From: Flavisolibacter tropicus
GTDB taxonomy: Bacteria > Bacteroidota > Bacteroidia > Chitinophagales > Chitinophagaceae
NCBI RefSeq assembly: GCF_001644645.1
Contig: NZ_CP011390.1
Location: 1,240,001 to 1,304,000, forward strand
Direction of reading: 5' to 3'
Length of the DNA stretch: 64,000 nt
A model generated the notes under the pieces. It saw nothing but the letters and a program-made list of their open reading frames with translations. It ran no database searches and had not been told where the DNA came from. Each line of letters begins with the position of its first letter. Position 1 is the first letter of the stretch. Shown here in pieces: positions 1-64,000 of the stretch. The position numbers were made by a program, and so were the translations under genes.

Positions 1-193
1 CTGCCATCATCCTGTGTTCTGCCGTTGGGTAGGTTATTCCATCAACAACAAAGTGGGAAGGATACCATTGGCTGAAAAGAAACTTGCCAACCTGCTCTCC
101 TGTTTTGTTGGTGTGTCCCCAGAAGAATAGGTAATCAATACTTTCGTTATTGTCGTATCGCTGTTGTAGCCAGTTTATATCATAGGAGATCAT
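1..193 (-). CDS. NADAR-domain protein (YbiA-like), N-terminal part
   Basis: The gene runs off the left edge, so only the first 64 codons are visible. Translation on the minus strand from the ATG at 191-193 gives a protein whose start carries FFWGHT, then FLFSQWYPS, then PTAEHRMMA. This order is typical of NADAR proteins, N-glycosidases that act on ADP-ribosylated or ribosylated substrates; the family's acidic residue lies in the TAEH segment. No other in-frame ATG is seen just upstream. It leads a run of minus-strand accessory genes, and NADAR proteins are known partners of DarT-like ADP-ribosyltransferases, but no such partner is visible here. The family assignment is fairly safe. Its role here is inference. 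Confidence 0.75.
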   Translation of the reverse strand, partial: MISYDINWLQQRYDNNESIDYLFFWGHTNKTGEQVGKFLFSQWYPSHFVVDGITYPTAEHRMMA

Positions 194-273
194 ATAGTTA
201 TAGTGTTTTTATTCAGAGTATTTATTTCTAGCTATAAATACTACTTATCTTTTGTTTAGTCACAGAACTAGTC

Positions 274-588
274 TTATCCATTTATTATCTCAGGGTTTCG
301 CTCAATAGCTTCTTTGAATTTAACCTGCCAGCTTACCAGATGGATGGCCGTTTCCTCTAATTGTTCATCGAAGTATATCCAACAATTACAAGCATTTGAC
401 AACTGTTGCAAATGATCTATTTCAGTTTTTGTAATGCAGGTTCTTCCATACTCCCGTTCACCATTCACCAAAGCATCCCATAAAACATACTCTAGATTTT
501 GTAACCAACCAGCAGAGTAGCCTGCTTTAGAAATGTCACTCATTGCATCTGCCAATGCCTGTTGCTTTTCAGTAAGATCAATTAGCAT
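274..588 (-). CDS. Hypothetical protein, 104 aa
   Basis: I do not recognise this acidic, soluble, mostly helical-looking protein. It has no signal peptide and no membrane segment. Its ATG lies inside the last codons of the DUF4926-like gene upstream (7-base overlap, 582-588), so the two are very probably translationally coupled and work together. Trp, Cys and Tyr are fairly frequent (CNCWIYFDEQ in the middle). Tightly paired small proteins like this, next to SUKH-type genes, are often effector-immunity or toxin-antitoxin components. That reading rests on context only. Confidence 0.6.
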   Translation of the reverse strand: MLIDLTEKQQALADAMSDISKAGYSAGWLQNLEYVLWDALVNGEREYGRTCITKTEIDHLQQLSNACNCWIYFDEQLEETAIHLVSWQVKFKEAIERNPEIING

Positions 589-779
589 GGGTGAACATCT
601 TTAGCTTTTAAAGTAAAAGTAACCTGACCGTTATACTCAATGTTGTAACCGTCATTGTCCAGAAATTCAACCTCAACTGTTTCTTCATCCCAAACGCCAA
701 GAATAACACCCTTCATCCCTATTTTGAGCATAGGATTGATGTCTCTTAATAATTCTATGGTCTGATATGGCTGAAACAT
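582..779 (-). CDS. DUF4926-like small protein
   Basis: This 65-residue protein matches the plan of DUF4926 proteins: an opening stretch about a hydrophobic path (TIELLRDINPMLKIGMKGVI), then a short beta-rich barrel with a VEVEFLDNDG segment, then a closing KAKDVHPC where family members have an ADDVRP-like end. Such SH3-like mini-barrels are common beside toxin and immunity genes and have no known enzymatic role. The stop overlaps the start of the downstream 104-aa gene, so they form one transcription unit. The family call is from memory of its motif pattern, without alignment. Confidence 0.6.
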   Translation of the reverse strand: MFQPYQTIELLRDINPMLKIGMKGVILGVWDEETVEVEFLDNDGYNIEYNGQVTFTLKAKDVHPC

Positions 780-836
780 ATATAATAAATTAAAAGTAAA
801 GCATGAGAGGCAACAAACATAAATTGACTTATATAA

Positions 837-866
837 TTAAAAAGCCTCTCGTGATTGAGAGGCTAA
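837..866 (-). terminator. Intrinsic terminator
   Basis: On the minus strand GCCTCTC-AATCAC-GAGAGGC is followed by a short T run. It sits about 20 bases past the stop of the HSDR_N-like gene at 886 and separates it from the downstream DUF4926-like pair. Confidence 0.75.
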
Positions 867-885
867 TGTCTTAGGCTATAGTATT

Positions 886-1989
886 TTAACCCAATTCATC
901 AATAGGAGCTTTCAACACAACCTTGTCATACTGTTCTGCACCTTTGATTAACCGAGAGGCATATTCATAGAGTTGGTTGTTATCCTGAATCTCCACCTTT
1001 TCCTCCTTACCTGTATCAAAGAAGGTTACATGCTTCTTCTTTCCATTGAAGTGAAGCCTACAGATTGGCTTACGGTTATTATCATCTAACAAAACACCGA
1101 AGTAAGTCTGTTGGTCTCTTTGAGTGATACGACTAACATTGAATTTAGAGCATAAGATAGCACGTACAATGTAGAAGGCTTCCAACTCTTCTGCCGTTGT
1201 CTGAATCTTGTTCTCTTCTGTAGCTGTTGTAGCCGTTGCTGTTATTTCTTCCTTTTCAATCTCTTGTTGGCGTTGTTGGTCAGTAGCTAATGCTGATTTT
1301 AATCGCTCATTAATAGCATCATTAATATACTGGTGGAAGGAACGCTTTACCAGTCCACGAAACTGCTCTAATACTTTTGCCGTTACCACTGTAGGATATA
1401 CCGACTTGGCAAAGTAGCGGGTAAAATCATCTGAAGGTTCACTAATTTCATGCACAATCTTGGCTCTCAATTCTGACATGAACTTTAGTTCACTGGCTGT
1501 ATTAATGATGCTCTCTAGATTAAAATAGCTTTTATGGAACTCCTTCAGCTTTTCTACCTGTACGTCTTTGATGTCATCAATGCGAAACTCAAAGAATGGC
1601 TTTTCATCCATCTTATTGGCTTCTACTAGGTCAGTGTAGAAACGATACACAATCCCATTTGTCAGGATACCAAACTTAGCGGAAGATGTATGGAAGTAAC
1701 GGAACAACTGGCTGTTATGTGGATTTAGATCAGCCGACCAGTGTTTGCATTCAATTAAAATAATTGGCTTCTCATCTTTCAGTATTGCGTAGTCAACTTT
1801 CTCACCTTTCTTAATACCGATGTCAGCCACAAACTCTGGCACTACCTCCAACGGGTCAAATACATCGTAGCCTAAACATTGAATGAAGGGCATAATGAAG
1901 GCGTTCTTGGTAGCTTCTTCAGTTTGAATTTTATCCTTCATTTTGGCAACTCGGTCAGCAAGTTGCTTTACTTGGTCTTTGAAGTCCAT
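886..1989 (-). CDS. HSDR_N-type PD-(D/E)XK nuclease-like protein
   Basis: This 367-residue protein starts with a helical segment and TEEATKNAFIMPFIQCLGYDVF, then has D66 in KVDYAIL and E80-C-K82 in IECKHW. That spacing is the PD-(D/E)XK nuclease core seen in the N-terminal domain of type I restriction R subunits. No helicase motor motifs follow, and the protein is far shorter than HsdR, so it is a stand-alone nuclease-domain protein of a common bacterial family. The C-terminal 120 residues (from about 240) form a separate domain with FGVLLDDNNRKPICRLHF, as in related proteins annotated as restriction-like. No methylase or specificity gene is near. It may act in defence, or simply be an accessory nuclease. 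Confidence 0.7.
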   Translation of the reverse strand: MDFKDQVKQLADRVAKMKDKIQTEEATKNAFIMPFIQCLGYDVFDPLEVVPEFVADIGIKKGEKVDYAILKDEKPIILIECKHWSADLNPHNSQLFRYFHTSSAKFGILTNGIVYRFYTDLVEANKMDEKPFFEFRIDDIKDVQVEKLKEFHKSYFNLESIINTASELKFMSELRAKIVHEISEPSDDFTRYFAKSVYPTVVTAKVLEQFRGLVKRSFHQYINDAINERLKSALATDQQRQQEIEKEEITATATTATEENKIQTTAEELEAFYIVRAILCSKFNVSRITQRDQQTYFGVLLDDNNRKPICRLHFNGKKKHVTFFDTGKEEKVEIQDNNQLYEYASRLIKGAEQYDKVVLKAPIDELG

Positions 1990-2195
1990 AAATAAACAGT
2001 TGGTTTTGGTTTGTAATGTAAGAATTATTCTATAGAAAATATAAGCGTTTATACATATCGCTTAGGGTAAGTTATAACAACGACTTTAATATTAAAAAGA
2101 CCCAGTTTCCTGTTTCTAGACCTTAACAGGAGGAAACAAGAAACGATATTTAATGCTTCCGCTATGGCAGTAAACTTCATGTTAGCTGAAGTGAT

Positions 2196-2627
2196 TTACT
2201 CCTCATACCGATAGTTGTATAATGACTCTAAGAATGCAACAAAGTCATTCCCCAAGAATGCAATAGGGTCAGTATCAAAGTTGGACATTAAGCCAAACGA
2301 ATGAAATGTGCTGTTGATTTTATGGAAGGCATAACCAGTATCGGCTGCATCCTTACCAAAGAGAAAGTAATCTGGAATGTCAGACATTAAAAGTTCATAA
2401 TCAATGTTAACCTGCCTGAGTTCAGTAATAGGAAAAAAACACAGCCAACTATCTTCTCCAACCTCACCTTCACCACCATTAAACCCTTTCATTACCTCAA
2501 TGTAAGAGTCAGGAAATCGGAATTCAAATGATTTGATTATTCCTTCAAATTCCAGTTCCTGCATTGGTTCATCTTTTTCCAGACCTGATAGAAGATGGTC
2601 AACTCTTTCTTTTAAATCCTTTTGCAC
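2196..2627 (-). CDS. SMI1/KNR4 (SUKH) family protein
   Basis: 143 residues with the SUKH signature: an N-terminal helix, EFRFPDSYIEVMKGFNGGEG (residues about 34-53), a hydrophobic WLCFFPITEL strand, then GKDAADTGYAF and a C-terminal DFVAFLESLYN helix. SUKH proteins are single-domain immunity proteins of polymorphic and contact-dependent toxin systems, and some are general scaffolds. No toxin gene is visible in the window, so this would be an orphan immunity protein or one serving a toxin outside the window. It is flanked by gaps of roughly 150-200 bases, so it is probably transcribed by itself. The family call is strong. The partner is unknown. Confidence 0.8.
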   Translation of the reverse strand: MQKDLKERVDHLLSGLEKDEPMQELEFEGIIKSFEFRFPDSYIEVMKGFNGGEGEVGEDSWLCFFPITELRQVNIDYELLMSDIPDYFLFGKDAADTGYAFHKINSTFHSFGLMSNFDTDPIAFLGNDFVAFLESLYNYRYEE

Positions 2628-2786
2628 TTTCTTGAAGATTGTTAATTTCGGCTAACGGAGAGGCTTTCTGAAGCACAGGCATCTGTGATTCTGTAACCTC
2701 GTTCCTGATTTAAAGATAATAGAATTTATGGGTTGAGTGTTTATACTACAGCCTGTATTTCGGGAAACCTGCGTTATCGGCTCAGC

Positions 2787-3131
2787 TCAGGCATCTAGCA
2801 ATTCAGCTTCATTAAATTCTACAAACCGACTGCCTGCATTGGTCATGATTTCAACTTTAAGTTTTGAGCTTTGAACAGTTCCATAAGCATTCATGTATGT
2901 ATGCTTTTGTGAATGAAGCTGTTTTATTTCCATTATAGTGGGTCGCCCTAAAAACGGAATTTCTTTTTTGATGTATACAATAGCATCTTTAAAACGAAGC
3001 ACCTTGTTTTCAAATACGTTGTTTTCCCAGTCTACAGGAAAGTGAAGCAAGAAATCCAATGTCTGAGAGGCAGTATCTTCTCTTACTTCAAGAACTATCG
3101 CATCATGGAAGGAAAAATCGTCGAAAATCAT
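2787..3131 (-). CDS. Hypothetical immunity-like protein
   Basis: 114 residues, opening with FDDFSFHDAIVLEVRE, the 'FHDA' start seen in several small immunity-like families. It then alternates beta strands (LDFLLHFPVDW, VLRFKDAIVYI, KLKVEIMT). It is soluble, with no signal peptide or membrane helix. It belongs to the same minus-strand run of small accessory genes as the SUKH protein. I cannot name a family with confidence. Confidence 0.55.
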   Translation of the reverse strand: MIFDDFSFHDAIVLEVREDTASQTLDFLLHFPVDWENNVFENKVLRFKDAIVYIKKEIPFLGRPTIMEIKQLHSQKHTYMNAYGTVQSSKLKVEIMTNAGSRFVEFNEAELLDA

Positions 3132-3464
3132 AATGGTTTTGGTTGCCGATAACTATCTAATATATGCAACTCCTTGTTCCATTTACTATTGACTACCAAT
3201 AAAATTTGGAACAAATTTGCACTGGTAATGCGAATCTGGTAACAAAGAAAACGCAAGTTCTACTAATTACTATTGCAGTCCATTTGTGGCTTACAACAAC
3301 TACTATTCTTTCTCTCAATGATTGCAGTTTACAATTAAAGGCAAGTAAATAAATAATAGCGTTTTAAAGAGGCAATAAATAAAAAAAAGAAAAGCACTCT
3401 GTTAAGAGTGCTTTTCTTTTATGTAAACTATATTATTACTTCTCAATTCTACCTAGTCATGTAC
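3132..3464. other. Intergenic, AT-rich
   Basis: This 333-base gap separates the accessory cluster from rseP. The only clear element is the terminator at 3381-3420. No tRNA or plausible short gene was seen. Confidence 0.5.
3381..3420 (-). terminator. Terminator, probably bidirectional
   Basis: Perfect stem AGCACTCT-GTTA-AGAGTGCT, extended by AAAAG/CTTTT, with an A run on the left and a T run on the right. It lies 45 bases after the rseP stop. Confidence 0.85.
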
Positions 3465-4808
3465 TTACTTAAATAAGCGCCAAATGTCTAAGCCAAAAGC
3501 ATAGACCATCAAGCTCAACAGCAGTACCATACCTACCATTTGCGCATACTCCATGAACTTATCGCTAGGCTTGCGGCCAGTGATCATTTCATAAATGGTA
3601 AACAGTGCGTGACCACCATCCAGAGCCGGAATAGGAAGGATATTCATGAAGGCCAGGATAATAGAGAATAAGGCTGTCATGGTCCAGAAACGCTGCCAAT
3701 CCCAGCTGCCGCCAAAGGTTTTACCAATGGAAAGCACACTGCCTAGGTTGTCTTTTACTTTATGTTCTTTAGAGGTGAACAATAGCCCTATACCTCTAAC
3801 ATATTCTTTTAGCTTATCTACACCAAAGCTAATACCCGCTGGAATAGACTCCGCAAACGTGTATTCCTTCTTCTCGGTTACAAATACGTTTTTAGGGAAA
3901 AAGCCTACACTACCCGTCTCCGTAGTTTTTACGCTAACATCAACTGTGTCTTTGCCATTGCGTAACACTTTCAGTGTAACCGGTGTGCTCTTAAACTGGC
4001 GTTTTACTTTTTCAAATTCATGGAAGTAAGGTGTAGGCTGATTATTCAGCGCCACTATCTGATCACCTTTTTGTAGTTTACCGCTGATATAATTTACATC
4101 GTCAGAAAGGCTGTCAATGATAATAGGGAAACGCGGAGAAACAAAACCTTTCAATTGGTTTTGCGTTAGCTTACTTATAAATCCTTCTGGCAGGTTAATG
4201 ACTGTATCCTTTCCGCTTCTGTTGATAGTCAGGTTGGCCTTTTCATTCAACATTAAGCTAGCTGGAAGGTCGTTGTAATAAGCCAGCGGTTTATTATTAA
4301 TGGCTGTGATCAAATCGCCATCTTTAACACCCACATTCGTAGCCAATGAATCGGCCGCCAATCCATAGGTCAGGTTTTTCATGGGCAGGCGCTCTTCACC
4401 CCAAACAAAAAGGATCATAGCAAACAGCACCAGTGCCAGGATAAAGTTCACTACTACCCCACCGATCATAATGATCAAACGTTGCCAGGCTGGCTTGCTA
4501 CGAAACTCGTAAGGCTGAGCCGGCTGGTTCATTTGCTCTTTATCCATGCTCTCATCAATCATACCAGCAATCTTCACATAGCCACCCAAGGGTACCCAGC
4601 CAAGACCGTATTCTGTTTCTCCTATTTTCTTCTTCCACAGGGAGAACCAGGGATTAAAAAACAGGTAAAATTTATCGACGCGGCAACCAAACCATTTTGC
4701 AGGAAAGAAGTGCCCCATTTCATGGAGTACAACCAGTATAGAGAAAGCCAAAATAAATTGCCCGATGTTGGCAAATAAGGCGGACCAATTAACAGCTAAT
4801 AAAAACAT
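3465..4808 (-). CDS. rseP: RIP metalloprotease RseP (site-2 protease)
   Basis: An intramembrane zinc metalloprotease that cleaves anti-sigma factors and remnant signal peptides in the inner membrane. The HEMGH zinc motif is at residues 29-33 inside the first membrane helix. The second metal motif, NILPIPALDGGH, lies near the C-terminus in the third helix. Between them are two PDZ-like regions (around 130-210 and 215-290). Length 447 is normal. The sequence TEYGLGWVPLGGYVKIAGM after the first helix is the usual family segment. It follows dxr on the same strand, an order widely kept in bacteria, with a 135-base spacer, so the two may be co-transcribed. The terminator at 3381-3420 closes the unit. 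Confidence 0.95.
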   Translation of the reverse strand: MFLLAVNWSALFANIGQFILAFSILVVLHEMGHFFPAKWFGCRVDKFYLFFNPWFSLWKKKIGETEYGLGWVPLGGYVKIAGMIDESMDKEQMNQPAQPYEFRSKPAWQRLIIMIGGVVVNFILALVLFAMILFVWGEERLPMKNLTYGLAADSLATNVGVKDGDLITAINNKPLAYYNDLPASLMLNEKANLTINRSGKDTVINLPEGFISKLTQNQLKGFVSPRFPIIIDSLSDDVNYISGKLQKGDQIVALNNQPTPYFHEFEKVKRQFKSTPVTLKVLRNGKDTVDVSVKTTETGSVGFFPKNVFVTEKKEYTFAESIPAGISFGVDKLKEYVRGIGLLFTSKEHKVKDNLGSVLSIGKTFGGSWDWQRFWTMTALFSIILAFMNILPIPALDGGHALFTIYEMITGRKPSDKFMEYAQMVGMVLLLSLMVYAFGLDIWRLFK

Positions 4809-4943
4809 ATTGAATGATATCAGAAGAATCTTTTATTGAAAAAATCAAGTAACAAATATCTTATAATAAACCAACCTGCGTGCACCCTTTGTCATTTTAG
4901 GACGCAGCTCAGCTATTATTAACGGTGTTTTAAGTGTTTGATT

Positions 4944-6113
4944 TTACAGCTTGATCATCTCTGCGGCATAGGTTCTGGCCTCACCATCGCTATCCAAATA
5001 CTCCTCCAAAGTAGGCTGTTGAATGAACTTCACTTTTTGCATGGTATGCTCTATAACATCCGTCATATCAAGGAAGCCCAGCTTGTTCCGTAAGAACGCA
5101 TACACCGCAATTTCGTTGGCGGCGTTCATAATACAGGCCAGATTTCCTCCCTTATTCAGGGCTTCAATGGCCAGCGTGAGATTACGGAAAGTGCGATAGT
5201 CGGGCTCGTCGAATGTTAACGTTTTGAACTTTTTGAAATCGCAACGCGGATAGCTATTTTGAATGCGCTGAGGGAAAGCTAAAGCGTATTGAATGGGTAA
5301 CTTCATATCTGGCAGTCCCATTTGCGCTTTGATGCTACCATCTTCAAATTGCACCATGGAGTGCACGATGCTTTGTGGGTGTATAAGCACCTCAATCTGT
5401 TCAGGACGTAGATTGAATAACCATTTGGCTTCAATCATTTCCAAACCCTTATTCATCAATGTAGCTGAATCTACGCTGATCTTGGCACCCATGCTCCAGT
5501 TGGGATGTTGCAGGGCGTGCTCCCGTTTTACATTCACCAGGTAGTTTGGCTTACGACCCAGGAATGGTCCACCAGAAGCGGTTAGCAAGATCTTCTCAAC
5601 CGGGTTGCGGGTTTCCCCTACGAGGCATTGAAATATTGCGGAATGCTCGGAATCGACGGGAATAATTGGTACGCGCTTTTGAAAGGCCGTTTGCATTACG
5701 ATATCGCCAGCCACCACCAGCGTTTCTTTATTAGCAAGCGCAATAGCCTTGCCGGCATTGATGGCGCTAAGTGTAGGTTTCAAACCAGCATAACCAACAA
5801 TGGCTGCCAGCATGAGGTCATAGATATCCATACCTGCCACTTCTTCCAATGCTTTCTCTCCAGCAAATACTTTACTATCCGAAGATGCTAAAGCTTCGCG
5901 TACTTTGGCATATTTACTTTCATCGCAGATCACCACCACGTTTGGCTTAAACTTAATCGCCTGTTCAATCAGTAGATCCTCGTTGCCATTGGCGGTCAAT
6001 ATTTCTACAGAAAACTTATCAGGGTTAGCCGCAATCACATCCAGGGCCTGTGTACCAATAGACCCTGTTGAACCAAAGATGCCAATGCGTTTTATCGAGG
6101 CGTTTGCATTCAT
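4944..6113 (-). CDS. dxr: 1-deoxy-D-xylulose 5-phosphate reductoisomerase
   Basis: Converts DXP to MEP with NADPH, the committed step of the MEP isoprenoid pathway, in the cytoplasm. The NADPH-binding GIFGSTGSIG is at residues 11-20. ALANKETLVVAG and PVDSEHSAIFQCL carry the metal- and substrate-binding acidic residues. ISVDSATLMNKGLEMIEA and HPQSIVHSMV complete the core. Length 389 is standard, and the start follows directly from the NADPH motif position. It stands upstream of rseP on the same strand. The gap to the upstream adenylating enzyme is 51 bases, so all three may share a transcript. Confidence 0.97.
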   Translation of the reverse strand: MNANASIKRIGIFGSTGSIGTQALDVIAANPDKFSVEILTANGNEDLLIEQAIKFKPNVVVICDESKYAKVREALASSDSKVFAGEKALEEVAGMDIYDLMLAAIVGYAGLKPTLSAINAGKAIALANKETLVVAGDIVMQTAFQKRVPIIPVDSEHSAIFQCLVGETRNPVEKILLTASGGPFLGRKPNYLVNVKREHALQHPNWSMGAKISVDSATLMNKGLEMIEAKWLFNLRPEQIEVLIHPQSIVHSMVQFEDGSIKAQMGLPDMKLPIQYALAFPQRIQNSYPRCDFKKFKTLTFDEPDYRTFRNLTLAIEALNKGGNLACIMNAANEIAVYAFLRNKLGFLDMTDVIEHTMQKVKFIQQPTLEEYLDSDGEARTYAAEMIKL

Positions 6114-6164
6114 AGTGGATTTATAAAAATAAGTAAGTCATTAGGGAATAACAAAATAGGTTCA

Positions 6165-7661
6165 TTATGACTCTATCCAGTTTTGTAAAGCGTTAGCAAT
6201 AGCACGATCGTTACTTAAGCGAGGCACTTTATTCTGCCCGCCTAACTTGCCGATCGATTTCATATAATCAATGAAGCCATTCTTGCGCACCACAGAAATT
6301 TTCAGCGGCTGCAAAATATTACCCCTGATCAGATCATCGTAATAGATATTTTTTTGACGCAGGTTCTCATTTACCTGTTGTGCAAAGGCTTCAAGATTGT
6401 CAGGTTTGTTTTCAAATTCAACGAACCACTCGTGGTAGCTCTTTCCTTCGCCCTGTTGAATAAATGGAGCTACGGTGAATTCGGTGATGCGTACATTGTT
6501 TCTTTCAGCAGCTTTTAACAGGCTGTGTTCTACTTCTTCACCAATAACGTGCTCACCAAACGCCGAAATAAAATGCTTGGTACGACCTGTAACAACTAAA
6601 CGATATGGATCTGTACTAACAAACTTTACTGTATCGCCCAGGTTGTAACTCCATAAACCGGCATTATTGTTTATAATCAAGGCATAGTTCTCTCCCACTT
6701 TTACATCGTGCAAAGAAAGACGCGTAGGATTATCATTAAATATTTCGCCAGCAGGAATAAATTCAAAGAAGATACCGCTATTGGTATTTAACAATAGGCC
6801 TTCTTCTGTTTGCGTATCCTGGAAAGCGAAGAAACCTTCAGAGGCAGGGAAGGTTTCGATAGCATCGATCTTCTGACCAATGCTTTCAAAAAGTTTTGCT
6901 CTATAAGGTTCAAAGTTGACGCCGCCATGCACCAACACAGAGAATTGCGGAAAAAGGTCTTTGATCCTTTTACCACTTTTTTCCTGCAAGCGATCAAAGT
7001 ACATCTGCACCCATGGCGGAATACCGCTGATCAGTGTCATGTCTTGGTTGATCGTTTCCTCTACAATCTTATCCAACTTGGTTTCCCAGTCTTCAATGCA
7101 GTTGGTCTCATAGCTGGGCAGTTGGTTAGAGCGCAGATATTTAGGAACGTGGTGATTGACTATGCCGCTCAAACGACCTGTAGGAATACCGCCAATACGC
7201 TCCAGCTCTGGCGAGCCAGACAGGAAAATTAATTTGCCGTCGGCAAAGGCTGTATTTCCTGTTTCAGCCATATAGCAGAGCAAGGCATTACGGGCTGTAT
7301 TGATGTGGTTGGGAATCGATTCATTTGTAATGGGAATGTATTTTACCCCACTAGTAGTGCCAGAGGTTTTGGCAAAATAGATGGGCTTACCCTTCCACAG
7401 TACATTATGCCGGCCCTCTTTTACCTTATTTATATAAGGCTTAAAGGCCTCATAATCGCGAATGGGCACGCCTTGAGTGTACTCCCTATAGGAGTTAATA
7501 TTTCCAAACTGGTGATCTTTTCCGAACTCTGTATTCTTTCCAACCTTTAAAAGCTCCTTTAAAATAGCATCCTGATCGGCAAGGGCAGTATGCATACCCT
7601 TACGTATTTTTGAATGTATATAGGAAGCAAAAGGCTTTGCTAATAGTGATTTGATTTTCAT
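6165..7661 (-). CDS. GH3 auxin-responsive-type acyl-adenylating enzyme
   Basis: 498 residues of the bacterial GH3 family, relatives of plant acyl-acid-amido synthetases in the ANL adenylate-forming superfamily. This GH3 is unrelated to glycoside hydrolase family 3. The ATP-binding TSGTTSGVKYIPIT lies near residue 100. ASEGFFAFQD corresponds to the second adenylation motif, and VVTGRTKHFISAFGEHVIGE to the hinge region. The substrate of bacterial members is unknown. It is a cytosolic enzyme with no signal peptide. It is probably co-transcribed with dxr-rseP, and the intergenic region upstream is shared with the divergent rplU promoter. Confidence 0.88.
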   Translation of the reverse strand: MKIKSLLAKPFASYIHSKIRKGMHTALADQDAILKELLKVGKNTEFGKDHQFGNINSYREYTQGVPIRDYEAFKPYINKVKEGRHNVLWKGKPIYFAKTSGTTSGVKYIPITNESIPNHINTARNALLCYMAETGNTAFADGKLIFLSGSPELERIGGIPTGRLSGIVNHHVPKYLRSNQLPSYETNCIEDWETKLDKIVEETINQDMTLISGIPPWVQMYFDRLQEKSGKRIKDLFPQFSVLVHGGVNFEPYRAKLFESIGQKIDAIETFPASEGFFAFQDTQTEEGLLLNTNSGIFFEFIPAGEIFNDNPTRLSLHDVKVGENYALIINNNAGLWSYNLGDTVKFVSTDPYRLVVTGRTKHFISAFGEHVIGEEVEHSLLKAAERNNVRITEFTVAPFIQQGEGKSYHEWFVEFENKPDNLEAFAQQVNENLRQKNIYYDDLIRGNILQPLKISVVRKNGFIDYMKSIGKLGGQNKVPRLSNDRAIANALQNWIES

Positions 7662-7783
7662 CGTAGGCTTATATAAAGCTGCTGCCCCTCTTCCCAGAGG
7701 GAAAAAATGGCTGCTAAACCGGCACGAATATACTGAATAGCCGTTAAGGCGCTCTTAATTTAGCTTTAACAAAAGGGAAATTG

Positions 7784-7814
7784 TTGGTCACTTCAGAAAA
7801 TACCATTACCTTTG
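7784..7814 (+). promoter_or_regulatory. Bacteroidota-type promoter of rplU-rpmA
   Basis: TTG at 7784, a 20-base spacer, then TACCTTTG at 7807-7814, an exact match to the -7 element TAnnTTTG. Transcription would begin a few bases later, just before the rplU ATG at 7837. Confidence 0.7.
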
Positions 7815-7836
7815 CCAACCTAATTTTTGAACCGTT

Positions 7837-8139
7837 ATGTTCGCAATCGTAAAAATAGCTGGTAAGCAATTCAAGGTTGAAAAAGACCAAACTTTATACG
7901 TGCCTAATATTAAAGGCAACGCCGGCGACAAAGTAGAATTTGGCGAAGTGATTTTAGCTGATGCCAACGGAAATTTATCATTTGCAGATGCTGTAAGTGT
8001 AAAAGTACAAGCAGAGATCCTTGATCATGTAAAAGGTGATAAGGTAATTGCTTATAAGCAAAAGCGTAGAAAAGGTTTCCGTAAAAAATTAGGTCACCGT
8101 ACGCACTATACTAAAATCAGAATCAGCAATATTGCTTAA
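7837..8139 (+). CDS. rplU: 50S ribosomal protein L21
   Basis: Component of the large ribosomal subunit that binds 23S rRNA. The 100-residue sequence begins MFAIVKIAGKQFKVEKDQTL and has the C-terminal KRRKGFRKKLGHRTHYTKIRI block characteristic of L21. It is followed after 58 bases by rpmA, the conserved L21-L27 order. Lysine-rich and basic as expected. Confidence 0.98.
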   Translation: MFAIVKIAGKQFKVEKDQTLYVPNIKGNAGDKVEFGEVILADANGNLSFADAVSVKVQAEILDHVKGDKVIAYKQKRRKGFRKKLGHRTHYTKIRISNIA

Positions 8140-8197
8140 CCCTTTGTCAGCTTAGGGAATTATTAATTAATAACTATCATTTTTAAAATAAACTATC

Positions 8198-8464
8198 ATG
8201 GCTCACAAGAAAGGTGAAGGTAGTGTAAAGAACGGCCGCGACTCAAACAGCAAGCGTTTGGGCGTAAAAATTTACGGTGGTCAACCCGCTATTGCAGGTA
8301 ACATTATTGTTCGTCAACGTGGTACTGTATATCACCCAGGTTCAAACGTAGGTGTTGGTAAAGACTATACACTGTTTGCTTTATCTGATGGTGTTGTTGA
8401 ATTCAAAAAAGGCAGACAAAACAGAACATTCGTATCTGTTAATGCCGTTGAAGCAACTGCTTAA
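8198..8464 (+). CDS. rpmA: 50S ribosomal protein L27
   Basis: An 88-residue L27 that starts [20 protein letters not shown] with the usual [24 protein letters not shown]. The N-terminus reaches toward the peptidyl transferase centre. There is no extended N-terminal prepeptide of the Firmicutes kind. It forms an operon with rplU. No terminator is seen before the histone-like gene, so read-through into it is possible. Confidence 0.98.
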
Positions 8465-8496
8465 TTGCCTTGCCTGAATTAATGGTGCATAAAAAA

Positions 8497-8527
8497 TTTG
8501 ACGGTATAAAATTTGTTTCTAACTTTA
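8497..8527 (+). promoter_or_regulatory. Candidate promoter for the histone-like gene
   Basis: TTTG at 8497-8500, 19 bases, then TAACTTTA at 8520-8527, one mismatch from TAnnTTTG. It sits 40 bases before the ATG at 8567. Confidence 0.5.
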
Positions 8528-8566
8528 CTATCGTTATTTTTTAACTAACCATTAAATTCAAAAACT

Positions 8567-8845
8567 ATGGCAACAGCAAAAAAAGCTGCCAGCAAAGGTT
8601 CAACATCTAAAGCAGCTCCTAAAAAGGCAGCCGCTAAAAAAGCAGCTCCTGCTAAAAAAGTAGCAGCAAAAAAAGCAGCTCCTGCAAAGAAAGCAGCAGC
8701 TAAAAAAGCAGCTCCTAAAAAAGCAGCAGCAAAGAAAGCAGCTCCTGCTAAAAAAGCAGCTCCTGCAAAGAAAGTTGCAGCAAAGAAAGCAGCTCCTGCT
8801 AAAAAAGCAGCTCCTGCAAAAAAAGCAGCAGCTAAAAAGAAATAA
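8567..8845 (+). CDS. Histone H1-like lysine/alanine/proline-rich protein
   Basis: A 92-residue protein made almost entirely of K, A and P, in degenerate repeats of the KKAAPAKKAAA type after a short MATAKKAASKGSTSK head. It resembles the C-terminal tail of eukaryotic histone H1 and the HctB/AlgP-type bacterial DNA-binding tails, so it most likely binds DNA non-specifically and helps compact the nucleoid. There is no folded domain. The repeated DNA makes the length prone to change by slippage. It has its own candidate promoter and a clear terminator. The long open frames on the opposite strand are a by-product of the low-complexity repeat. Confidence 0.85.
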   Translation: MATAKKAASKGSTSKAAPKKAAAKKAAPAKKVAAKKAAPAKKAAAKKAAPKKAAAKKAAPAKKAAPAKKVAAKKAAPAKKAAPAKKAAAKKK

Positions 8846-8867
8846 GAACAAACTTTCTTATTTATAT

Positions 8868-8898
8868 GGGTCCCGATTATTCGGGACCTTTTTCTTTT
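8868..8898 (+). terminator. Intrinsic terminator of the histone-like gene
   Basis: GGTCCCGA-TTAT-TCGGGACC followed by TTTTTCTTTT. The TCCCGA/TCGGGA arms equal those of the palindrome inside the tRNA-like copies at 17883 and 18303. Confidence 0.9.
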
Positions 8899-9166
8899 AT
8901 TGCAGATTATGGGATTTAGAATGGATTTCGCAGTAAGAGAATAAAAGGATGGCTTGTTTTCATAGACACCAGAGACCTCTCCGCTAATACTTTTCATTTA
9001 TAAAGAATCATTTCTGCCTCTATCTAAATTATCAACTTCACAAAAAATATAACCGTTACTTCTAAACTTATTCATGCAGCTTCCCCCTGCAGCATTTGAA
9101 ACGACAAACTTCTTTGCCGGATCTTTCCTTCGTCCCTTCTCCCCTTTTTATTTGGAATCCATTATT

Positions 9167-9184
9167 CGCCAATGAGCATTGGCG
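9167..9184. promoter_or_regulatory. Inverted repeat upstream of polX
   Basis: CGCCAATG-AG-CATTGGCG is a perfect 8-bp-arm repeat ending 18 bases before the polX ATG. It could be an operator or an mRNA leader hairpin. No regulator is known for it. Confidence 0.4.
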
Positions 9185-9202
9185 ATTCACTATCTTGCAG
9201 TC

Positions 9203-10867
9203 ATGGATAATTACCAGATAGCAGAGCAACTGAACTTACTTTCCAAGTTAATGGACATTCATGGCGAGAACAGCTTTAAGTCTAAGAGCTATTCATCGGC
9301 TGCGTTTGCCATTGAGAAGTTGCCACAGGCCTTAAGTACGTTACCCGAAAACAAAATATCCTCTATTAGAGGCATTGGTGAAAGTGTGGCCAAGAAGATT
9401 GTAGAACTGGTACAAACAGGCGAACTATCAGCTTTGAAAGAGCTGTTAACTATAACTCCTGAAGGTGTTTTGGAAATGATGAGCATAAAAGGTTTGGGAC
9501 CTAAAAAGATTCACACTATCTGGAAAGAATTACACATAGCTACCATTGAAGAATTGAAAGAAGCTTGTCAAGAACACCGCATTGCCAAGCAAAAAGGCTT
9601 TGGCGATAAGACAGAACAAAAAATTCTAGAGGCTATACACTTCCAACAACAGAACAAAGGAAAGTTTATGTATGCCGAAATAGAAAGTTTTGCAGAAGCC
9701 TTACAAACCAAGCTATCTGAAAAATATAGCCAGGCCCAGACAAGTATTACCGGTGCCTTTAGAAGACAACTAGAGGTAATAGAAACCCTGGAATGGGTAA
9801 CTACCTTATCAAAAGAAAACCTGATTCACTTTTTCCCTAAAGAAGAAACAGAAATCCTTGATGAGAGCGATGCGCATATTCATTTCTTGGCAAATGGCTC
9901 TATTCGATTATACTTTCATTTAGCATCACCAGAAAATTTTATACAGAAGTTATTTACTACTACTGCTAGTCCGGCGTTTTTAGAAGCTTTTGGCGCAGTA
10001 ATCACAAGTGAAAGTGAAGAAGCTATTTTTAGCACTAAAGGGCTCCCTTTCATTCCTCCTTATTTAAGAGAGAACAGCGATGTTCTACATAAAATCAAAG
10101 AGCAGGGTGTTCCAGATGTAGTGCAAGTCAAAGACATTAAAGGACTGATACATTCACACAGCACCTGGAGCGATGGTTCTTATTCGCTAGAAGAGATGGC
10201 CAATGAACTGATTCGCCTTGGCTTTGAATACCTTGTTATCTCAGACCACTCAAAGGCTGCCTCTTATGCTAACGGCTTAAGTGAAGAACGAATAAAAGAA
10301 CAGCATCGTGAAATTGATGCCTTAAATAAAAAGTTAGCTCCTTTTAAGATCTTCAAAAGCATTGAGTGCGATATATTAGGAGATGGCAGCATGGACTATA
10401 GCAATGAAGTGCTATCTAGTTTTGACATGGTGATTGCCTCTATCCATAGCAACCTGGATATGGATGAAGAGAAAGCTATGCAGCGTTTAATGGGTGCCAT
10501 TACCAATCCTTATGTAACTATTTTGGGACACATGACGGGCCGCCTGGTTATTCGCCGTAAAGGCTATCCTGTAGATCATAAAGCCATCATTGATGCTTGT
10601 GCAGCCAACAATGTGGCTATAGAGATAAATGCCAGTCCTTACCGCCTGGATATAGATTGGCGTTATATAGATTATGCCTTGGAAAAAGGCGTACTTCTTT
10701 CCATCAACCCTGACGCCCATGCGTTGGAAGAGTTTGCTAATATTAAGTATGGTGTATTAGTAGCGCAAAAAGGAGGATTAACAAAACAGCATAACCTCAG
10801 CAGTTATAGTCGAGAAGCATTTGAAGCCTTCCTTCAAAACCGAAAAGCCATAAAAAAGCTTAGTTAA
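9203..10867 (+). CDS. polX: PolX-family protein with degenerate polymerase site and intact PHP domain
   Basis: The chosen start is the ATG at 9203 (554 aa), because an in-frame TTG at 9179 only adds an unlikely head. Helix-hairpin-helix motifs lie at 57-66 (GIGESVAKKI) and 97-103 (GLGPKKI). The nucleotidyl-transferase site should read G-S-x-R-R-x-x-E...D-x-D. Here it is GAFRRQLEVIETLEWV (184-199), with Thr and Glu where the two catalytic aspartates are expected. The C-terminal PHP domain keeps all its metal motifs: HSHSTWSDG (317), SDHS (347), IECD (387), SIHS (413), GHMTGR (442), INPDAH (501). So it is probably a DNA-binding PHP phosphoesterase/nuclease of repair type without polymerase activity. 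It is convergent with the kinase gene downstream, the two overlapping by 8 bases. Confidence 0.85.
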   Translation: MDNYQIAEQLNLLSKLMDIHGENSFKSKSYSSAAFAIEKLPQALSTLPENKISSIRGIGESVAKKIVELVQTGELSALKELLTITPEGVLEMMSIKGLGPKKIHTIWKELHIATIEELKEACQEHRIAKQKGFGDKTEQKILEAIHFQQQNKGKFMYAEIESFAEALQTKLSEKYSQAQTSITGAFRRQLEVIETLEWVTTLSKENLIHFFPKEETEILDESDAHIHFLANGSIRLYFHLASPENFIQKLFTTTASPAFLEAFGAVITSESEEAIFSTKGLPFIPPYLRENSDVLHKIKEQGVPDVVQVKDIKGLIHSHSTWSDGSYSLEEMANELIRLGFEYLVISDHSKAASYANGLSEERIKEQHREIDALNKKLAPFKIFKSIECDILGDGSMDYSNEVLSSFDMVIASIHSNLDMDEEKAMQRLMGAITNPYVTILGHMTGRLVIRRKGYPVDHKAIIDACAANNVAIEINASPYRLDIDWRYIDYALEKGVLLSINPDAHALEEFANIKYGVLVAQKGGLTKQHNLSSYSREAFEAFLQNRKAIKKLS

Positions 10868-13800
10868 TTGTAGGTAGTTCTACAACGAAAGTAGTTCCAC
10901 CTCCTGGATTGTTTTCAAACCAGATATTACCTCCGGCTTGCTCAACGATACTTTTTGACATGGCCAATCCAAGCCCTGTTCCGGAAGACTTCGTTGTGAA
11001 GTTGGGGGTAAAGATCTTAGACTGCATTTCTTTGGGAATACCAATACCATTGTCTTTAATGTGAATAGCAAACATGCCTTCACGTTGTACTGATTCTATA
11101 ACCTCTACAATACACGCTTTCTCATTTGAGCAAGCTTCAATTGCATTCGTTAACAAGTTAGTAAACAAGCGATTCATGTGTGTTTTATCCGCTTCTATGT
11201 ACAAGGCATGAGGCAACGGATACCACTTTAATGTAACCTTAGGGTTAGCCCGATTTAAATCGATTAACCCTTCTAAAACTGCATGAAGATCAAAACGCTC
11301 TAAGTGGCGGTAACCAATATTTGCAAATCGGGCAAAGTCGGCAGCGATCTTAGAAAGATGGTCGATTTGCTCTACAAGCGTATTGGCCACATTGGTCGTT
11401 AAATCTTTTACATTCGGCTGGTTATTATTAACTGCTTTTTGCAAATACTGAATGCTCAACTTCATAGGTGTTAGTGGATTCTTGATCTCATGCGCTACCT
11501 GGCGCGCCATTTCCCGCCAAGCCCCTTCCCGCTCACTTTTGGCCAAAGCAGTAGCACTTTCCTCTAATTGATGTACCATTTTATTATACTGCGTTACCAG
11601 CTCTCCTATTTCATCGTTACGATTCCAAACAATTTCCTCATTAGTTTTACCCAACTGTATTTCCTTCATCTTATCTCCAATGATGGAGAAGGAACGTGTA
11701 ATGCGGTTTGTAATAAACAAAGCAATAACACCTGCGATAAGGAAAATAAAGGCGTTCAGATTAATGATAGTCACTAAAAAATTAGAAATCTCCTGGTTCA
11801 GATCAATCTGGGATAAGAAATACGGGATATTCAGATAGGCATATACATTTCCTTCTTCATCTCTAACAGCCGCATAAATACTTAAATACTGCAGGGAGCT
11901 CATACTTTCTTCTTGTACGTATTGCACTTGCCTTAGTCTGTTTAAGTGAAAGTATGCCTCTGGATGCATCTTTTTGCTCAATATACCCCTGTTATAAACT
12001 TCATTCTCGGATGATACCTGGAGATTTCCCTGGAGATCATATACATTGACATCGACATTATGTATATCTGCTACATCGTCAATCAGTTCCTTTAAATTCT
12101 CGTTGACAATTGGATCATAAATTTTCACAACATCATCAAAAACGCCATATTCGGTAACACGCTTTTGCAGCTCTTTTACCATGATACCTGCGGTACGGCT
12201 GAGTCTGTCAATATTGTTACGATTATATCGGGAAATGAAAAAAGAGATAGTTGCCACCCCTATAATCAGGAATGATAAAATGCTAATAAAGATCACGGTC
12301 CCATGAACCTGTGATCGAATATTCATTTGCCAGAACACATGCAAAACTTTCCAATCTTCCCCTGCCCTTAATAGAATGGACACTATTTGTAAGAATGCCA
12401 CCAAAAAAAGGAAGGCGCAAAACAAGTAAGAAAATAAAGTAATGCTTTCTAATAGAGAATCTTGCTTTTTAGCAATCACAACCACCTTCTCAGTGCTTGC
12501 TCTAAACCACAACTCATCATAATCGCCATTTAAAAAGCGTGTAAACTCCTGCACTGGAACTTCACTAGGCATCAGGTTAATCCTAAAGGGATACTTGGTA
12601 CTTGATGCAACCAGAATATTCTTCTTATAAATAGCATATGAGTACAGTGGTGAATTTTCCGGATCATCGTCATTGATACGGCGAAACAATTCTGGATATA
12701 AGGCATCCTGATTGTATCGCTTGGGCGTAGAAACAATAAAGAAGGTACCTATAGGCAGCGAATCCTTAATAGTACGTTTTGTTATATACGTGTATTGATC
12801 AAAAGAGGTTTCGTGATAATACAAGTCCGGGATTTTGGTAGATCTACTTTGAGTGGTTAATACATTATTAAGCTCAGTGTAGGTTATCGGATCTTCATTA
12901 TTTATTGGCTGATTCTTAGCATCAAATACAAAAATCCTCGTATCGTATTTATTGAGAAAGCCTGTAGATATATTTTGCCGAATAATGCTATCTCTGATTT
13001 GCCTGTTTTGTTCAGGCTGTTTAAAACGCCAGAAATTAGCCCGTAGAAAATCATTATCAAGGTAAGTCAATGCAATACTTAAAGTAAGCTCACTGGTAGG
13101 ATCTGTTAACTGGTCGTACTTTTCAGCTATACCTTTTCGAATTCGTAATTCCTTAACCCTATTCTCTTGTAAAATAATTCCAGCCAGAGAAATGGAGAAG
13201 ATAAATATCCAAAAAAGAGCGCCCGCTATTGTAACCCTAAACCGGTTTATAATAAATGTTTCCTGGCTAACTAAAAGCGTATAAATAATTAGCCAAAGTA
13301 AAATGGGGAGCTGAAACAGAACAACCTTGTTATTTGTTTTAAACGTTAACAAAAGCAAGCCTACTAACGCCAGGGTAAAATAAATATAGACTTGCCGCCC
13401 TTTAAAGGTTGGGAAAATAAAATGGAATAAAATGCGGCTAAAATAGTAATAGGTTAAGGATAGTAAGGCCAAAACCACAAAACCCACAACAGTGAACTTA
13501 CCTAAGCTAAAAAAGTCAGTAACATTATAGGATATCTGGGAGTCCGCAACCAGGCTTCTGACTGCCTCTGCAAACTGAAAGGTCATTAGTATTAACAAGA
13601 CAAGTGAGGCAATTCCTATTACCCATAATCTTTTACCTTGAAAGAAAGAGGGCAATTGCTTAAAAGAGCCAATATTATACCAGGCAAATATTACCAACCA
13701 ACATAAGAGAATTGCATTTAACAACAGGTCGCCTAACGACCGGTTTACCCAATTGGCGCTAAAGATGGTAGGATCAAATAATTCAAACTGACGTAATGAA

Positions 13801-14618
13801 AAAACGTTAGAGAATGAGAGAAGTACAACCCGTACCGTTATAAGTAATACAAATAATAATACTGTTCCTTGTACGGCCCCTCTTTTTCGTACAAAAGAGG
13901 TGGCTATAAAATGTATATATGCTAATAGTAACAAAAAAGCCAAAATGCGTAATGTAACCGTTACTGCATCATTGGCAAAAATGGGCATGTATGTTTTAGG
14001 CTCTAAATGGAACAGAGGCTTACCGTGTAACGAACGAATTAGATAAGGTGTCCTTTCGCCCGTAATACTGATCTTTTTTATTGCATCTTTATCATGAACA
14101 AACTGTGTTCGTAAATAATTAGACTGCTGAAAATCGTATTTGTATAGAATAGGTATCGTAGCATAACATGTAACAGGAGCAACTCCTACTAGCTGTATCG
14201 GACGCTTTACAACTAGGTAATACCCATTTGATAGCAGCATGAATGTTTCACCATTTACTATCGATTTATTTTTAAATGGAGGTAAAACGCGCTGACTATT
14301 CCAAAACACCAATTCCGGTTCATTGGAATTAGTTGTATTTACTAAAAAGATCCCATAAGGGGTATTCTCTACCTTCTCAAACGTATTTAATGTTTCTCTA
14401 TGAGTTGCCAGTTGTTTAAGTAAAAGGGTATCTTTTAGAAATGTTTCAAAATCCGCTTCCTGATTTTTGATATACTTCTGAAGACTTTTGACTTCGTTTC
14501 TGATGGAGGGAGCAACGCTAAAATACCGAGCAGAAACAAACGACAATAAGAAAAGAATTACTGCTGCCAGCAGTAATGTGACTTTAGGCAATCGATTATT
14601 TAAAGAAGAAAGTTTCAA
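10860..14618 (-). CDS. NtrY-like large membrane sensor histidine kinase
   Basis: 1252 residues, about twice the length of NtrY. An N-terminal helix (13-33) leads to an extracytoplasmic domain, then a block of about nine hydrophobic helices (roughly 225-485), a second extracytoplasmic sensor region, helices near 750 and 790, a further extracytoplasmic part and a helix near 955 before a HAMP domain. The phospho-accepting His is about residue 1043 in AHEIKNPLTPMK. The N box (LLTNAIEACSNEKA), DNGIGIP and GTGLGLAMSK complete the ATPase domain. No response regulator is adjacent. The 3' end overlaps polX by 8 bases, and the start overlaps the mazG stop by 4 bases, so it is coupled to mazG. The signal sensed is unknown. 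Confidence 0.88.
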   Translation of the reverse strand: MKLSSLNNRLPKVTLLLAAVILFLLSFVSARYFSVAPSIRNEVKSLQKYIKNQEADFETFLKDTLLLKQLATHRETLNTFEKVENTPYGIFLVNTTNSNEPELVFWNSQRVLPPFKNKSIVNGETFMLLSNGYYLVVKRPIQLVGVAPVTCYATIPILYKYDFQQSNYLRTQFVHDKDAIKKISITGERTPYLIRSLHGKPLFHLEPKTYMPIFANDAVTVTLRILAFLLLLAYIHFIATSFVRKRGAVQGTVLLFVLLITVRVVLLSFSNVFSLRQFELFDPTIFSANWVNRSLGDLLLNAILLCWLVIFAWYNIGSFKQLPSFFQGKRLWVIGIASLVLLILMTFQFAEAVRSLVADSQISYNVTDFFSLGKFTVVGFVVLALLSLTYYYFSRILFHFIFPTFKGRQVYIYFTLALVGLLLLTFKTNNKVVLFQLPILLWLIIYTLLVSQETFIINRFRVTIAGALFWIFIFSISLAGIILQENRVKELRIRKGIAEKYDQLTDPTSELTLSIALTYLDNDFLRANFWRFKQPEQNRQIRDSIIRQNISTGFLNKYDTRIFVFDAKNQPINNEDPITYTELNNVLTTQSRSTKIPDLYYHETSFDQYTYITKRTIKDSLPIGTFFIVSTPKRYNQDALYPELFRRINDDDPENSPLYSYAIYKKNILVASSTKYPFRINLMPSEVPVQEFTRFLNGDYDELWFRASTEKVVVIAKKQDSLLESITLFSYLFCAFLFLVAFLQIVSILLRAGEDWKVLHVFWQMNIRSQVHGTVIFISILSFLIIGVATISFFISRYNRNNIDRLSRTAGIMVKELQKRVTEYGVFDDVVKIYDPIVNENLKELIDDVADIHNVDVNVYDLQGNLQVSSENEVYNRGILSKKMHPEAYFHLNRLRQVQYVQEESMSSLQYLSIYAAVRDEEGNVYAYLNIPYFLSQIDLNQEISNFLVTIINLNAFIFLIAGVIALFITNRITRSFSIIGDKMKEIQLGKTNEEIVWNRNDEIGELVTQYNKMVHQLEESATALAKSEREGAWREMARQVAHEIKNPLTPMKLSIQYLQKAVNNNQPNVKDLTTNVANTLVEQIDHLSKIAADFARFANIGYRHLERFDLHAVLEGLIDLNRANPKVTLKWYPLPHALYIEADKTHMNRLFTNLLTNAIEACSNEKACIVEVIESVQREGMFAIHIKDNGIGIPKEMQSKIFTPNFTTKSSGTGLGLAMSKSIVEQAGGNIWFENNPGGGTTFVVELPTIN

Positions 14619-15385
14619 CGGGACTTCTGTTTGACTTCATTCCAGATGGTATCCATTTCCACCAAGGTCATATCATTTAGTTGCCGACCTCTTTCTAAAG
14701 CTATTTCTTCCATCTTCGTAAAACGTTCTATAAACTTCTTATTGGTTACTTCAAGAGCGTTTTCGGCATCAACATTCAAAAACCGTGCGAAGTTCACTAA
14801 TGAAAACACCACATCACCAAACTCTTCTTCAACTTTCTTTGGATCAGCATGTTTCATAGCCTCCTGGAGTTCACCAACTTCCTCCTGTACCTTTAACCAT
14901 ACTTGATCTTTGTTATCCCACTCAAAACCTACCTGTTTGGCCTTCTCCTGAAGGCGCATGGCTTTCACCAGTGCGGGTAACGTCTTGGGAACGCCAGAAA
15001 GTACCGACTTCTTGCCTTCTTTTAGCTTCAACTTTTCCCAGTTTCGTTTTACATCTTCATCGCTGTTCACTTTAACATCACCATAAATATGTGGATGCCG
15101 GGCTACCAATTTATCACAAATGGCATGAATCATTTCCGCTAACTCAAACTGCTTTTCCTCTTTTCCAATTTTAGCATAGAATACAATATGCAAAAGCAAG
15201 TCGCCCAGCTCCTCTTTTATACCAGGCCAGTCTTCAACAGTTATAGCATCGGCTAACTCATATACCTCTTCTAATGTAAGTTGACGCAATGATTGAATTG
15301 TTTGCTTTTTGTCCCAGGGACATTGCTCTCGCAATTCATCCATAATTGTTACTAAACGCTCAAATGCCTCTGCATGCTTTGTCAT
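14615..15385 (-). CDS. mazG: Nucleoside triphosphate pyrophosphohydrolase MazG
   Basis: Hydrolyses NTPs and dNTPs to the monophosphate and PPi, a house-cleaning and stringent-response-linked activity. Two MazG repeats are visible: LTLEEVYELADAI...KEELGDLLLHIVFYAKIG (about 30-75) and VQEEVGELQEAMKH...EEFGDVVFSLVNFARF (about 165-205), each with the EExxE and ExxD metal ligands. The linker contains the typical CPWDKKQT (20-27) and ARHPHIYGDV. Length 256 is usual for full-length MazG. The ATGA overlap with the kinase gene indicates translational coupling, and 3 bases separate it from the DUF3667 gene, so all three form one operon. Confidence 0.96.
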   Translation of the reverse strand: MTKHAEAFERLVTIMDELREQCPWDKKQTIQSLRQLTLEEVYELADAITVEDWPGIKEELGDLLLHIVFYAKIGKEEKQFELAEMIHAICDKLVARHPHIYGDVKVNSDEDVKRNWEKLKLKEGKKSVLSGVPKTLPALVKAMRLQEKAKQVGFEWDNKDQVWLKVQEEVGELQEAMKHADPKKVEEEFGDVVFSLVNFARFLNVDAENALEVTNKKFIERFTKMEEIALERGRQLNDMTLVEMDTIWNEVKQKSR

Positions 15386-15388
15386 AAC

Positions 15389-16456
15389 TTAAAGTTGATA
15401 TGCCGTAAATAAGAAGAAAAATAATAATAGCGCCGCGATTAATACAAGTCCTGTAAAGTTCAGTAGCAAAAACTTGAGAAACGTAATTCCTCTACGTTGA
15501 CCATAAAAGTTACGCAATCCTTTATATAGATATACAAACCAAAGAATAACCAACATAAAGGCTAACCAACCAAATAGTCCCCAATTTAACACATCACCGA
15601 GCCTGATAAAACCAAATATGACTAACAAAATGATAAAACTGAAAATGTAGTGGTAAAGGGTAAACACAGCATGATCACTATAATAGAAAGATTTCCTCCT
15701 GATATATAACAGCTTTAACAGCCCTGCAAAAAACGGCAGTGAAAGGAAAAGTATATAAGGAAACCGGTGTATAAAATGTTCAAGTAAGCTCTTAAGTAAG
15801 AGGTTTCCATCCCCCTTAAACTTTTCATCTAACTCGAGGCTTTTACGGGCAAACTTTCGTGCTATCCACCCATCTCTTTTAGGTCCTGGCAATGCTTTTT
15901 GTATTGAATCATACTCAGGAATGGAATAATAGCGCCTGTTGTTGATTTCAATGCCGCTATCAATCTTCACATCTGCTTTAAGTACTGACTGGCTAGTATC
16001 CAGCAATAAGGCAATCTTTTTACCTAAAAGCGTATCTAAAGGCCTTTCCTTAAATTGTTCTCTATATTTTTCTACCAATTCCAGGCGTTCCTTATTAGAA
16101 AGATTTGCCGCTTGTGACCCTTCATTATCCATGGTATTAATATGACTAATAGAGAAAAACACCAAGAAAAAAACAGCCGACGTAAATAGATACATACGGA
16201 TCGGATCCAAGTACTTCATCCTTTTTCCGCTGACATATTCATTAGCTACAAACCCTGGCTTAAATAGCAAAAACCGCAACGTGTCAAAAAACTTTCCATC
16301 AAAATGGAAGATATCGAAAACAAAATGTTTGCTTAAAGACCAAAAGTTTTGATGGGTAACGACATTTTCCTGGCCGCAGTTCTGACAAAACCGGCCTTGT
16401 ACGGTTGTTCCACAATTAAGACAGTTCTTTTCTTTACGTTCTGGTTGATGAGACAC
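15389..16456 (-). CDS. DUF3667 membrane protein with zinc ribbon
   Basis: 355 residues. The N-terminus has a four-cysteine zinc ribbon (C12, C15, C24, C27: NCLNCG...FCQNCGQE). A conserved FDGKFFDTLRFLLFKPGFVANEYVSGKR segment follows, then a membrane helix near 90-105 and four hydrophobic helices in the C-terminal part (from about 235). This is the DUF3667 layout, common in Bacteroidota and of unknown function. The middle 105-230 is a hydrophilic loop. It heads the operon with mazG and the NtrY-like kinase, and its start is 101 bases from the divergent secreted-protein gene. Confidence 0.85.
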   Translation of the reverse strand: MSHQPERKEKNCLNCGTTVQGRFCQNCGQENVVTHQNFWSLSKHFVFDIFHFDGKFFDTLRFLLFKPGFVANEYVSGKRMKYLDPIRMYLFTSAVFFLVFFSISHINTMDNEGSQAANLSNKERLELVEKYREQFKERPLDTLLGKKIALLLDTSQSVLKADVKIDSGIEINNRRYYSIPEYDSIQKALPGPKRDGWIARKFARKSLELDEKFKGDGNLLLKSLLEHFIHRFPYILFLSLPFFAGLLKLLYIRRKSFYYSDHAVFTLYHYIFSFIILLVIFGFIRLGDVLNWGLFGWLAFMLVILWFVYLYKGLRNFYGQRRGITFLKFLLLNFTGLVLIAALLLFFFLFTAYQL

Positions 16457-16557
16457 GTCAAATTTTTGCTAAAAATAGTCACAAAATAGATTATTCTCTG
16501 CAGGTATACCGTACAGCCTAACCGTTTGTTTAACTTTGAGTAAAAGCTCATTATCCA

Positions 16558-17394
16558 ATGAAAAAGATTCTTTTTAGTAGTCTGTTGTTTATCAGCCTGT
16601 CGGTATCGGCTCAATATTATTACAGTGATATTATTGGCACCAATGAAACAGCTACTACAATAAAGCTTTATAAGCAAAATAAAGTGAACCAGGTTGTTTT
16701 GAATAGCTACGATGGTGACGGCACTAAGAGTGATGCTTTTTTTGTTGAACAAACCTTCTCACCCACAACCAATACCCTTAAGACGATTACCCGGTCCGGA
16801 ATTACATCAGCATCTATATTAACTACATTCTTTAACGAAAAAGGACAAGTATCAAAGACTATAGACAGCAGCGATGCCCTGGTAAATACAATGATCTATA
16901 CTTATGATAATGAAGGATTATTAATAAATGTACAGCAATCTTCTATTGATTCGGCTAACGTGTTTTCGCAATTCGAAGAGCACCAATGGCAATATGAAAA
17001 AGGGAAAGTGAGCAAATTAATTCGTATAAAGAATAAGAAAGACACCTCTATTGTTCAATTTAAGTTAGACGAAGCCGGCAATATTGCAGAAGAACAAAGT
17101 TTTATTAATGGCAAGGCAAGCGAACCTGTTTATTATTATTACGATGATCAAAATCGATTGACGGACATTGTACGCTATAATAATAAAGTACGCAAACTAC
17201 TTCCGGAGTATATGTTTGAGTATTCTAAATCCAACCAGGTTATTCAGAAAATTACCGTCCCTTCAAACAACTCTGATTACCTCATTTGGCGATTTCAATA
17301 TGACAACAGAGGCTTAAAGATCAAAGAAGCTATATATAACAAACAAAAGCAATTAAACGGAAAGATCGAATATATCTATTCGTTTAGCTCTTAG
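16558..17394 (+). CDS. Secreted protein with RHS/YD-like repeats
   Basis: 278 residues starting with a signal peptide (MKKILFSSLLFISLSVSAQ). The rest is a beta-rich chain of short repeats such as TYDNEGLLINV, YYYDDQNRLTDIVRY and FQYDNRGLKIKEAIY, which look like RHS/YD repeat units (YDxxGrl). It is far too short to be an RHS toxin and has no C-terminal toxin domain, so it is probably a small exported or periplasmic beta protein. It is followed directly by a small basic protein gene after 3 bases, which suggests an operon. Function unknown. Confidence 0.75.
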   Translation: MKKILFSSLLFISLSVSAQYYYSDIIGTNETATTIKLYKQNKVNQVVLNSYDGDGTKSDAFFVEQTFSPTTNTLKTITRSGITSASILTTFFNEKGQVSKTIDSSDALVNTMIYTYDNEGLLINVQQSSIDSANVFSQFEEHQWQYEKGKVSKLIRIKNKKDTSIVQFKLDEAGNIAEEQSFINGKASEPVYYYYDDQNRLTDIVRYNNKVRKLLPEYMFEYSKSNQVIQKITVPSNNSDYLIWRFQYDNRGLKIKEAIYNKQKQLNGKIEYIYSFSS

Positions 17395-17397
17395 TAT

Positions 17398-17580
17398 ATG
17401 GAGTACCAATACCTTGGAGACCGGAATACCACCCTTATTTTAAAAAATAAATTGCGTAAAGCCGTTCGAAGAAACGATGGCAAATGTAAACGCGGAAAGA
17501 ACGGAACGATGCTGGTTGAATTTGAAAATGGAGAAAAACACGTAATTATTGGTAGGCTTTTGCGGAAAGTAAAGAAATAA
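17398..17580 (+). CDS. Small basic hypothetical protein, 60 aa
   Basis: A strongly basic protein (KLRKAVRRNDGKCKRGKNG near the middle) with an EFENGEKHVIIGRLLRKVKK end, so it probably binds nucleic acid. I recognise no named domain. The ATG follows the stop of the preceding secreted-protein gene by 3 bases, and an intrinsic terminator begins just after its stop, so it is the last gene of that unit. Confidence 0.65.
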   Translation: MEYQYLGDRNTTLILKNKLRKAVRRNDGKCKRGKNGTMLVEFENGEKHVIIGRLLRKVKK

Positions 17581-17610
17581 AAAAAGCAACATAATGTGTT
17601 GCTTTTTTTA
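17581..17610 (+). terminator. Terminator, usable from both sides
   Basis: GCAACA-TAATG-TGTTGC flanked by A5 and T7. It ends the plus-strand unit and also lies directly beyond the truncated GIY-YIG copy read from the other strand. Confidence 0.85.
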
Positions 17611-17618
17611 TGCTGTTT

Positions 17619-17780
17619 CTACACGCGATAGACAGGTAAGTTAACAATACCCTTGACGGTATACGCATCCTGGTAATGTGCCGTATTGTGTTCCAACAGG
17701 CGCCTTTCCGCATCATCTGTTGTTCCAACATAAAAGCGGTTCAATTTTTCAGAGTAAAGGATATAGACCAGGTAGGGCAT
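17619..17780 (-). pseudogene. 3'-truncated GIY-YIG nuclease copy
   Basis: The first 45 codons match the two full GIY-YIG genes upstream on this strand (one base difference seen in about 135). The sequence then leaves the family at about 17645 and reaches a stop after VNLPVYRV, giving 53 residues. It keeps the YIL...FYVG core and the arginine-rich helix start but lacks the catalytic glutamate helix, so it should be inactive. It marks the distal, presumably oldest, end of the tandem array. Confidence 0.85.
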
Positions 17781-17820
17781 AAAACAAAAATAGCCGATCT
17801 TAAAAAGATCGGCTATTTAG
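17781..17820 (-). terminator. Terminator-like hairpin before truncated GIY-YIG copy
   Basis: On the minus strand TAGCCGATCTT-TTT-AAGATCGGCTA is followed by TTTTTGTTTT, which runs directly into the ATG at 17780. It is the third copy of the hairpin found at 18201 and 18621. Confidence 0.75.
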
Positions 17821-17915
17821 TGCCCCGGAACGGACTTGAACCGTTACGACCGTTGCGGGTCACAGGATTTTAAGTCCTGCGTTCCCGAAGCTTCGGGATA
17901 CCAATTCCACCACCA
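17821..17915 (-). pseudogene. tRNA-Leu(UAA)-like copy with palindrome in D-loop (distal)
   Basis: 95 bases matching the intact tRNA-Leu(UAA) at 18660-18745 over the D-stem start, anticodon arm (loop CTTAAAA), variable arm, T arm and 3' acceptor strand. Two changes break it. The first four acceptor bases GCCC are replaced by the end of the GIY-YIG gene, so the acceptor stem cannot pair fully. GAC of the D-loop is replaced by the 16-base palindrome TCCCGAAGCTTCGGGA (17883-17898). It is identical to the copy at 18241-18335. A functional tRNA is unlikely; a recognition or attachment role is possible. Confidence 0.85.
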
Positions 17916-18200
17916 CTACATTTTAGCAAGAACCGATTCAAGTACACCAGGAACGTCTTTGAGCTTTTGAATAAAAACCGATGACTTCATCTTTTTAACA
18001 AAGCGCTCCAGTTTATACGCTTGTTCACTGTTTGTGCACGCTATTGTCAAGTAAATCGTCCATGGAATGCCCTTGACGGTATACGCATCCTGGTAATGTG
18101 CCGTATTGTGTTCCAACAGGCGCCTTTCCGCATCATCCGTTGTTCCAACATAAAAGCGGTTCAATTTTTCAGAGTAAAGGATATAGACCAGGTAGGGCAT
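17916..18200 (-). CDS. GIY-YIG nuclease family protein, copy 2
   Basis: 94 residues of the small single-domain GIY-YIG (UvrC/Slx1-type) nucleases. LVYILYS (4-10) and FYVGTT (16-21) form the two core strands, R26 or R27 in AERRLLEHN follows, and the catalytic glutamate is in YKLERFVKKMKS. The TAG stop touches the first base of the tRNA-like copy. The ATG follows a terminator hairpin by about 10 bases, and no Shine-Dalgarno sequence is seen. It differs from copy 1 at three bases, one of which changes the last residue (Met for Ile). The gene is part of a tandem array next to tRNA-Leu, so the protein may act on tRNA-gene DNA or spread its own unit. That is inference. Confidence 0.9.
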   Translation of the reverse strand: MPYLVYILYSEKLNRFYVGTTDDAERRLLEHNTAHYQDAYTVKGIPWTIYLTIACTNSEQAYKLERFVKKMKSSVFIQKLKDVPGVLESVLAKM

Positions 18201-18236
18201 AAAACAAAAATAGCCGATCTTAAAAAGATCGGCTAT
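18201..18236 (-). terminator. Terminator-like hairpin before GIY-YIG copy 2
   Basis: TAGCCGATCTT-TTT-AAGATCGGCTA then TTTTTGTTTT, ending at the ATG of copy 2. It would terminate transcription from the tRNA-like copy unless read through. Confidence 0.8.
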
Positions 18237-18240
18237 CTAG

Positions 18241-18335
18241 TGCCCCGGAACGGACTTGAACCGTTACGACCGTTGCGGGTCACAGGATTTTAAGTCCTGC
18301 GTTCCCGAAGCTTCGGGATACCAATTCCACCACCA
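18241..18335 (-). pseudogene. tRNA-Leu(UAA)-like copy with palindrome in D-loop (proximal)
   Basis: Same 95-base structure as the copy at 17821-17915, with the palindrome at 18303-18318. The 3' two thirds, including the anticodon loop and T arm, match the intact tRNA-Leu(UAA) exactly by eye. The 5' acceptor strand is lost where the GIY-YIG stop codon (18336-18338) abuts it. Confidence 0.85.
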
Positions 18336-18620
18336 CTAAATTTTAGCAAGAACCGATTCAAGTACACCAGGAACGTCTTTGAGTTTTTGAATAAAAACCG
18401 ATGACTTCATCTTTTTAACAAAGCGCTCCAGTTTATAGGCTTGTTCACTGTTTGTGCACGCTATTGTCAAGTAAATCGTCCATGGAATGCCCTTGACGGT
18501 ATACGCATCCTGGTAATGTGCCGTATTGTGTTCCAACAGGCGCCTTTCCGCATCATCCGTTGTTCCAACATAAAAGCGGTTCAATTTTTCAGAGTAAAGG
18601 ATATAGACCAGGTAGGGCAT
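18336..18620 (-). CDS. GIY-YIG nuclease family protein, copy 1
   Basis: 94 residues, identical to copy 2 except for the last residue (Ile instead of Met). It has the same GIY-YIG core (YILYS, FYVGTT), arginine and glutamate. It is the first gene after the intact tRNA-Leu(UAA), separated by a hairpin of terminator form, so its transcription probably depends on read-through from the tRNA transcript. Such small GIY-YIG proteins are usually called nuclease family proteins without a known target. The near-perfect tandem copies point to recent duplication or ongoing gene conversion. Confidence 0.9.
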   Translation of the reverse strand: MPYLVYILYSEKLNRFYVGTTDDAERRLLEHNTAHYQDAYTVKGIPWTIYLTIACTNSEQAYKLERFVKKMKSSVFIQKLKDVPGVLESVLAKI

Positions 18621-18655
18621 AAAATAAAAAAGCCGATCTTAAAAAGATCGGCTAT
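18621..18655 (-). terminator. Terminator hairpin after tRNA-Leu(UAA)
   Basis: AGCCGATCTT-TTT-AAGATCGGCT followed by TTTTTTATTTT on the minus strand, immediately before the GIY-YIG copy 1 ATG. Confidence 0.85.
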
Positions 18656-18659
18656 CTAG

Positions 18660-18745
18660 TGCCCCGGAACGGACTTGAACCGTTACGACCGTTGCGGGTC
18701 ACAGGATTTTAAGTCCTGCGTGTCTACCAATTCCACCACCAGGGC
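18660..18745 (-). tRNA. tRNA-Leu(UAA)
   Basis: 86 bases forming a full class II tRNA: acceptor GCCCTGG/CCGGGGC, D stem GTG/CAC, anticodon stem CAGGA/TCCTG with loop CTTAAAA (anticodon TAA), long variable arm, T arm AACGG-TTCAAGT-CCGTT, discriminator A. CCA is not encoded. It is the intact parent of the tRNA-like copies in the array. Confidence 0.95.
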
Positions 18746-18748
18746 TCC

Positions 18749-18776
18749 AAAAAAAATCCTCCCAAAGCGGGAGGAA
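18749..18776 (-). terminator. Terminator-like hairpin between tRNA-Gly and tRNA-Leu
   Basis: TCCTCCC-GCTTT-GGGAGGA followed by eight T on the minus strand, ending 3 bases before tRNA-Leu. No separate promoter for tRNA-Leu fits in the gap. Confidence 0.75.
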
Positions 18777-18782
18777 ATCTTG

Positions 18783-18855
<73 letters not shown>

Positions 18856-18886
18856 TTTTAAAAGAACTTTTGTTTTGTTCGGGTTG

Positions 18887-18919
18887 CAAATATAAGGTAG
18901 CCTTACAATTCCAACCAAA
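18887..18919 (-). promoter_or_regulatory. Promoter of the tRNA-Gly/tRNA-Leu unit
   Basis: Minus strand TTTG (18919-18916), 21 bases, TATATTTG (18894-18887), a full match to the Bacteroidota consensus. It lies about 30 bases before tRNA-Gly and probably also drives tRNA-Leu and the GIY-YIG array. Confidence 0.7.
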
Positions 18920-18930
18920 TATTTTTAAAT

Positions 18931-19155
18931 TTATTTGTACTTAGGCGTATACTGTGTACTCTCCTGAACGGTAACATTCTTCAATGGCTCAAATCTCTCT
19001 CTATAAAGTCTGAAACAGCTACCCAAAAAGAAAACTACAAGACAAAAAATAGACAAATAAAATAGAAATGCAGAAGAAGAAACCCAGCTATGTGTGAAAT
19101 CACGGTCTTGTACTTTCTGCAACTCTTCATGATATTCTTCCTGCTGATAATCCAT
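18931..19155 (-). CDS. Small single-pass membrane protein
   Basis: 74 residues with a charged, Gln/Glu-rich N-terminus (MDYQQEEYHEELQKVQDRD), one membrane helix (about 27-48, SAFLFYLSIFCLVVFFLGS) and a short basic then polar tail. No family is recognised. It stands alone between the tRNA promoter and a glycosyltransferase gene on the same strand, separated from the latter by 61 bases. Confidence 0.5.
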   Translation of the reverse strand: MDYQQEEYHEELQKVQDRDFTHSWVSSSAFLFYLSIFCLVVFFLGSCFRLYRERFEPLKNVTVQESTQYTPKYK

Positions 19156-19216
19156 AGACTAAATTTGTGGTGCAAAAATAAGGGGAACAAACTAAAATTA
19201 ACAAATTGAAAATGGC

Positions 19217-20245
19217 TCAAGACTTCACAATAGCACTAAATAATTTCTGACCTTTTACAAAGTACTGCCAAATTACACTTCCATTATATACGCCAGGCAA
19301 CTGTTTGAGAGGTTTAGCCACGTATTTTTTGCTAACAGCTTTCTTTGAAAACAACCATCTAAAAAATGCAATTTGCGCTTTTTGAACTGCCATAAAATAC
19401 CTCTTATCCCCTCCTACTAACTCTTTAAATGCAGTAACCTGATCCAGTAATAAACGCACCGGCAACTTCCACCATTTTTCACTAAATGGGAGATTCTTTG
19501 CCAGCATGATATTGTTATTTCGAAAATTCAAAAATGTCTTTTTAGGGCTTCCCTTTGCCAAGGTGCCCCCTCCTACATGATATACAATGGATGAAGGGCA
19601 ACAATAAATCTTATAGCCCGCCAGATGAATACGCCAGCATAAATCAATTTCTTCCTGGTGAGCAAAAAAGAAATCATCAAATCCTTTCATTTCATGAAAA
19701 ACATGACTTCTGACCATAAGAGCAGCTCCACTTGCCCAAAACACCTCTACCGTATCATTATATTGAAGATCATCTTTCTCGCAAGTATCAAAAACACGTC
19801 CCCTAGCAAAAGGATAGCCAAGACTATCAATCCATCCACCAGCAGCACCAGCATATTCAAATTGATCTTTTTGGTGAAATGCTAACAGTTTAGGCTGACA
19901 AGCAGCGTTTTTTTCATCCTTCTCCAATATAGCCACCATGGGCTGCAACCAACCTGGGTCTACTTCTACATCTGAATTTAAAAGCACATAAAAATCTGCT
20001 TTAACCTCCTTCAGCCCCTCGTTATACCCTTTCGCAAACCCAAAGTTTTGTGTAAGCGTTATAATATCTACATGTGGAAAGTTTTTTTGTATTACGCTAA
20101 TGGAATCATCTGTTGATGCATTATCTATTACAACCACGCGAAAGTTAGAATATGTTGAAGCCAATACAGACGGCAGAAATTGTTCTAAATACTTTCTTCC
20201 ATTCCAGTTTAATATAACAACAGCTATTGAAGGTAATGCAGCCAA
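19217..20245 (-). CDS. Glycosyltransferase family 2 protein
   Basis: 342 residues of a GT-A fold inverting glycosyltransferase. VVILNWNGRKYLEQFLPSVL at 9-28 is the nucleotide-sugar binding start. VVIDNASTDDS and LLNSDVEVDPGW carry the acidic metal-binding pair. FFFAHQEEIDLCWRIHLAGY, near 192-211, contains the ED/EID catalytic base region. It resembles rhamnosyl- and dTDP-sugar transferases of surface polysaccharide synthesis. It has no membrane helix, so it probably works at the inner face of the membrane. It is divergent from the kinase gene at 20307. Donor and acceptor are not predictable. Confidence 0.9.
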   Translation of the reverse strand: MAALPSIAVVILNWNGRKYLEQFLPSVLASTYSNFRVVVIDNASTDDSISVIQKNFPHVDIITLTQNFGFAKGYNEGLKEVKADFYVLLNSDVEVDPGWLQPMVAILEKDEKNAACQPKLLAFHQKDQFEYAGAAGGWIDSLGYPFARGRVFDTCEKDDLQYNDTVEVFWASGAALMVRSHVFHEMKGFDDFFFAHQEEIDLCWRIHLAGYKIYCCPSSIVYHVGGGTLAKGSPKKTFLNFRNNNIMLAKNLPFSEKWWKLPVRLLLDQVTAFKELVGGDKRYFMAVQKAQIAFFRWLFSKKAVSKKYVAKPLKQLPGVYNGSVIWQYFVKGQKLFSAIVKS

Positions 20246-20306
20246 AACAACTAAATAATTTCACCAAAATTAGGCGAACGTTTATTATACTGCTTATTTT
20301 CGGCAC

Positions 20307-21488
20307 ATGTTTCGTCAACTCCTTACCTGGCGGGCTTTATTAGCACTAGTAGCCATCCTCATTGTTAGCGGCACTATTTCATACTCATCCTACCTAGCCA
20401 AGAAGATCGAGAAAGATGAAAGAGAAAAAGTAGAACAATGGGTAGAGGCCGGTAATTTTATAAATAACCCAAGCAACCAAGATATTCGTCTGGCGTCATT
20501 GATCCTTATTCAAACAGACATTCCCATTATAGAAACCAATGAAAAGGATAGTATTACAAACTGGGTGAACCTGGATTCTGCCGAAGTGAAAAAAGGATGG
20601 CCTAATCATGAGCCTACCAAGAATCTAAATACCAATAACTACCTTAAGGGCCGCCTAGTTACGTTCCAATCATCCCGTCCTCCAATAGAATGGACAGACC
20701 CCTTAGATTCAACACACCGCAACCGATACTATTATGGCAACTCAAAGCTTTTAAATGAGGTGCAGTATTACCCTATAGTACAACTATTTATTGTAGCACT
20801 ATTTATTATTATAACCATATTAGCCATACGTAGCAGCTACCTATCTACTCAAAACCAGGTATGGGCAGGTATGGCTAAAGAAACAGCACACCAGTTAGGA
20901 ACACCCGTATCATCTTTGGAAGGATGGCTTGAAATATTGCGGGAAACACCTGGAAATGAAAAATATGTGCCTGAACTTGAAAAAGATATTTCACGCCTTC
21001 GCTTGGTGTCCGATAGATTTGGCAAGATTGGTAGCTCGCCACAACTAGAAAAACTAAATGTTGTTAAGCAGGTAGAAGAAGTAGTAGAATATGTACGTAA
21101 GCGAGCCCCAGGCAAAGTACTGTTCAAGCTCAATAATTATTTGAGTAACGACATAATCATTCCTTTGTCGGGGCCTTTGTTTGACTGGGTCATTGAAAAC
21201 CTTTTGAAGAATGCTCTTGATGCCATGGAAGGGAAAGGAAGTATCACAATAGATCTTCAGGAAAACAAAAAAGAAGTAATTGTAGATGTCAGTGATACCG
21301 GGAAAGGAATAAGTTCCCAAAATTTAAGCAAGGTATTTAAGCCAGGCTTTACTACAAAGAAGCGTGGATGGGGCTTAGGGCTTAGTTTATCAAAGCGAAT
21401 TATTGAACAATATCACAAGGGTTCTATAGAAGTAAAAAACTCTGAATTAGGAAAAGGCACAACGTTTCGCATAATTTTAAAAAAATAA
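20307..21488 (+). CDS. Membrane sensor histidine kinase
   Basis: 393 residues: a first helix (about 9-29), an extracytoplasmic domain (30-155), a second helix (158-176), then the H box with His195 in AKETAHQLGTPVSSLEGW, an N box NLLKNALDAMEGKG, DTGKGI and GWGLGLSLSKRI. The domain between the helices has no recognised fold. No response regulator lies beside it, so it is an orphan like the NtrY-type kinase at 10.9-14.6 kb. The tRNA-Leu(GAG) promoter overlaps its 3' end. It is a short, compact member of a kinase type common in Bacteroidota. Confidence 0.88.
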   Translation: MFRQLLTWRALLALVAILIVSGTISYSSYLAKKIEKDEREKVEQWVEAGNFINNPSNQDIRLASLILIQTDIPIIETNEKDSITNWVNLDSAEVKKGWPNHEPTKNLNTNNYLKGRLVTFQSSRPPIEWTDPLDSTHRNRYYYGNSKLLNEVQYYPIVQLFIVALFIIITILAIRSSYLSTQNQVWAGMAKETAHQLGTPVSSLEGWLEILRETPGNEKYVPELEKDISRLRLVSDRFGKIGSSPQLEKLNVVKQVEEVVEYVRKRAPGKVLFKLNNYLSNDIIIPLSGPLFDWVIENLLKNALDAMEGKGSITIDLQENKKEVIVDVSDTGKGISSQNLSKVFKPGFTTKKRGWGLGLSLSKRIIEQYHKGSIEVKNSELGKGTTFRIILKK

Positions 21489-21498
21489 GATATTTTTG
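21465..21498 (+). promoter_or_regulatory. Candidate promoter of tRNA-Leu(GAG)
   Basis: TATTTTTG (21491-21498) matches TAnnTTTG and ends 10 bases before the tRNA. The upstream element is weak (TTTC at 21465, spacer 22). Confidence 0.45.
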
Positions 21499-21508
21499 CG
21501 CTCCACAT

Positions 21509-21592
21509 GCCCAGGTGGCGAAATTGGTAGACGCACTACCTTGAGGTGGTAGCGCTGGAAACGGCGTGCTGGTTCGAATCCAGTCTTGGGCA
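21509..21592 (+). tRNA. tRNA-Leu(GAG)
   Basis: 84-base class II tRNA: acceptor GCCCAGG/CTTGGGC, anticodon stem CTACC/GGTAG with loop TTGAGGT (anticodon GAG), long variable arm, T arm CTGG-TTCGAAT-CCAG, discriminator A. CCA is not encoded. Confidence 0.95.
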
Positions 21593-21598
21593 CAATTT

Positions 21599-21630
21599 AT
21601 TACGCCGGAATACTATTATTCCGGCGTAAT
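21599..21630. repeat. Palindrome after tRNA-Leu(GAG), left copy
   Basis: ATTACGCCGGAATA-CTAT-TATTCCGGCGTAAT, perfect 14-bp arms, 6 bases past the tRNA. It may terminate the tRNA. A second copy with the loop reversed lies at 22930-22961. Confidence 0.85.
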
Positions 21631-21868
21631 AATTCTTATTAAGCTGAATTTGGCTTGTTTCCAATTCGCCCTTGTACAGAAAGGGTTTCCAAGCTAGGTT
21701 TATTCCGACATATTGTATCGGAATAATATTATTTACTATTTATAATTGCTACTTGATTCTAAAAGTTCATCTCTGTTAATCAGACGATCATAAGCTTAAG
21801 TTTCCTTAGAGGTAATGGTTTAGATTTTACAGTAGACTACCCAAGCATTGGAGTAACAGAATTATCGT

Positions 21869-22228
21869 TTACAAACTAATTTGAGGAATAAAATCTTTGC
21901 GCATGGGGCTAAATACATCAATCAATGTTCCGGCTTCCAAACAAACTACGCCGTGCCACTCGTTGGAGGGAATAAAAAAAGCATCACCGGCTTTTAGCAC
22001 CTGCTTTACTCCTGCTATTTCTACTTCAAAGATGCCGCTTTCAATATTCGTTAATTGCGTATGTACATGCTGATGTACAGCGCCAATGCTTCCTTTCTCA
22101 AAGGCCACCTTTACTAACATAACATCATCCGTATAGGCCATCACTATTCTTCTCACACCCTCTCCTACCTTTTCCCAGATTATTGATTCGTTTTGAATAA
22201 AAACAGATTTATTATTTAGAGTAATCAT
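21869..22228 (-). CDS. Cupin-domain protein, KdgF-like
   Basis: 119 residues of a single cupin barrel. Motif 1 HQHVHTQLTNIESGIFEVE supplies the metal-binding histidines. Motif 2 AGDAFFIPSNEWHGV supplies the last one. The ending DVFSPMRKDFI is typical of KdgF-like proteins, which open ring forms of unsaturated uronic acids, although many relatives are simply annotated as cupins. No uronate-degradation gene is near, so the role remains open. The gene stands alone between the tRNA-Leu end and gene remnants, in a region flanked by two palindrome copies. Confidence 0.8.
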   Translation of the reverse strand: MITLNNKSVFIQNESIIWEKVGEGVRRIVMAYTDDVMLVKVAFEKGSIGAVHQHVHTQLTNIESGIFEVEIAGVKQVLKAGDAFFIPSNEWHGVVCLEAGTLIDVFSPMRKDFIPQISL

Positions 22229-22422
22229 TTGTTACGTATTCGTATAAAAGTACTTTAAAAGCTGCTTTTTCATTAATGATTTTGCATGCAATTATGCTTT
22301 CTCAATTCTACGCAGATACAATCGTTGTATACTAATCGCATCATAGATTTTTGAAGGGCAAATACATTCTTACTATATGGCGCGTCGAACAATTGATTAT
22401 ATTTAAACAATATGAAATTGTG

Positions 22423-22944
22423 ATGTACTTTAAGAAAATCACCCTTCCTATATTTGGCATCTTCAGCCTATTTGTTGTCTATGGGCAATCACTTCCATTT
22501 GAAAAATACACTTCTAAAAATGGTTTGATATCCGATCGTATTACAGCCATTGCGCAGGATGAGGAAGGCTTTATGTGGTTTGGTTCCTATTTTGGCATTT
22601 GTCGTTACGCCGGACTTGCATTTGAAAGGCTTGAACTCCCTTCTCAACAACAAAACCGATATGTCACTTTTTTAGGGGCAGCCAATGGCAAAATGTATGC
22701 AGGCTTTTTATTCAGTGGTGGCTTGGCTGAATGGAGCGGAAATAAAGTGAATATGCATTTTATCCGGGGAAAAGATTCGGTTTTGGCAAATGAATTTGTC
22801 TGTATGTACGACAATAAAGACTGAAGCATTTTGCTCTGTAATCGCTCCAGTCAAATCCACCAGTTCAAAGACGGAACGTTTTCGCTTGTATACACTATTA
22901 AGAAGAAAAATCTATCACCATCACAAATAATTACGCCGGAATAA
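22423..22944 (+). pseudogene. Remnant of a sensor with two-component-regulator propeller repeats
   Basis: The ATG at 22423 starts a signal-like helix, then LPFEKYTSKNGLISDRITAI and EEGFMWFGSYFGICRY, the first propeller blade of hybrid sensor proteins in this phylum. The frame stops at a TGA (22822) after 133 residues. The same frame then continues with LLCNRSSQIHQFKDGTFSLV, the next blade, up to a stop inside the palindrome at 22930. A full protein would exceed 1000 residues, so this is the decayed 5' end of a lost gene. Confidence 0.75.
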
Positions 22945-22961
22945 TAGTATTCCGACGTAAT
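22930..22961. repeat. Palindrome, right copy
   Basis: ATTACGCCGGAATA-ATAG-TATTCCGACGTAAT, one arm mismatch. The loop ATAG is the reverse complement of the CTAT loop at 21613, so the two copies are in opposite orientation. Confidence 0.8.
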
Positions 22962-23037
22962 ATTATTCTGAAGTCATAAGGAAGCCATCGCTACTTACGG
23001 TTATGCTACAACCATCAATTTATTGTTGCAATTAGCT

Positions 23038-23133
23038 GCCCGGGAAATAGTTTTGACCCGGCAACTAAACGCTCCACTTTCAATGGCTTCGCCCCTACTG
23101 TTTTTCCCATCAAACGAACTGGTTGAAGTTTGA
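23038..23133 (+). pseudogene. Possible AHSA1/SRPBCC N-terminal fragment
   Basis: One frame reads AREIVLTRQLNAPLSMAS, close to the REIVLTRxLNAP opening of AHSA1-type START-domain proteins, and then loses the family pattern and stops. It is short, so it could be chance. It fits the decayed character of this region. Confidence 0.3.
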
Positions 23134-23202
23134 ACTTAGAAATTAATTACTGAGTGCTTGTACCCGTTTTACATTCAGATGAAAAAGTATCGGATGAGAG
23201 AC

Positions 23203-25638
23203 CTAATTCCCGCTACCGGCCCGGTTGATCTCGTCTGTGGCACCACCCTCAGATCGTCTTACGGCTTTCATCGTCTTGCCAAACCGCCAACTAAAACTGA
23301 GTCGCGCCACTCTAGTGTCCCATTTTATCCTGAATGGTTCGTGAGCGTTCTCAAATGTGGAATAGCCGGAATAGTTCTGAAAATAAGTGATATCACGGAT
23401 GCTTAGTTTGAGCGAACCTTTACCCTTCAATACTTGCTTTGAAACGCCTAGGTTTAGTTCCCCCTGTGGCTTCAGCCACTCCTGTAAATCTATCTGGCTT
23501 TTTGTTTGATAAAATCCGCTGATTTCGGCTCCCCATCCTTTTTTAAACTGGAACTGGTTATTCAGGCTCACATTCAACTGACTTATTTTTACCGTTATAG
23601 GAGCCCAAACAACGCCATTTATGATCTTGTGATTGAATATGGCAACGGCAGTCATGTTCCACCATTTTGTTACCGGAACCTGGTAGGTTTCACTGACACT
23701 GAAATTCTGGAAGGAACCTACATTACCCCGGGTATAGATAATAATATTCTTATTTTCATTACTGCTGTTTGAATCAATGATGAATATCTGTGAAAAATAA
23801 TCCCGCAGGTATCCGTACGACAATTCCGTGGTAAGCTTTTCCTTGTAGGTGTGCGCCAATGCAACATTCCAAGTGTATTGTGGCTTGATAAAAGGGTTAC
23901 CGCTTTCGTAGGTGTATTTGTTCAGTATCCTGAGGAAAGGATTTAGGTTTTGAAACGGAGGCCGATCTATTCTTCTTCCTGCCCGAATGGTTAATGTGTT
24001 ATTGCTATCGGCCTGGTAAGAAACAAAAGCAGTTGGGAAAAGGCTGCCATAGGTCCTCTTGAAGGCCGAATCCTTTACCACAGCATTTCCAAGCTGGTGT
24101 GCCTTGTAAGATGTAAACTCGTATCGCAACCCGGCCTGCCCATGCCATTTCCCTTTCTCGGCGTCTGCGCTTGCATATGCAGCACTGATCTTTTCGTTAT
24201 ATAAAAAATGGTTGGTGCGGCTCAAGTCGGGCCGCCAGTTGTTATTATCGAGGTAAAAATATTCGGCCAGGTTATCTGTTTTGTTGACTGCTGTTTTCAA
24301 ACCTGTTTCCAGCAAAATTGTTTTAAAGCGTTTAGCGTAATCCACTTTGAGTGTTACAATATCCAACTTCGACGGCGTATTACCTTTTGTCGTCAATACA
24401 GGACTGCCCGGTATGAGTAGCTGTGTTTGATAATGTTGATCGTTGTCTATATTGAAATTCACATAATCTACGTCGAAGCTCAATTCGGTGGTTTTATTGA
24501 TTTGATGCCTGCCGTTGAAATTAACTCCACCTCTTTTAAATTCGGTAGTGTTTTCGCCAAGGGTATTAATCGTAGAATCGATAATATAGTTTTTGTCCAT
24601 CCAATTGATGTCGCTGGAAAAAGATCCGTTCCGGTTAAAGAGGCCCCCGGTAAATACAAGGCCCAGGGTGGTGCGATTGCTTACAAAGAAATCTAAACCT
24701 GTTTTAAGGTTATGCGCCGAAGCTCTGTTCTTCCCAAAATTCGGTTGCTCAAGCAACGCAGAATCTTCCCCTTGATTATCGAAATAAGTCCGAAGTGTCC
24801 AGATGTCCTGAAACTCAGTGTTTGCACGAATGCCGTAGTTCAGGAACCCGTTTATTTTCCCTTGGCGGTAATTCAGGTTAAGGGTATTGCCTGTTTTGGA
24901 ATAAACGCCCTGCCCAACACTTAGATTTAAGGAGCCATTGAAACCTCTCTGGTTGTTGGTCTTGGTTTTAATGTTAATAATACCAGCGTTACCGGAAGCA
25001 TCATATTTGGCACCCGGGTTTTCAATAAGCTCAATCGCAGCTACCTGTGAAGCACTGATTCCTGAAAGATAGGCCTGCAAGTCGGCACCACTAAGTTGTA
25101 TCGGTTTCCCATCAATTAATACCGTGACGGCAGGCTTGCCTTTCATAATGATGGAGCCATCTTTTCCGATGGTCAAGCCAGGTGATTTTTCAAGGACATC
25201 CATCACCGTTGCGCCTGCGTTTGTAATATTGGCCTCCGGATTTATAACGGTTTTATCCGGCAGAAATTGAACGAATGGCTTTTTGGAAACGACGGTTACA
25301 CCGGTCAGTAAGCCTGCTTTCGGCTGTAGTATAATCGTATCTATAACTGAAGTATTTTTTTGGAGATCCAACCACCGGCTAAAACCGTCTTCGTGTCCCG
25401 AACTGGTTGCCTTAACCCTGTATGTTCCGAGGTTTATATCAGAAAATTCAGTTGTACCGTCGGCGTTGACTGTCTCCGTTTGGATTGCAACGGAATCCAC
25501 CGTTAATAAATATACGGTTGCCCCTTGTAATGCGACTTTCTTGTCATTTAGCACGGCAATGCGAACACGCCGATTAACTTGTGCATCAACACTGCTATAA
25601 AAACAGATTAAAAAAAGAGGCAAGACCACTTTAAACAT
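23203..25638 (-). CDS. TonB-dependent outer-membrane receptor (outer membrane beta-barrel family)
   Basis: 811 residues. A signal peptide (1-19, ending VDA) is followed by a CarboxypepD_reg-like domain (about 24-105, VRIAVLNDKKVALQGATVYL), a plug domain with KPAVTVLIDGKPIQLSGADL and GIINIKTKT, and a C-terminal 22-strand-type barrel. Unlike SusC, it has no SusD partner and belongs to the smaller class of barrels typical of metal or unknown ligand uptake in this phylum. The C-terminal tail (after SWRFGKTMKAV) is charged and extends beyond the last strand. No regulator or TonB gene is adjacent, so the ligand is unknown. Confidence 0.9.
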   Translation of the reverse strand: MFKVVLPLFLICFYSSVDAQVNRRVRIAVLNDKKVALQGATVYLLTVDSVAIQTETVNADGTTEFSDINLGTYRVKATSSGHEDGFSRWLDLQKNTSVIDTIILQPKAGLLTGVTVVSKKPFVQFLPDKTVINPEANITNAGATVMDVLEKSPGLTIGKDGSIIMKGKPAVTVLIDGKPIQLSGADLQAYLSGISASQVAAIELIENPGAKYDASGNAGIINIKTKTNNQRGFNGSLNLSVGQGVYSKTGNTLNLNYRQGKINGFLNYGIRANTEFQDIWTLRTYFDNQGEDSALLEQPNFGKNRASAHNLKTGLDFFVSNRTTLGLVFTGGLFNRNGSFSSDINWMDKNYIIDSTINTLGENTTEFKRGGVNFNGRHQINKTTELSFDVDYVNFNIDNDQHYQTQLLIPGSPVLTTKGNTPSKLDIVTLKVDYAKRFKTILLETGLKTAVNKTDNLAEYFYLDNNNWRPDLSRTNHFLYNEKISAAYASADAEKGKWHGQAGLRYEFTSYKAHQLGNAVVKDSAFKRTYGSLFPTAFVSYQADSNNTLTIRAGRRIDRPPFQNLNPFLRILNKYTYESGNPFIKPQYTWNVALAHTYKEKLTTELSYGYLRDYFSQIFIIDSNSSNENKNIIIYTRGNVGSFQNFSVSETYQVPVTKWWNMTAVAIFNHKIINGVVWAPITVKISQLNVSLNNQFQFKKGWGAEISGFYQTKSQIDLQEWLKPQGELNLGVSKQVLKGKGSLKLSIRDITYFQNYSGYSTFENAHEPFRIKWDTRVARLSFSWRFGKTMKAVRRSEGGATDEINRAGSGN

Positions 25639-26195
25639 GAGAGAGGCAGTTTTACACGAAAATATTTGAGGAGTGTAAGATAAGCCCGGCTTTTTACTCC
25701 AGCGGCAATAATCTTATCTAAGGTTGTACCATACAGATGCTCGCTACCATGACCTTACTCTTAACAGTTATACATATTCCCTGCTGCGAGTTTTGGGAAC
25801 ATTTGTTTCAGGTTCCATTTTCTTCCTCCTAACTAAAGGGGCCAGCAAACGCCTATCCTATAAAGAAATTAAAAAGGGCTTAGAGAAAAAGCCGCTAACC
25901 TTTGTCCTGGAGAAACCCTGTGGCGTAGGCCGTTTTAGCATGCTGGCATTTGTAGCATTTACCAAATTACAAAGGAGTCTTCACTTGTAGATTATTGATA
26001 ATCAGCCAACATTTTCAAATATTCAAACTCAAAGTTCGATCTGCTGCTAGGCCTGTGCCTGAATTATTACGTCTGACTCTAAACCTGCTCGCTATAATTA
26101 AGTTGTGTATTAGTATTTAAGTATGAATAAGCCTTAATTCAACGTTTCCATGAAGAGATGATGTATCGTTATCTAGCATGGTCTCCTATATATTA
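25639..26195. other. Intergenic region with no convincing gene
   Basis: 557 bases between the receptor start and the end of the SafE-like gene. It holds one weak open frame (25724-25990) and a stretch near 25998-26053 that resembles 59168-59221. No terminator or tRNA was seen. Confidence 0.4.
25724..25990 (+). CDS. Doubtful small open frame, 88 aa
   Basis: An 88-residue frame with a possible hydrophobic helix (LLRVLGTFVSGSIFFLL) and a basic middle. It is not opposite another gene, which is the only reason to list it. No family is recognised, no promoter is seen, and it may be a remnant or chance. Confidence 0.2.
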   Translation: MYHTDARYHDLTLNSYTYSLLRVLGTFVSGSIFFLLTKGASKRLSYKEIKKGLEKKPLTFVLEKPCGVGRFSMLAFVAFTKLQRSLHL

Positions 26196-26915
26196 TTAAT
26201 GACAACTTGCTTCCTGCCCTTGAACAATATAAGCTGGTGGATCTGGACTCAAATATGGAATACCCAATCCCAAGCCGCGTAATATCAATAAGGCCGCCAT
26301 GACAAAGAGAAACACGGGCACCAGGCGACGCAACCGCAGGCGCAATTGCTGGTTCAGAAAACTACCAAAGAAGACTATACCCAACATAGCGGGGAATGTA
26401 CCTAAACCAAAGAAGAACATAAACATCCCTCCTTTTAGCGCGCTACCTGTAAGGAAAGAAAAAGTAATTGCCAGGTACACCATACCGCAAGGTAATAGCC
26501 CATTCAATAACCCAAAGCTAAAAACTGAGCTATACTTCTTTGAATGCAACAGTTTACCTAACGCCTTCCCTAAAAAAAGGAAAGGATCATATCCTTTCAT
26601 CATCTTAAGGCGATTTGATTTCCAAACAGCAGGTACCAACAAGTAAAGAAGAATACCGCTTCCTAATACAATGGAAAATACACTTTGCCAGCGTGTGGAA
26701 ATCACATATTGACTAGTAAGTCCTAACAAAACCCCTAATAGTGAATAAGTAGTAATGCGACCAAAATTATACAACGCACCACCTGCTGCCCGTCCCCAAT
26801 TATTCCGGTGACTGATGGGCAATGCAAAGGCCAATGGACCGCACATGCCAATGCAGTGCAAACTACCCACGGCTCCCATAATAATAGCCGATGTTATAAT
26901 TTCCGGAACGCTCAT
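26196..26915 (-). CDS. SafE/TauE-type membrane protein of the cbb3 locus
   Basis: 239 residues with about six membrane helices, beginning with GAVGSLHCIGMCGPLAFALP, the cysteine-bearing first-helix motif of the SafE/UreH/DsbD_2-like family often found at the end of cco gene clusters. A second hydrophobic pair contains FGLLNGLLPCGMVYLAI, again with a conserved Cys after Pro-free turns. It probably moves copper or reducing equivalents for assembly of the cbb3 oxidase, inferred from position. It is the last gene of the cco operon, 10 bases after ccoH. Confidence 0.85.
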   Translation of the reverse strand: MSVPEIITSAIIMGAVGSLHCIGMCGPLAFALPISHRNNWGRAAGGALYNFGRITTYSLLGVLLGLTSQYVISTRWQSVFSIVLGSGILLYLLVPAVWKSNRLKMMKGYDPFLFLGKALGKLLHSKKYSSVFSFGLLNGLLPCGMVYLAITFSFLTGSALKGGMFMFFFGLGTFPAMLGIVFFGSFLNQQLRLRLRRLVPVFLFVMAALLILRGLGLGIPYLSPDPPAYIVQGQEASCH

Positions 26916-26925
26916 AAAATAATTA

Positions 26926-27363
26926 TTAAAAGGAATGGTTTTGCTCCTGGAAGTACTGCTCTCCCTTCCATTCCCACGATAACTTAACCGTATACAACCC
27001 TGTTAGTGACAGGTTAAACTGTTTATTATATGCGCCGTTGTTCGTTTCAAATGATTGGCGGATATCCTGACTGGCGTCAGAAGCGCGGTACAAATACACT
27101 TCCCCTTTTACTGCGGAACCTGCGCATTCTGCAGGAAACTGAATGGATAATTGATTGTTCTTATAAGCGATAACTGGTTCAGCAGATAAATGTGCCACGC
27201 GTTTCTTCTGATCAATTATATCCTGATATTTGAGTTCCTGCTCGTAATAGTTTTCTGTAACCAGGTCAAAGTGCTCATTATTCGCACGAAATACCAAGTA
27301 TAAAATACCAGCTACAAATAACAGGTAAGCTATTGCTATTTTATATCCCCAACTCAGTTTCAT
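26926..27363 (-). CDS. ccoH: CcoH/FixH cytochrome oxidase assembly protein
   Basis: The start is set at the ATG at 27361-27363 (145 aa, MKLSWGYKIAIAYLLFVAGI), since the longer frame adds a hydrophilic head reaching into the intergenic region. One N-terminal membrane helix (7-27), NYYEQELKYQDIIDQKKR typical of FixH, and a periplasmic beta domain with LTGLYTVKLSWEWKGEQYF at the end. It assists assembly and stability of cbb3 oxidase in the inner membrane. It sits between ccoG and the SafE-like gene in one operon. Confidence 0.88.
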   Translation of the reverse strand: MKLSWGYKIAIAYLLFVAGILYLVFRANNEHFDLVTENYYEQELKYQDIIDQKKRVAHLSAEPVIAYKNNQLSIQFPAECAGSAVKGEVYLYRASDASQDIRQSFETNNGAYNKQFNLSLTGLYTVKLSWEWKGEQYFQEQNHSF

Positions 27364-27424
27364 AATCTTTATTATTTTATGGTGTAAGCATGTTATCCAA
27401 TTGTGTCTTGACATCAGCCAGGGT

Positions 27425-28855
27425 TTAATAACCGGGGCCCAAAAATGTGGTGGTAACCGTTTTTATTTTTTTAGTGCCTTCATAAATGCCAATGGTGAGG
27501 GGCGTCTTCCGCCGAACAATATGCGCCCTATCCACTTTTACAAAAAAGGTTGTCTGGAAATAAGATTCAGCTGGTACGGCTAGCTCTTTAGCAATGACCG
27601 TGATCTCTCCACTTACATTCTCCAGCCTCATGGTTACTGGAATAGCCGTTTTGGTTTTATTAGCTAACTTGATATTGTATAAATTACTGATCCGGCCATC
27701 AGGCTGGGTTTGAAAGATCTGCCCGGGCGTACGCAGGAGCGTGACATCAACATCACTGCGGCTGGCTAACAAATACACCAAGGCACTTAACAATAAGACC
27801 AATACAGTTGAATAAGCAGCTAATCGCCAGTTGAACGATGTTTTCTTTCCTGTAGCAATATTTTCCTCTGAGTCAATGCGTATTAATCCCAACGGTTTAT
27901 TGATCTTTTCCATGATGGCATCACAAGCATCAATACAGGCCGTACAGTTCACGCACTCTAATTGTGTACCGTTTCGGATATCGATACCTGTTGGACAAAC
28001 CCTGACACAGGCCGTGCAATCAATACAGTCGCCAGCCGAAGTATCCAAAGTGGCTTTTTTCAATTTGCCCCTTGGTTCTCCGCGTACGTAATCATACGCT
28101 ACTACCATTGACTTACGGTCTAGCAGTACACCTTGTAAGCGGCCATAGGGGCAAACTATAATACAAGCCTGCTCGCGAAACCAATAGAATACAAAGAAGA
28201 AAACAGTGGTGAAGCCAAGCAACGAGAAGAACGTTCCTAAATGATCGGCGATTCCATCTTCTACCATCTTTATTACCCGATCCATCCCAATGATATAAGA
28301 CAGGAAGAAATTGGCAAACACAAAAGAAACCAGGAAGAAGACAGCTACTTTTAAGGATCGCTTTTTAAACTTATACGCATTAAAGGGCATTTCCTTCAAA
28401 CGCTTCTGTGCCGCCGCATCGCCATCAATCCAGTACTCCAGCTTGCGAAATACCATTTCCATAAAAACGGTCTGTGGGCAAGCCCAACCGCACCATACTC
28501 TACCGAACACCACGGTAAAGAGTACGATAAACACCATGAACGTGAGAAAACCAATAGCGAAGATGAAAAAGTCCTGTGGCCAGAAGATTTGCCCAAATAA
28601 GATGAACTTGCGCTCCACAACATTAAATAGAAACAGTGGCTCTCCCTGTATTTTTATTAAAGGCAGGGTAAAAAAAACAGCCAAGCATAGCAACGAGACA
28701 ATCGTCCGCCAGCGGTACAACTTTCCCTTAGGTTGCTTAGGGAAAAGGAAGTTCCGCTTTCCCTTCTGATTAATGGTAGCAACTGAATCCCGGAAACTCT
28801 GGTCCAGCAATTCTTTTTTCTTTTCACTAATCGCTATTGGGCTTTCATTTTGCAT
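27425..28855 (-). CDS. ccoG: CcoG, cytochrome c oxidase accessory iron-sulfur protein
   Basis: The ATG at 28855 (476 aa, MQNESPIAISEKKKELLD) is preferred, because a longer frame would overlap ccoP by many codons. It has five or so membrane helices with WCGWACPQTVFMEMVFRKLEYW, then two ferredoxin-type clusters: CIDCTACVRVCP and CVNCTACIDACD (about residues 265-320). A last helix precedes a C-terminal Ig-like domain with TTFLGPGY at the end. CcoG is thought to handle Cu(II) reduction for the oxidase. The gene begins 7 bases after ccoP ends. Confidence 0.95.
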   Translation of the reverse strand: MQNESPIAISEKKKELLDQSFRDSVATINQKGKRNFLFPKQPKGKLYRWRTIVSLLCLAVFFTLPLIKIQGEPLFLFNVVERKFILFGQIFWPQDFFIFAIGFLTFMVFIVLFTVVFGRVWCGWACPQTVFMEMVFRKLEYWIDGDAAAQKRLKEMPFNAYKFKKRSLKVAVFFLVSFVFANFFLSYIIGMDRVIKMVEDGIADHLGTFFSLLGFTTVFFFVFYWFREQACIIVCPYGRLQGVLLDRKSMVVAYDYVRGEPRGKLKKATLDTSAGDCIDCTACVRVCPTGIDIRNGTQLECVNCTACIDACDAIMEKINKPLGLIRIDSEENIATGKKTSFNWRLAAYSTVLVLLLSALVYLLASRSDVDVTLLRTPGQIFQTQPDGRISNLYNIKLANKTKTAIPVTMRLENVSGEITVIAKELAVPAESYFQTTFFVKVDRAHIVRRKTPLTIGIYEGTKKIKTVTTTFLGPGY

Positions 28856-28862
28856 TTTGATA

Positions 28863-29753
28863 TTATTTCTTAGTGGCAGTATCCACTTGCACTTTTGCCA
28901 ATTCATTCTCGGCAAACAATTCGCCTTGTGGCGATTTAGCATTGGCAGGCTTAGTACCTTTTAATGACTTAACATAACTAGCAATGTTTTTGATCTCTGA
29001 TGGAGAAAACGCTTTTTCCCATGCCGGCATACCCTTATCAGATACACCATATTTGAGGGTTTTGAATACATCATTAATACTGCCACCGTGCAACCAATAG
29101 TCATCGGTTAGGTTTGGACCTACACCACCTTCTCCATTCATGCCATGGCATACAAAACACTGCTTATTGAAGATTTGTTTTCCAGCAGCGATGCCTGCTG
29201 CATCAGACATTGTAACGGTCTTTTCATCCACCATATCATTTGACGACTTTCGGTAAGCTTCAATTTCAGCAGCGGCAATACGCATTTCGGTGTTATACTC
29301 CTGTTCAGGATTTGGCCCGGTTTTCCAAACGTGGAAGCGAAGCAGGTAAAAAAAAGCAACAACAATTGTAGCATAGAAGCCGTATTTCCACCATGGGGGC
29401 AATGAGTTATCCAGCTCACGGATGCCATCATATTCATGGTCTAATATGAACTCCTCTTCTTTTTCAAGAGGTATGGCTTTTGTAAAGAATTTAGCATCAA
29501 TAGTAGCCCACCATTCTTTGAACGTAAGGCGTTTTTCAGGTTCGCTTTCATCCAGTTTTTTCAACCGAATGAATACGTTAATCATTAAAAAGATCATGAA
29601 TAGGATCATGGAGGTTAAGCCCCACACCCATGCATTACCGCCACCTTTAGGCGCTACAATCTCTAGTGCCGCCTGCTCTTGTCCAAAGGCAAGAGTGGTG
29701 ACAAATAGGAGTGATAAAGCAATTAATATCTTGAAAGTGTGTTTTCTTCTCAT
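28863..29753 (-). CDS. ccoP: CcoP-like membrane cytochrome c (single haem c)
   Basis: 296 residues: a cleavable-looking or first helix (9-24), a second helix (41-62), WATIDAKFFTKAIPLEKEEE as in CcoP, a third helix (about 121-143), and a C-terminal cytochrome c domain with CFVCH (about residue 205) and a distal Met in GMPAWEKAF. Only one CxxCH is present, whereas proteobacterial CcoP has two. The C-terminal tail after residue 265 is a charged linker. It receives electrons from soluble or bc1-type donors and passes them to CcoO. The order ccoNO, ccoQ-like, ccoP is normal. Confidence 0.92.
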   Translation of the reverse strand: MRRKHTFKILIALSLLFVTTLAFGQEQAALEIVAPKGGGNAWVWGLTSMILFMIFLMINVFIRLKKLDESEPEKRLTFKEWWATIDAKFFTKAIPLEKEEEFILDHEYDGIRELDNSLPPWWKYGFYATIVVAFFYLLRFHVWKTGPNPEQEYNTEMRIAAAEIEAYRKSSNDMVDEKTVTMSDAAGIAAGKQIFNKQCFVCHGMNGEGGVGPNLTDDYWLHGGSINDVFKTLKYGVSDKGMPAWEKAFSPSEIKNIASYVKSLKGTKPANAKSPQGELFAENELAKVQVDTATKK

Positions 29754-29756
29754 TGT

Positions 29757-29966
29757 TTAAGCTTGATTTAGGAAATTGGAGAATACATTTTTCTCTTCAC
29801 TCAGATCCAGCGGCAGATTACTTATAGCCTCAACCCGCTGCTTATCCATCTTTTTTACGTAATACAGAACGGCAATAAAGAAGATAACAAAGACTAACAA
29901 TGAAAAAATCGGGTAGATATTGATCCCTTCAATTGAAGCTGCATATTGTTTGATATATTTTAGCAT
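29757..29966 (-). CDS. ccoQ: CcoQ-like small membrane subunit
   Basis: 69 residues with one helix (about 18-41, YPIFSLLVFVIFFIAVLYYV) and a charged tail beginning KKMDKQRVE. Size, topology and position between ccoNO and ccoP match CcoQ, which stabilises the oxidase complex. The sequence itself is too plain for a firm family call. Gaps of 3 and 6 bases to its neighbours put it in the operon. Confidence 0.7.
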   Translation of the reverse strand: MLKYIKQYAASIEGINIYPIFSLLVFVIFFIAVLYYVKKMDKQRVEAISNLPLDLSEEKNVFSNFLNQA

Positions 29967-29972
29967 GATTGA

Positions 29973-32171
29973 CTATTTGGGTTGTGCTTTATTGTTATCG
30001 ATGTCTTTTCCTAAGCGCTGCAGGTAAGCTATAATAGCAATGATCTCACGGTTAGAGGGCACATTAATACTGTCCTTATGTAGATTAGCTGTAATCTGAT
30101 TGGCCTGCTTTACCAGATCTTGGTTAGCAATCATATCATAACCTGCCGGATAGGATACACCTACTGCTTGCATAGCACGGATCTTTGCACCAGTGCTTGC
30201 TGTGTCAATTACATTATCAATGAGGAACGAGTAGGCTGGCATTACAGAACCTGTAGAAAGTGATTGAGGATCATCCATGTGGTTGAAGTGCCATGTATCT
30301 GACTTCTTATTATTACCAGCACCTTCACGAGATAAATCGGGGCCTGTACGTTTAGAACCCCACAGGAATGGATGGTCAAAAACAAACTCGCCTGCCTTTG
30401 AATATTCTCCGTATCGCTCTGTTTCTGAACGGAACGGCCGAATCATTTGTGAGTGACAGGTATTGCAGCCCTCACGCACATACATATCGCGCCCATGCAG
30501 TTCCAATGGTGTGTAGGGTTTTACACTAGCGATGGTAGGGATGTTTGACTTTACCATAAAAGTGGGGATCATTTCCACTGCACCACCAATTAGGATCACG
30601 ATCAGTGTCATCACTAGTAATGGTGTAGGCTTACGCTCGATCCAACGATGCCAGTGCTCGCCAGTATGTTTTGTATATTCTTTAGCTAATGATGGAGCTT
30701 CTGCTTTTTCATCAGCCAGCAGGTTGGCTTTACGAACGGTCCTAAATAGGTTGTACATCATTACAATGGCACCAGTCACAAACAGGGCGCCACCGAAAGA
30801 GCGTACTGCATAGTACGGCTTCATAAACGTTACTGTATCCAGGAAACTATATTTTAATTGACCGCTCGGTGTAAATTCTTTCCACATGGAAGCCTGCATC
30901 AGTCCAGCCCAATACATGGGAATAGCATAAAAGAGAATACCCAATGTTGCAATCCAGAAATGGAAGTTGGCCAGCTTTTTAGAATGTAATTCCGTACGGA
31001 AGATCTTAGGCACTAACCAGTATAAGATACCGAAGGTGAGCATGGCATTCCAACCCAGGCCACCAACGTGTACGTGAGCTATGGTCCAATCTGTAAAGTG
31101 GCTAATAGCGTTGATACTCTTCAACGACATCATGGGTCCTTCAAATGTAGCCATGCCATAGGCCGTAACCGCTACTACCATAAACTTCAGGATCACATCT
31201 TCCCGTACTTTATCCCAGGCACCACGCAAGGTCAATAGTCCGTTGATCATACCACCCCAGCTTGGGAAGATGAGCGTAAATGAAAACACAATACCTAAAG
31301 ACTGCGCCCAGTTAGGCAATGCTGTATATAACAGGTGGTGTGGACCCGCCCAGATATAAATAAAGATCAAAGACCAGAAATGAATAATGGACAACTTATA
31401 GGAGAATACAGGACGATTGGCTGCTTTTGGCAGGAAGTAATACATCAAACCCAAGTAAGGCGTAGTCAGGAAAAAGGCTACCGCGTTGTGTCCATACCAC
31501 CATTGTACCAGCGCATCCTGCACACCGGCATAAACGGGATAGCTTTTCAAAAAGCTGACAGGAACTTCAATAGAATTAACAATGTGGAGTACGGCAACTG
31601 TGACGAATGTGGCAATGTAAAACCAAATAGCTACATACAAATGACGTTCCCGGCGCTTTAGGATCGTAGCAAACATATTCCAGCCAAAGACCACCCATAC
31701 TACAGTGATGGCAATGTCAATTGGCCATTCCAGTTCTGCGTACTCTTTACCAGAAGTAAATCCAAGTGGTAGCGTCAAAGCCGCAGCGACAATAATTAAT
31801 TGCCAGCCCCAGAAATGGATCTTGCTCATTGCATCACTCCACATGCGCGTTTTAAGCAGGCGCTGAATAGAATAATAGTAGCCCATGAAAATGCCATTGC
31901 CGACAAATGCAAAAATCACTGCATTAGTATGTAGTGGACGCAGCCGACCGAAATTGAAATATGGCTGCAGGTTCAAAGTTTTTGGGAACACCAGTTGTAA
32001 GGCTACCCAAAGACCTGCCAGCATGCCTACTACGCCCCAGATAATGGTGGCATAAGCAAAGTTTCTTACAATCTTGTTATCATAATAAAACGTTTCCCGC
32101 TTGCCCACTGAATGGTGTTGGTGTGGAGTTCCAACGGCTTCACGTCCTTGAATGATTTGGTCCGGCTGCAT
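29973..32171 (-). CDS. ccoNO: Fused cbb3 oxidase subunits I and II (CcoN-CcoO)
   Basis: 732 residues combining both catalytic subunits in one chain, as usual in Bacteroidota. Residues about 30-500 are the CcoN part with 12 helices, haem and copper ligand histidines in LHTNAVIFAF, WWYGHNAVAFFLT, GPHHLLYT and HFTDWTIAHVHVGGLGWN. After a linker comes the CcoO part: one helix (about 525-545), then the c-type haem site CNTCHSQMIRPFRSETERYG and GPDLSREGAG with a Met ligand downstream. The enzyme reduces O2 at low concentration with proton pumping. It is preceded by ccoS after 43 bases and shares the operon. Confidence 0.97.
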   Translation of the reverse strand: MQPDQIIQGREAVGTPHQHHSVGKRETFYYDNKIVRNFAYATIIWGVVGMLAGLWVALQLVFPKTLNLQPYFNFGRLRPLHTNAVIFAFVGNGIFMGYYYSIQRLLKTRMWSDAMSKIHFWGWQLIIVAAALTLPLGFTSGKEYAELEWPIDIAITVVWVVFGWNMFATILKRRERHLYVAIWFYIATFVTVAVLHIVNSIEVPVSFLKSYPVYAGVQDALVQWWYGHNAVAFFLTTPYLGLMYYFLPKAANRPVFSYKLSIIHFWSLIFIYIWAGPHHLLYTALPNWAQSLGIVFSFTLIFPSWGGMINGLLTLRGAWDKVREDVILKFMVVAVTAYGMATFEGPMMSLKSINAISHFTDWTIAHVHVGGLGWNAMLTFGILYWLVPKIFRTELHSKKLANFHFWIATLGILFYAIPMYWAGLMQASMWKEFTPSGQLKYSFLDTVTFMKPYYAVRSFGGALFVTGAIVMMYNLFRTVRKANLLADEKAEAPSLAKEYTKHTGEHWHRWIERKPTPLLVMTLIVILIGGAVEMIPTFMVKSNIPTIASVKPYTPLELHGRDMYVREGCNTCHSQMIRPFRSETERYGEYSKAGEFVFDHPFLWGSKRTGPDLSREGAGNNKKSDTWHFNHMDDPQSLSTGSVMPAYSFLIDNVIDTASTGAKIRAMQAVGVSYPAGYDMIANQDLVKQANQITANLHKDSINVPSNREIIAIIAYLQRLGKDIDNNKAQPK

Positions 32172-32214
32172 GTATGTATTTGTTTTGAATTAGTATAAGG
32201 AAATCAAGTGTATT

Positions 32215-32367
32215 TTATTCTGCTGGGGGCTTGTCATCAAACAGCATTCTAACTGAAGGCGTATAAGCATCATCATATTGGCCTTTTTTTACCGACCAGA
32301 TAAAGGCGACCAGGAATCCGCCGGCCACAATGACACTAACAATGATTAATACAAATAGTACACTCAT
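32215..32367 (-). CDS. ccoS: CcoS, cbb3 oxidase maturation protein
   Basis: A 50-residue protein found by reading the minus strand between ccoNO and ccoI: MSVLFVLIIVSVIVAGGFLV begins a single helix, followed by WSVKKGQYDDAYTPSVRMLF, the invariant CcoS signature. It is needed for haem and copper insertion into the oxidase. The ATG at 32365-32367 is 84 bases from the end of ccoI. Confidence 0.95.
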   Translation of the reverse strand: MSVLFVLIIVSVIVAGGFLVAFIWSVKKGQYDDAYTPSVRMLFDDKPPAE

Positions 32368-32451
32368 TTATAAATTCTAAGCTGGCAAAAGTATTAGGGC
32401 TGATAGGCAGGGGCGCTGAGTTGAATCATACAGTTTTATGACAATTATCAG

Positions 32452-34935
32452 CTATTGCACCCCGTTACGACGAGCAGCTATGGAAGTGGCAATCGTTACA
32501 AAGGTGACAATGGTAATAGAACTCAAAGGCATTAATATGGCAGCCACCATTGGACTCAGTTTTGCCTGTAAAGCAAAGCTCAATCCTACAATATTGTATA
32601 AAATAGAAAGTGTAAAACTGATAGAAACAACGCGTTTGCCCGAACGTGCGTATTGCAGGAAAGCATCTAACATACCTACTTTGCTACTATCTAAGATGGC
32701 ATCACAAGCAGGCGTAAACTGGCTGGTATTCTCTGCTACCGCAATACCTACATCACTTTGCTGCAAGCTACCTGCATCGTTAAGCCCATCTCCCAGCATT
32801 AAAACGCGTTTGGTAGCACTGGTTTGTTGCAAGTGTTTAATGTACTCCAGCTTGTCCTGAGGTGTTTGGTGGAAAAGAAGTGGTATCTGCTGCCCAAAAA
32901 ACTGTTGCAAGGCTTCTTTTTCAGCGCTATTATCTCCAGATAAGACATGAAGATCATAAGAGCGCTCCTCCAGCTTTTGTACCATTTCATTGACGCCGTT
33001 TCGGTACTGATTACGAATAAAAAAACATCCTCGCACGCTGCTATCTATAGCAATCCACACCTCAGTAGCCGAAGTACTTCGCTCTTTTCTAAATCCTTTT
33101 ACAAAAGCAAAGGAGCCCACACGTATAGGCGTTTCATTCACCAATGCTTCCATACCTTGACCAGCTTTTTCGGCAAACTGGCTTATCGTTAGAGCCTGCA
33201 CCGGGTGTTGGTGCAACAAATAATCCGTAAGCAGGCGGCTTAAAGGGTGTACCGATTGACTGACAACCGAGTACAATAGGCTGCATTCTTCATCACTCAA
33301 GGGCTTTCCTTCAAAATCAATTTGGGCTTTGGCCGAAAAGGTAAGCGTTCCTGTTTTGTCAAACACAACCGTATTGATCCTGGCTAATGCCTCTATGACA
33401 CTAGCATTTTTAAGATATAGCTTGCTTTTTCCAAAATGCCGCAGCATGTTTCCAAATGTAAAGCTGGAGGAAAGTAAAAGTGAGCAAGGACAGGCTACAA
33501 TCAAGGCCGCGGTGAGGGCGTAAAATACTTTATGTGCATCTACCACATACCAGTAAACACTGGCAATAGCAGTAATACTGAAAAGTATGGCAGTAAAATA
33601 GCGGCTCCAGGGGTGTACAAACGATTTATCTTTATTCTTTTGCTCTCTGAAAATATCGTTATTATTCCATAACTGGGTAATATAGCTTTGTGATACCGGC
33701 TTTACTACTTCCAGCTCAATACGGCCAGAAAGTTGTTTGGCTCCTGCGTAGATCAACTCCCCTGGTCGTTTTAAAACGGGAAGGTTTTCCCCCGATACAA
33801 AGCTGTAGTCAATATTGCCTTCACCATTGATCACAATAGCATCGGCAGGTATCATCTCATTACTTCGTACCAGAATACGATCTCCTTTTTCTAAAGCATT
33901 GATCGGTATGCATTCCTCCCTTTGCTCCTTTATTCGGGTTACTCCTAATGGAAAATAAGATTTATAATCCCTGTCAAAAGAAAAGGCATCATAGGTTTTG
34001 TTTTGAAACCACCTTCCTACCAGCATAAAGAGCACAATGCCACTCATACTATCAAAATAGCCCGCACCTGTTCCACTTACTACTTCATAAACACTCCGGC
34101 TAAAAGTGATCAGGATAGACAATGCAATGGGCGCGTCAATATTTAACCATTTCTGCTTCAGTCCCTTACAAGCTGAAATAAAGAAATCAGAAGCGCTATA
34201 AAAAAATACAGGAAGCGACAAGAAAAGGTTCAAATACGTAAACAGGTGTTTTAGAAAGGCTTGCTGGATATCACCTGAAGAAAAATACTCGGGAAAGCTT
34301 AGCATCATGATATTGCTGAAGCAAAAGCCTGCTACCCCTATTTTATAAAATTGCTGCCGGCTAATAGACTTGGGCCGTTTTTTCTCAGAGTCATTCAGGC
34401 TGATATACGGCTCATAACCCACATAGCTTAAGAGCTCGATTACCTTACGTAAAGACGTAAGCTCCAGCTCAAATGCCACAACTATCTCTTTATTATTGAA
34501 ATTAACCTTTGAATATATAATACCTTGTTGTAAGACATGCAGGTTTTCCAGTAACCATACGCAAGAGGCGCAATGCATTTGGGGCAGGGAAAGGCTTACA
34601 TGGCTTTGTTTACCGTCAGTAAAACGTACCAGCTTTTGCTGCACCTCTTGATTGTCCAGGTAAGCAAACTTCTCAGCGGCGTAATTGCCTTTTACCTTTA
34701 TACCCGGCGTATTACTTAGATCGTAATAGTTGCAAAGATCATTGTCTTTAAGCAGCTTGTATACAAACTGGCAACCATCGCAGCAGAAAGCATAATTGTC
34801 AAACTCAATCTGCCCGGTGCAGGTTTCCCCACAATGAAAACAATGTATTACTTCAGCCTTCAATGGTTTAGATCGGTGTAACGGTAGCGTGCCAGGAGTA
34901 GCCATATTAGCTGCAAAGGACGCTTGCGTGTTCAT
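32452..34935 (-). CDS. ccoI: CcoI, copper-translocating P1B-type ATPase
   Basis: 827 residues. The N-terminus has the cco-specific cysteine block CFHCGETC...CCDGCQFVY (about 35-58), then an HMA domain with MHCASCVW. Eight helices follow. Helix six carries CPCSLLLS, the Cu-binding site; DKTGTLTF holds the phosphorylated Asp; GDGLNDAGSLQQSDVGIAV the hinge. It exports copper needed for cbb3 oxidase assembly rather than for detoxification. It is the first gene of the cco cluster. No FNR-type site was recognised upstream. Confidence 0.96.
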   Translation of the reverse strand: MNTQASFAANMATPGTLPLHRSKPLKAEVIHCFHCGETCTGQIEFDNYAFCCDGCQFVYKLLKDNDLCNYYDLSNTPGIKVKGNYAAEKFAYLDNQEVQQKLVRFTDGKQSHVSLSLPQMHCASCVWLLENLHVLQQGIIYSKVNFNNKEIVVAFELELTSLRKVIELLSYVGYEPYISLNDSEKKRPKSISRQQFYKIGVAGFCFSNIMMLSFPEYFSSGDIQQAFLKHLFTYLNLFLSLPVFFYSASDFFISACKGLKQKWLNIDAPIALSILITFSRSVYEVVSGTGAGYFDSMSGIVLFMLVGRWFQNKTYDAFSFDRDYKSYFPLGVTRIKEQREECIPINALEKGDRILVRSNEMIPADAIVINGEGNIDYSFVSGENLPVLKRPGELIYAGAKQLSGRIELEVVKPVSQSYITQLWNNNDIFREQKNKDKSFVHPWSRYFTAILFSITAIASVYWYVVDAHKVFYALTAALIVACPCSLLLSSSFTFGNMLRHFGKSKLYLKNASVIEALARINTVVFDKTGTLTFSAKAQIDFEGKPLSDEECSLLYSVVSQSVHPLSRLLTDYLLHQHPVQALTISQFAEKAGQGMEALVNETPIRVGSFAFVKGFRKERSTSATEVWIAIDSSVRGCFFIRNQYRNGVNEMVQKLEERSYDLHVLSGDNSAEKEALQQFFGQQIPLLFHQTPQDKLEYIKHLQQTSATKRVLMLGDGLNDAGSLQQSDVGIAVAENTSQFTPACDAILDSSKVGMLDAFLQYARSGKRVVSISFTLSILYNIVGLSFALQAKLSPMVAAILMPLSSITIVTFVTIATSIAARRNGVQ

Positions 34936-35309
34936 ATATTATTTATGACTCCCTTCATAAACAATGCTGATTGAAGTCAGGCGAATTATGAAAAAATAAC
35001 AGAAACCTATAATATTAAATTGTTACATATTTTAGTTATGAAAATATTCAAGCACCAATTATAAGTGGTTGAAATGGATTGAGGAGAGTCACAGCAGAAC
35101 TTCATTTCCCCTACGGGTTTCACCGCCTGACAAATATGCTGCAAGCGTAGATAAGGCGCTTTTAAGAGTTGAAATCATTTAGTTCCATCGTAATAAACTC
35201 TTACAACTTAAAATGTAGTAAATGCTACCTCTCTTTCCATTACACTTCCCAGCATTTGTTTATCCTACACATATTTGCAATAATTTGTAGCCATTTAAGT
35301 TTCAATACC
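34936..35309. other. Divergent intergenic region, ccoI / GH20
   Basis: 374 bases, AT-rich. No perfect TAnnTTTG element, FNR box or terminator was recognised. Both genes must be driven from here. Confidence 0.4.
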
Positions 35310-37223
35310 ATGATGAAACAATTATTCACGTCTACTTATGCACTATTGTTTTCTGCAGTCGCTTATTGCCAGCCGTCAGTAAAACCGGTATCTATTATTC
35401 CAGAACCGGTTAACCTGATTCAACAAGCAGGTCAGTTTGTACTACCATCTACGCTACTGGTAGAATCTGACACCACCGCAGAACTCAAATACGTACTGAA
35501 TTATATAAGATCTCATATTGCACTTCCGACCGGTAGTTCCCTGGTGGTGCAACGTGTAGCGCCGAATGCAACCTTGCGCCTAAAGCTCAACGCAAAAGCC
35601 GATAGCTCGATTAAAAAAGAAGGTTATCGGTTGTCTATTACTGATAAGCAAATTACTATTAACGCAAACCAAGCCGCAGGCGTTTTCAACGGAGTGTTGT
35701 CGCTGATCCAACTTTTTCCTAACTCTATTGAAAGCCCGGTACCGGCTGCGAATGTACAATGGACTCTACCGCAGGTAGAGATCACTGATTCCCCTCGCTT
35801 TGCCTGGCGTGGCCTAATGTTCGATGTTACGCGGCACTTCTTTACCAAAGAGGAGGTCAAACAATACATTGATGCCATGGTGCGCTACAAATACAACTTG
35901 TTGCACCTGCACCTAGCTGATGATGAAGGCTGGCGTCTTGAAATCAAAAGTCTGCCAAAACTTACGCAGGTTGGTGCCTGGAGGGTGAATAAGACCGGCT
36001 ACTTTGGCAACTTTACTCCACCTACACCGGAGGAACCCAAAGATTATGGCGGTTATTACACACACGAAGACATTCAGGAGCTGGTGCAATATGCTAAGGA
36101 GCGTTTTGTCAATATCCTGCCCGAGATCGATGTTCCTGGCCACAGCCTGGCGGCCATTGCCTCTTATCCTGAGCTATCATGTACCCCTGAAGCTGTAAAC
36201 TACCGGGTTCGCTCAGGTGAAAAAATTATCGATTGGAAGCCCGGTGGTTTTGAAGCCCTGATTGACAACACCCTTTGCCCAGCCAATGAAAAAGTATATG
36301 AGTTTCTAGACAAAGTTATAACAGAAGTGGCCCAGCTCTTTCCTTTTGAGTACATACATATGGGTGGAGATGAATGCGCCAAAAACTTTTGGGAAAAAAG
36401 CGAAGCTATTAAAACGCTGATGAAGCATAAAGGCTTGAAGAATATGCATGAAGTGCAAAGCTATTTTGAAAAACGGGTAGAGAAGATTGTTTCATCCAAA
36501 GGCAAGAAATTTATGGGCTGGGATGAAATCCTAGAAGGCGGTTTAGCACCCAATGCTGCTGTCATGAGCTGGCGCGGGTTGAAAGGAGGCATTGCGGCAG
36601 CTAAATTGGGGCACGAGGTGGTCATGAGCCCTACCACTTTTGCCTACCTGGATTATATGCAGGGTGATCCTCTTGTAGAGCCGCGGATCTATGCTTCCCT
36701 GCGCTTAAACAAGGCCTACCAATTTGATCCTCTTCCCGATAGCGTTGATGCCAGATATATTAAAGGAGGACAGGCGAACCTATGGACCGAGAACGTATAC
36801 AACATCCGTCACGCTGAATACATGACCTGGCCAAGGGGCTTCGCAATTTCTGAGTCGTTATGGTCACCTAAAGAAAAAAAGAACTGGAACCACTTCTTTG
36901 CAAAAACCGAAGAACATTTCAAACGTTTTGATGTAGCAGAGATCAAATATGCCCCCAGTGTTTATGATCCAATTATTTCAGCCAGTAAAACACCGCAAAA
37001 CGAGTTAAAAATTGAACTTAGCACCGAAGTGGATGGGTTGGATATTTATTACACCTTTGATAATTCCTTCCCTGACCGCTTTTATCCAAAATACACCCAG
37101 GCGCTTATTCCGCCTAAAGACGCTGTTATGCTGCGCATCATAACCTATAAAGGCAAGGATCCTAAAGGACGTATGATCACTATACCGCTTGACGAGTTGA
37201 AAAAGCGCACTGAAAAGAAATAA
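35310..37223 (+). CDS. Beta-N-acetylhexosaminidase, glycoside hydrolase family 20
   Basis: The ATG at 35310 (637 aa) starts a signal peptide, MMKQLFTSTYALLFSAVAYC. The earlier in-frame ATG at 35169 adds a non-signal head and is not preferred. A small N-terminal domain (about 30-155) precedes the TIM barrel. RGLMFDVTRHFFTKEEVKQYID begins the barrel, HLHLADDEGWRLEIK holds substrate contacts, and HMGGDECAKNFW carries the catalytic Asp-Glu pair. WWT-like NLWTEN is present. It removes terminal GlcNAc or GalNAc in the periplasm or outside the cell. The C-terminal 80 residues look like a beta domain (GLDIYYTFDNSFPD). It is a member of the amino-sugar region. Confidence 0.95.
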   Translation: MMKQLFTSTYALLFSAVAYCQPSVKPVSIIPEPVNLIQQAGQFVLPSTLLVESDTTAELKYVLNYIRSHIALPTGSSLVVQRVAPNATLRLKLNAKADSSIKKEGYRLSITDKQITINANQAAGVFNGVLSLIQLFPNSIESPVPAANVQWTLPQVEITDSPRFAWRGLMFDVTRHFFTKEEVKQYIDAMVRYKYNLLHLHLADDEGWRLEIKSLPKLTQVGAWRVNKTGYFGNFTPPTPEEPKDYGGYYTHEDIQELVQYAKERFVNILPEIDVPGHSLAAIASYPELSCTPEAVNYRVRSGEKIIDWKPGGFEALIDNTLCPANEKVYEFLDKVITEVAQLFPFEYIHMGGDECAKNFWEKSEAIKTLMKHKGLKNMHEVQSYFEKRVEKIVSSKGKKFMGWDEILEGGLAPNAAVMSWRGLKGGIAAAKLGHEVVMSPTTFAYLDYMQGDPLVEPRIYASLRLNKAYQFDPLPDSVDARYIKGGQANLWTENVYNIRHAEYMTWPRGFAISESLWSPKEKKNWNHFFAKTEEHFKRFDVAEIKYAPSVYDPIISASKTPQNELKIELSTEVDGLDIYYTFDNSFPDRFYPKYTQALIPPKDAVMLRIITYKGKDPKGRMITIPLDELKKRTEKK

Positions 37224-37240
37224 GTAGCACACCACTAACA

Positions 37241-37267
37241 AAAAAGACTTCCCCAGGGAAGTCTTTT
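37241..37267. terminator. Bidirectional terminator between convergent genes
   Basis: GACTTCC-CCAG-GGAAGTC with an A run on the left and a T run on the right, between the GH20 stop and the stop of the secreted protein at 37288. Confidence 0.85.
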
Positions 37268-37287
37268 CGTATATACCAGTACGTTAT

Positions 37288-38475
37288 TTATTGCATGTCT
37301 ATTGGAATAACGATCAACGGGGTTGGCAGGCAGGAGGCGCCGGGTGGCGAATACGTGTAATTAATCGTCTGCACTTCTCCATTCTTGGCGGGTGGAAATA
37401 TCTGGACCAAGATCGCTTCTGGTGCACCTTTGGTGCGCAATTGATCAGCCGGTAGCTGGATAATTCCTTCTTTAAACTTGCCGTCGCTAACTACCATGGT
37501 ATTCGCCATGCCACCACACCACTTATTGTCACCTGCCCTGGCATTCCAGGTAACCAGTGCCAACCCTTTACCATTGGTGCTTTTCCACTTCATTTCAACG
37601 TTATACATGACACCATAATTACCTGCCAGTTTAGCCATATCACCAGTACTGGCATCTTTACCCATTATCCATGGATCTTCTTTACCGTCTGCCATTACAA
37701 ATGCAGCCGCTTCGTTTTTAGTATCGAAAGTATCTTTTGTTACCACCAGGTAATTGCTGACGCCAAACAAGCCACGACCTGCATTGGTATGCCGTGAGGA
37801 GGCCACGTCCTTTATACGGGCAGCCGCTTTGGGGCCTGGTGTAGAAGGGTCTGTTTGTAGAATGCTGATCTCGGCCGGTTGGTCAATCACAAATTCATAA
37901 AACCCATGAACCAATTCATCGTATTTAACAATTTGCTTTTCCAGCTTTTCATCAATGGCAATAATCTGCCCGGGTTTTACCGTTCTTCCTTTCATCTCCG
38001 GCTGTGAAGCGAAATAGTCTGCCAACCCATTTTTACCTGCCAGGAAATAGTTGGTAGTTGGCTTTTGTGACGAATAGCGAAGCATACGGATCGTCATATT
38101 GGATTTACCTGTATTCTTGATAACGGCCGTAATTTTTCTATCAATCTTTTGGGGCTCCTGAATACCATTTACATTATACACATACAAGCGAACGGCGCCA
38201 GGCTGTACAGCTTCTTTCAGGGCAATAATTTCTGGCACACGGATGTATTCCGGATCGTCAGAAATTATGTACTGCGGACCAGGCAACACCATTTTTTGGT
38301 ACGGAATAGAAGAAATTTTCTCCGTTAAAAAGCCAGGCAATTCAACAATTGATCCCTGCGCCGCAATCAGCAAAGCTTTATTGTGTTCAGAGGTGAGTTG
38401 TTGCCCCTTCAGACTCAAGGATTGCAGTGCTAATGCACTAGCAAAAAAGAAAGTGAGTTTAAAATGCTTTTTCAT
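37288..38475 (-). CDS. Secreted protein of unknown function, 395 aa
   Basis: A signal peptide (about 1-24, ending SLKG) precedes 370 residues that I cannot place in a family. The first half has hydrophobic beta strands (RLYVYNVNGIQEPQKIDRKI, AVIKNTGKSNMTIRMLRYSS) and reads like an immunoglobulin-type domain. The second half has DPWIMGKDASTGDMAKLAGN and YGVMYNVEMKW, then a proline-rich tail. Many Asn and Gly. Two cysteines lie near the C-terminus. It follows the SGNH operon by 49 bases on the same strand and so may belong to it. An extracellular binding or structural role is guesswork. Confidence 0.7.
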   Translation of the reverse strand: MKKHFKLTFFFASALALQSLSLKGQQLTSEHNKALLIAAQGSIVELPGFLTEKISSIPYQKMVLPGPQYIISDDPEYIRVPEIIALKEAVQPGAVRLYVYNVNGIQEPQKIDRKITAVIKNTGKSNMTIRMLRYSSQKPTTNYFLAGKNGLADYFASQPEMKGRTVKPGQIIAIDEKLEKQIVKYDELVHGFYEFVIDQPAEISILQTDPSTPGPKAAARIKDVASSRHTNAGRGLFGVSNYLVVTKDTFDTKNEAAAFVMADGKEDPWIMGKDASTGDMAKLAGNYGVMYNVEMKWKSTNGKGLALVTWNARAGDNKWCGGMANTMVVSDGKFKEGIIQLPADQLRTKGAPEAILVQIFPPAKNGEVQTINYTYSPPGASCLPTPLIVIPIDMQ

Positions 38476-38524
38476 ATCGCAATGACTAATAAGTTTAAAA
38501 TGAACGATAACTTTGATAAACGAA

Positions 38525-39205
38525 TCAGAGGTAGTTTCTTTCTTTTAAATAATTCACCCAAAGAATATAACTCGCAGCTCTCAAGTGAATACCATCCAGT
38601 GTCAACTCTTTTTTCAATTCTCCCTGTTCATCAGCAAACAAGGTGTGTAAATTCACATAAGTACAATGAGTAGAAGCGGCCAGTTGCTGCAATCCTTCAT
38701 TGACTACTTTTACGATTGGGTTTTTCTTTTTCAGATAATCGTATTTCAGTACGCTTTCATTCAGCGGCAAAATGCTTTGGATATATACAGTTGTTTTAGG
38801 CGATGCCGTTTTTATGAATTGAATAATGCGACTATAATTATTAAGAACAACATCCACAGGCAATCCCCTACCAATATCATTAATACCTATCAGCAAGAAG
38901 ATCTTTTTGGGATGTGATGACACCACTTCATCCAACCGGGCTAACACGCCAAAAGTATTGTCGCCACCAATACCTCGATTTATTACAGGCTTACCAGGAA
39001 TCAGTTCCTGCCACTCTCCTTGCTCGGTAATACTATTGCCTAAAAAAACAATTTCATTTTTCTGATCGGGCATTTTTCTAAAGAGTTCTTCCCGTTGTTT
39101 ATAATGTTGATTGGCATAACTACTATCAATCGTGACAGCCGCCTGGGCAAATCCCTTAGTGTGGAAACTCAATAGTAAATAAAGCCCTGCAATTATTTTT
39201 CTCAT
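38525..39205 (-). CDS. SGNH/GDSL hydrolase, copy 1
   Basis: 226 residues with a signal peptide (about 1-20, ending FA). Block I is IVFLGNSITEQGEW (Ser the nucleophile, Asn replacing the Asp of GDS), block II NRGIGGDNTFGVLARLDE (Gly), block III LLIGINDIGRG (Asn), block V LDGIHLRAASY (Asp and His). All four SGNH catalytic positions are therefore present. It most likely removes acetyl groups from extracellular glycans. It begins one base after the stop of the paralog upstream, so the two are co-translated from the operon. Confidence 0.9.
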   Translation of the reverse strand: MRKIIAGLYLLLSFHTKGFAQAAVTIDSSYANQHYKQREELFRKMPDQKNEIVFLGNSITEQGEWQELIPGKPVINRGIGGDNTFGVLARLDEVVSSHPKKIFLLIGINDIGRGLPVDVVLNNYSRIIQFIKTASPKTTVYIQSILPLNESVLKYDYLKKKNPIVKVVNEGLQQLAASTHCTYVNLHTLFADEQGELKKELTLDGIHLRAASYILWVNYLKERNYL

Positions 39206-39880
39206 TTATAAATATCCTTTCTCTGTTAAATATTTCACCCAGCTTACATAGGCATCAGGCCAAAGATGAATACCATCTATAGTTACCCCCTTCGGCAGCT
39301 GACCTTGTTCGGTTGCAAACACTTCATGTAAATTCACATATGCTACACTGTAAGCAGCTGCCAAAGCTTTTATCCTAGCGTTTAGCGTTGCTACTTTTGC
39401 GCTGCTTATTCTTTGGTAAGAGGCTGGCAGTAAAGTTTCATTAACAGGCAACACACTTTGCAGATAAAGCCTGGTCGTTGGACATTCCTTCCTGATTCGA
39501 GCCACGATCCTTTCATAAGTGCATGCAATGGTATCGACAGGTATTCCTCTTTTTAAATCATTAATTCCAATTAGTAGAAAAAGCTTTGCAGGCTTTATAG
39601 CCAAAACATCTCCAAGACGCGCCAGCACACCATAGGTTACATCGCCACTGATGCCTCGGTTACAAACGGGTTTACCGGGAATTAACTCCTGCCACTCACC
39701 CGCTTCAGTAATGCTATTTCCTAAAAAAACAATCGCGTTTTTTTGTTTGGGCAACGAACGAAACAATTGTACTCGATGCTGGTAGTGACTATTGATATAA
39801 CTGCTGTCGATAGCAATAGACTCCTGTGCGGCCAGAGTACCAACAAACAATAACAGTATGGCCAGGTAAATAATCCGCAT
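39206..39880 (-). CDS. SGNH/GDSL hydrolase, copy 2
   Basis: 224 residues with a signal peptide (about 1-18, LLFVGTLAAQ). Block I IVFLGNSITEAGEW, block II NRGISGDVTYGVLARLGD, block III LLIGINDLKRG, block V IDGIHLWPDAYVSW, so a complete catalytic set. It is clearly a paralog of copy 1 (both continue with the LPVNE/LPLNE segment) and of copy 3. Three bases separate it from the family-10-like glycosidase gene. Probably an acetyl esterase acting on the same glycan. The preferred acyl group is unknown. Confidence 0.9.
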   Translation of the reverse strand: MRIIYLAILLLFVGTLAAQESIAIDSSYINSHYQHRVQLFRSLPKQKNAIVFLGNSITEAGEWQELIPGKPVCNRGISGDVTYGVLARLGDVLAIKPAKLFLLIGINDLKRGIPVDTIACTYERIVARIRKECPTTRLYLQSVLPVNETLLPASYQRISSAKVATLNARIKALAAAYSVAYVNLHEVFATEQGQLPKGVTIDGIHLWPDAYVSWVKYLTEKGYL

Positions 39881-39883
39881 GGA

Positions 39884-40999
39884 TCAGGGTTTAACAGCGT
39901 TATTGGCTGATATATAATATGGCTTTAGACTTTTCGTCCCTTCAAAATAAAAAGTAGATTCGCCTTTAAAGCCATACTTGCGATTGAGCTTAATAATTTG
40001 AGTCAACATTTCTTGCTTAATTCTATAGCCATCTCCCAAAGAAGTAAGGATACCGGGAAACACCTTTTGCTTCATGCCTGGAGGCACTTGCTCACTTAAC
40101 TCTTTTAATACTTTCTCATAAGCAACAATGTCATAGCGATATAGCTGTGGAAGCACCTGGTCGGCATAACCGCCTTTTAACCATGCAGGCCAATCTTGCA
40201 AATACTGCTCTTTGCTCCAAGGGTAAATACTAGGAGCCCAGGAAACCACACATTGTTTTTTCACCTTTTTCACATCAGCATACAATCCTTTTATATACTG
40301 GCTTAGCTTATCCGCCCGCCATTGCACCCAAGTTTCATCTTTTGCGTTATCAGGAGGCAATGCATTATTATGCTCCGCCGCATATAGTTGTTTGGTATAG
40401 CTATCATACCCACCTTCACTTGGCATGGCTGGCAACCGGTCATCACCCTGCACGCCATCCACATTGTACTTCTTTACGACTTCCAATACAAGCGATGTCA
40501 TAAACTGCTGTACCTCTGGATGAAGCGAATTCCACCAGTAAAACTTATTTTTTTGTAATAATTGTCCTTTTGCATCACGACCCGCCCAATGGGGGTATTT
40601 CTTTAACCAAACACTATTGGTGTCGTTATAATCATAGGCAAAACCATATTCAAACCATGCAAATATTTTCAAACCGGCCTTGTGCCCTTCGGTAATAACC
40701 TCTTTGATAGGATCAAAACCTTTGTAGACGGAATCTTGTTTTATACCGATATACCGTTCCACTACATCACTTGGATACATGGTTACCCCTTTGTTCCATA
40801 CCACTACATAAAGTGTGTTTAATCCATATGACTTGCATAACTGCACGGTCTCCCTGATATCTTTTTTAGTCCTTAAAGCATTACTGGCCACGTTGGTTAC
40901 CCAGGTGCCATAAACGGGTGCCTGTGACTTTTGCCCGTGACAAAACAGGGTGCAAAAAAGTAGAAGGGTATAAAAAGAAAATGACAGACGGTTTATCAT
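39884..40999 (-). CDS. Family 10-like glycosyl hydrolase (GHL10)
   Basis: 371 residues with a signal peptide (about 1-22, ending FCHG). GTWVTNVASNALRTKKDIRE opens a TIM barrel of the GHL10/DUF187 type. LKIFAWFEYGFAYDYND and WWNSLHPEVQQFMTSLVLEV follow, then VDGVQGDDRLPAMPSEGGYD with the acidic active-site region, and ADQVLPQLYRYDI. Such enzymes are secreted glycosidases with few known substrates. The ATGA overlap with the DUF4434 gene (40996-40999) and the 3-base gap to the esterase show one operon. Confidence 0.88.
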   Translation of the reverse strand: MINRLSFSFYTLLLFCTLFCHGQKSQAPVYGTWVTNVASNALRTKKDIRETVQLCKSYGLNTLYVVVWNKGVTMYPSDVVERYIGIKQDSVYKGFDPIKEVITEGHKAGLKIFAWFEYGFAYDYNDTNSVWLKKYPHWAGRDAKGQLLQKNKFYWWNSLHPEVQQFMTSLVLEVVKKYNVDGVQGDDRLPAMPSEGGYDSYTKQLYAAEHNNALPPDNAKDETWVQWRADKLSQYIKGLYADVKKVKKQCVVSWAPSIYPWSKEQYLQDWPAWLKGGYADQVLPQLYRYDIVAYEKVLKELSEQVPPGMKQKVFPGILTSLGDGYRIKQEMLTQIIKLNRKYGFKGESTFYFEGTKSLKPYYISANNAVKP

Positions 41000-41928
41000 A
41001 AAGTGCTTTTGTATTCTTGATAGCGATTATATAGATGACGGGCTTGTATATAGGCACTCTGAGGGCTCATAAAATGAGAAAACTCGAATGTGATGGCTTT
41101 ATCGTAACCCGCTTTACGTGCAGCCTCTAGCTTTAGGCGCAACTTCTCAAACTTTATAGGCAAAAACTTAATAGGCATATCCCGGTCAAATGTTTCGGCA
41201 TTCGTCCAGCATTGCATCCCATACTTATCAGCCAGTTTTTTATTAATTGTAAAAAAGTCTTCCAGCTCTGTATAATCAATATGACCATCCTGAAAGGCTA
41301 CCGCATCTACCACCCCTTGGATGCCATCAAAGATTTCATCCCACTCTTTTTCATGAGCCTGCAAACTGACAGCATCTTCCTTGGTAATTGCTGCATTAGC
41401 GGCCATGACAGCTTTCTTACCATCGATCCAGGGAGAGATAAATGTAGGCAAGCCATTACTTACATCCTTGCATAGCTGGCCCAGCGTACGAAAGGCCGTA
41501 ACAGCGCCTTTTGTTTTACGGCTTATTTCCATACTCAAATACCAGCCTTTGAAAGAGGGATGATGGCCATACTGCTTCCACACTTCATCAATGACAAACT
41601 TATTGGCTTCTATTTCCGTTGTCATATCGTTTGTATCCCAATAATGCCCACTGTCATACAGGCCAAAATAGAAGCTCAAACCATATTTATCTGCCAATGT
41701 CAAAAACAATTCTACCAAGTCCACAGGCGGTTTAAAACAACCATGCTGGTTGATCAGGTATGTAGAAGGATACGTAATAAAACGTCGATAGCCACTTCTG
41801 ATGAGTATAACGGTGTCAATACCGGCAGCTACCATATGCTGAAAGTCCTGCTCCCATTCTTCAGGGCCCCAGTTCTGGTGTGGAATATCATGGCTGATTT
41901 CGTCAATAAATGTACCTGTGATCAACAT
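40996..41928 (-). CDS. DUF4434 domain protein (TIM-barrel, glycosidase-like)
   Basis: The ATG at 41926-41928 (310 aa, MLITGTFIDEISHDIPHQNWG) is preferred, because it lies 20 bases after the upstream esterase stop; the longer frame would overlap it. It resembles DUF4434 proteins: HQNWGPEEWEQDFQHMVAAG, IDTVILIRSGYRRFITYPS and GLSFYFGLYDSGHYWDTND. A TIM-barrel fold with an EFSHFMSPQSAYIQARHLY end is expected. No signal peptide, so it is probably cytoplasmic, unlike its secreted neighbours. Function unknown; it is often found in polysaccharide loci. Confidence 0.85.
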   Translation of the reverse strand: MLITGTFIDEISHDIPHQNWGPEEWEQDFQHMVAAGIDTVILIRSGYRRFITYPSTYLINQHGCFKPPVDLVELFLTLADKYGLSFYFGLYDSGHYWDTNDMTTEIEANKFVIDEVWKQYGHHPSFKGWYLSMEISRKTKGAVTAFRTLGQLCKDVSNGLPTFISPWIDGKKAVMAANAAITKEDAVSLQAHEKEWDEIFDGIQGVVDAVAFQDGHIDYTELEDFFTINKKLADKYGMQCWTNAETFDRDMPIKFLPIKFEKLRLKLEAARKAGYDKAITFEFSHFMSPQSAYIQARHLYNRYQEYKSTL

Positions 41929-41948
41929 AGTATAAAAGTCAGTTCTAA

Positions 41949-42629
41949 TTATTTCATATATCCTTTTGCTTCCAGGATTTGCTTCCAAAGTGCATATCCA
42001 TATCCGTTGATATGTAACCCATCATTTGTATAGCGATTATCGAGCTTACCAGTTGCATCTAAGAAAGAAGAATACAAATCCACGTAAGTACAACCAGTAG
42101 ATGTAGCTAAATTCTGAAGCGCTTGATTCACGTACCGAATATGTTCATCTTTATTCTGGTGCCGTATAAATTCTGTAAACCCACTGTTTGTAGGCAAAAC
42201 ACTTTGCACGTATACTTTTGTTGCAGGTGAGGTTTGCTTTATGCGTTCCAGCATCTTTTTATAATTAGCAACAATAACAGTATCAGGTGTATTGCGGGCT
42301 ATATCATTGATGCCAATCATAATAAAAATCTTTCGTGGCTTGCCAGATAATACTTCATCCAATCGAGCCAGCACCCCGAACGTGTTGTCTGAAGAAATGC
42401 CACGGTTTCTAACCTTTCTATTACGCCAGATTTCTGCCCATTCAGCTATATCGGTAATACTATCGCCAAGAAAGATGATTTCATCCTTACTGTCAGGTTG
42501 CAGGCGAAACATCGTTACTTTCTGTTCATAATAGGTTGTTCTGTAAGAAGTATCGACACCAGGTTGAGCAGCAACCATTTGATTCATGCAAATACATAAA
42601 ACAAGGAGCCATAATGACTGTAATCTCAT
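41949..42629 (-). CDS. SGNH/GDSL hydrolase, copy 3
   Basis: The ATG at 42627-42629 begins a signal peptide (MRLQSLWLLVLCICMNQMVAAQ, cut after VAA); the ATG at 42647 would overlap the permease gene. Block I IIFLGDSITDIAEW keeps the Asp that copies 1 and 2 lack. Block II is NRGISSDNTFGVLARLDE, block III MIGINDIARNT, block V TNDGLHINGYGYALW. About 226 residues. It is the first esterase of the operon, just after the MFS permease gene, and the most divergent of the three. Confidence 0.9.
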   Translation of the reverse strand: MRLQSLWLLVLCICMNQMVAAQPGVDTSYRTTYYEQKVTMFRLQPDSKDEIIFLGDSITDIAEWAEIWRNRKVRNRGISSDNTFGVLARLDEVLSGKPRKIFIMIGINDIARNTPDTVIVANYKKMLERIKQTSPATKVYVQSVLPTNSGFTEFIRHQNKDEHIRYVNQALQNLATSTGCTYVDLYSSFLDATGKLDNRYTNDGLHINGYGYALWKQILEAKGYMK

Positions 42630-42639
42630 ATGATAGGAT

Positions 42640-43950
42640 TTAAGCAATAGCTACTTCTTCAGTCGTTTCTACGGCTACAACTTCCTCTTCTACTTTGTGC
42701 AGGGGAACAAGCCAGGTTACAATAAATGCGGGTATGGTTGCAATCAACACCCAGATGAAAAATTCACGGTAGCCTAAATAATCACTCACAAAACCACTCA
42801 CCATAGAAGGAATCATGAATCCCAAATTCAGTAAGCCGCTGGCAAAGGCATAATGCGCCATTTTGTATTTGCCTGGAGCAATGTTTTGCATGATAAACAA
42901 TATGATGCCTACAAATCCAAAGCCATAACCGAAATATTCGATGGCTACCGCTGCCCCTATCACATACACATTGACTGGAAGAATAATCGCTAAAAATGCG
43001 TATGCAGCAAAAGGTATATTAAAAAAGCAGCAAAGAACAATAAGCGTCTTACGTGTCAGCCCTTTGTTCGATACAAAATAGCCAGCAGCTAAAGAGCCTA
43101 ACACAAAAGCAATGGCACCAGCTACGCCATAAAGAACACCAATTTGCGACGTAGACAACCCAAGTCCACCTTCCGCACGTGACGCCTTGAAAAACAAAGG
43201 CGTTATTTTTATGGCCTGTCCTTCTGCAAAACGATAAAAAACAATAAAACACAAGCTGAACCAAATATGCTTTTTTTGAAAAAAGGTGACAATCACATCT
43301 TTCAAGGTATCGACACTCTCTTTTACGGAATGCACCGACTTTGCTTCACCACCAGAAGGCAGCATGCGCATATTATAGATTCCCAGCAACACCATGATGA
43401 TGCCATATGAAAACATGACGATCATCCAGGCGTTTGTTATACCTATGCGCTTTTCCAGTTCTCCAGCAGCGTATACCAACACCCCGCTGGACAATACTTT
43501 CGCAATATTGTAAAAAGCCCCCTGCCACCCTACATATTGAGCTTGTTGTTTAGGGGATAATTCATTTAAGTATACACCATCTGCTGCAGTATCGTGCGTG
43601 GCCCCACTAATGGCAACAATAGCCAACACCGAAATGGAAATACTAAAGAAATGATCCAATTGTAGACTAATCCCTACTAAACCAAACAATACGCCGGTGA
43701 ATATTTGCGTGGTGTATACAAAGAATTTTTTGGTTTTAAACATCTCCAGAAAAGGTCCCCATAAAGGCTTCAGCGTCCAGGGCAGCATGATGAGTGATGT
43801 CCAAAAAGCAATCTGGGAGTCCGAAATCCCCATGTTTTTATACATAATGGAGGTAGCCGCAGCCAAGACCACAAAGGGTAGCCCCATAGCAAACCAGGTA
43901 GTAGGAATCCAGCTGATGGGATGTCGTTTTCGGGGTTGATGATTTAGCAC
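42640..43950 (-). CDS. MFS permease (AmpG/NagP-like)
   Basis: 436 residues with 12 predicted membrane helices. WIPTTWFAMGLPFVVLAAAT opens the first helix, PWTLKPLWGPFLEMFKTKKF lies between helices 2 and 3, and SGATHDTAADGVYLNELSPK is in loop 4-5, all as in AmpG/MFS sugar and muropeptide permeases of this phylum. It probably brings the released amino sugar or oligosaccharide across the inner membrane. It heads the minus-strand operon with the esterases and DUF4434, divergent from the GH92 gene with a 110-base gap. Confidence 0.85.
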   Translation of the reverse strand: MLNHQPRKRHPISWIPTTWFAMGLPFVVLAAATSIMYKNMGISDSQIAFWTSLIMLPWTLKPLWGPFLEMFKTKKFFVYTTQIFTGVLFGLVGISLQLDHFFSISISVLAIVAISGATHDTAADGVYLNELSPKQQAQYVGWQGAFYNIAKVLSSGVLVYAAGELEKRIGITNAWMIVMFSYGIIMVLLGIYNMRMLPSGGEAKSVHSVKESVDTLKDVIVTFFQKKHIWFSLCFIVFYRFAEGQAIKITPLFFKASRAEGGLGLSTSQIGVLYGVAGAIAFVLGSLAAGYFVSNKGLTRKTLIVLCCFFNIPFAAYAFLAIILPVNVYVIGAAVAIEYFGYGFGFVGIILFIMQNIAPGKYKMAHYAFASGLLNLGFMIPSMVSGFVSDYLGYREFFIWVLIATIPAFIVTWLVPLHKVEEEVVAVETTEEVAIA

Positions 43951-44060
43951 GCAATGTCTTTTATAAAGTTAAGATTGGCGAACAAGTTAATTAATTATTT
44001 TAAAAACTATCGACCGATTGAAAATATATTTTATTAAGTTGCAAGAGAATATTTGCCATT

Positions 44061-46189
44061 ATGAGAAAGACTATATTATTGCTTGCTATGGCCGTCAGCG
44101 GTTTTTGCTCTGCTCAGAAGCTTACTGACAAAGTTGATGTTTTTTTAGGAACCGGAGGACATGGACATGTTTATCCCGGTGCAACAGTTCCTTTTGGAAT
44201 GGTGCAATTAAGCCCGGACAATGGTGTAGAGGGTTGGGATTGGTGCAGTGGCTATCATTATAGCAGCGACAGTATTGCAGGCTTTTCGCATACACATTTA
44301 AGCGGCACTGGCATTGGCGATTGGTGTGACATTTCTGTTCTTCCATTAACCCGTTCTTCCCGCCCACAAAGTGGCAAAGTTGGCTTTTCGCATAAAAATG
44401 AAAGTGGACGCCCAGGGTATTATAAAGTATTACTGAATAATGGTGTGCTTTGCGAATTAACCGCTTCTGCACATAATGGCTATCATAAGTATACCTTTCC
44501 AGCATCAAACGGATGGTTACAGTTTGATATGGGCTTCCGTATTAACTGGGACAAACCTACAGATGCTTCCCTCCAATTGATCAATGACAGTACTTTGGCA
44601 GGGTATAGATTTTCAACAGGCTGGGCCAAGAATCAGCGTGTCTATTTTGCAGCCCGCTTTTCAAAGCCCATAATCGGATCTAACTTAACGGCAAAGCCAC
44701 TTCATCAAAAAGATGCAGCCGCACTACTGCAATTTAAAACGGACCAACAACCGCTATATGTTCGCGTTGCCATTAGCAGTGTCAGCTCAGAAAAAGCCCA
44801 GGAAGAGTTGAAAGAAACAGCAGGTGAAAGTTTTGAACTCGTAAAAACAAAAGCAGATGCATTATGGGAAAAAGAATTGCGTAAAATAACGATCTCGGCC
44901 ACTAACAAAAACTTTGAAACACAATTTTACACGGCCCTTTATCGCACCTGTTTAGCACCCGTTCTTTATTCCAATTCAGATGGCACTTACAGAAATCAGG
45001 ATAGCAGTTTACATAAAGTAAAAGGCAACAAATACACGGTGTACAGTCTTTGGGACACATTCAGGGCACTGCACCCTTTATTTACTATTACACAAAAGGA
45101 AAGGCTTCCGGACTTGATCAATAGTTTACTGCAATTCTACGACGACAATGGTCTATTGCCTGTATGGGACTTAAGTACATGGGAAACCAATACCATGACA
45201 GGCTATCATGCCATTCCTGTATTATCTGACGCCATTTTAAAAAATGAGACTGGATTTGATGTAGAAAAGGCATACAAAGCCATGCAAAAGAGCGCGTATC
45301 AAAAGCAAAGAGGCACACCCGATTACATAAAATATGGCTATTTACCGCAAAGCAAACATGGATGGAGTGTAACCATAACACTGGAATATGCTTTTGATGA
45401 TTGGTGTATAGCCCAAGTGGCCAAAAATTAGGCAAGACAGCTGATTATAATACGTTTATGAAACGTGCTATGAGCTATAAGAATCTCTTTGATGCCAGAA
45501 CAGGTTTTATGAGAGCCAAAGACACAACAGGGCGATTTATAGAACCATTTGACCCGCTACTGTCAGAACATGGCTTTGAAGGACAATACATTGAGGGCAC
45601 CGCCTGGCAACATAGCTTCTTTGTTCCACATGACATCATGGGGTTAGCCAAATTATATGGAGGCAAAGAAAAGTTGGTGCAAAAGCTGGACACGCTTTTT
45701 TCCACCACTTCTGAATTACACGGTGAGAATGTATCTGCCGATGTAAGCGGCTTGATTGGCCAATATGCCCATGGCAATGAACCTAGCCATCATATTATCT
45801 ATATGTATACAGCTTTAGGCTACCCGCAAAAAGCCGCTGAAAAAATCCAGATGGTAGTTGATAGCATGTACAAGCTTGGGCCGGATGGCCTTGCCGGTAA
45901 TGATGATTGCGGCCAAATGAGTGCCTGGTTAGTATGGTCTTCTTTAGGTATGTACCCCATGAATCCTGCTTCAGGTAATTATGTTTTTGGGTTGCCATTA
46001 GTGGATAGCGCTATAGTGCAACTACCCAAGAATCGCACCTTACAAATTCTTGTAAAGCACATAAAAGCAAAAAATATGAACCGTGGTATACAGCAGGTAA
46101 GGTTAAACGGAAAACGCCTTCCTGTCATTGCTATTACACATCAGCAAATCCTGGAAGGCGGTGTTCTGGAATACCTGGTCAATGATTGA
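44061..46189 (+). pseudogene. GH92 alpha-mannosidase, split by a one-base frameshift
   Basis: Frame one (44061-45431, 456 aa) begins with a signal peptide (MRKTILLLAMAVSGFCSAQ) and GTGGHGHVYPGATVPFGMVQ, then GFSHTHLSGTGIGDW. It stops at TAG after ITLEYAFDDWCIAQVAKN. The other frame continues KKLGKTADYNTFMKRAMSY, IEGTAWQHSFFVPHD and GNDDCGQMSAWLVWSSLG to 46189. One more A in the run 45423-45427 would restore a full GH92 of about 709 aa. So it is either a recent loss, a sequencing error, or a -1 slip at the A run. GH92 enzymes are Ca2+-dependent exo-alpha-mannosidases acting on N-glycans. It is divergent from the MFS permease operon. Confidence 0.85.
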
Positions 46190-47584
46190 TCAGGTTTTCC
46201 AGAACCATTTCCGTTGGGTAAAAAAGATGGTAATCAGCGAAACAATCCCCGTAAACAGTGCACCTCTTAAAAATCCAATCCAGGCATTACTGTTCATGCT
46301 TTCAAACAAGGTTATTCCACCGGTAAGATGCAAAAGAGGCAACAGCAATAAATTTCCTGCCACATAGGCTACCATGGGATTGCGCCCGTTTAAACTTAGG
46401 TAATGCGTAAGGCGACCACTCGATTGAAAAAGTTGCAGTCCATGAAATCCTATAAGCATAAAAAAGGCTAAACCACTGGTAACGAAATAATAACTGTAGG
46501 TTGAAAAGTCTTTCTTAATACCTCCTTCATAGGCTTCAAAGAACAATCCAAGCAATAAAAGATAAACACCTGCTCGGAAAAACCGTTGCAGCATTAAATG
46601 CTGTCGTTTATTGATTGATCGCAACAGGAAACCAAGTATCGTTAAAACAACTACTGTAATAAGCAAATTCATTACCAGGTAGCGACTAAACAATAAGGCG
46701 ACATTCAAGATTACCAGTGAGAAAGAAAGAATGCTAATTACTGCCATTCTTTTATAGTCTGTAACAGGCGTCTCTGTTTTTTGAACAGCAGCTCTTAGCA
46801 ACCACTCTCCTGCCATTGTACCAGGAATGATAATAAACAGATACTTTAAATAATAAAATTTGTACGCCCAAACCATTGGCGAAAATTGGAACAACGTTTC
46901 ATTCCAGCTACCGCTTTCTTTCCCTCCTAAAAAAACAGCCATTACAAATGGTAAAATCCCAATACGCAACATCGGTCGATAGCGGGTAAACCACCAGATT
47001 AACGTTCCGAAGAATGCCATATTACCTAATACCAGTATAATGATATCGCTCTTCTCCAAGGAGAAGGGCTTGCCGTTAAAAGAAAGGAAATACAATAAAG
47101 CGACCGCTATTAGAAAAGCGGCAACTTTAAGTAGGCGAAACAGTTGGTAATAGCGCTCTTGCTTTGTTTCATAAAACTGAAAGAACAAAAGGATAAACCC
47201 CAGTATGGAAAGTAAATACTCTTGTGTGCCAGGAGCACCCGATATTACCCAAGCCCGCATGTGAAAAGTAAAGAGCGCAAAGAAGGTAAGTAAAACATAG
47301 CGGCGTGCGGCTGTGAATAATACAGCGGTCCATGGGCCATCTTGCTTGGCATACCGATCCAGTGATAAAGGAATGGCTGCTCCCATGCTAAACAGGAAGA
47401 AAGGAAACACCAGGTCTACCCAAGTAATACCAGGCAGCGTTGGATCAAACGTATGATTTGGCGGTGGCACCTGAGCGTGATACATCCACGCAGGCAACAC
47501 ATCTCCAAATGCAATACTGCCTGATAACACCATTGCCAAAATAGCAAAGCCACGTAAGGCATCTAAACTTTGGTTACGCTTCAT
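46190..47584 (-). CDS. DUF5009 / heparan-alpha-glucosaminide N-acetyltransferase-like membrane protein
   Basis: 464 residues. MKRNQSLDALRGFAILAMVLSG opens helix 1. A conserved ITWVDLVFPFFLFSMGAAIP follows, then about 11 more helices. This layout belongs to the acyltransferase-3-like NagX/DUF5009 group, often linked to amino-sugar clusters. NagX-type proteins are thought to transfer an acetyl group across the membrane to glucosamine. The gene is convergent with the GH92 (stops touch at 46189/46190) and follows SusD by 46 bases, so it may be the last gene of the SusCD operon. Confidence 0.8.
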   Translation of the reverse strand: MKRNQSLDALRGFAILAMVLSGSIAFGDVLPAWMYHAQVPPPNHTFDPTLPGITWVDLVFPFFLFSMGAAIPLSLDRYAKQDGPWTAVLFTAARRYVLLTFFALFTFHMRAWVISGAPGTQEYLLSILGFILLFFQFYETKQERYYQLFRLLKVAAFLIAVALLYFLSFNGKPFSLEKSDIIILVLGNMAFFGTLIWWFTRYRPMLRIGILPFVMAVFLGGKESGSWNETLFQFSPMVWAYKFYYLKYLFIIIPGTMAGEWLLRAAVQKTETPVTDYKRMAVISILSFSLVILNVALLFSRYLVMNLLITVVVLTILGFLLRSINKRQHLMLQRFFRAGVYLLLLGLFFEAYEGGIKKDFSTYSYYFVTSGLAFFMLIGFHGLQLFQSSGRLTHYLSLNGRNPMVAYVAGNLLLLPLLHLTGGITLFESMNSNAWIGFLRGALFTGIVSLITIFFTQRKWFWKT

Positions 47585-47630
47585 AAAAAGTAGTATAGAA
47601 AAGGCGCCTTACAGCGCCTTTTATTGAAAA

Positions 47631-49427
47631 TTATTGCCAACCGGGATTATTTGGTTTGAGATTTGGATTCATTTCTAACTCACTTGGCGGTATAGGCCAT
47701 AGCTTATATTTTGGATCCGCATTGTTACGGGTTTGGTTGCGGAAACGGATCCTTTGATTAACGCTATTTGTGTAATTAGGAACTTCGTCTTCATCAAACA
47801 CTGGCGTACCTGCTGGGACCGCGGGGTCTAGTGAAGCGCCAACTACTGGAAAGCTATTTGCTTTTCCATAAATGCCCCATCGTCTCAGATCAAACAAACG
47901 CAAGCCTTCTCCAGCAAATTCAACAGCTCTTTCACGACGCACGATCTGTCTTAATTCAGAGGGGCTCGTTGTAGTTACGGCAGGCTGTCCCGCTCTAGCT
48001 CTAACGTCATTGATCGCTTTCAATACGGTATTATCAACTTCACCTAACTCAATTTTCGCTTCTGCATACATTAACAAAATATCAGCATAGCGCATCAATA
48101 TATATCCGGTTTTGGTTTCCCAAGTGTACTGAGTTGAGTCAACATATTTCCGCCACACATAACCTACGCCTCCGATATTTCCGGTAGCGCTTACTTGCCA
48201 TTGTATCCCTGCTGCCTGAGCACCGATCCAATCATTGTTGCCACCATTAACAATATCATATACACCTGTATTCCAGTTGTACTTTTTACGCACATTGCTA
48301 TATATATTATAGATGGTTCTTTCTTTTGGATTAATATAGGCTGTAGGTGTAAAAGGCGCCTTTGCTACTGTATACGTCATGGTATCATCTGGCATATAAA
48401 CCGTCCATTTTAAACGGTTATCGCGGTTCAGTCGCGGTGCCGCAGGATTATAAGCCAGCGATTGGTCGATCCTTTTACCGTCTTTTGCCTCAAACTTATC
48501 CACGAGCACTTGGGAAGGGAAATGGCTGCTTTGAGACGTAGTTACTTGTCTTGGAACAGTAATAACAGCCGCCCAGTTCTGCGGGTCCAAAACATCTGTT
48601 GGATAGGTTTGATTAAACATGATCTCACGGTTCACATTAGCCTGTTGTCCAGCTAATAAAAACAGATCTGTATACTTTGGATTTAACCCATACAGCCCCC
48701 CATCGATTACAGCCTGGGTTGCAGTTGCTGCAGTGCGGTAATCTTTGATCAATAAGGCCAGCTTGGCTTTTAAGCCTAGAGCCACTCCTTTATTAACCAT
48801 ACCCATTTGCTGAACAGCAGGTGTTTTGGCCGCATCGAAACTGGCGACAGCCTCATCCAGGTCTTTGTATAAATCAGCAACGATGGTAGCAACAGGAGAA
48901 CGTTTAGAATTCAGCACCTCATTGACTGACGGCGTTGCACGATAATAGGGCACATCACCAAACCAATACATCAGGTGAAAATAAGCCCAAGCACGCAGCA
49001 CCATGGTTTCTGCCTTTATCTTCCCATACACCTGTGGAGAAACATTGTTCTTTCCATTTTCCATACCTGCCAATTGCTGGTTAGCACGCTGTACCAATCG
49101 GAAAGCCTGACTCCAAGCCGCACTAGGAATAGAATTGCTAATAGAAAAAGGGCCTGCATCACCTAACGCAATCAAGTCTTCAGCATTTCCGCCACGGCGA
49201 ATCCCTAAATCTGTAGATGATTCAATAGAGAACAATAAAGGAAGGTAATTAGGCACAGACCAGAAAGCAGAAGCATAAACACCATTAAGGCCCTGCTCCA
49301 TTTCAGCCTGGTTGCTTAAAAAGGTAGAGGCTGCAGAAGCATCCAATGGCTTTCGATCCAAGAACTTCTTACATCCGCTTAAAAGGATTACGGATGAAGT
49401 AAAAAATAGTATAAAGACTTTTTTCAT
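47631..49427 (-). CDS. SusD/RagB family outer-membrane glycan-binding lipoprotein
   Basis: 598 residues with a lipoprotein signal (VILLSGC, Cys19) and FLDRKPLDASAASTFLSNQA, the usual SusD start. AWAYFHLMYWFGDVPYYRAT, MRYADILLMYAEAKIELGE and RRERAVEFAGEGLRLFDLRRWG are SusD signatures, and the C-terminus reads YKLWPIPPSELEMNPNL. It sits on top of SusC and captures glycan at the cell surface. The susC stop is 21 bases upstream, as normal for a pair. The ligand is unknown; the surrounding GH92 and GH20 genes suggest GlcNAc- and mannose-containing chains. Confidence 0.95.
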   Translation of the reverse strand: MKKVFILFFTSSVILLSGCKKFLDRKPLDASAASTFLSNQAEMEQGLNGVYASAFWSVPNYLPLLFSIESSTDLGIRRGGNAEDLIALGDAGPFSISNSIPSAAWSQAFRLVQRANQQLAGMENGKNNVSPQVYGKIKAETMVLRAWAYFHLMYWFGDVPYYRATPSVNEVLNSKRSPVATIVADLYKDLDEAVASFDAAKTPAVQQMGMVNKGVALGLKAKLALLIKDYRTAATATQAVIDGGLYGLNPKYTDLFLLAGQQANVNREIMFNQTYPTDVLDPQNWAAVITVPRQVTTSQSSHFPSQVLVDKFEAKDGKRIDQSLAYNPAAPRLNRDNRLKWTVYMPDDTMTYTVAKAPFTPTAYINPKERTIYNIYSNVRKKYNWNTGVYDIVNGGNNDWIGAQAAGIQWQVSATGNIGGVGYVWRKYVDSTQYTWETKTGYILMRYADILLMYAEAKIELGEVDNTVLKAINDVRARAGQPAVTTTSPSELRQIVRRERAVEFAGEGLRLFDLRRWGIYGKANSFPVVGASLDPAVPAGTPVFDEDEVPNYTNSVNQRIRFRNQTRNNADPKYKLWPIPPSELEMNPNLKPNNPGWQ

Positions 49428-49448
49428 TGTTACAAGTTTGATAGGTTC

Positions 49449-52400
49449 TTAAAAGTTTACATTTAGACCGGCAGTCCATGTGCGCATCAAGGGATAGAAC
49501 TCCGCATTGGCACTATTGATCTCAGGATCAAAGCCTTTCCATGCCTTACTAAATGTAGCCAGGTTGGAACCTGCAATAAATACTCTTACTGAATTGATAT
49601 TTACTTTATTCAGTACGGTTGCTGGTAACCGGTACCCTAGATTCACATTCTTAATACGGAAGTAAGATGCACTACGAATCCACTGTGTAGATGTCAGGTA
49701 ATTGTTTCCACCAAAACCAGATGGCAACAGACGAGGGAAGTCTGCATTTGGATTTTCTGGCGACCAGTAGTTCTTATGAATGGCCAATAAGGAAGCGGCA
49801 AAATCGCCACTGTTAAAAGGAACAGCACCCGTACCACTCAGGTAATTATTGCGTTTACCTACACCTTGACCTAATATATTAAGATCAAAGTTGCCATAAC
49901 CAATATTAAAGTTCAGGCTATACTCGTAACGAGGAAAGGCATCACCAATGAAAGTACGGTCATTCAAATCAATTTTTCCATCAGGTTTACCCTCTGGCCC
50001 ACTGATATCAGCATATTTAATATCACCAGCTTTAGGTCCTACCGTTGGACTGGCATTCCAGGGAACACCGAATTGAACGGGAGAATTCTTCACATCGTTA
50101 TCATCTGCAAAAAAACCAACGGCCTTATAGCCGAAGTAAGAATTCATTGCATATCCTACTTGTGTGCGCGTACTTCCATTGTCCAGGTAAGGTGTACCCT
50201 CTACCAGGTCAAGCACCTTGTTTTGCACATCGCTCAACATTCCCGTCAGGTCCGTTCTCCATTTTCCAAACTGGTTCTTGTAATTCAATGACAACTCCCA
50301 CCCTTTATTCTCTAACTGACCAGCATTGATAAAAGGGTTACCCAAGCCCCCTGCTGACGCAGGAAGCGTTCTTTTCAAGAGCATATTATGCTGGGTTTTC
50401 ACAAAATAGTCGGCAGAAACCATAAAATGTTTGAGTAAGCTAAGATCCAGACCAGCATTAAATTGTCTTGCCGTTTCCCATTGCAATTCCGGATTTGCAA
50501 ATTGTAATAAGGCTACACCAGGAGTGGTAACGTTATTGAAATAGGCATTCGTACCGTTTACATGAGAAGAGGCATTGTATCCGGCATTTTCATAAAACAC
50601 ATCATATGCATAAGGCAAGCCCGTGTTTTGGTTACCATTCCCTCCATAAGAAACACGCAGTTTACCAAAACTGATCTTATTGGCAAGGCCGCGCAAAAAT
50701 GCTTCATTAGTAAATACCCAACCAGCGGATGCCGACCCAAAGTTACCCCACTGCTTTTCCAATGCCTGAGAAAAGCGAGATGTTCCATCGCGGCGGCCAT
50801 TGACTTCTAACAAATACTTTCCACGATAATTATAGTTGATACGGCTGAATAAACCTACCAAGGCACTCTCACTGGCACCAGCATTATTATCACGTGCGCC
50901 TGTACCTAAGTTTAAATAAGGTTGATCAGGGTTGATAAACCCTTGGCGTGACGCGCCAAAGAAATAATAAGTATTTAACTCTGACTGCGCACCGGCCAAC
51001 ACTTTGAATGAATGATCGCCAAACTTGAAACCGTAAGTAGCCTGTCCCAAATACGTTGTGTACACATCATTACGATAAGCTTCTGAAAGAGTGGTACTAC
51101 CCGGCCAATCAGCCACTTTATCATAAGTGTTCGTTACTAAATTGGGCTGATAGATTGAGGCGTTTTTAATAAAAGTCTTAGTTGTTGGATTACGCTGTTC
51201 CCGTCCCCAAAAGCCTTCTATATCCAATCCTTCAATTGGTTTGTAATTAAAGCCAAAGCGGGCTAATAACGTACTTCCATTCGTTTGAGAGGTACCAGTA
51301 GCTTCAGCCTGTGCTATTGGATTCCGATTATTGGATTGACCGGCATTACCATACATACCTTCACCAAACTTCCCAGCTCCAATAGCTGGCAAACCGATTG
51401 CCTCACGTATAATAAATTCAGCACTACCTGTTGATGGGTTAATGGTTTTGCTGCGTGTATAGCCGAAGTTCCCAGTCAGGGTCAACTTTTTATTGAGTTT
51501 AAATTCTGGATTTAAACGCAGGTCATATTTCTCATAACTATTGTTTTGAATCAAACCCTCTTGGTTCAGATAAGATAATGAAGCAAACATATTCACCTGC
51601 TCGCCACCTGATGTCAGCTGCACATTATGGTTTTGCATAAAGCCGCTGTTGGTCAACACTTCTTTCAACCAATCGGTGTTGATGACATCCATATTATTAG
51701 CGGGCGTAGTTTTATACTTATCAATCAAGGCTTGTGAATAAACAAACGCAGCAGCGTTGCCTGTACGGTTTCGTTCAGCTACATTGCTCAATTCCATATG
51801 CTCAACTGCATTAACGCGATCAGGAATGGCAGTAGCCTCTTGCTTAGTAAAGAAACTATTATAGCTTAATTGAATACCTTTTTTATTGGCACGTTTCGTT
51901 TTTACAATGATAACACCGTTGGCGGCACGGTTACCGTAAATGGAAGTAGAAGCAGCATCTTTTAAAACAGTTATTGACTCAATTGCATTTGGGTCAATTT
52001 GATTGAATGCAGACATATCCAGGATCAACCCATCAACTACTACAATTGGCGTATTTGATAAAGAAATAGAGTTCTGTCCTCTGATCACAATGCTGGAAGC
52101 ATCGGCGCCAGGCTTTCCTGATTGCTGTTGCACCGTTACCCCTGGCGCTAAACCCTGTAACAGGTTGTTAGTAGAAGCCACTTGTCGGCGGCTCAAATCT
52201 TCATTATTTAAGGCAACAATCGAACCGGTTAGGTTGGCACGGCGTTGTGTGCCATAACCCACCACTACCACATCACTCAGCGTTTGGCTGCTGGCATTTA
52301 ATGAAACGTTGATTGCGGCCTCATTAACCACCACTTCCTGCGGAGCAAACCCAATACTGCTAATTAATAGTGTCTGACCTTTTTCAGCATTGATGACATA

Positions 52401-52574
52401 ATCACCATTATTGTTAGTGGTCGCCCCTATCCGGTTGCCTTTCACAACCACAGAGGCATTTTCAACAGGCCGGCCATTACCATCTGTAACCCGCCCTGTT
52501 ACTCTCACTGTTTGTGCAAATACCACTATATTATAACATAGCAGTAAAAGCACGAAGAGCATAAATTTTCTCAT
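49449..52574 (-). CDS. SusC/RagA TonB-linked outer-membrane protein
   Basis: 1041 residues. A signal peptide (about 1-20), a CarboxypepD_reg-like domain (23-100, VRVTGRVTDGNGRPVENASV), a TonB box region DVVVVGYGTQRR (about 106), a plug with IVIRGQNSISLSNTPIVVVD and SITVLKDAASTSIYGNRAA, then a large barrel ending RTWTAGLNVNF. It imports glycan captured by SusD across the outer membrane using TonB energy. It has no N-terminal extension for anti-sigma interaction, so regulation is likely not by an ECF sigma factor. The adjacent upstream gap of 460 bases should hold the promoter. Confidence 0.96.
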   Translation of the reverse strand: MRKFMLFVLLLLCYNIVVFAQTVRVTGRVTDGNGRPVENASVVVKGNRIGATTNNNGDYVINAEKGQTLLISSIGFAPQEVVVNEAAINVSLNASSQTLSDVVVVGYGTQRRANLTGSIVALNNEDLSRRQVASTNNLLQGLAPGVTVQQQSGKPGADASSIVIRGQNSISLSNTPIVVVDGLILDMSAFNQIDPNAIESITVLKDAASTSIYGNRAANGVIIVKTKRANKKGIQLSYNSFFTKQEATAIPDRVNAVEHMELSNVAERNRTGNAAAFVYSQALIDKYKTTPANNMDVINTDWLKEVLTNSGFMQNHNVQLTSGGEQVNMFASLSYLNQEGLIQNNSYEKYDLRLNPEFKLNKKLTLTGNFGYTRSKTINPSTGSAEFIIREAIGLPAIGAGKFGEGMYGNAGQSNNRNPIAQAEATGTSQTNGSTLLARFGFNYKPIEGLDIEGFWGREQRNPTTKTFIKNASIYQPNLVTNTYDKVADWPGSTTLSEAYRNDVYTTYLGQATYGFKFGDHSFKVLAGAQSELNTYYFFGASRQGFINPDQPYLNLGTGARDNNAGASESALVGLFSRINYNYRGKYLLEVNGRRDGTSRFSQALEKQWGNFGSASAGWVFTNEAFLRGLANKISFGKLRVSYGGNGNQNTGLPYAYDVFYENAGYNASSHVNGTNAYFNNVTTPGVALLQFANPELQWETARQFNAGLDLSLLKHFMVSADYFVKTQHNMLLKRTLPASAGGLGNPFINAGQLENKGWELSLNYKNQFGKWRTDLTGMLSDVQNKVLDLVEGTPYLDNGSTRTQVGYAMNSYFGYKAVGFFADDNDVKNSPVQFGVPWNASPTVGPKAGDIKYADISGPEGKPDGKIDLNDRTFIGDAFPRYEYSLNFNIGYGNFDLNILGQGVGKRNNYLSGTGAVPFNSGDFAASLLAIHKNYWSPENPNADFPRLLPSGFGGNNYLTSTQWIRSASYFRIKNVNLGYRLPATVLNKVNINSVRVFIAGSNLATFSKAWKGFDPEINSANAEFYPLMRTWTAGLNVNF

Positions 52575-53034
52575 AACTGTGTTTTAAATGTTTGTTTTTT
52601 TATAATTCATCTCAAGCAATAGCCAGCATCTAAAGCGATTGAATGACAGGTTTCTAAAAGCCATGCCGTTCAATACATTTTCATTATTGTTATTTATCTT
52701 TCCCTAAACCACACTTTGACATTTACGTTTGCATTTACCATTTAGTCAACTCACATTACCTGATGTAGCATTTTCCATCACAAACTACCTCCAGACACAA
52801 GCAAAGCAGGCTTTCATGAAGTTTTATCTTACTGCTTTCAGTAACTAAAACCTCAAACTGTACCCTATATTCTATATAAGATTCCAGTTTGATGGCCATT
52901 AGTACAGCCAACTAAATTGAAAGGCAAGGTTTACAGGATATAAAAGACCAAGAAAAAAGACAACACTTTTTTCCAATCGCACATCTATTTGAAAATTGGT
53001 ACTGGTCGGCAAAGTTCTCTCCTATCACTAATAA
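52575..53034. other. Intergenic region upstream of susC
   Basis: 460 bases with no convincing open frame. It must contain the susC promoter. No perfect TAnnTTTG or repeat of the 56247 palindrome was found. AT-rich with many short A/T runs. Confidence 0.4.
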
Positions 53035-54951
53035 CTATTTTGCATAACCGTTATAACCTATTTGAAGTCGCTCAAATGGATCAATGGTATTGTTCAGCAA
53101 AACAGCCAATTCTTTTCTTGTTATAAACCGGCCAGGCGTATAATGGTCCAGCCCCCAGCTTTGCCAGCTCGTCTCTACCAGTTGCGTTAAAGTGCTTTTT
53201 TGTTTAGATAGCGATTTTATTTTGCTACCCTTTACCGAACCTGCAAGGGCAATGTCTAATTGATGAACAATGTCAATTGCCTCTTGAATCCGCAAGTTTC
53301 CTGTTGGTATTTTGTAATTATACTTCTTGAAAGATTGTAAATCGGCTGCCAATGATTGCCCGTTTACCAGCGAATCGGGATAAAACCAGGTCTGATTCGC
53401 CCATTTATAGGGAATGCCGTGCCCTTTTAAAATGCCCGTAGCTCCAATTTTTTGAACGGCTTCAAAATACGGTGCATCCGGCTTTACATCGATATAAGGC
53501 ATGATAAAAGCCTTGGCATCCAGCAAATACTTTTGAACAAGTCGTACCGGCACTTTTTTAGGAATAAGTGATTGCTTAATGCTTAAGCCTGCTAAAGCAC
53601 CGGCTGCTTGTCCTATTAATAACACACACGGTTGCAAACGGGTTGTTCCATTGACTACATTGCTAACACTAATGCCCTTTTCGGCAATAATCAAGTTTTC
53701 AACTTGCTGAGGAATTAATGCACCTAATGGCACATTAAAAGATGGTACAGGATAAAACTCCAAATGCTGTGGGGCAGCAAGATTTTTTTTATGGTGATGA
53801 TCAATAGGATAGTCTCCTACGGCTATACCTGTACGATACAGTGGATCACCATAGGTATATGGCTCTGAAATATGGCGCATATTAAAGCGCACCAGTCCTT
53901 CCACCCGCCTACCTTCCCTATGATAGGGCATCAAAGCCAGCCGATCTTCTGTCGGAAACTCATCATCAGCTAATCCCAGGTTCTTATACCCTAACTCATT
54001 TTGAATAAAATAGATAAAGCGCTTTGTTTGTTCTTTGGCCTTTTCCAGCTCTTTATTACGGCTTGCTTCATCCAATTCTACAATGTTCAGATATATATCA
54101 TTTCCATAAAGAGGCCAGTTCAACATATACTTATTGTTTGGCAACTTGCCATACTCAAGCATTTTCTTGCCATCCACACCGGGAGCCTTCCTGGTTTTAT
54201 CAATGTAATAGTCTGTACAGGCAGCATCAAACTCTTTGGGATCATAGTTTGACGGTTTTACAATTGTACAATCAGCGTTCCTCCCATAGTCTTTTAAAAC
54301 TGCTACGTAAGTAAGATCCTGGACGACATTATTCGTTTGACTGACGCCTACCTTTTCTCCAGTAAGACTACCGGCTTCCATGCCTAAACTATACGGCACT
54401 TTAGCGGCCGCCATTACATCGCCTAATTCTGTAGCATCAATGACAAGTTTTGGCAGAATGATAACGGGTTTTTGAGTGGCCTTATCCAAAACGGTAACAG
54501 AAATAATCTTTTGGCCGCGTCGAACTAATGATTGAAAATGGTGGTTATACAGGATGGTTAGTTGCTTCTCAGCTGCAGCCATTTGTTTGAAAATACTGTC
54601 AGCGACATGAGGCTCAAATTGTGTATTACTGACCCAACCAGTTTCAACAGCTTTTGGTCCTCCATAAACTGCATATAGTTTATTTCGGAACTCCGCCCAG
54701 AAACCAGAGGGAAGCTTATGATTTCCATCAGTAGCAGAAACACCAGCCCCACTGATCATACCTCCAAGCCATGTTGTAGATTCTACAATCAGTGTTTTCA
54801 CGCCTAAGCGAGCGCACTGTATACCGGCAGCAGTGCCACCGGTGCCTCCACCTACAATCAGTACATCAGTCGTTATCGTTTTTTGCGCAGATAGGGTTGC
54901 TCCCCAATACAGGGTCAAACCAAGAATTACAAGCAATCGTTTAGTTTTCAT
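53035..54951 (-). CDS. FAD-dependent oxidoreductase, secreted
   Basis: 638 residues, with an N-terminal signal peptide (about 1-21, ending LSA) and the FAD-binding DVLIVGGGTGGTAAGIQCAR (30-49). TTWLGGMISGAGVSATDGNH follows. DATELGDVMAAAKVPYSLG and NLIIAEKGISVSNVVNG belong to the FAD_oxidored family, found in polysaccharide loci of this phylum and often labelled xanthan-lyase-like. The C-terminal 160 residues form an extra domain. Oxidation of a sugar or sugar alcohol in the periplasm is the likely activity, by family and place. It follows the AGE epimerase by 5 bases in one operon. Confidence 0.85.
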   Translation of the reverse strand: MKTKRLLVILGLTLYWGATLSAQKTITTDVLIVGGGTGGTAAGIQCARLGVKTLIVESTTWLGGMISGAGVSATDGNHKLPSGFWAEFRNKLYAVYGGPKAVETGWVSNTQFEPHVADSIFKQMAAAEKQLTILYNHHFQSLVRRGQKIISVTVLDKATQKPVIILPKLVIDATELGDVMAAAKVPYSLGMEAGSLTGEKVGVSQTNNVVQDLTYVAVLKDYGRNADCTIVKPSNYDPKEFDAACTDYYIDKTRKAPGVDGKKMLEYGKLPNNKYMLNWPLYGNDIYLNIVELDEASRNKELEKAKEQTKRFIYFIQNELGYKNLGLADDEFPTEDRLALMPYHREGRRVEGLVRFNMRHISEPYTYGDPLYRTGIAVGDYPIDHHHKKNLAAPQHLEFYPVPSFNVPLGALIPQQVENLIIAEKGISVSNVVNGTTRLQPCVLLIGQAAGALAGLSIKQSLIPKKVPVRLVQKYLLDAKAFIMPYIDVKPDAPYFEAVQKIGATGILKGHGIPYKWANQTWFYPDSLVNGQSLAADLQSFKKYNYKIPTGNLRIQEAIDIVHQLDIALAGSVKGSKIKSLSKQKSTLTQLVETSWQSWGLDHYTPGRFITRKELAVLLNNTIDPFERLQIGYNGYAK

Positions 54952-54956
54952 AGGGA

Positions 54957-56162
54957 CTAATGCATTTCCAATGTTTTAGAGATTTGATATAGGGCGCGGG
55001 GTATATGAAAACAACCTTTCCATTTTCCACCTTTCAATGGCAACAACACTTCACCCCGTCTATTTAAATAACCAAACCACTCTTTATACTGCGGATCTTT
55101 AAAATGCGACCATGTATAATTATGTATGCGTTCAAACCATTCACGACATTGATCATTGCCGGTTAAAGTATAACCTTTTGCTAATGCTACTAGAGCTTCC
55201 ACATGCACCCACCAAAGTTTTTGATCCCACTCAAGCTGCTGCGGTGGAACGCCCTTTACATCGAGAAAGTAAAAGATACCTCCATACTCAGCATCCCATC
55301 CCGCCTTTATTGTATCGATCATAATGCTGCAAGCCTTTTCTATTAAAACCTGATCATTCAATCGTTTACCCAAGTCCATAATAAACCACATGGCTTCTAT
55401 AGCATGCCCTGGATTTAACAGGCGTCCTTCATGACTGTCACAGAAACTGCCATCCTCATAGACATTTTCTAAAATCAAGCCCCGTGCTGGTTGATAAAAA
55501 ACATTCATGACCTCATTGATCACTATTGGAATAAACTCATTTACCCGTTGTGAACCCAGAATATCTTCAAGTTCCAGCGACAGGTTACAAAGGATCATGG
55601 GCAAACTGAAGTTTTTTAAAGATCGGGTACCAGGATACGCTTTGTTATAAATGCCTTTCCAGTTATGTTGACGCTTTAAAATGTTTTCAAACGTATCTAT
55701 AGCTATCTTTCTATAGCGCTCTTCAGGCTTTATCTTGTTCAAAGCGGCAAAAGCCATTGTAGCAAAGCAATCACTGAAAATATTATAGGGCTGTACCAGC
55801 GGCTTGCCATCAGCAGTCAGAGAGAAGTACCAATTACCTTCTTTATCACGGCCGTACTTTTCCATGAAGTCAGCACCGTGCAAAGCCATGTCCAACCACT
55901 CCTGCTTTTGAGCTATGTTTGCATACATATAGCTGAAACACCACACTTCACGCCCCTGTAGCCACATAAATTTGTCCGTATCGTACACACTGCCATCTCT
56001 ATTCAAGCAAGTATAAAATCCACCATTAACAGTGTCCTTACTGTGTTCTAACCAAAAAGGCAGAATATTTTGAAGTAGTTCGTCACGGTATAGGGAAGCA
56101 TATTGCACCAGGCCATCTCGCGCATCCGATATTGGTTTTTCAAGCTGTTGCGATGTAATCAT
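54957..56162 (-). CDS. AGE family epimerase/isomerase (N-acylglucosamine 2-epimerase-like)
   Basis: 401 residues with the (alpha/alpha)6-barrel layout. WLQGREVWCFSYMYAN, RLLNPGHAIEAMWFIMDLGK (catalytic His region), KLWWVHVEALVALAKGYTL (second catalytic His) and KWKGCFHIPRALYQIS form the core. Members interconvert GlcNAc and ManNAc, or epimerise mannose, cellobiose and related sugars. The amino-sugar context favours GlcNAc/ManNAc, but this is not proven. It starts divergently from the ROK regulator gene (147-base gap), heads the operon and overlaps nothing. Confidence 0.88.
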   Translation of the reverse strand: MITSQQLEKPISDARDGLVQYASLYRDELLQNILPFWLEHSKDTVNGGFYTCLNRDGSVYDTDKFMWLQGREVWCFSYMYANIAQKQEWLDMALHGADFMEKYGRDKEGNWYFSLTADGKPLVQPYNIFSDCFATMAFAALNKIKPEERYRKIAIDTFENILKRQHNWKGIYNKAYPGTRSLKNFSLPMILCNLSLELEDILGSQRVNEFIPIVINEVMNVFYQPARGLILENVYEDGSFCDSHEGRLLNPGHAIEAMWFIMDLGKRLNDQVLIEKACSIMIDTIKAGWDAEYGGIFYFLDVKGVPPQQLEWDQKLWWVHVEALVALAKGYTLTGNDQCREWFERIHNYTWSHFKDPQYKEWFGYLNRRGEVLLPLKGGKWKGCFHIPRALYQISKTLEMH

Positions 56163-56246
56163 TTTAAAATTTCCATGTAAACAATGCTCGAATTTTATAA
56201 TTTTTTTATTATTAACAAAATACTTTTTAAAATTTTTTATTTAGTT

Positions 56247-56260
56247 CCAATAATTATTGG
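56247..56260. promoter_or_regulatory. Candidate ROK operator
   Basis: The perfect 14-bp palindrome CCAATAATTATTGG lies in the 147-base AT-rich gap between the AGE epimerase gene and the ROK regulator gene, where an autoregulated ROK repressor would bind. No second copy was found at susC. Confidence 0.45.
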
Positions 56261-56309
56261 ATAACTATCTTCTTTTTCGTTGTTTTATACACTGAATTTT
56301 AATTAACAT

Positions 56310-57533
56310 ATGCCGAAACAGCATTTCGAAGTTTTTTCTGATGAAAATATATCCGGGGTAGCTTTTAAGAATAAAACTTTAAAACGGGCTATCATTAACT
56401 TTCTGGACAATGCCGGGAATGCAACAGTAGCTGAATTGAATAAGGAGTTTAATATTAGTACCCCCAAGATTATTACACTGGTAAATGAATTAATTCATGA
56501 CGGTGTTATCAAGGATTACGGCAAAGTGAATTCAACAGGTGGCAGAAGGGCTAGTGTATATGGATTGCTAGCAGAAGCTGGCTTTTTTATAGGCGTTGAT
56601 ATTAAACGCTATTGCATCAATATCGGTCTCCTAGACTTTAAAAAGAACCTGGTAACCATAAAAGAGAATATTCCGTATAAACTGGAAAACACACCCGAGT
56701 CTTTTCAGGCGCTATTGAAAAGCATCAAACAATTCATTTCAGAACTTCCTATCCGCCGCAACAAGATTCTTGGTATCGGCATAAACTTATCGGGCCGCGT
56801 CAACCACGCCAGTGGTTATAGCTACAGCTACTTCCACTTCCAGGAAGAGCCGCTGACCAGTATCATTGAATCAGAACTTAAAATCCAGACCTTTCTGGAA
56901 AACGACTCAAGAGCAATGGCCTATGGCGAGTTTTGCTGTGGCGAAGTGCACAGCGAAAAAAATGTACTGTATGTAAACATGGACTATGGTATAGGCTTGG
57001 GTATTTTAATTGATGGCAAGATTTATTATGGCAAGTCTGGTTTTAGTGGTGAATTTGGGCATATCCCCTTTTTTAACAATGAGATCATTTGCCATTGCGG
57101 AAAGAAAGGCTGCTTAGAAACAGAAGCCTCTGGTAGCGCCTTGCTTCGAATTTTCAAAGAGAAAGTAGAGGCCGGCACCACTTCACAATTAGCGAAAAAA
57201 TATAAGCACCTTGATGAGATCAAACTTCACGATCTCATAGAAGCCGCATACAATGAAGACATGCTCTGTATTGACCTGATTGCACAAATTGGCGAAAAGA
57301 TCGGGCGTGGCCTGGGTGTACTGATCAACTTATTCAATCCAGAATTGGTCATTCTAGGCGGTATGTTAGCTAAAACGGGAGACTATATACGGCTGCCGAT
57401 CAAAAGTGCTTTAAACAAGTATTCACTGAGCCTGGTAAATAATGACTCTCAATTGCGCATCTCCAAATTAGGAGAAAAGGCAGGTGTAATAGGTGCCTGT
57501 TTAATGGCGAGAAATAAAGTCTTTAATAAATAA
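56310..57533 (+). CDS. ROK family transcriptional regulator (NagC/XylR type)
   Basis: 407 residues. The N-terminal winged-helix DNA-binding domain is about 25-90, with VAELNKEFNISTPKIITLVN as the HTH. The ROK domain follows: VDIKRYCINIGLLDF, GIGINLSGRVNH, ENDSRAMAYGE, and the zinc-binding GHIPFFNNEIICHCGKKGCLE with His and three Cys. LVILGGMLAKTGDY completes it. A repressor that senses an amino sugar or its phosphate is expected. It is divergent from the AGE-FAD operon and presumably controls this cluster and perhaps SusCD. Confidence 0.92.
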   Translation: MPKQHFEVFSDENISGVAFKNKTLKRAIINFLDNAGNATVAELNKEFNISTPKIITLVNELIHDGVIKDYGKVNSTGGRRASVYGLLAEAGFFIGVDIKRYCINIGLLDFKKNLVTIKENIPYKLENTPESFQALLKSIKQFISELPIRRNKILGIGINLSGRVNHASGYSYSYFHFQEEPLTSIIESELKIQTFLENDSRAMAYGEFCCGEVHSEKNVLYVNMDYGIGLGILIDGKIYYGKSGFSGEFGHIPFFNNEIICHCGKKGCLETEASGSALLRIFKEKVEAGTTSQLAKKYKHLDEIKLHDLIEAAYNEDMLCIDLIAQIGEKIGRGLGVLINLFNPELVILGGMLAKTGDYIRLPIKSALNKYSLSLVNNDSQLRISKLGEKAGVIGACLMARNKVFNK

Positions 57534-57821
57534 GTCATAAGAGAGTCAGGCAAGCTATTTAAAAATGCCTTCGTAACAAATAATACCAGGCAGATAAATT
57601 GACCTTCTTATCAAATAAATTTTAAAAGCTGCAAACCAGATGAGCGCTGTTACTTTTAAACACTAAGAAGACTGGATACTAAGTATGCGCTGCTCAAAAA
57701 TATTGCATCCAACCGGGCAGTACAACAACCTTTTCAAAAATAAAGCGAATACAAAAGCCTAAAACAATTAATTCAAGGTAATTCAGATCGCTTTTTTACT
57801 TATCAAAAAATATAAGCCCTT

Positions 57822-59072
57822 ATGAATCACTTGTTTAAATGTTTAGTAGTTGCACAAGTAATTCTAGCCGTTTCAACCCCTGCATTCAGCCAAAATGAGT
57901 TTGCTTTTACCCGGGCTGTTAACCGCAGCCAACATGACCAATACCTGAAGGACAGCATGATTACTCGCTCCCTCCAAGTACCACTCTCCACAACTACCGA
58001 AAAAGAATGGCAGAAGGCTTTCTGGGCCATGGAGTTAATGTTGTATAAGACTACAACAACAAAGAACAAACTTAGTGAAGCGTGGCAAAAGGCTGACACA
58101 TTATCGGAAGGCTTTCAGAAATCACTACTTGAAGTAAGTTATACGCTTTACCCGGATGCATTTAAACGCCCAGTCACCCACCTTCTTCATAGCACTGTTT
58201 CACCTTCTGTCTTTATCCGAGCAGCAGAATATATTTGGCTAACCGATCAGAGCAAGCAAATAAAGCGGATGCTTCAAAAGCAAATGGCCCAAAAGTTCAA
58301 GGAGTCAAACTATATTGGTCTTACCCTATTGCAACAAAGACTAAACCGCACGAATCAAAAACGCCCTCCAATCGAGGCATTGTTTGATTCAAATTTCTTA
58401 ACCGGCCAAACCATTATCTATAGCCTGCAACGAAGCAACCGCAATTTTCCAGGCTTAGTATTGATTCGAAAGCCAAACGGCCAATTTGTGCGGAATCATG
58501 ATGGCAGTTTCTTTTTTACAACTCAACTGGCAAGAGCCATAACCAACTATCCCTATTATATCACCAATGGCAATACACCACAAGGATTGTTACGCTGGAC
58601 GGGTTTCGACAGTTCTTCGAATAACTATATTGGTCCTACCACCAACCTGCAATTAGTACTACCTTACGAAGCAACCCCGGCTATTTTCCTGGCTAATAAC
58701 CGTATTACGGATACCGTATGGATGCAAAACATTTATACGAATTTATTACCCGATTCCTGGAAATCTTACCATGAATTATATGAAAGTTTTTGGGCAGGAG
58801 CAATTGGCCGCTCTGAAATTATCATGCATGGAACTACGATCAATCCGCTCTATTATAAAGGCCAGCCCTACTTTCCCCAAACTCCCTCGTTAGGCTGCTT
58901 GTGCAGTTATGAAGCATGGGACACAAACGGGCGGTTAATTGAAAGTAACCAGGAGCAAATTGTCAGAACGCTAATATCAATAGGCAGTACAAATGGCTAC
59001 GTGATAGTGATAAATCTGGATGATCAAAATAAAGCAGTGCGATTAAATGAAGTGATGCATTTGGTCAAATAG
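57822..59072 (+). CDS. Secreted L,D-transpeptidase-like protein
   Basis: 416 residues with a signal peptide (about 1-23, ending AFS). The first 180 residues are helical with no family I know. The C-terminal part has RSEIIMHGTTINPLYY followed by TPSLGCLCSYEAWD. This H-G-T ... S-x-G-C spacing matches the catalytic HG(T) and S(H)GC of YkuD/L,D-transpeptidases, with Leu where His is usual before Gly-Cys and no Arg after the Cys. So a cell-wall or related cysteine enzyme is plausible but not certain. It stands alone, with 288 bases of empty sequence before it. Confidence 0.55.
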   Translation: MNHLFKCLVVAQVILAVSTPAFSQNEFAFTRAVNRSQHDQYLKDSMITRSLQVPLSTTTEKEWQKAFWAMELMLYKTTTTKNKLSEAWQKADTLSEGFQKSLLEVSYTLYPDAFKRPVTHLLHSTVSPSVFIRAAEYIWLTDQSKQIKRMLQKQMAQKFKESNYIGLTLLQQRLNRTNQKRPPIEALFDSNFLTGQTIIYSLQRSNRNFPGLVLIRKPNGQFVRNHDGSFFFTTQLARAITNYPYYITNGNTPQGLLRWTGFDSSSNNYIGPTTNLQLVLPYEATPAIFLANNRITDTVWMQNIYTNLLPDSWKSYHELYESFWAGAIGRSEIIMHGTTINPLYYKGQPYFPQTPSLGCLCSYEAWDTNGRLIESNQEQIVRTLISIGSTNGYVIVINLDDQNKAVRLNEVMHLVK

Positions 59073-59546
59073 AAATAAGTGATTCATTATTGGATATTTA
59101 CTATATGATAAGACTAAAGTGATAATAAAGACTTAACAACTTAGCTACTTTAAAAATCAACCTATTCATAATCAGATACCATTTTCAAATCTTCCAACCA
59201 AAAATCAAACTGCAGCTAGGCAATTACGGCAGTTCCTTGATAATCACTAACTTGTTTTTTCCAACCCGACTTTACATACCTATTGGCAACATTCTTATAT
59301 AGCACTTGGCTATATTACGCGGTTTACACAGTTAACTTCATTTAAAAATGCAATAATTGTATAAAGTTAGAGATATGAAGGATTCTAGTAAAGGAATTCA
59401 ATCTTAAGGCGTCAGTAATAAAATCGTTTGTAACATCTGCTGCATTAGCTATTAAAATTAACTGGAATTTGCAGCAAAAGCTATGTATTTTAGATAATTG
59501 TGCGTAAACGCACTAATCAACTTAATAGACAAAACTTTTAGACAAA
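59073..59546. other. Intergenic region with repeat-like segment
   Basis: 474 bases. The stretch at 59168-59221 resembles 25998-26053 (see findings). The small hairpin GTGCG-TAAA-CGCAC lies near 59500. No gene, tRNA or clear promoter was seen. Confidence 0.4.
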
Positions 59547-60035
59547 ATGAGCAAGACATCAATATTCTTTTTAGGGATTGTCACTTCATTTTGTTTTGGT
59601 TTTGCTTTTAAAACAATATTTGTTCAACCCAATAATTCTAACTCGACAAAAATGAAAAAGGTAACAGGAATTGGTGGCATCTTTTTTAAATGCAAAGACG
59701 CTGATAAAATGAGAGAATGGTACAAAACGCATTTAGGTTTTGACGCAAACCAATATGGGGCAAACTTTGAATGGCGACAAGCTGAAGACCCAACAAAAAA
59801 AGGATCTACGCAATGGGCTCCTTTTGCTGAAACTACAAAATATTTTGAGCCTTCAACAAAAGACTTCATGATCAACTATAGGGTTGATAATTTAGAAGCA
59901 CTTGTAGAGCAACTTAAAAATGAAGGAGTCACAATAGTAGATAAAATTGAGTCTTATGATTATGGCAAATTTGTACATATTATGGACGTTGAAGGAAATA
60001 AGATTGAGCTTTGGGAACCAACTGATAAAGAGTAG
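59547..60035 (+). CDS. VOC family protein (glyoxalase-like fold)
   Basis: 162 residues. The first 35 form a membrane anchor or signal helix (FFLGIVTSFCFGFAFKTIFV). An alternative start MKKVTGIG at 59652 would give a 127-residue cytosolic form. The VOC domain begins GIGGIFFKCKDADKMREWY, with DFMINYRVDNLEALVEQLKN and MDVEGNKIELWEPT (typical metal-binding Glu near the end). Such proteins include glyoxalases, dioxygenases and antibiotic-binding proteins. The exact reaction cannot be told. It has no functional neighbours. Confidence 0.85.
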   Translation: MSKTSIFFLGIVTSFCFGFAFKTIFVQPNNSNSTKMKKVTGIGGIFFKCKDADKMREWYKTHLGFDANQYGANFEWRQAEDPTKKGSTQWAPFAETTKYFEPSTKDFMINYRVDNLEALVEQLKNEGVTIVDKIESYDYGKFVHIMDVEGNKIELWEPTDKE

Positions 60036-60464
60036 AATAAAATAGTTGGGGATAGAAAATAGAAAAATGATTCCCCTGTTAAACCAAGCTTACAAATTCT
60101 ATTAAAATTATATTTCGTTTGCCCCAGCCATTAGCTGGGGCTCATCACTTCACACAGTATCGTGGACTCCTTATGAAGTATACTTTGGTCGAGTCTTAAA
60201 CTTTGATATTAAAGAATGAATGAGGGGTGCCAAGGACAGAATTATTCAAAACAAAGTACAACTGTTGATGATGCCGATTGCTACAACTTCAAGCCGCACT
60301 TGCACAAAGCCCATTGTTGGAAGTCGTTTTTTGTTAGAACCCATAAGCAACAAGTCTGCCTTTATAAGTTTTCAGGTTTTCCTGAATGAATTTATTTTGT
60401 ACTTATTCAATTTTTAAAGAATTCTATCAACAAGTCGGCAGTATAATTAAAAATAGCTACGTTG
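60036..60464. other. Intergenic region with remnant and hairpin
   Basis: 429 bases. Holds the hairpin GCCCCAGC-CATTA-GCTGGGGC (60121-60141), which may end the VOC transcript although it has no T run, and a transposase-like remnant. Confidence 0.4.
60145..60417 (+). pseudogene. Possible C-terminal transposase remnant
   Basis: One frame reads WTPYEVYFGRVLNFDIKE, stops at TGA, then continues RGAKDRIIQNKVQLL. TPYEVYFG near the C-terminus is typical of DDE-type insertion-sequence transposases (YKTPYEV...). No other transposase part or inverted repeat was found, so this is a guess about a decayed element. Confidence 0.3.
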
Positions 60465-61232
60465 TTATTTAGATACTGTTCTTCTTTTAAAATCTAAAAA
60501 GCCAACGATAAGAAATAAGAGAGCATATACCAAAGAAGTCCAGGCAATTTGAGTTAGCGATGATTTCAATTTTGTGGATACTGGAAAAGCATGGAAACTA
60601 TAAGGAAAATAATAAACCAGGTTTGACTTGTATTGTACGGCCATGATTGTGCCTGTCAGCCATAAAGCAAAACCAATTCCAATTGGAACAATAAAGTTTC
60701 TGAATCGCAGTCCCATCCAGAATTGTATCGCACAAACAGCAAGCAATAGAATATAAGCATTAGCTGCATTTACCCATACGGTGTTACCATTCAGTGGATG
60801 TTTAAATAAATTCAAAGTTGGTTTTATAAAGTTTACTCCTACAATAGTCAAAAACATGAATAAATGAGTGGCAATAAGGAAAACCAGCATTAATAAATGC
60901 ACGTTCATAAATTTTGCTAAAAACACATTGACTTTTGTTTGTGGAGATGCGAATACCTGTTTCCACGTATTATTCCTGTACTCGATCTGTGGCAGCAGTG
61001 TGCAGATTAGTATCACAAACAAGGGAAAAAGGGCTGCACCATTCATTTCAAATAGTATTCTAAATAGAGCGTTCAGCGGATCCTTCTCTGACGCATCAAT
61101 TTCATTTTCATCTACTAAAACATTCAACAGGAATATGACCGGACCAACAGCCGCGCCAATTAGAGTAAGATATAAAGATGCTGTTCGTGTTGTTTTTAAC
61201 AACTCAGACCGAAGTGATACAAGTAAGTTCAT
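60465..61232 (-). CDS. ABC-2 type transporter permease
   Basis: 255 residues with about six membrane helices (first at 20-40, SLYLTLIGAAVGPVIFLLNV; last near 225-245, AWTSLVYALLFLIVGFL). YRNNTWKQVFASPQTKVNVF is the conserved cytoplasmic segment of ABC-2 and lantibiotic-immunity-type permeases, which export peptides or lipids. The start codon shares a base with the stop of the ATPase gene, so the pair is coupled. The substrate is unknown. No bacteriocin gene is near. Confidence 0.85.
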   Translation of the reverse strand: MNLLVSLRSELLKTTRTASLYLTLIGAAVGPVIFLLNVLVDENEIDASEKDPLNALFRILFEMNGAALFPLFVILICTLLPQIEYRNNTWKQVFASPQTKVNVFLAKFMNVHLLMLVFLIATHLFMFLTIVGVNFIKPTLNLFKHPLNGNTVWVNAANAYILLLAVCAIQFWMGLRFRNFIVPIGIGFALWLTGTIMAVQYKSNLVYYFPYSFHAFPVSTKLKSSLTQIAWTSLVYALLFLIVGFLDFKRRTVSK

Positions 61233-62143
61233 TATGGGGCAGTTGTAAGATCAATGAATAATTGTTCGAGATCGCTCTTTTTTGGGTAAAGAAGATAAAC
61301 ATCCAGGTTGTGACTTGTCAGCTTTCTGTTAATCTCCGCTACCTGGTTAATGTTTTCAAACGGCACAGACACTGCTTCTCCCTCTTTTTCGGGTTGATAC
61401 TCCTGCAACAGTCTGAACGTTGTTTCATTATCGGATGTTTTGATGAATACTCTTGATGCTTTTTGTTGAAATGAATGAAGCGCTGAGAGCGGTCCCTGAA
61501 AAATGATTTTCCCCTTAAAAATTATCCCAACATGACTGACTATCTTCTCTACTTCTCCTAGCAAATGACTGGAGATAATGACCGTCATTCCATGGGTCTT
61601 GTTTAGTGTTTTGATCAATTTGCGAAGCTCAATGATACCTGCCGGATCCAAACCATTTGCAGGTTCATCCAATATCAACAATTCTGGATTTGGCAAAAGG
61701 GCAAGAGCAATAGCCAGTCGTTGCTTCATCCCCAATGAAAACTTTTTTACGGTCTTCTTACCTGTGTCTTCTAATCCAACAATATTTAAAACTTCAGCTA
61801 TTCTTGCTTTTGATGCTCCGTAAACTTCTCTATAAACTTCCAGGTTTTCTTTGGCTGTTAGATGACCGTACAAAGAAGGCGATTCTATTAATGACCCTAT
61901 CTTCTTTAAGATACTGACCCTATCTGATGTTAGCGGCTTTCCAAAGATCTCAATATGACCTTCCTGTACTTCTAACAAGCCTAGTAGCAGACTCAGGGTG
62001 GTGGTTTTGCCAGCGCCATTAGGCCCGAGAAAACCATAGATACACCCTTTCTCTATTGTCAGATTGATATCAGTGAGCGTGGCTACGTCTTTTTCGTAGC
62101 GGTAGGTGAGGGATGTAGCTTTGAGCAATGGGGATTCACTCAT
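61232..62143 (-). CDS. ABC transporter ATP-binding protein
   Basis: The first real ATG is at 62141-62143 (303 aa, MSESPLLKATSLTYRYEKD). The longer frame would need a TTG start. Walker A is GFLGPNGAGKTTTLSLLLGL, the signature FSLGMKQRLAIALAL, Walker B LLILDEPANGLDP, with the switch His in IISSHLLGEVEKI. The C-terminal 80 residues (after FKGKIIFQGPLSAL) form the extra domain of ABC-2 exporters. It powers the permease that follows. Substrate unknown. Confidence 0.92.
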   Translation of the reverse strand: MSESPLLKATSLTYRYEKDVATLTDINLTIEKGCIYGFLGPNGAGKTTTLSLLLGLLEVQEGHIEIFGKPLTSDRVSILKKIGSLIESPSLYGHLTAKENLEVYREVYGASKARIAEVLNIVGLEDTGKKTVKKFSLGMKQRLAIALALLPNPELLILDEPANGLDPAGIIELRKLIKTLNKTHGMTVIISSHLLGEVEKIVSHVGIIFKGKIIFQGPLSALHSFQQKASRVFIKTSDNETTFRLLQEYQPEKEGEAVSVPFENINQVAEINRKLTSHNLDVYLLYPKKSDLEQLFIDLTTAP

Positions 62144-62462
62144 TTGGAGACTTGTTTTCAATGTAAACAAGCAAGATTACTCATCTTCTTTTTTGCCTCT
62201 AAATGCTTGTGATGAAACCAAATTTAAATGTGACGAAACCGGGTAATGAAGATGTGAAATAAGAAGCGATGACAGGCCAAAACCAGAGAATGTATTTAAC
62301 CTGCAACAGTGTTGGTTTTTCCTGCAGGGCCACCGAGTCCACGCCTACTGCACAAAAGCCAGGAATTGAGACTCGACGGGGGGAAGGAAAACGTCTACAA
62401 AAATTATAGCTCGTTGGCCCCAGCCTCGCCTCTTGTATACAACCCAACCATGCTCTTACGCC
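62144..62462. other. Intergenic region
   Basis: 319 bases between the GH3 end and the ABC start, both on the minus strand. It must hold the ABC promoter. No terminator, tRNA or convincing frame was seen. Confidence 0.4.
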
Positions 62463-64000
62463 CTATTTTACAGTTAAGACTGCCACAAGCTTTTCATCTC
62501 TTGAATGACTACCAACAACTATTTTATAATTACCTGGATATAACTTCCATTGTTTTTGTTGTAAATCCCACTTCTGTAATTCGCTAACAGGTATACGAAA
62601 CACAACTACCGTTTCTTTTCCTTTTTGCACCGTCAACCGCTGAAAACTTTTCAACTCTTTAAGTGGCATCCGATCCAAAGAAGGATATTGGATATAAGCC
62701 TGTATTACTTCATCCCCATCCCTATCACCCGTATTTTTTACCACCACAGAGAAAGAAAGTGTATCTCTAGCCGAAGCAATCTTTCCCGGCTGTTTTGCCC
62801 ACTGGTAGGCAAATGTGGTATAGCTCAATCCAAAGCCAAAGGGATATTGAACATTGCCTTTAAAATACCGATAGGTTCTTCCTTTTACTTCATAACTATC
62901 ATAAGCCGGTAGATCAGTGAGTGAATTATAAAAGGTAACTGGCAAACGGCCTGCAGGAGAAATTTTTCCAAATACAATATCGGCCAAGGCATTACCGCCC
63001 TGCTCACCAGGATACCAGGCCATGATAATAGCATCGGCATAGGGTTCAATAGAAGCTACATCTATATCACTACCCGCCGTAAGCACTACCACCACCGGTT
63101 TATTCTTTTTCCGCAAGGCTTTTAATAGAGCTATATGTGCGGCAGGAATACTAAGATCTAACTTATCTCCTCCATGTGGAGCCAGGAAGGCATCTCCTTC
63201 TTCTCCTTCTAAAACGGGAGTTAGGCCTATAACGGCAATGGTTATGTCGCTTTCACCAGCCGCCCAAATACCACCAAAACGCACTGTATCTGTATAATCA
63301 CTTCCCTGGTCATATTGAACTGCAGTTGCAGGCCCTGCCGCCTCAGTTATGCCTTCCGCAAAAGTGACCATGTTGCCAGACATACCATGATAGTTGGCCA
63401 CCAGAGGATCCATGGCACCTGCATTAGGCCCCAGTACCATGATCGATTTATATTGTGCCTTCTTTAGTGGCAACAATCCTTTATCATTTTTCAGCAATAC
63501 CATACTTTGCTGTGCCGCCTTTCTGGCAAGGGCAATATGAGATTCTCCATGTACGTCGCTTTCTCCTAACTGGCTAAACGGAATATGTTTGGCATCGTCA
63601 TAAAAGCCTAATTTAAATTGTGTCCGCAGTATGGCAGATAAGGCCGAATCAATTTCAACATCCGTTACCAGCTTTTGCTGATAAGCCTTAATAAGATCAG
63701 CCTGTAAAAGATCAGAACAATCCAGGTTCACTCCTGCTTTCAAAGCAGCTGCTGCCACCTCTATTCGATTGTTCATCACTTTGTGCGCATTCCATATGTC
63801 ATCAAGCGCCCAACAGTCTGTAACCACATGCCCTTTGAAGCCCCATTCTTTTCGGAGAATATTTTTCAATAAGGCATCACCGGTACAACAAGGTTGATCG
63901 TTCACACGGTTGTAAGCGCACATCACTGATTCTACTCCTGCATCTACTAATTTTTTAAATGCATACAAGTAGGTTTCCCTTAAATCCTTTTCATCCACTT
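62463..64000 (-). CDS. Beta-glucosidase-like glycoside hydrolase family 3, C-terminal part
   Basis: The gene runs off the right edge. About 512 C-terminal residues are visible, beginning at VDEKDLRETYLYAFKKLVDA. GFKGHVVTDCWALDDIWNAH holds the nucleophile Asp (in VTD), and SVMCAYNRVNDQP precedes it. The second alpha/beta domain has ESHIALARKAAQQSMVLLKN. The C-terminal fibronectin-type domain reads FSVVVKNTGDRDGDEVIQAY. GH3 enzymes are exo-beta-glycosidases: beta-glucosidases, xylosidases or N-acetylhexosaminidases. It probably carries a signal peptide outside the window. Its relation to the ABC pair is only positional. Confidence 0.92.
   Translation of the reverse strand, partial: VDEKDLRETYLYAFKKLVDAGVESVMCAYNRVNDQPCCTGDALLKNILRKEWGFKGHVVTDCWALDDIWNAHKVMNNRIEVAAAALKAGVNLDCSDLLQADLIKAYQQKLVTDVEIDSALSAILRTQFKLGFYDDAKHIPFSQLGESDVHGESHIALARKAAQQSMVLLKNDKGLLPLKKAQYKSIMVLGPNAGAMDPLVANYHGMSGNMVTFAEGITEAAGPATAVQYDQGSDYTDTVRFGGIWAAGESDITIAVIGLTPVLEGEEGDAFLAPHGGDKLDLSIPAAHIALLKALRKKNKPVVVVLTAGSDIDVASIEPYADAIIMAWYPGEQGGNALADIVFGKISPAGRLPVTFYNSLTDLPAYDSYEVKGRTYRYFKGNVQYPFGFGLSYTTFAYQWAKQPGKIASARDTLSFSVVVKNTGDRDGDEVIQAYIQYPSLDRMPLKELKSFQRLTVQKGKETVVVFRIPVSELQKWDLQQKQWKLYPGNYKIVVGSHSRDEKLVAVLTVK

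Follow-up and report, generated by a model that had tools for sequence, protein, structure and literature searches.

Small GIY-YIG nuclease genes between intact tRNA genes and tRNA remnants: a probable family of home-and-rescue elements in Bacteroidota

SegB, a free-standing GIY-YIG homing endonuclease of T-even phages, is the closest precedent found for the elements described here; according to the accessible part of its description, it resembles the present family in lying beside tRNA genes of many isotypes, it cuts inside tRNA genes, and a segment of tRNA plus nuclease gene is amplified in tandem through homologous recombination only when SegB is active (PMC13096335). The motif reported there for SegB, RAWTSGAAC, is on our reading the T-arm GTTCSAWTY of tRNA seen from the opposite strand, and 30 of the 63 placed palindromes of the present elements sit in this arm. 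Neither the anatomy of a remnant plus a restored tRNA nor palindromes in loops are described in the accessible part of that account (PMC13096335). SegB is phage-borne, whereas the elements here are chromosomal, and the nuclease of our window, with 94 aa, matches no PHROG at 0.001.

In REP/RAYT systems, a small nuclease gene is flanked by palindromes, which also occur without the nuclease; the transposase is of the Y1/HUH type, whereas the window protein is a GIY-YIG nuclease only and its palindromes lie inside tRNA remnants. Islands integrating at tRNA genes enter such a gene and restore it, whereas the window unit measures 420 bp, lacks a recombinase and has variable junctions. In synthetic cleave-and-rescue or home-and-rescue drives, a nuclease against an essential gene travels with a sequence that keeps this gene working, whereas the elements here are natural and bacterial, with a rescue part in which no recoding is visible at the window locus. 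The nucleases nearest by sequence profile are Slx1 and UPF0213, and those nearest by fold are Slx1 and HIGLE; Slx1 carries a C-terminal RING, whereas the window protein has none, stands alone and is tied to tRNA genes, and we know of no described tRNA association for UPF0213. No description of the nuclease/tRNA/remnant arrangement was found in the accessible open-licence PMC text, and the accessible part of a 2006 survey of GIY-YIG proteins makes no mention of it (PMC1564403).

The window, i.e. the whole stretch of 64,000 nucleotides that was analysed, comes from the genome of Flavisolibacter tropicus (contig NZ_CP011390.1, positions 1,240,001 to 1,304,000), which is a single contig of 5.94 Mb. 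Coordinates, gene calls and unit comparison confirmed the layout proposed in an earlier note, with two full units and a broken third next to tRNA-Leu(UAA), as shown in Table 1. Each unit runs from a terminator-like hairpin through a 94-aa GIY-YIG nuclease gene to a 5′-truncated tRNA-Leu remnant, with 420 bp between the starts of the full nuclease genes. The units differ at 4 of 420 positions, and the near-identity claimed earlier was borne out, with 3 differences in 285 bases of the full nuclease genes and identical tRNA-like parts. The remnant does derive from the same tRNA, as had been claimed, but it is not a plain copy, since the first four nucleotides are missing and a 16-nt palindrome, TCCCGAAGCTTCGGGA, takes the place of GAC in the D-loop.

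Table 1. Features of the array in the window.
Feature	Position	Strand	Remarks
tRNA-Gly(GCC), upstream neighbour	18782..18855	(-)	Within segment duplicated in the Flavisolibacter tropicus genome
tRNA-Leu(UAA), intact, target/restored gene	18659..18745	(-)	Rfam tRNA 58.1 bits
Terminator-like hairpin and T-run, spacer T1, after intact tRNA-Leu	18627..18655	(-)	
GIY-YIG nuclease gene, unit 1, 94 aa	18336..18620	(-)	PF01541; model pLDDT 94.8
tRNA-Leu remnant 1, without first 4 nt of tRNA	18240..18335	(-)	Rfam tRNA 30.8 bits
Palindrome TCCCGAAGCTTCGGGA in place of D-loop GAC, remnant 1	18303..18318	(-)	
Terminator-like spacer copy T2	18208..18236	(-)	
GIY-YIG nuclease gene, unit 2, 94 aa	17916..18200	(-)	3/285 bases differ from unit 1
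tRNA-Leu remnant 2	17820..17915	(-)	Above Rfam tRNA threshold
Palindrome in remnant 2	17883..17898	(-)	
Terminator-like spacer copy T3	17790..17818	(-)	
Third GIY-YIG gene, 5′ part only	17646..17780	(-)	Homology stops at about 17646

The window protein matched PF01541 with 43.6 bits (curated cut-off 22.6), and all 18 aligned family members matched this domain at 0.001; a weaker PF10544 was its only other domain, without a RING. Five residues, Y6, Y17, R27, H31 and E65, are invariant in the 18 sequences, and by analogy with I-TevI we take them to be catalytic. Y17 and G19 correspond to the residues changed in catalytic-dead SegB, as given in the accessible part of its description (PMC13096335). 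The structure model has a GIY-YIG fold; the nearest solved relatives by sequence profile were 1zg2, 1ywl and SLX1, and the nearest folds were HIGLE and the branched-DNA nuclease Slx1. Foldseek detected nothing in the PDB at E ≤ 0.001. Family members are stand-alone proteins of 80 to 100 aa, and at 94 aa the window protein could hardly accommodate a DNA-binding domain of its own. The homing endonuclease group phrog_314 was matched by 3 of 18 relatives. A plasmid, phage or viral carrier was considered and dropped, as tblastn against plasmids (cut-off 1e-5) and against phages (1e-3) detected nothing, and none of the 185 stretches of viral contigs fitting a pattern encodes a relative.

A total of 74 relatives of the nuclease were gathered without reference to tRNAs, and in 51 of these a tRNA on the same strand lies no more than 150 bp upstream, where about 0.3 (0.26) would be expected; ten isoacceptor kinds are represented among these upstream tRNAs. 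For fifteen of the other 23, a tRNA or a fragment of one lies at most 700 bp away, and for eight of the 74 there is neither within this distance. The 3′ part of the same tRNA directly follows the nuclease stop codon in 44 of 46 testable loci, the other two having no remnant above shuffles, and among the 49 well-aligned loci (of 56), 48 have a remnant whose end coincides with the 3′ end of the tRNA. Remnant starts are scattered from tRNA position 2 to 58, with no single cut site, and no constant point of insertion was found. A mirror form of the element also exists, and remnants are found on either side of the restored tRNA. The arrangement of a nuclease gene between an intact tRNA and a remnant holds for most of the loci examined and is phylum-wide in Bacteroidota. 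The earlier note had reasoned that units at other tRNAs, each with a copy of that tRNA, would favour the tRNA gene as a target, and units do occur at many tRNA genes, each with a piece of the tRNA concerned; the opposite outcome, i.e. one locus with a fixed unit count, is thereby excluded.

Empty tRNA sites, which the earlier note had proposed looking for in relatives, are present. All 15 same-genus tRNA-Leu loci examined lack the nuclease, orthologous empty sites were also detected at a tRNA-Arg locus and a tRNA-Phe locus, and the element-free orthologous sites examined contain one plain tRNA each. In the manner of free-standing homing endonucleases, the gene is present in one allele and absent from the orthologous site of relatives. 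At the tRNA-Phe locus, the terminator after the remnant matches that of three of four relatives (0 of 200 shuffles as good; the exception is G105), none of the four has a match to the spacer that follows the intact tRNA, and the D and anticodon arms of this tRNA are unlike all four; this host-type-terminator signature was examined at this one locus with four relatives, while in many single units outside it the two spacers are alike. Most simply, the remnant would be the displaced tRNA part of the host; the intact part can have come in with the element, as suggested by the one locus.

These observations suggest that we are probably dealing with a family of minimal selfish Bacteroidota elements that settle in tRNA genes by "home and rescue". 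The nuclease would cut the tRNA gene, or its cloverleaf/cruciform form, in an element-free allele, and repair would be copied from an element-bearing allele, with the conserved tRNA sequence serving as homology arms. Such repair would import the nuclease gene together with the tRNA part needed for one working tRNA, and the displaced tRNA part of the host would stay behind as the remnant. Palindromes in the remnant may remove the cuttable loop and interrupt the direct repeat, thereby reducing both re-cutting and deletion of the element, while unequal recombination between the tRNA-derived repeats, perhaps stimulated by the nuclease, could produce arrays like that of the window. A self-spreading element with the tRNA gene as its target had already been proposed from the window, and the anatomy, the other tRNAs and the empty sites support it; the spreading itself, with cleavage, transfer and homing, we infer from the anatomy. 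Some observations fit this reading less well. At the window locus, the intact tRNA-Leu(UAA) shows no visible recoding compared with relatives, so that protection by recoding was not seen there, and the model does not account for the escape of this gene from cutting. The scattered remnant starts, the one relative that departs from the terminator signature, the alike spacers of many other single units, the T-arm word kept in part of the remnants, the tRNA labels without clear clustering, the loci without a remnant or a tRNA piece, the absence of a PDB match and the small size of the protein likewise count against it. No match to tRNA-Leu(UAA) was detected in the genome outside the two occupied loci (E 1e-10; 20 of 22 candidates scored), and restoring this gene would therefore matter. 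If home and rescue is true, these are widespread chromosomal selfish elements whose survival depends on restoring the highly conserved genes that they attack, which makes them a natural counterpart to home-and-rescue gene drives. The annotation of small GIY-YIG genes by tRNAs, the calling of remnants as tRNAs and contig breaks at such places would then be explained as well.

The palindromes of the remnants are 16 to 20 nt long, and 58 of the 63 placed ones lie in loops, the T loop being touched by 30, the anticodon loop by 20 and the D loop by 8; the p-values of the loop test are rough, since it assumes a uniform distribution of the replaced windows and independence of the loci. Hairpin detection missed the palindromes of L126 and L153, which are visible in the remnant alignment, and the T-arm word is retained in 17 of 52 remnants, including those of the window. 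The loop positions would also suit a partnership of the REP/RAYT kind, which we consider a tentative possibility, where small GIY-YIG nucleases mobilise short palindromes via hairpin loops, guided by structure and not by sequence. The tRNA-linked branch would then be one lineage, in which palindromes and their own gene enter tRNA-gene loops because tRNA genes fold as hairpins. In 62 of 74 loci a core palindrome lies close to the nuclease, at a density 51 times that found more than 700 bp away (the pattern also fits a few ordinary terminators, L055 to L057), the same palindrome occurs elsewhere within a gene for RNase P RNA and within a cobalamin riboswitch, and the fold, nearest to HIGLE and Slx1, speaks for this partnership too. 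Among the matches listed, the palindrome was found in 23 of 119 genomes, and the nuclease is present in 21 of 23 genomes with CCCGAWAGCTWTCGGG against 55 of 96 without it (p 0.0017), though this association ignores shared ancestry. Against such a partnership, the palindrome is usually absent on the intact-tRNA side of the nuclease gene, and that of the window genome, with up to 3 mismatches, has five sites, four in the two arrays and one weak (control 2), so that it is not dispersed there. Moreover, among the matches listed, comparison by eye showed a nuclease hit less than 1 kb away for 6 of 75 palindrome places (G057, G070, G094 and G150), and no nuclease was found beside 30 palindrome loci, also when repeated with two positive controls, 20 of these loci being hand-picked with those six omitted.

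Inverted repeats flank both tRNA-less small GIY-YIG genes of the window genome and 8 of 15 other such genes (at least 37 bits; five of the eight from one genus). The repeat word of one tRNA-less gene occurs 17 times in its genome (control 0), and a GTCA word is found in many of these repeats. This again speaks for the REP/RAYT-like partnership, hinting that the association of GIY-YIG genes with palindromes is wider than the tRNA-linked copies. It is conceivable, albeit doubtful, that small GIY-YIG nucleases of the Slx1 type make up a class of shape-guided DNA mobility systems throughout the phylum, acting on hairpin loops and carrying palindromes, with tRNA home and rescue as one branch and the tRNA-less copies with inverted repeats as another. 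To our knowledge, no mobiliser of the Bacteroidota palindromic repeats has been named, and the present results suggest a candidate enzyme.

A host or defence function on RNA is unlikely, in which the protein would cut tRNA or tRNA-like RNA, e.g. against phages, and the remnant would be a decoy or regulator. The close tRNA linkage would suit it, as would the window remnants, which are still above the Rfam tRNA threshold, and L114 and L124, where by eye the nuclease gene lies behind a 5′ tRNA piece bearing the upstream region of that tRNA. However, copies among relatives include decayed and truncated ones, presence is patchy, remnants occur without a nuclease, and among solved folds the protein is nearest to HIGLE and to a nuclease of branched DNA.

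We regard as very unlikely a passive tandem duplication, whereby a resident nuclease gene by a tRNA was doubled through unequal crossing-over with nothing mobile. The arrays of the window genome do look as if 420-bp repeats had undergone ordinary unequal crossing-over, and the whole tRNA-Gly/tRNA-Leu segment is duplicated: a second array at about 4.829 to 4.831 Mb contains tRNA-Gly, tRNA-Leu, two units and a third that is broken elsewhere. Such duplication leaves unexplained the ten isoacceptors with matching remnants, the empty orthologous sites, the remnants on either side of the restored tRNA and the patchy occurrence. An assembly artefact is ruled out by the single-contig genome, the two arrays and the closely spaced copies in other genomes, with two hits starting less than 600 bp apart in 14 of 76 nuclease-positive genomes among the matches listed (by eye; some are partial copies). 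A classical island that integrates at tRNA genes through a tyrosine recombinase, with the unit as its cargo, shares the target and the restored tRNA 3′ end, and is hardly credible for a 420-bp unit with a single gene, no recombinase or integrase gene and junctions without a fixed core.

The nuclease tree has 36 isotype changes against a shuffled mean of 56.5, with 0 of 200 shuffles as low; labels for 16 unnamed rows were assigned manually, in some cases from tRNAs as far as about 330 bp away, near-copies aid the clustering, and 8 of the 80 named loci are outside the tree. Labels of Asn, Leu(CAA), Lys and Ala do not cluster clearly. Overall, nuclease lineages tend to keep to one tRNA kind.

The tandem array that the earlier note had described in the window was confirmed: an intact tRNA-Leu(UAA) gene on the minus strand is followed by two complete units and the beginning of another. 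Each unit consists of a terminator-like hairpin, a gene for a GIY-YIG nuclease of 94 aa and a piece of tRNA-Leu directly after the stop codon, and the two full copies of the nuclease gene show 3 differences in 285 bases (4 in 420 between the units). The tRNA-Leu-like part is tRNA-derived, as had been noted, though no plain copy, since the remnant lacks the first 4 nt of the tRNA and has the GAC of its D-loop replaced by the palindrome TCCCGAAGCTTCGGGA. With 30.8 bits the remnants still count as tRNA in Rfam (the intact gene scores 58.1) and can thus easily be mistaken for tRNA genes in annotation.

Features of the array and other tRNA or GIY-YIG features of the same genome
Feature	Position	Strand	Remark
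tRNA-Gly	window 18782-18855	minus	ahead of intact tRNA-Leu(UAA)
Intact tRNA-Leu(UAA)	window 18659-18745	minus	two full units and start of third behind
tRNA-Leu(GAG)	window 21509-21593	plus	no adjoining GIY-YIG gene
Second array	~4.829-4.831 Mb		copy of tRNA-Gly, tRNA-Leu, two units, broken third gene
GIY-YIG gene L001	G000:C1:4033133-4033357		no tRNA within 1.5 kb
GIY-YIG gene L002	G000:C1:3454709-3454936		no tRNA within 1.5 kb

The window genome, a single contig of 5.94 Mb, contains a second array, and BLAST found no similarity between the two sites beyond the copied segment over the 12 kb compared. The units of the second array differ at 1 of 420 positions and units of different arrays at 3-4, with position 201 telling the arrays apart, a pattern that fits, weakly, separate amplification or some homogenisation. 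The break point of the third nuclease gene also differs between the arrays. No further tRNA-Leu(UAA) was found in this genome by a DNA search with the tRNA-Gly/tRNA-Leu region (E 1e-10; 20 of 22 candidates scored).

A three-sequence nuclease alignment, used without regard to tRNAs to scan a single genome from each species, yielded 80 loci, nearly all from Bacteroidota by their source titles, with one Verrucomicrobia MAG. After six loci with <150 bp upstream were left out, 51 of 74 carried a same-strand tRNA ≤150 bp upstream of the nuclease (Met 13, Phe 11, Leu(UAA) 7, Asn 6, Leu(CAA) 5, Leu(GAG) 4, Lys 2, Arg 2 and Ala 1), where about 0.26 would be expected by chance from the background of 6 tRNAs in 252,858 bp >1 kb away. 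The other 23 loci comprise 15 with a tRNA or tRNA piece ≤700 bp away, which are second units of arrays or a mirror form, and eight with none. The earlier note had proposed looking for units at other tRNAs, each with a copy of that tRNA, and units with a piece of the adjoining tRNA were found at many tRNA kinds: a 3′ part of the same tRNA follows the stop codon, scoring above all 50 shuffles, in 44 of 46 tRNA-linked loci (five more being too short downstream), and only L086 and L118 among these 46 had none above shuffles. An 18-sequence nuclease profile matched 76 of 119 sampled genomes of the order at 1e-8, and among its best 30 loci, some of them already in the earlier sets, 26 had a same-strand tRNA ≤700 bp away; among weaker matches the linkage is rarer (5 of 20 loci retrieved, likewise ≤700 bp). 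The nuclease-tRNA arrangement is thus phylum-wide and follows tRNA genes. At several loci (L081, L084, L096, L104, L109, L122, L147 and others) the contig breaks off 0-8 bases from the nuclease match, the pattern expected if short-read assembly had collapsed a tandem array. One tRNA cluster (L254, G042:C9) holds two opposite-strand nuclease matches, one behind tRNA-Phe and one before tRNA-Met.

On a tree of 89 nucleases (72 of the 80 named loci, 16 unnamed and the window), tRNA labels required 36 changes, compared with 56.5 on average after shuffling, and none of 200 shuffles was as low, in a test limited by few alignment columns and near-copies. The Met, Phe, Leu(UAA) and Leu(GAG) labels were each clustered (0/500 shuffles as low), as was Arg(UCU) (4/500), with Asn weak (40/500) and no clear clustering of Leu(CAA), Lys or Ala on this tree. 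One group of 17 rows (support 98/95), from hosts of several families, bears only Leu labels besides six unlabelled rows. Nuclease lineages tend to stay with one tRNA kind, switching now and then.

Sequence sufficed at 56 loci (46 named, nine unnamed and the window); a clear remnant-tRNA alignment came from 49, and in 48 the remnant extends to the 3′ end of the tRNA, its start being scattered from tRNA position 2 to 58. In 62 of the 74 loci with ≥60 bp downstream, a YCCGA...TCGGR palindrome is found near the nuclease (≤200 bp after it or ≤120 bp before it), at a density 51 times that >700 bp away. No hairpin was detected in the remnant at four of the 56 loci. Of 68 palindromes at these loci, 63 could be placed on the tRNA and five could not; 30 touch the T-loop, 20 the anticodon loop and eight the D-loop, and five are elsewhere, where uniform placement would give about 17-18% per loop. 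The palindrome often takes the place of 3-5 tRNA bases, and in several remnants of the whole anticodon arm. Of 52 remnants, 35 have the intact tRNA's T-arm word disrupted or missing, and 17, among them the window's, retain it. Four loci (L085, L114, L121 and L124) show a mirror order, in which a palindrome-bearing 5′ piece of the tRNA comes first, then the nuclease gene and the intact tRNA, and the element can therefore occupy either side of a whole tRNA. By eye, the tRNA upstream region is also repeated in L114 and L124. In L096 and L098 a tRNA 5′ piece and nuclease are followed by the contig end before any intact tRNA. Terrimonas ferruginea has, one after another, two palindrome-bearing 5′ pieces, an intact tRNA-Leu, a nuclease gene and a 3′ remnant.

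Relatives without the unit, which the earlier note had suggested seeking, were found at three loci. The 15 counterparts of the window's tRNA-Gly/tRNA-Leu locus read within the same genus all lacked the nuclease, up to ~1.5 kb on each side. The tRNA-Arg(ACG) locus is occupied in genomes G052 (one unit) and G112 (two, one broken by an N gap), and in five others (G132, G101, G144, G150 and G119) the tRNA is directly followed by a gene that, from its first residues, we take to be rpmB; G126 has no nuclease there, but its flank differs. The tRNA-Phe locus is occupied in G057 and empty in G037 and G082, the flanks being 75% identical over ~1.56 kb upstream and 78% over the 69-86 bp downstream that the G037 and G082 contigs reach. 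The G057 terminator behind the remnant matches those of G070, G082 and G037 better than 200/200 shuffles, with no match to that of G105. In contrast to the terminator, the G057 spacer that follows the intact tRNA-Phe matches none of the four relatives beyond chance, and the D and anticodon arms of that tRNA differ from all four. Most simply read, G057 would have received the intact tRNA part together with the spacer and nuclease, and the remnant and terminator would be the host's own; this concerns one locus, and elsewhere the two spacers are often alike. Decay of elements is also seen, since G070 (L213) holds tRNA-Phe remnants with palindromes of another kind and no nuclease directly behind, and nuclease copies in G001 and G015 carry stop codons. 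By eye, a tRNA-Met piece with palindrome and no directly adjoining nuclease gene occurs in G119 (L164).

What has been directly observed is how the units are built, that sites occur with and without them, that nuclease lineages favour particular tRNAs and that palindromes sit in loops. The explanation with the best support is an element that homes into tRNA genes and restores its target. The nuclease would cut the tRNA gene, repair of the cut would drive insertion, the palindromes may protect, and the nuclease may stimulate unit amplification. The phage endonuclease SegB lends these steps credibility: according to PMC13096335, it cuts within tRNA genes, and tandem amplification of the tRNA + segB segment requires its activity. 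The SegB motif reported there, RAWTSGAAC, corresponds by our reading to the opposite strand of the tRNA T-arm. The element looks as if it works like a homing endonuclease; in the open-licence papers searched, we noticed no closely related account other than SegB. We regard it as a form of free-standing GIY-YIG homing that could well prove to be something broader.

There are hints that small GIY-YIG genes may be partnered with palindromes more widely. L001 and L002, the two further small GIY-YIG genes of the window genome, are each flanked by inverted repeats (36-37 nt, 94-95% complementary), and the L001 repeat word occurs at 17 sites in this genome (control 0). Of the 20 weak-match loci, none of the five linked to a tRNA has an inverted repeat above shuffles, and eight of the 15 without a tRNA, two of which have a small or missing downstream flank, have one of ≥37 bits (shuffle maximum 22.9); the two classes do not overlap among these 20, and five of the eight are from one genus. 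The tRNA-class palindrome CCCGAWAGCTWTCGGG occurs in 23 of 119 genomes (control 0). Most listed copies have no nuclease beside them: of 75 palindrome places listed, 6 have a listed nuclease match at most 1 kb away, and no nuclease was found at 30 examined palindrome loci. An RNase P RNA gene and a cobalamin riboswitch also contain this tRNA-class palindrome (CCCGATAGCTATCGGG; L163 1481-1808 and L159 1436-1653). In genome G073 (L166-L171, L173 and L174), by eye, the palindrome is central in a longer dispersed repeat with two variants.
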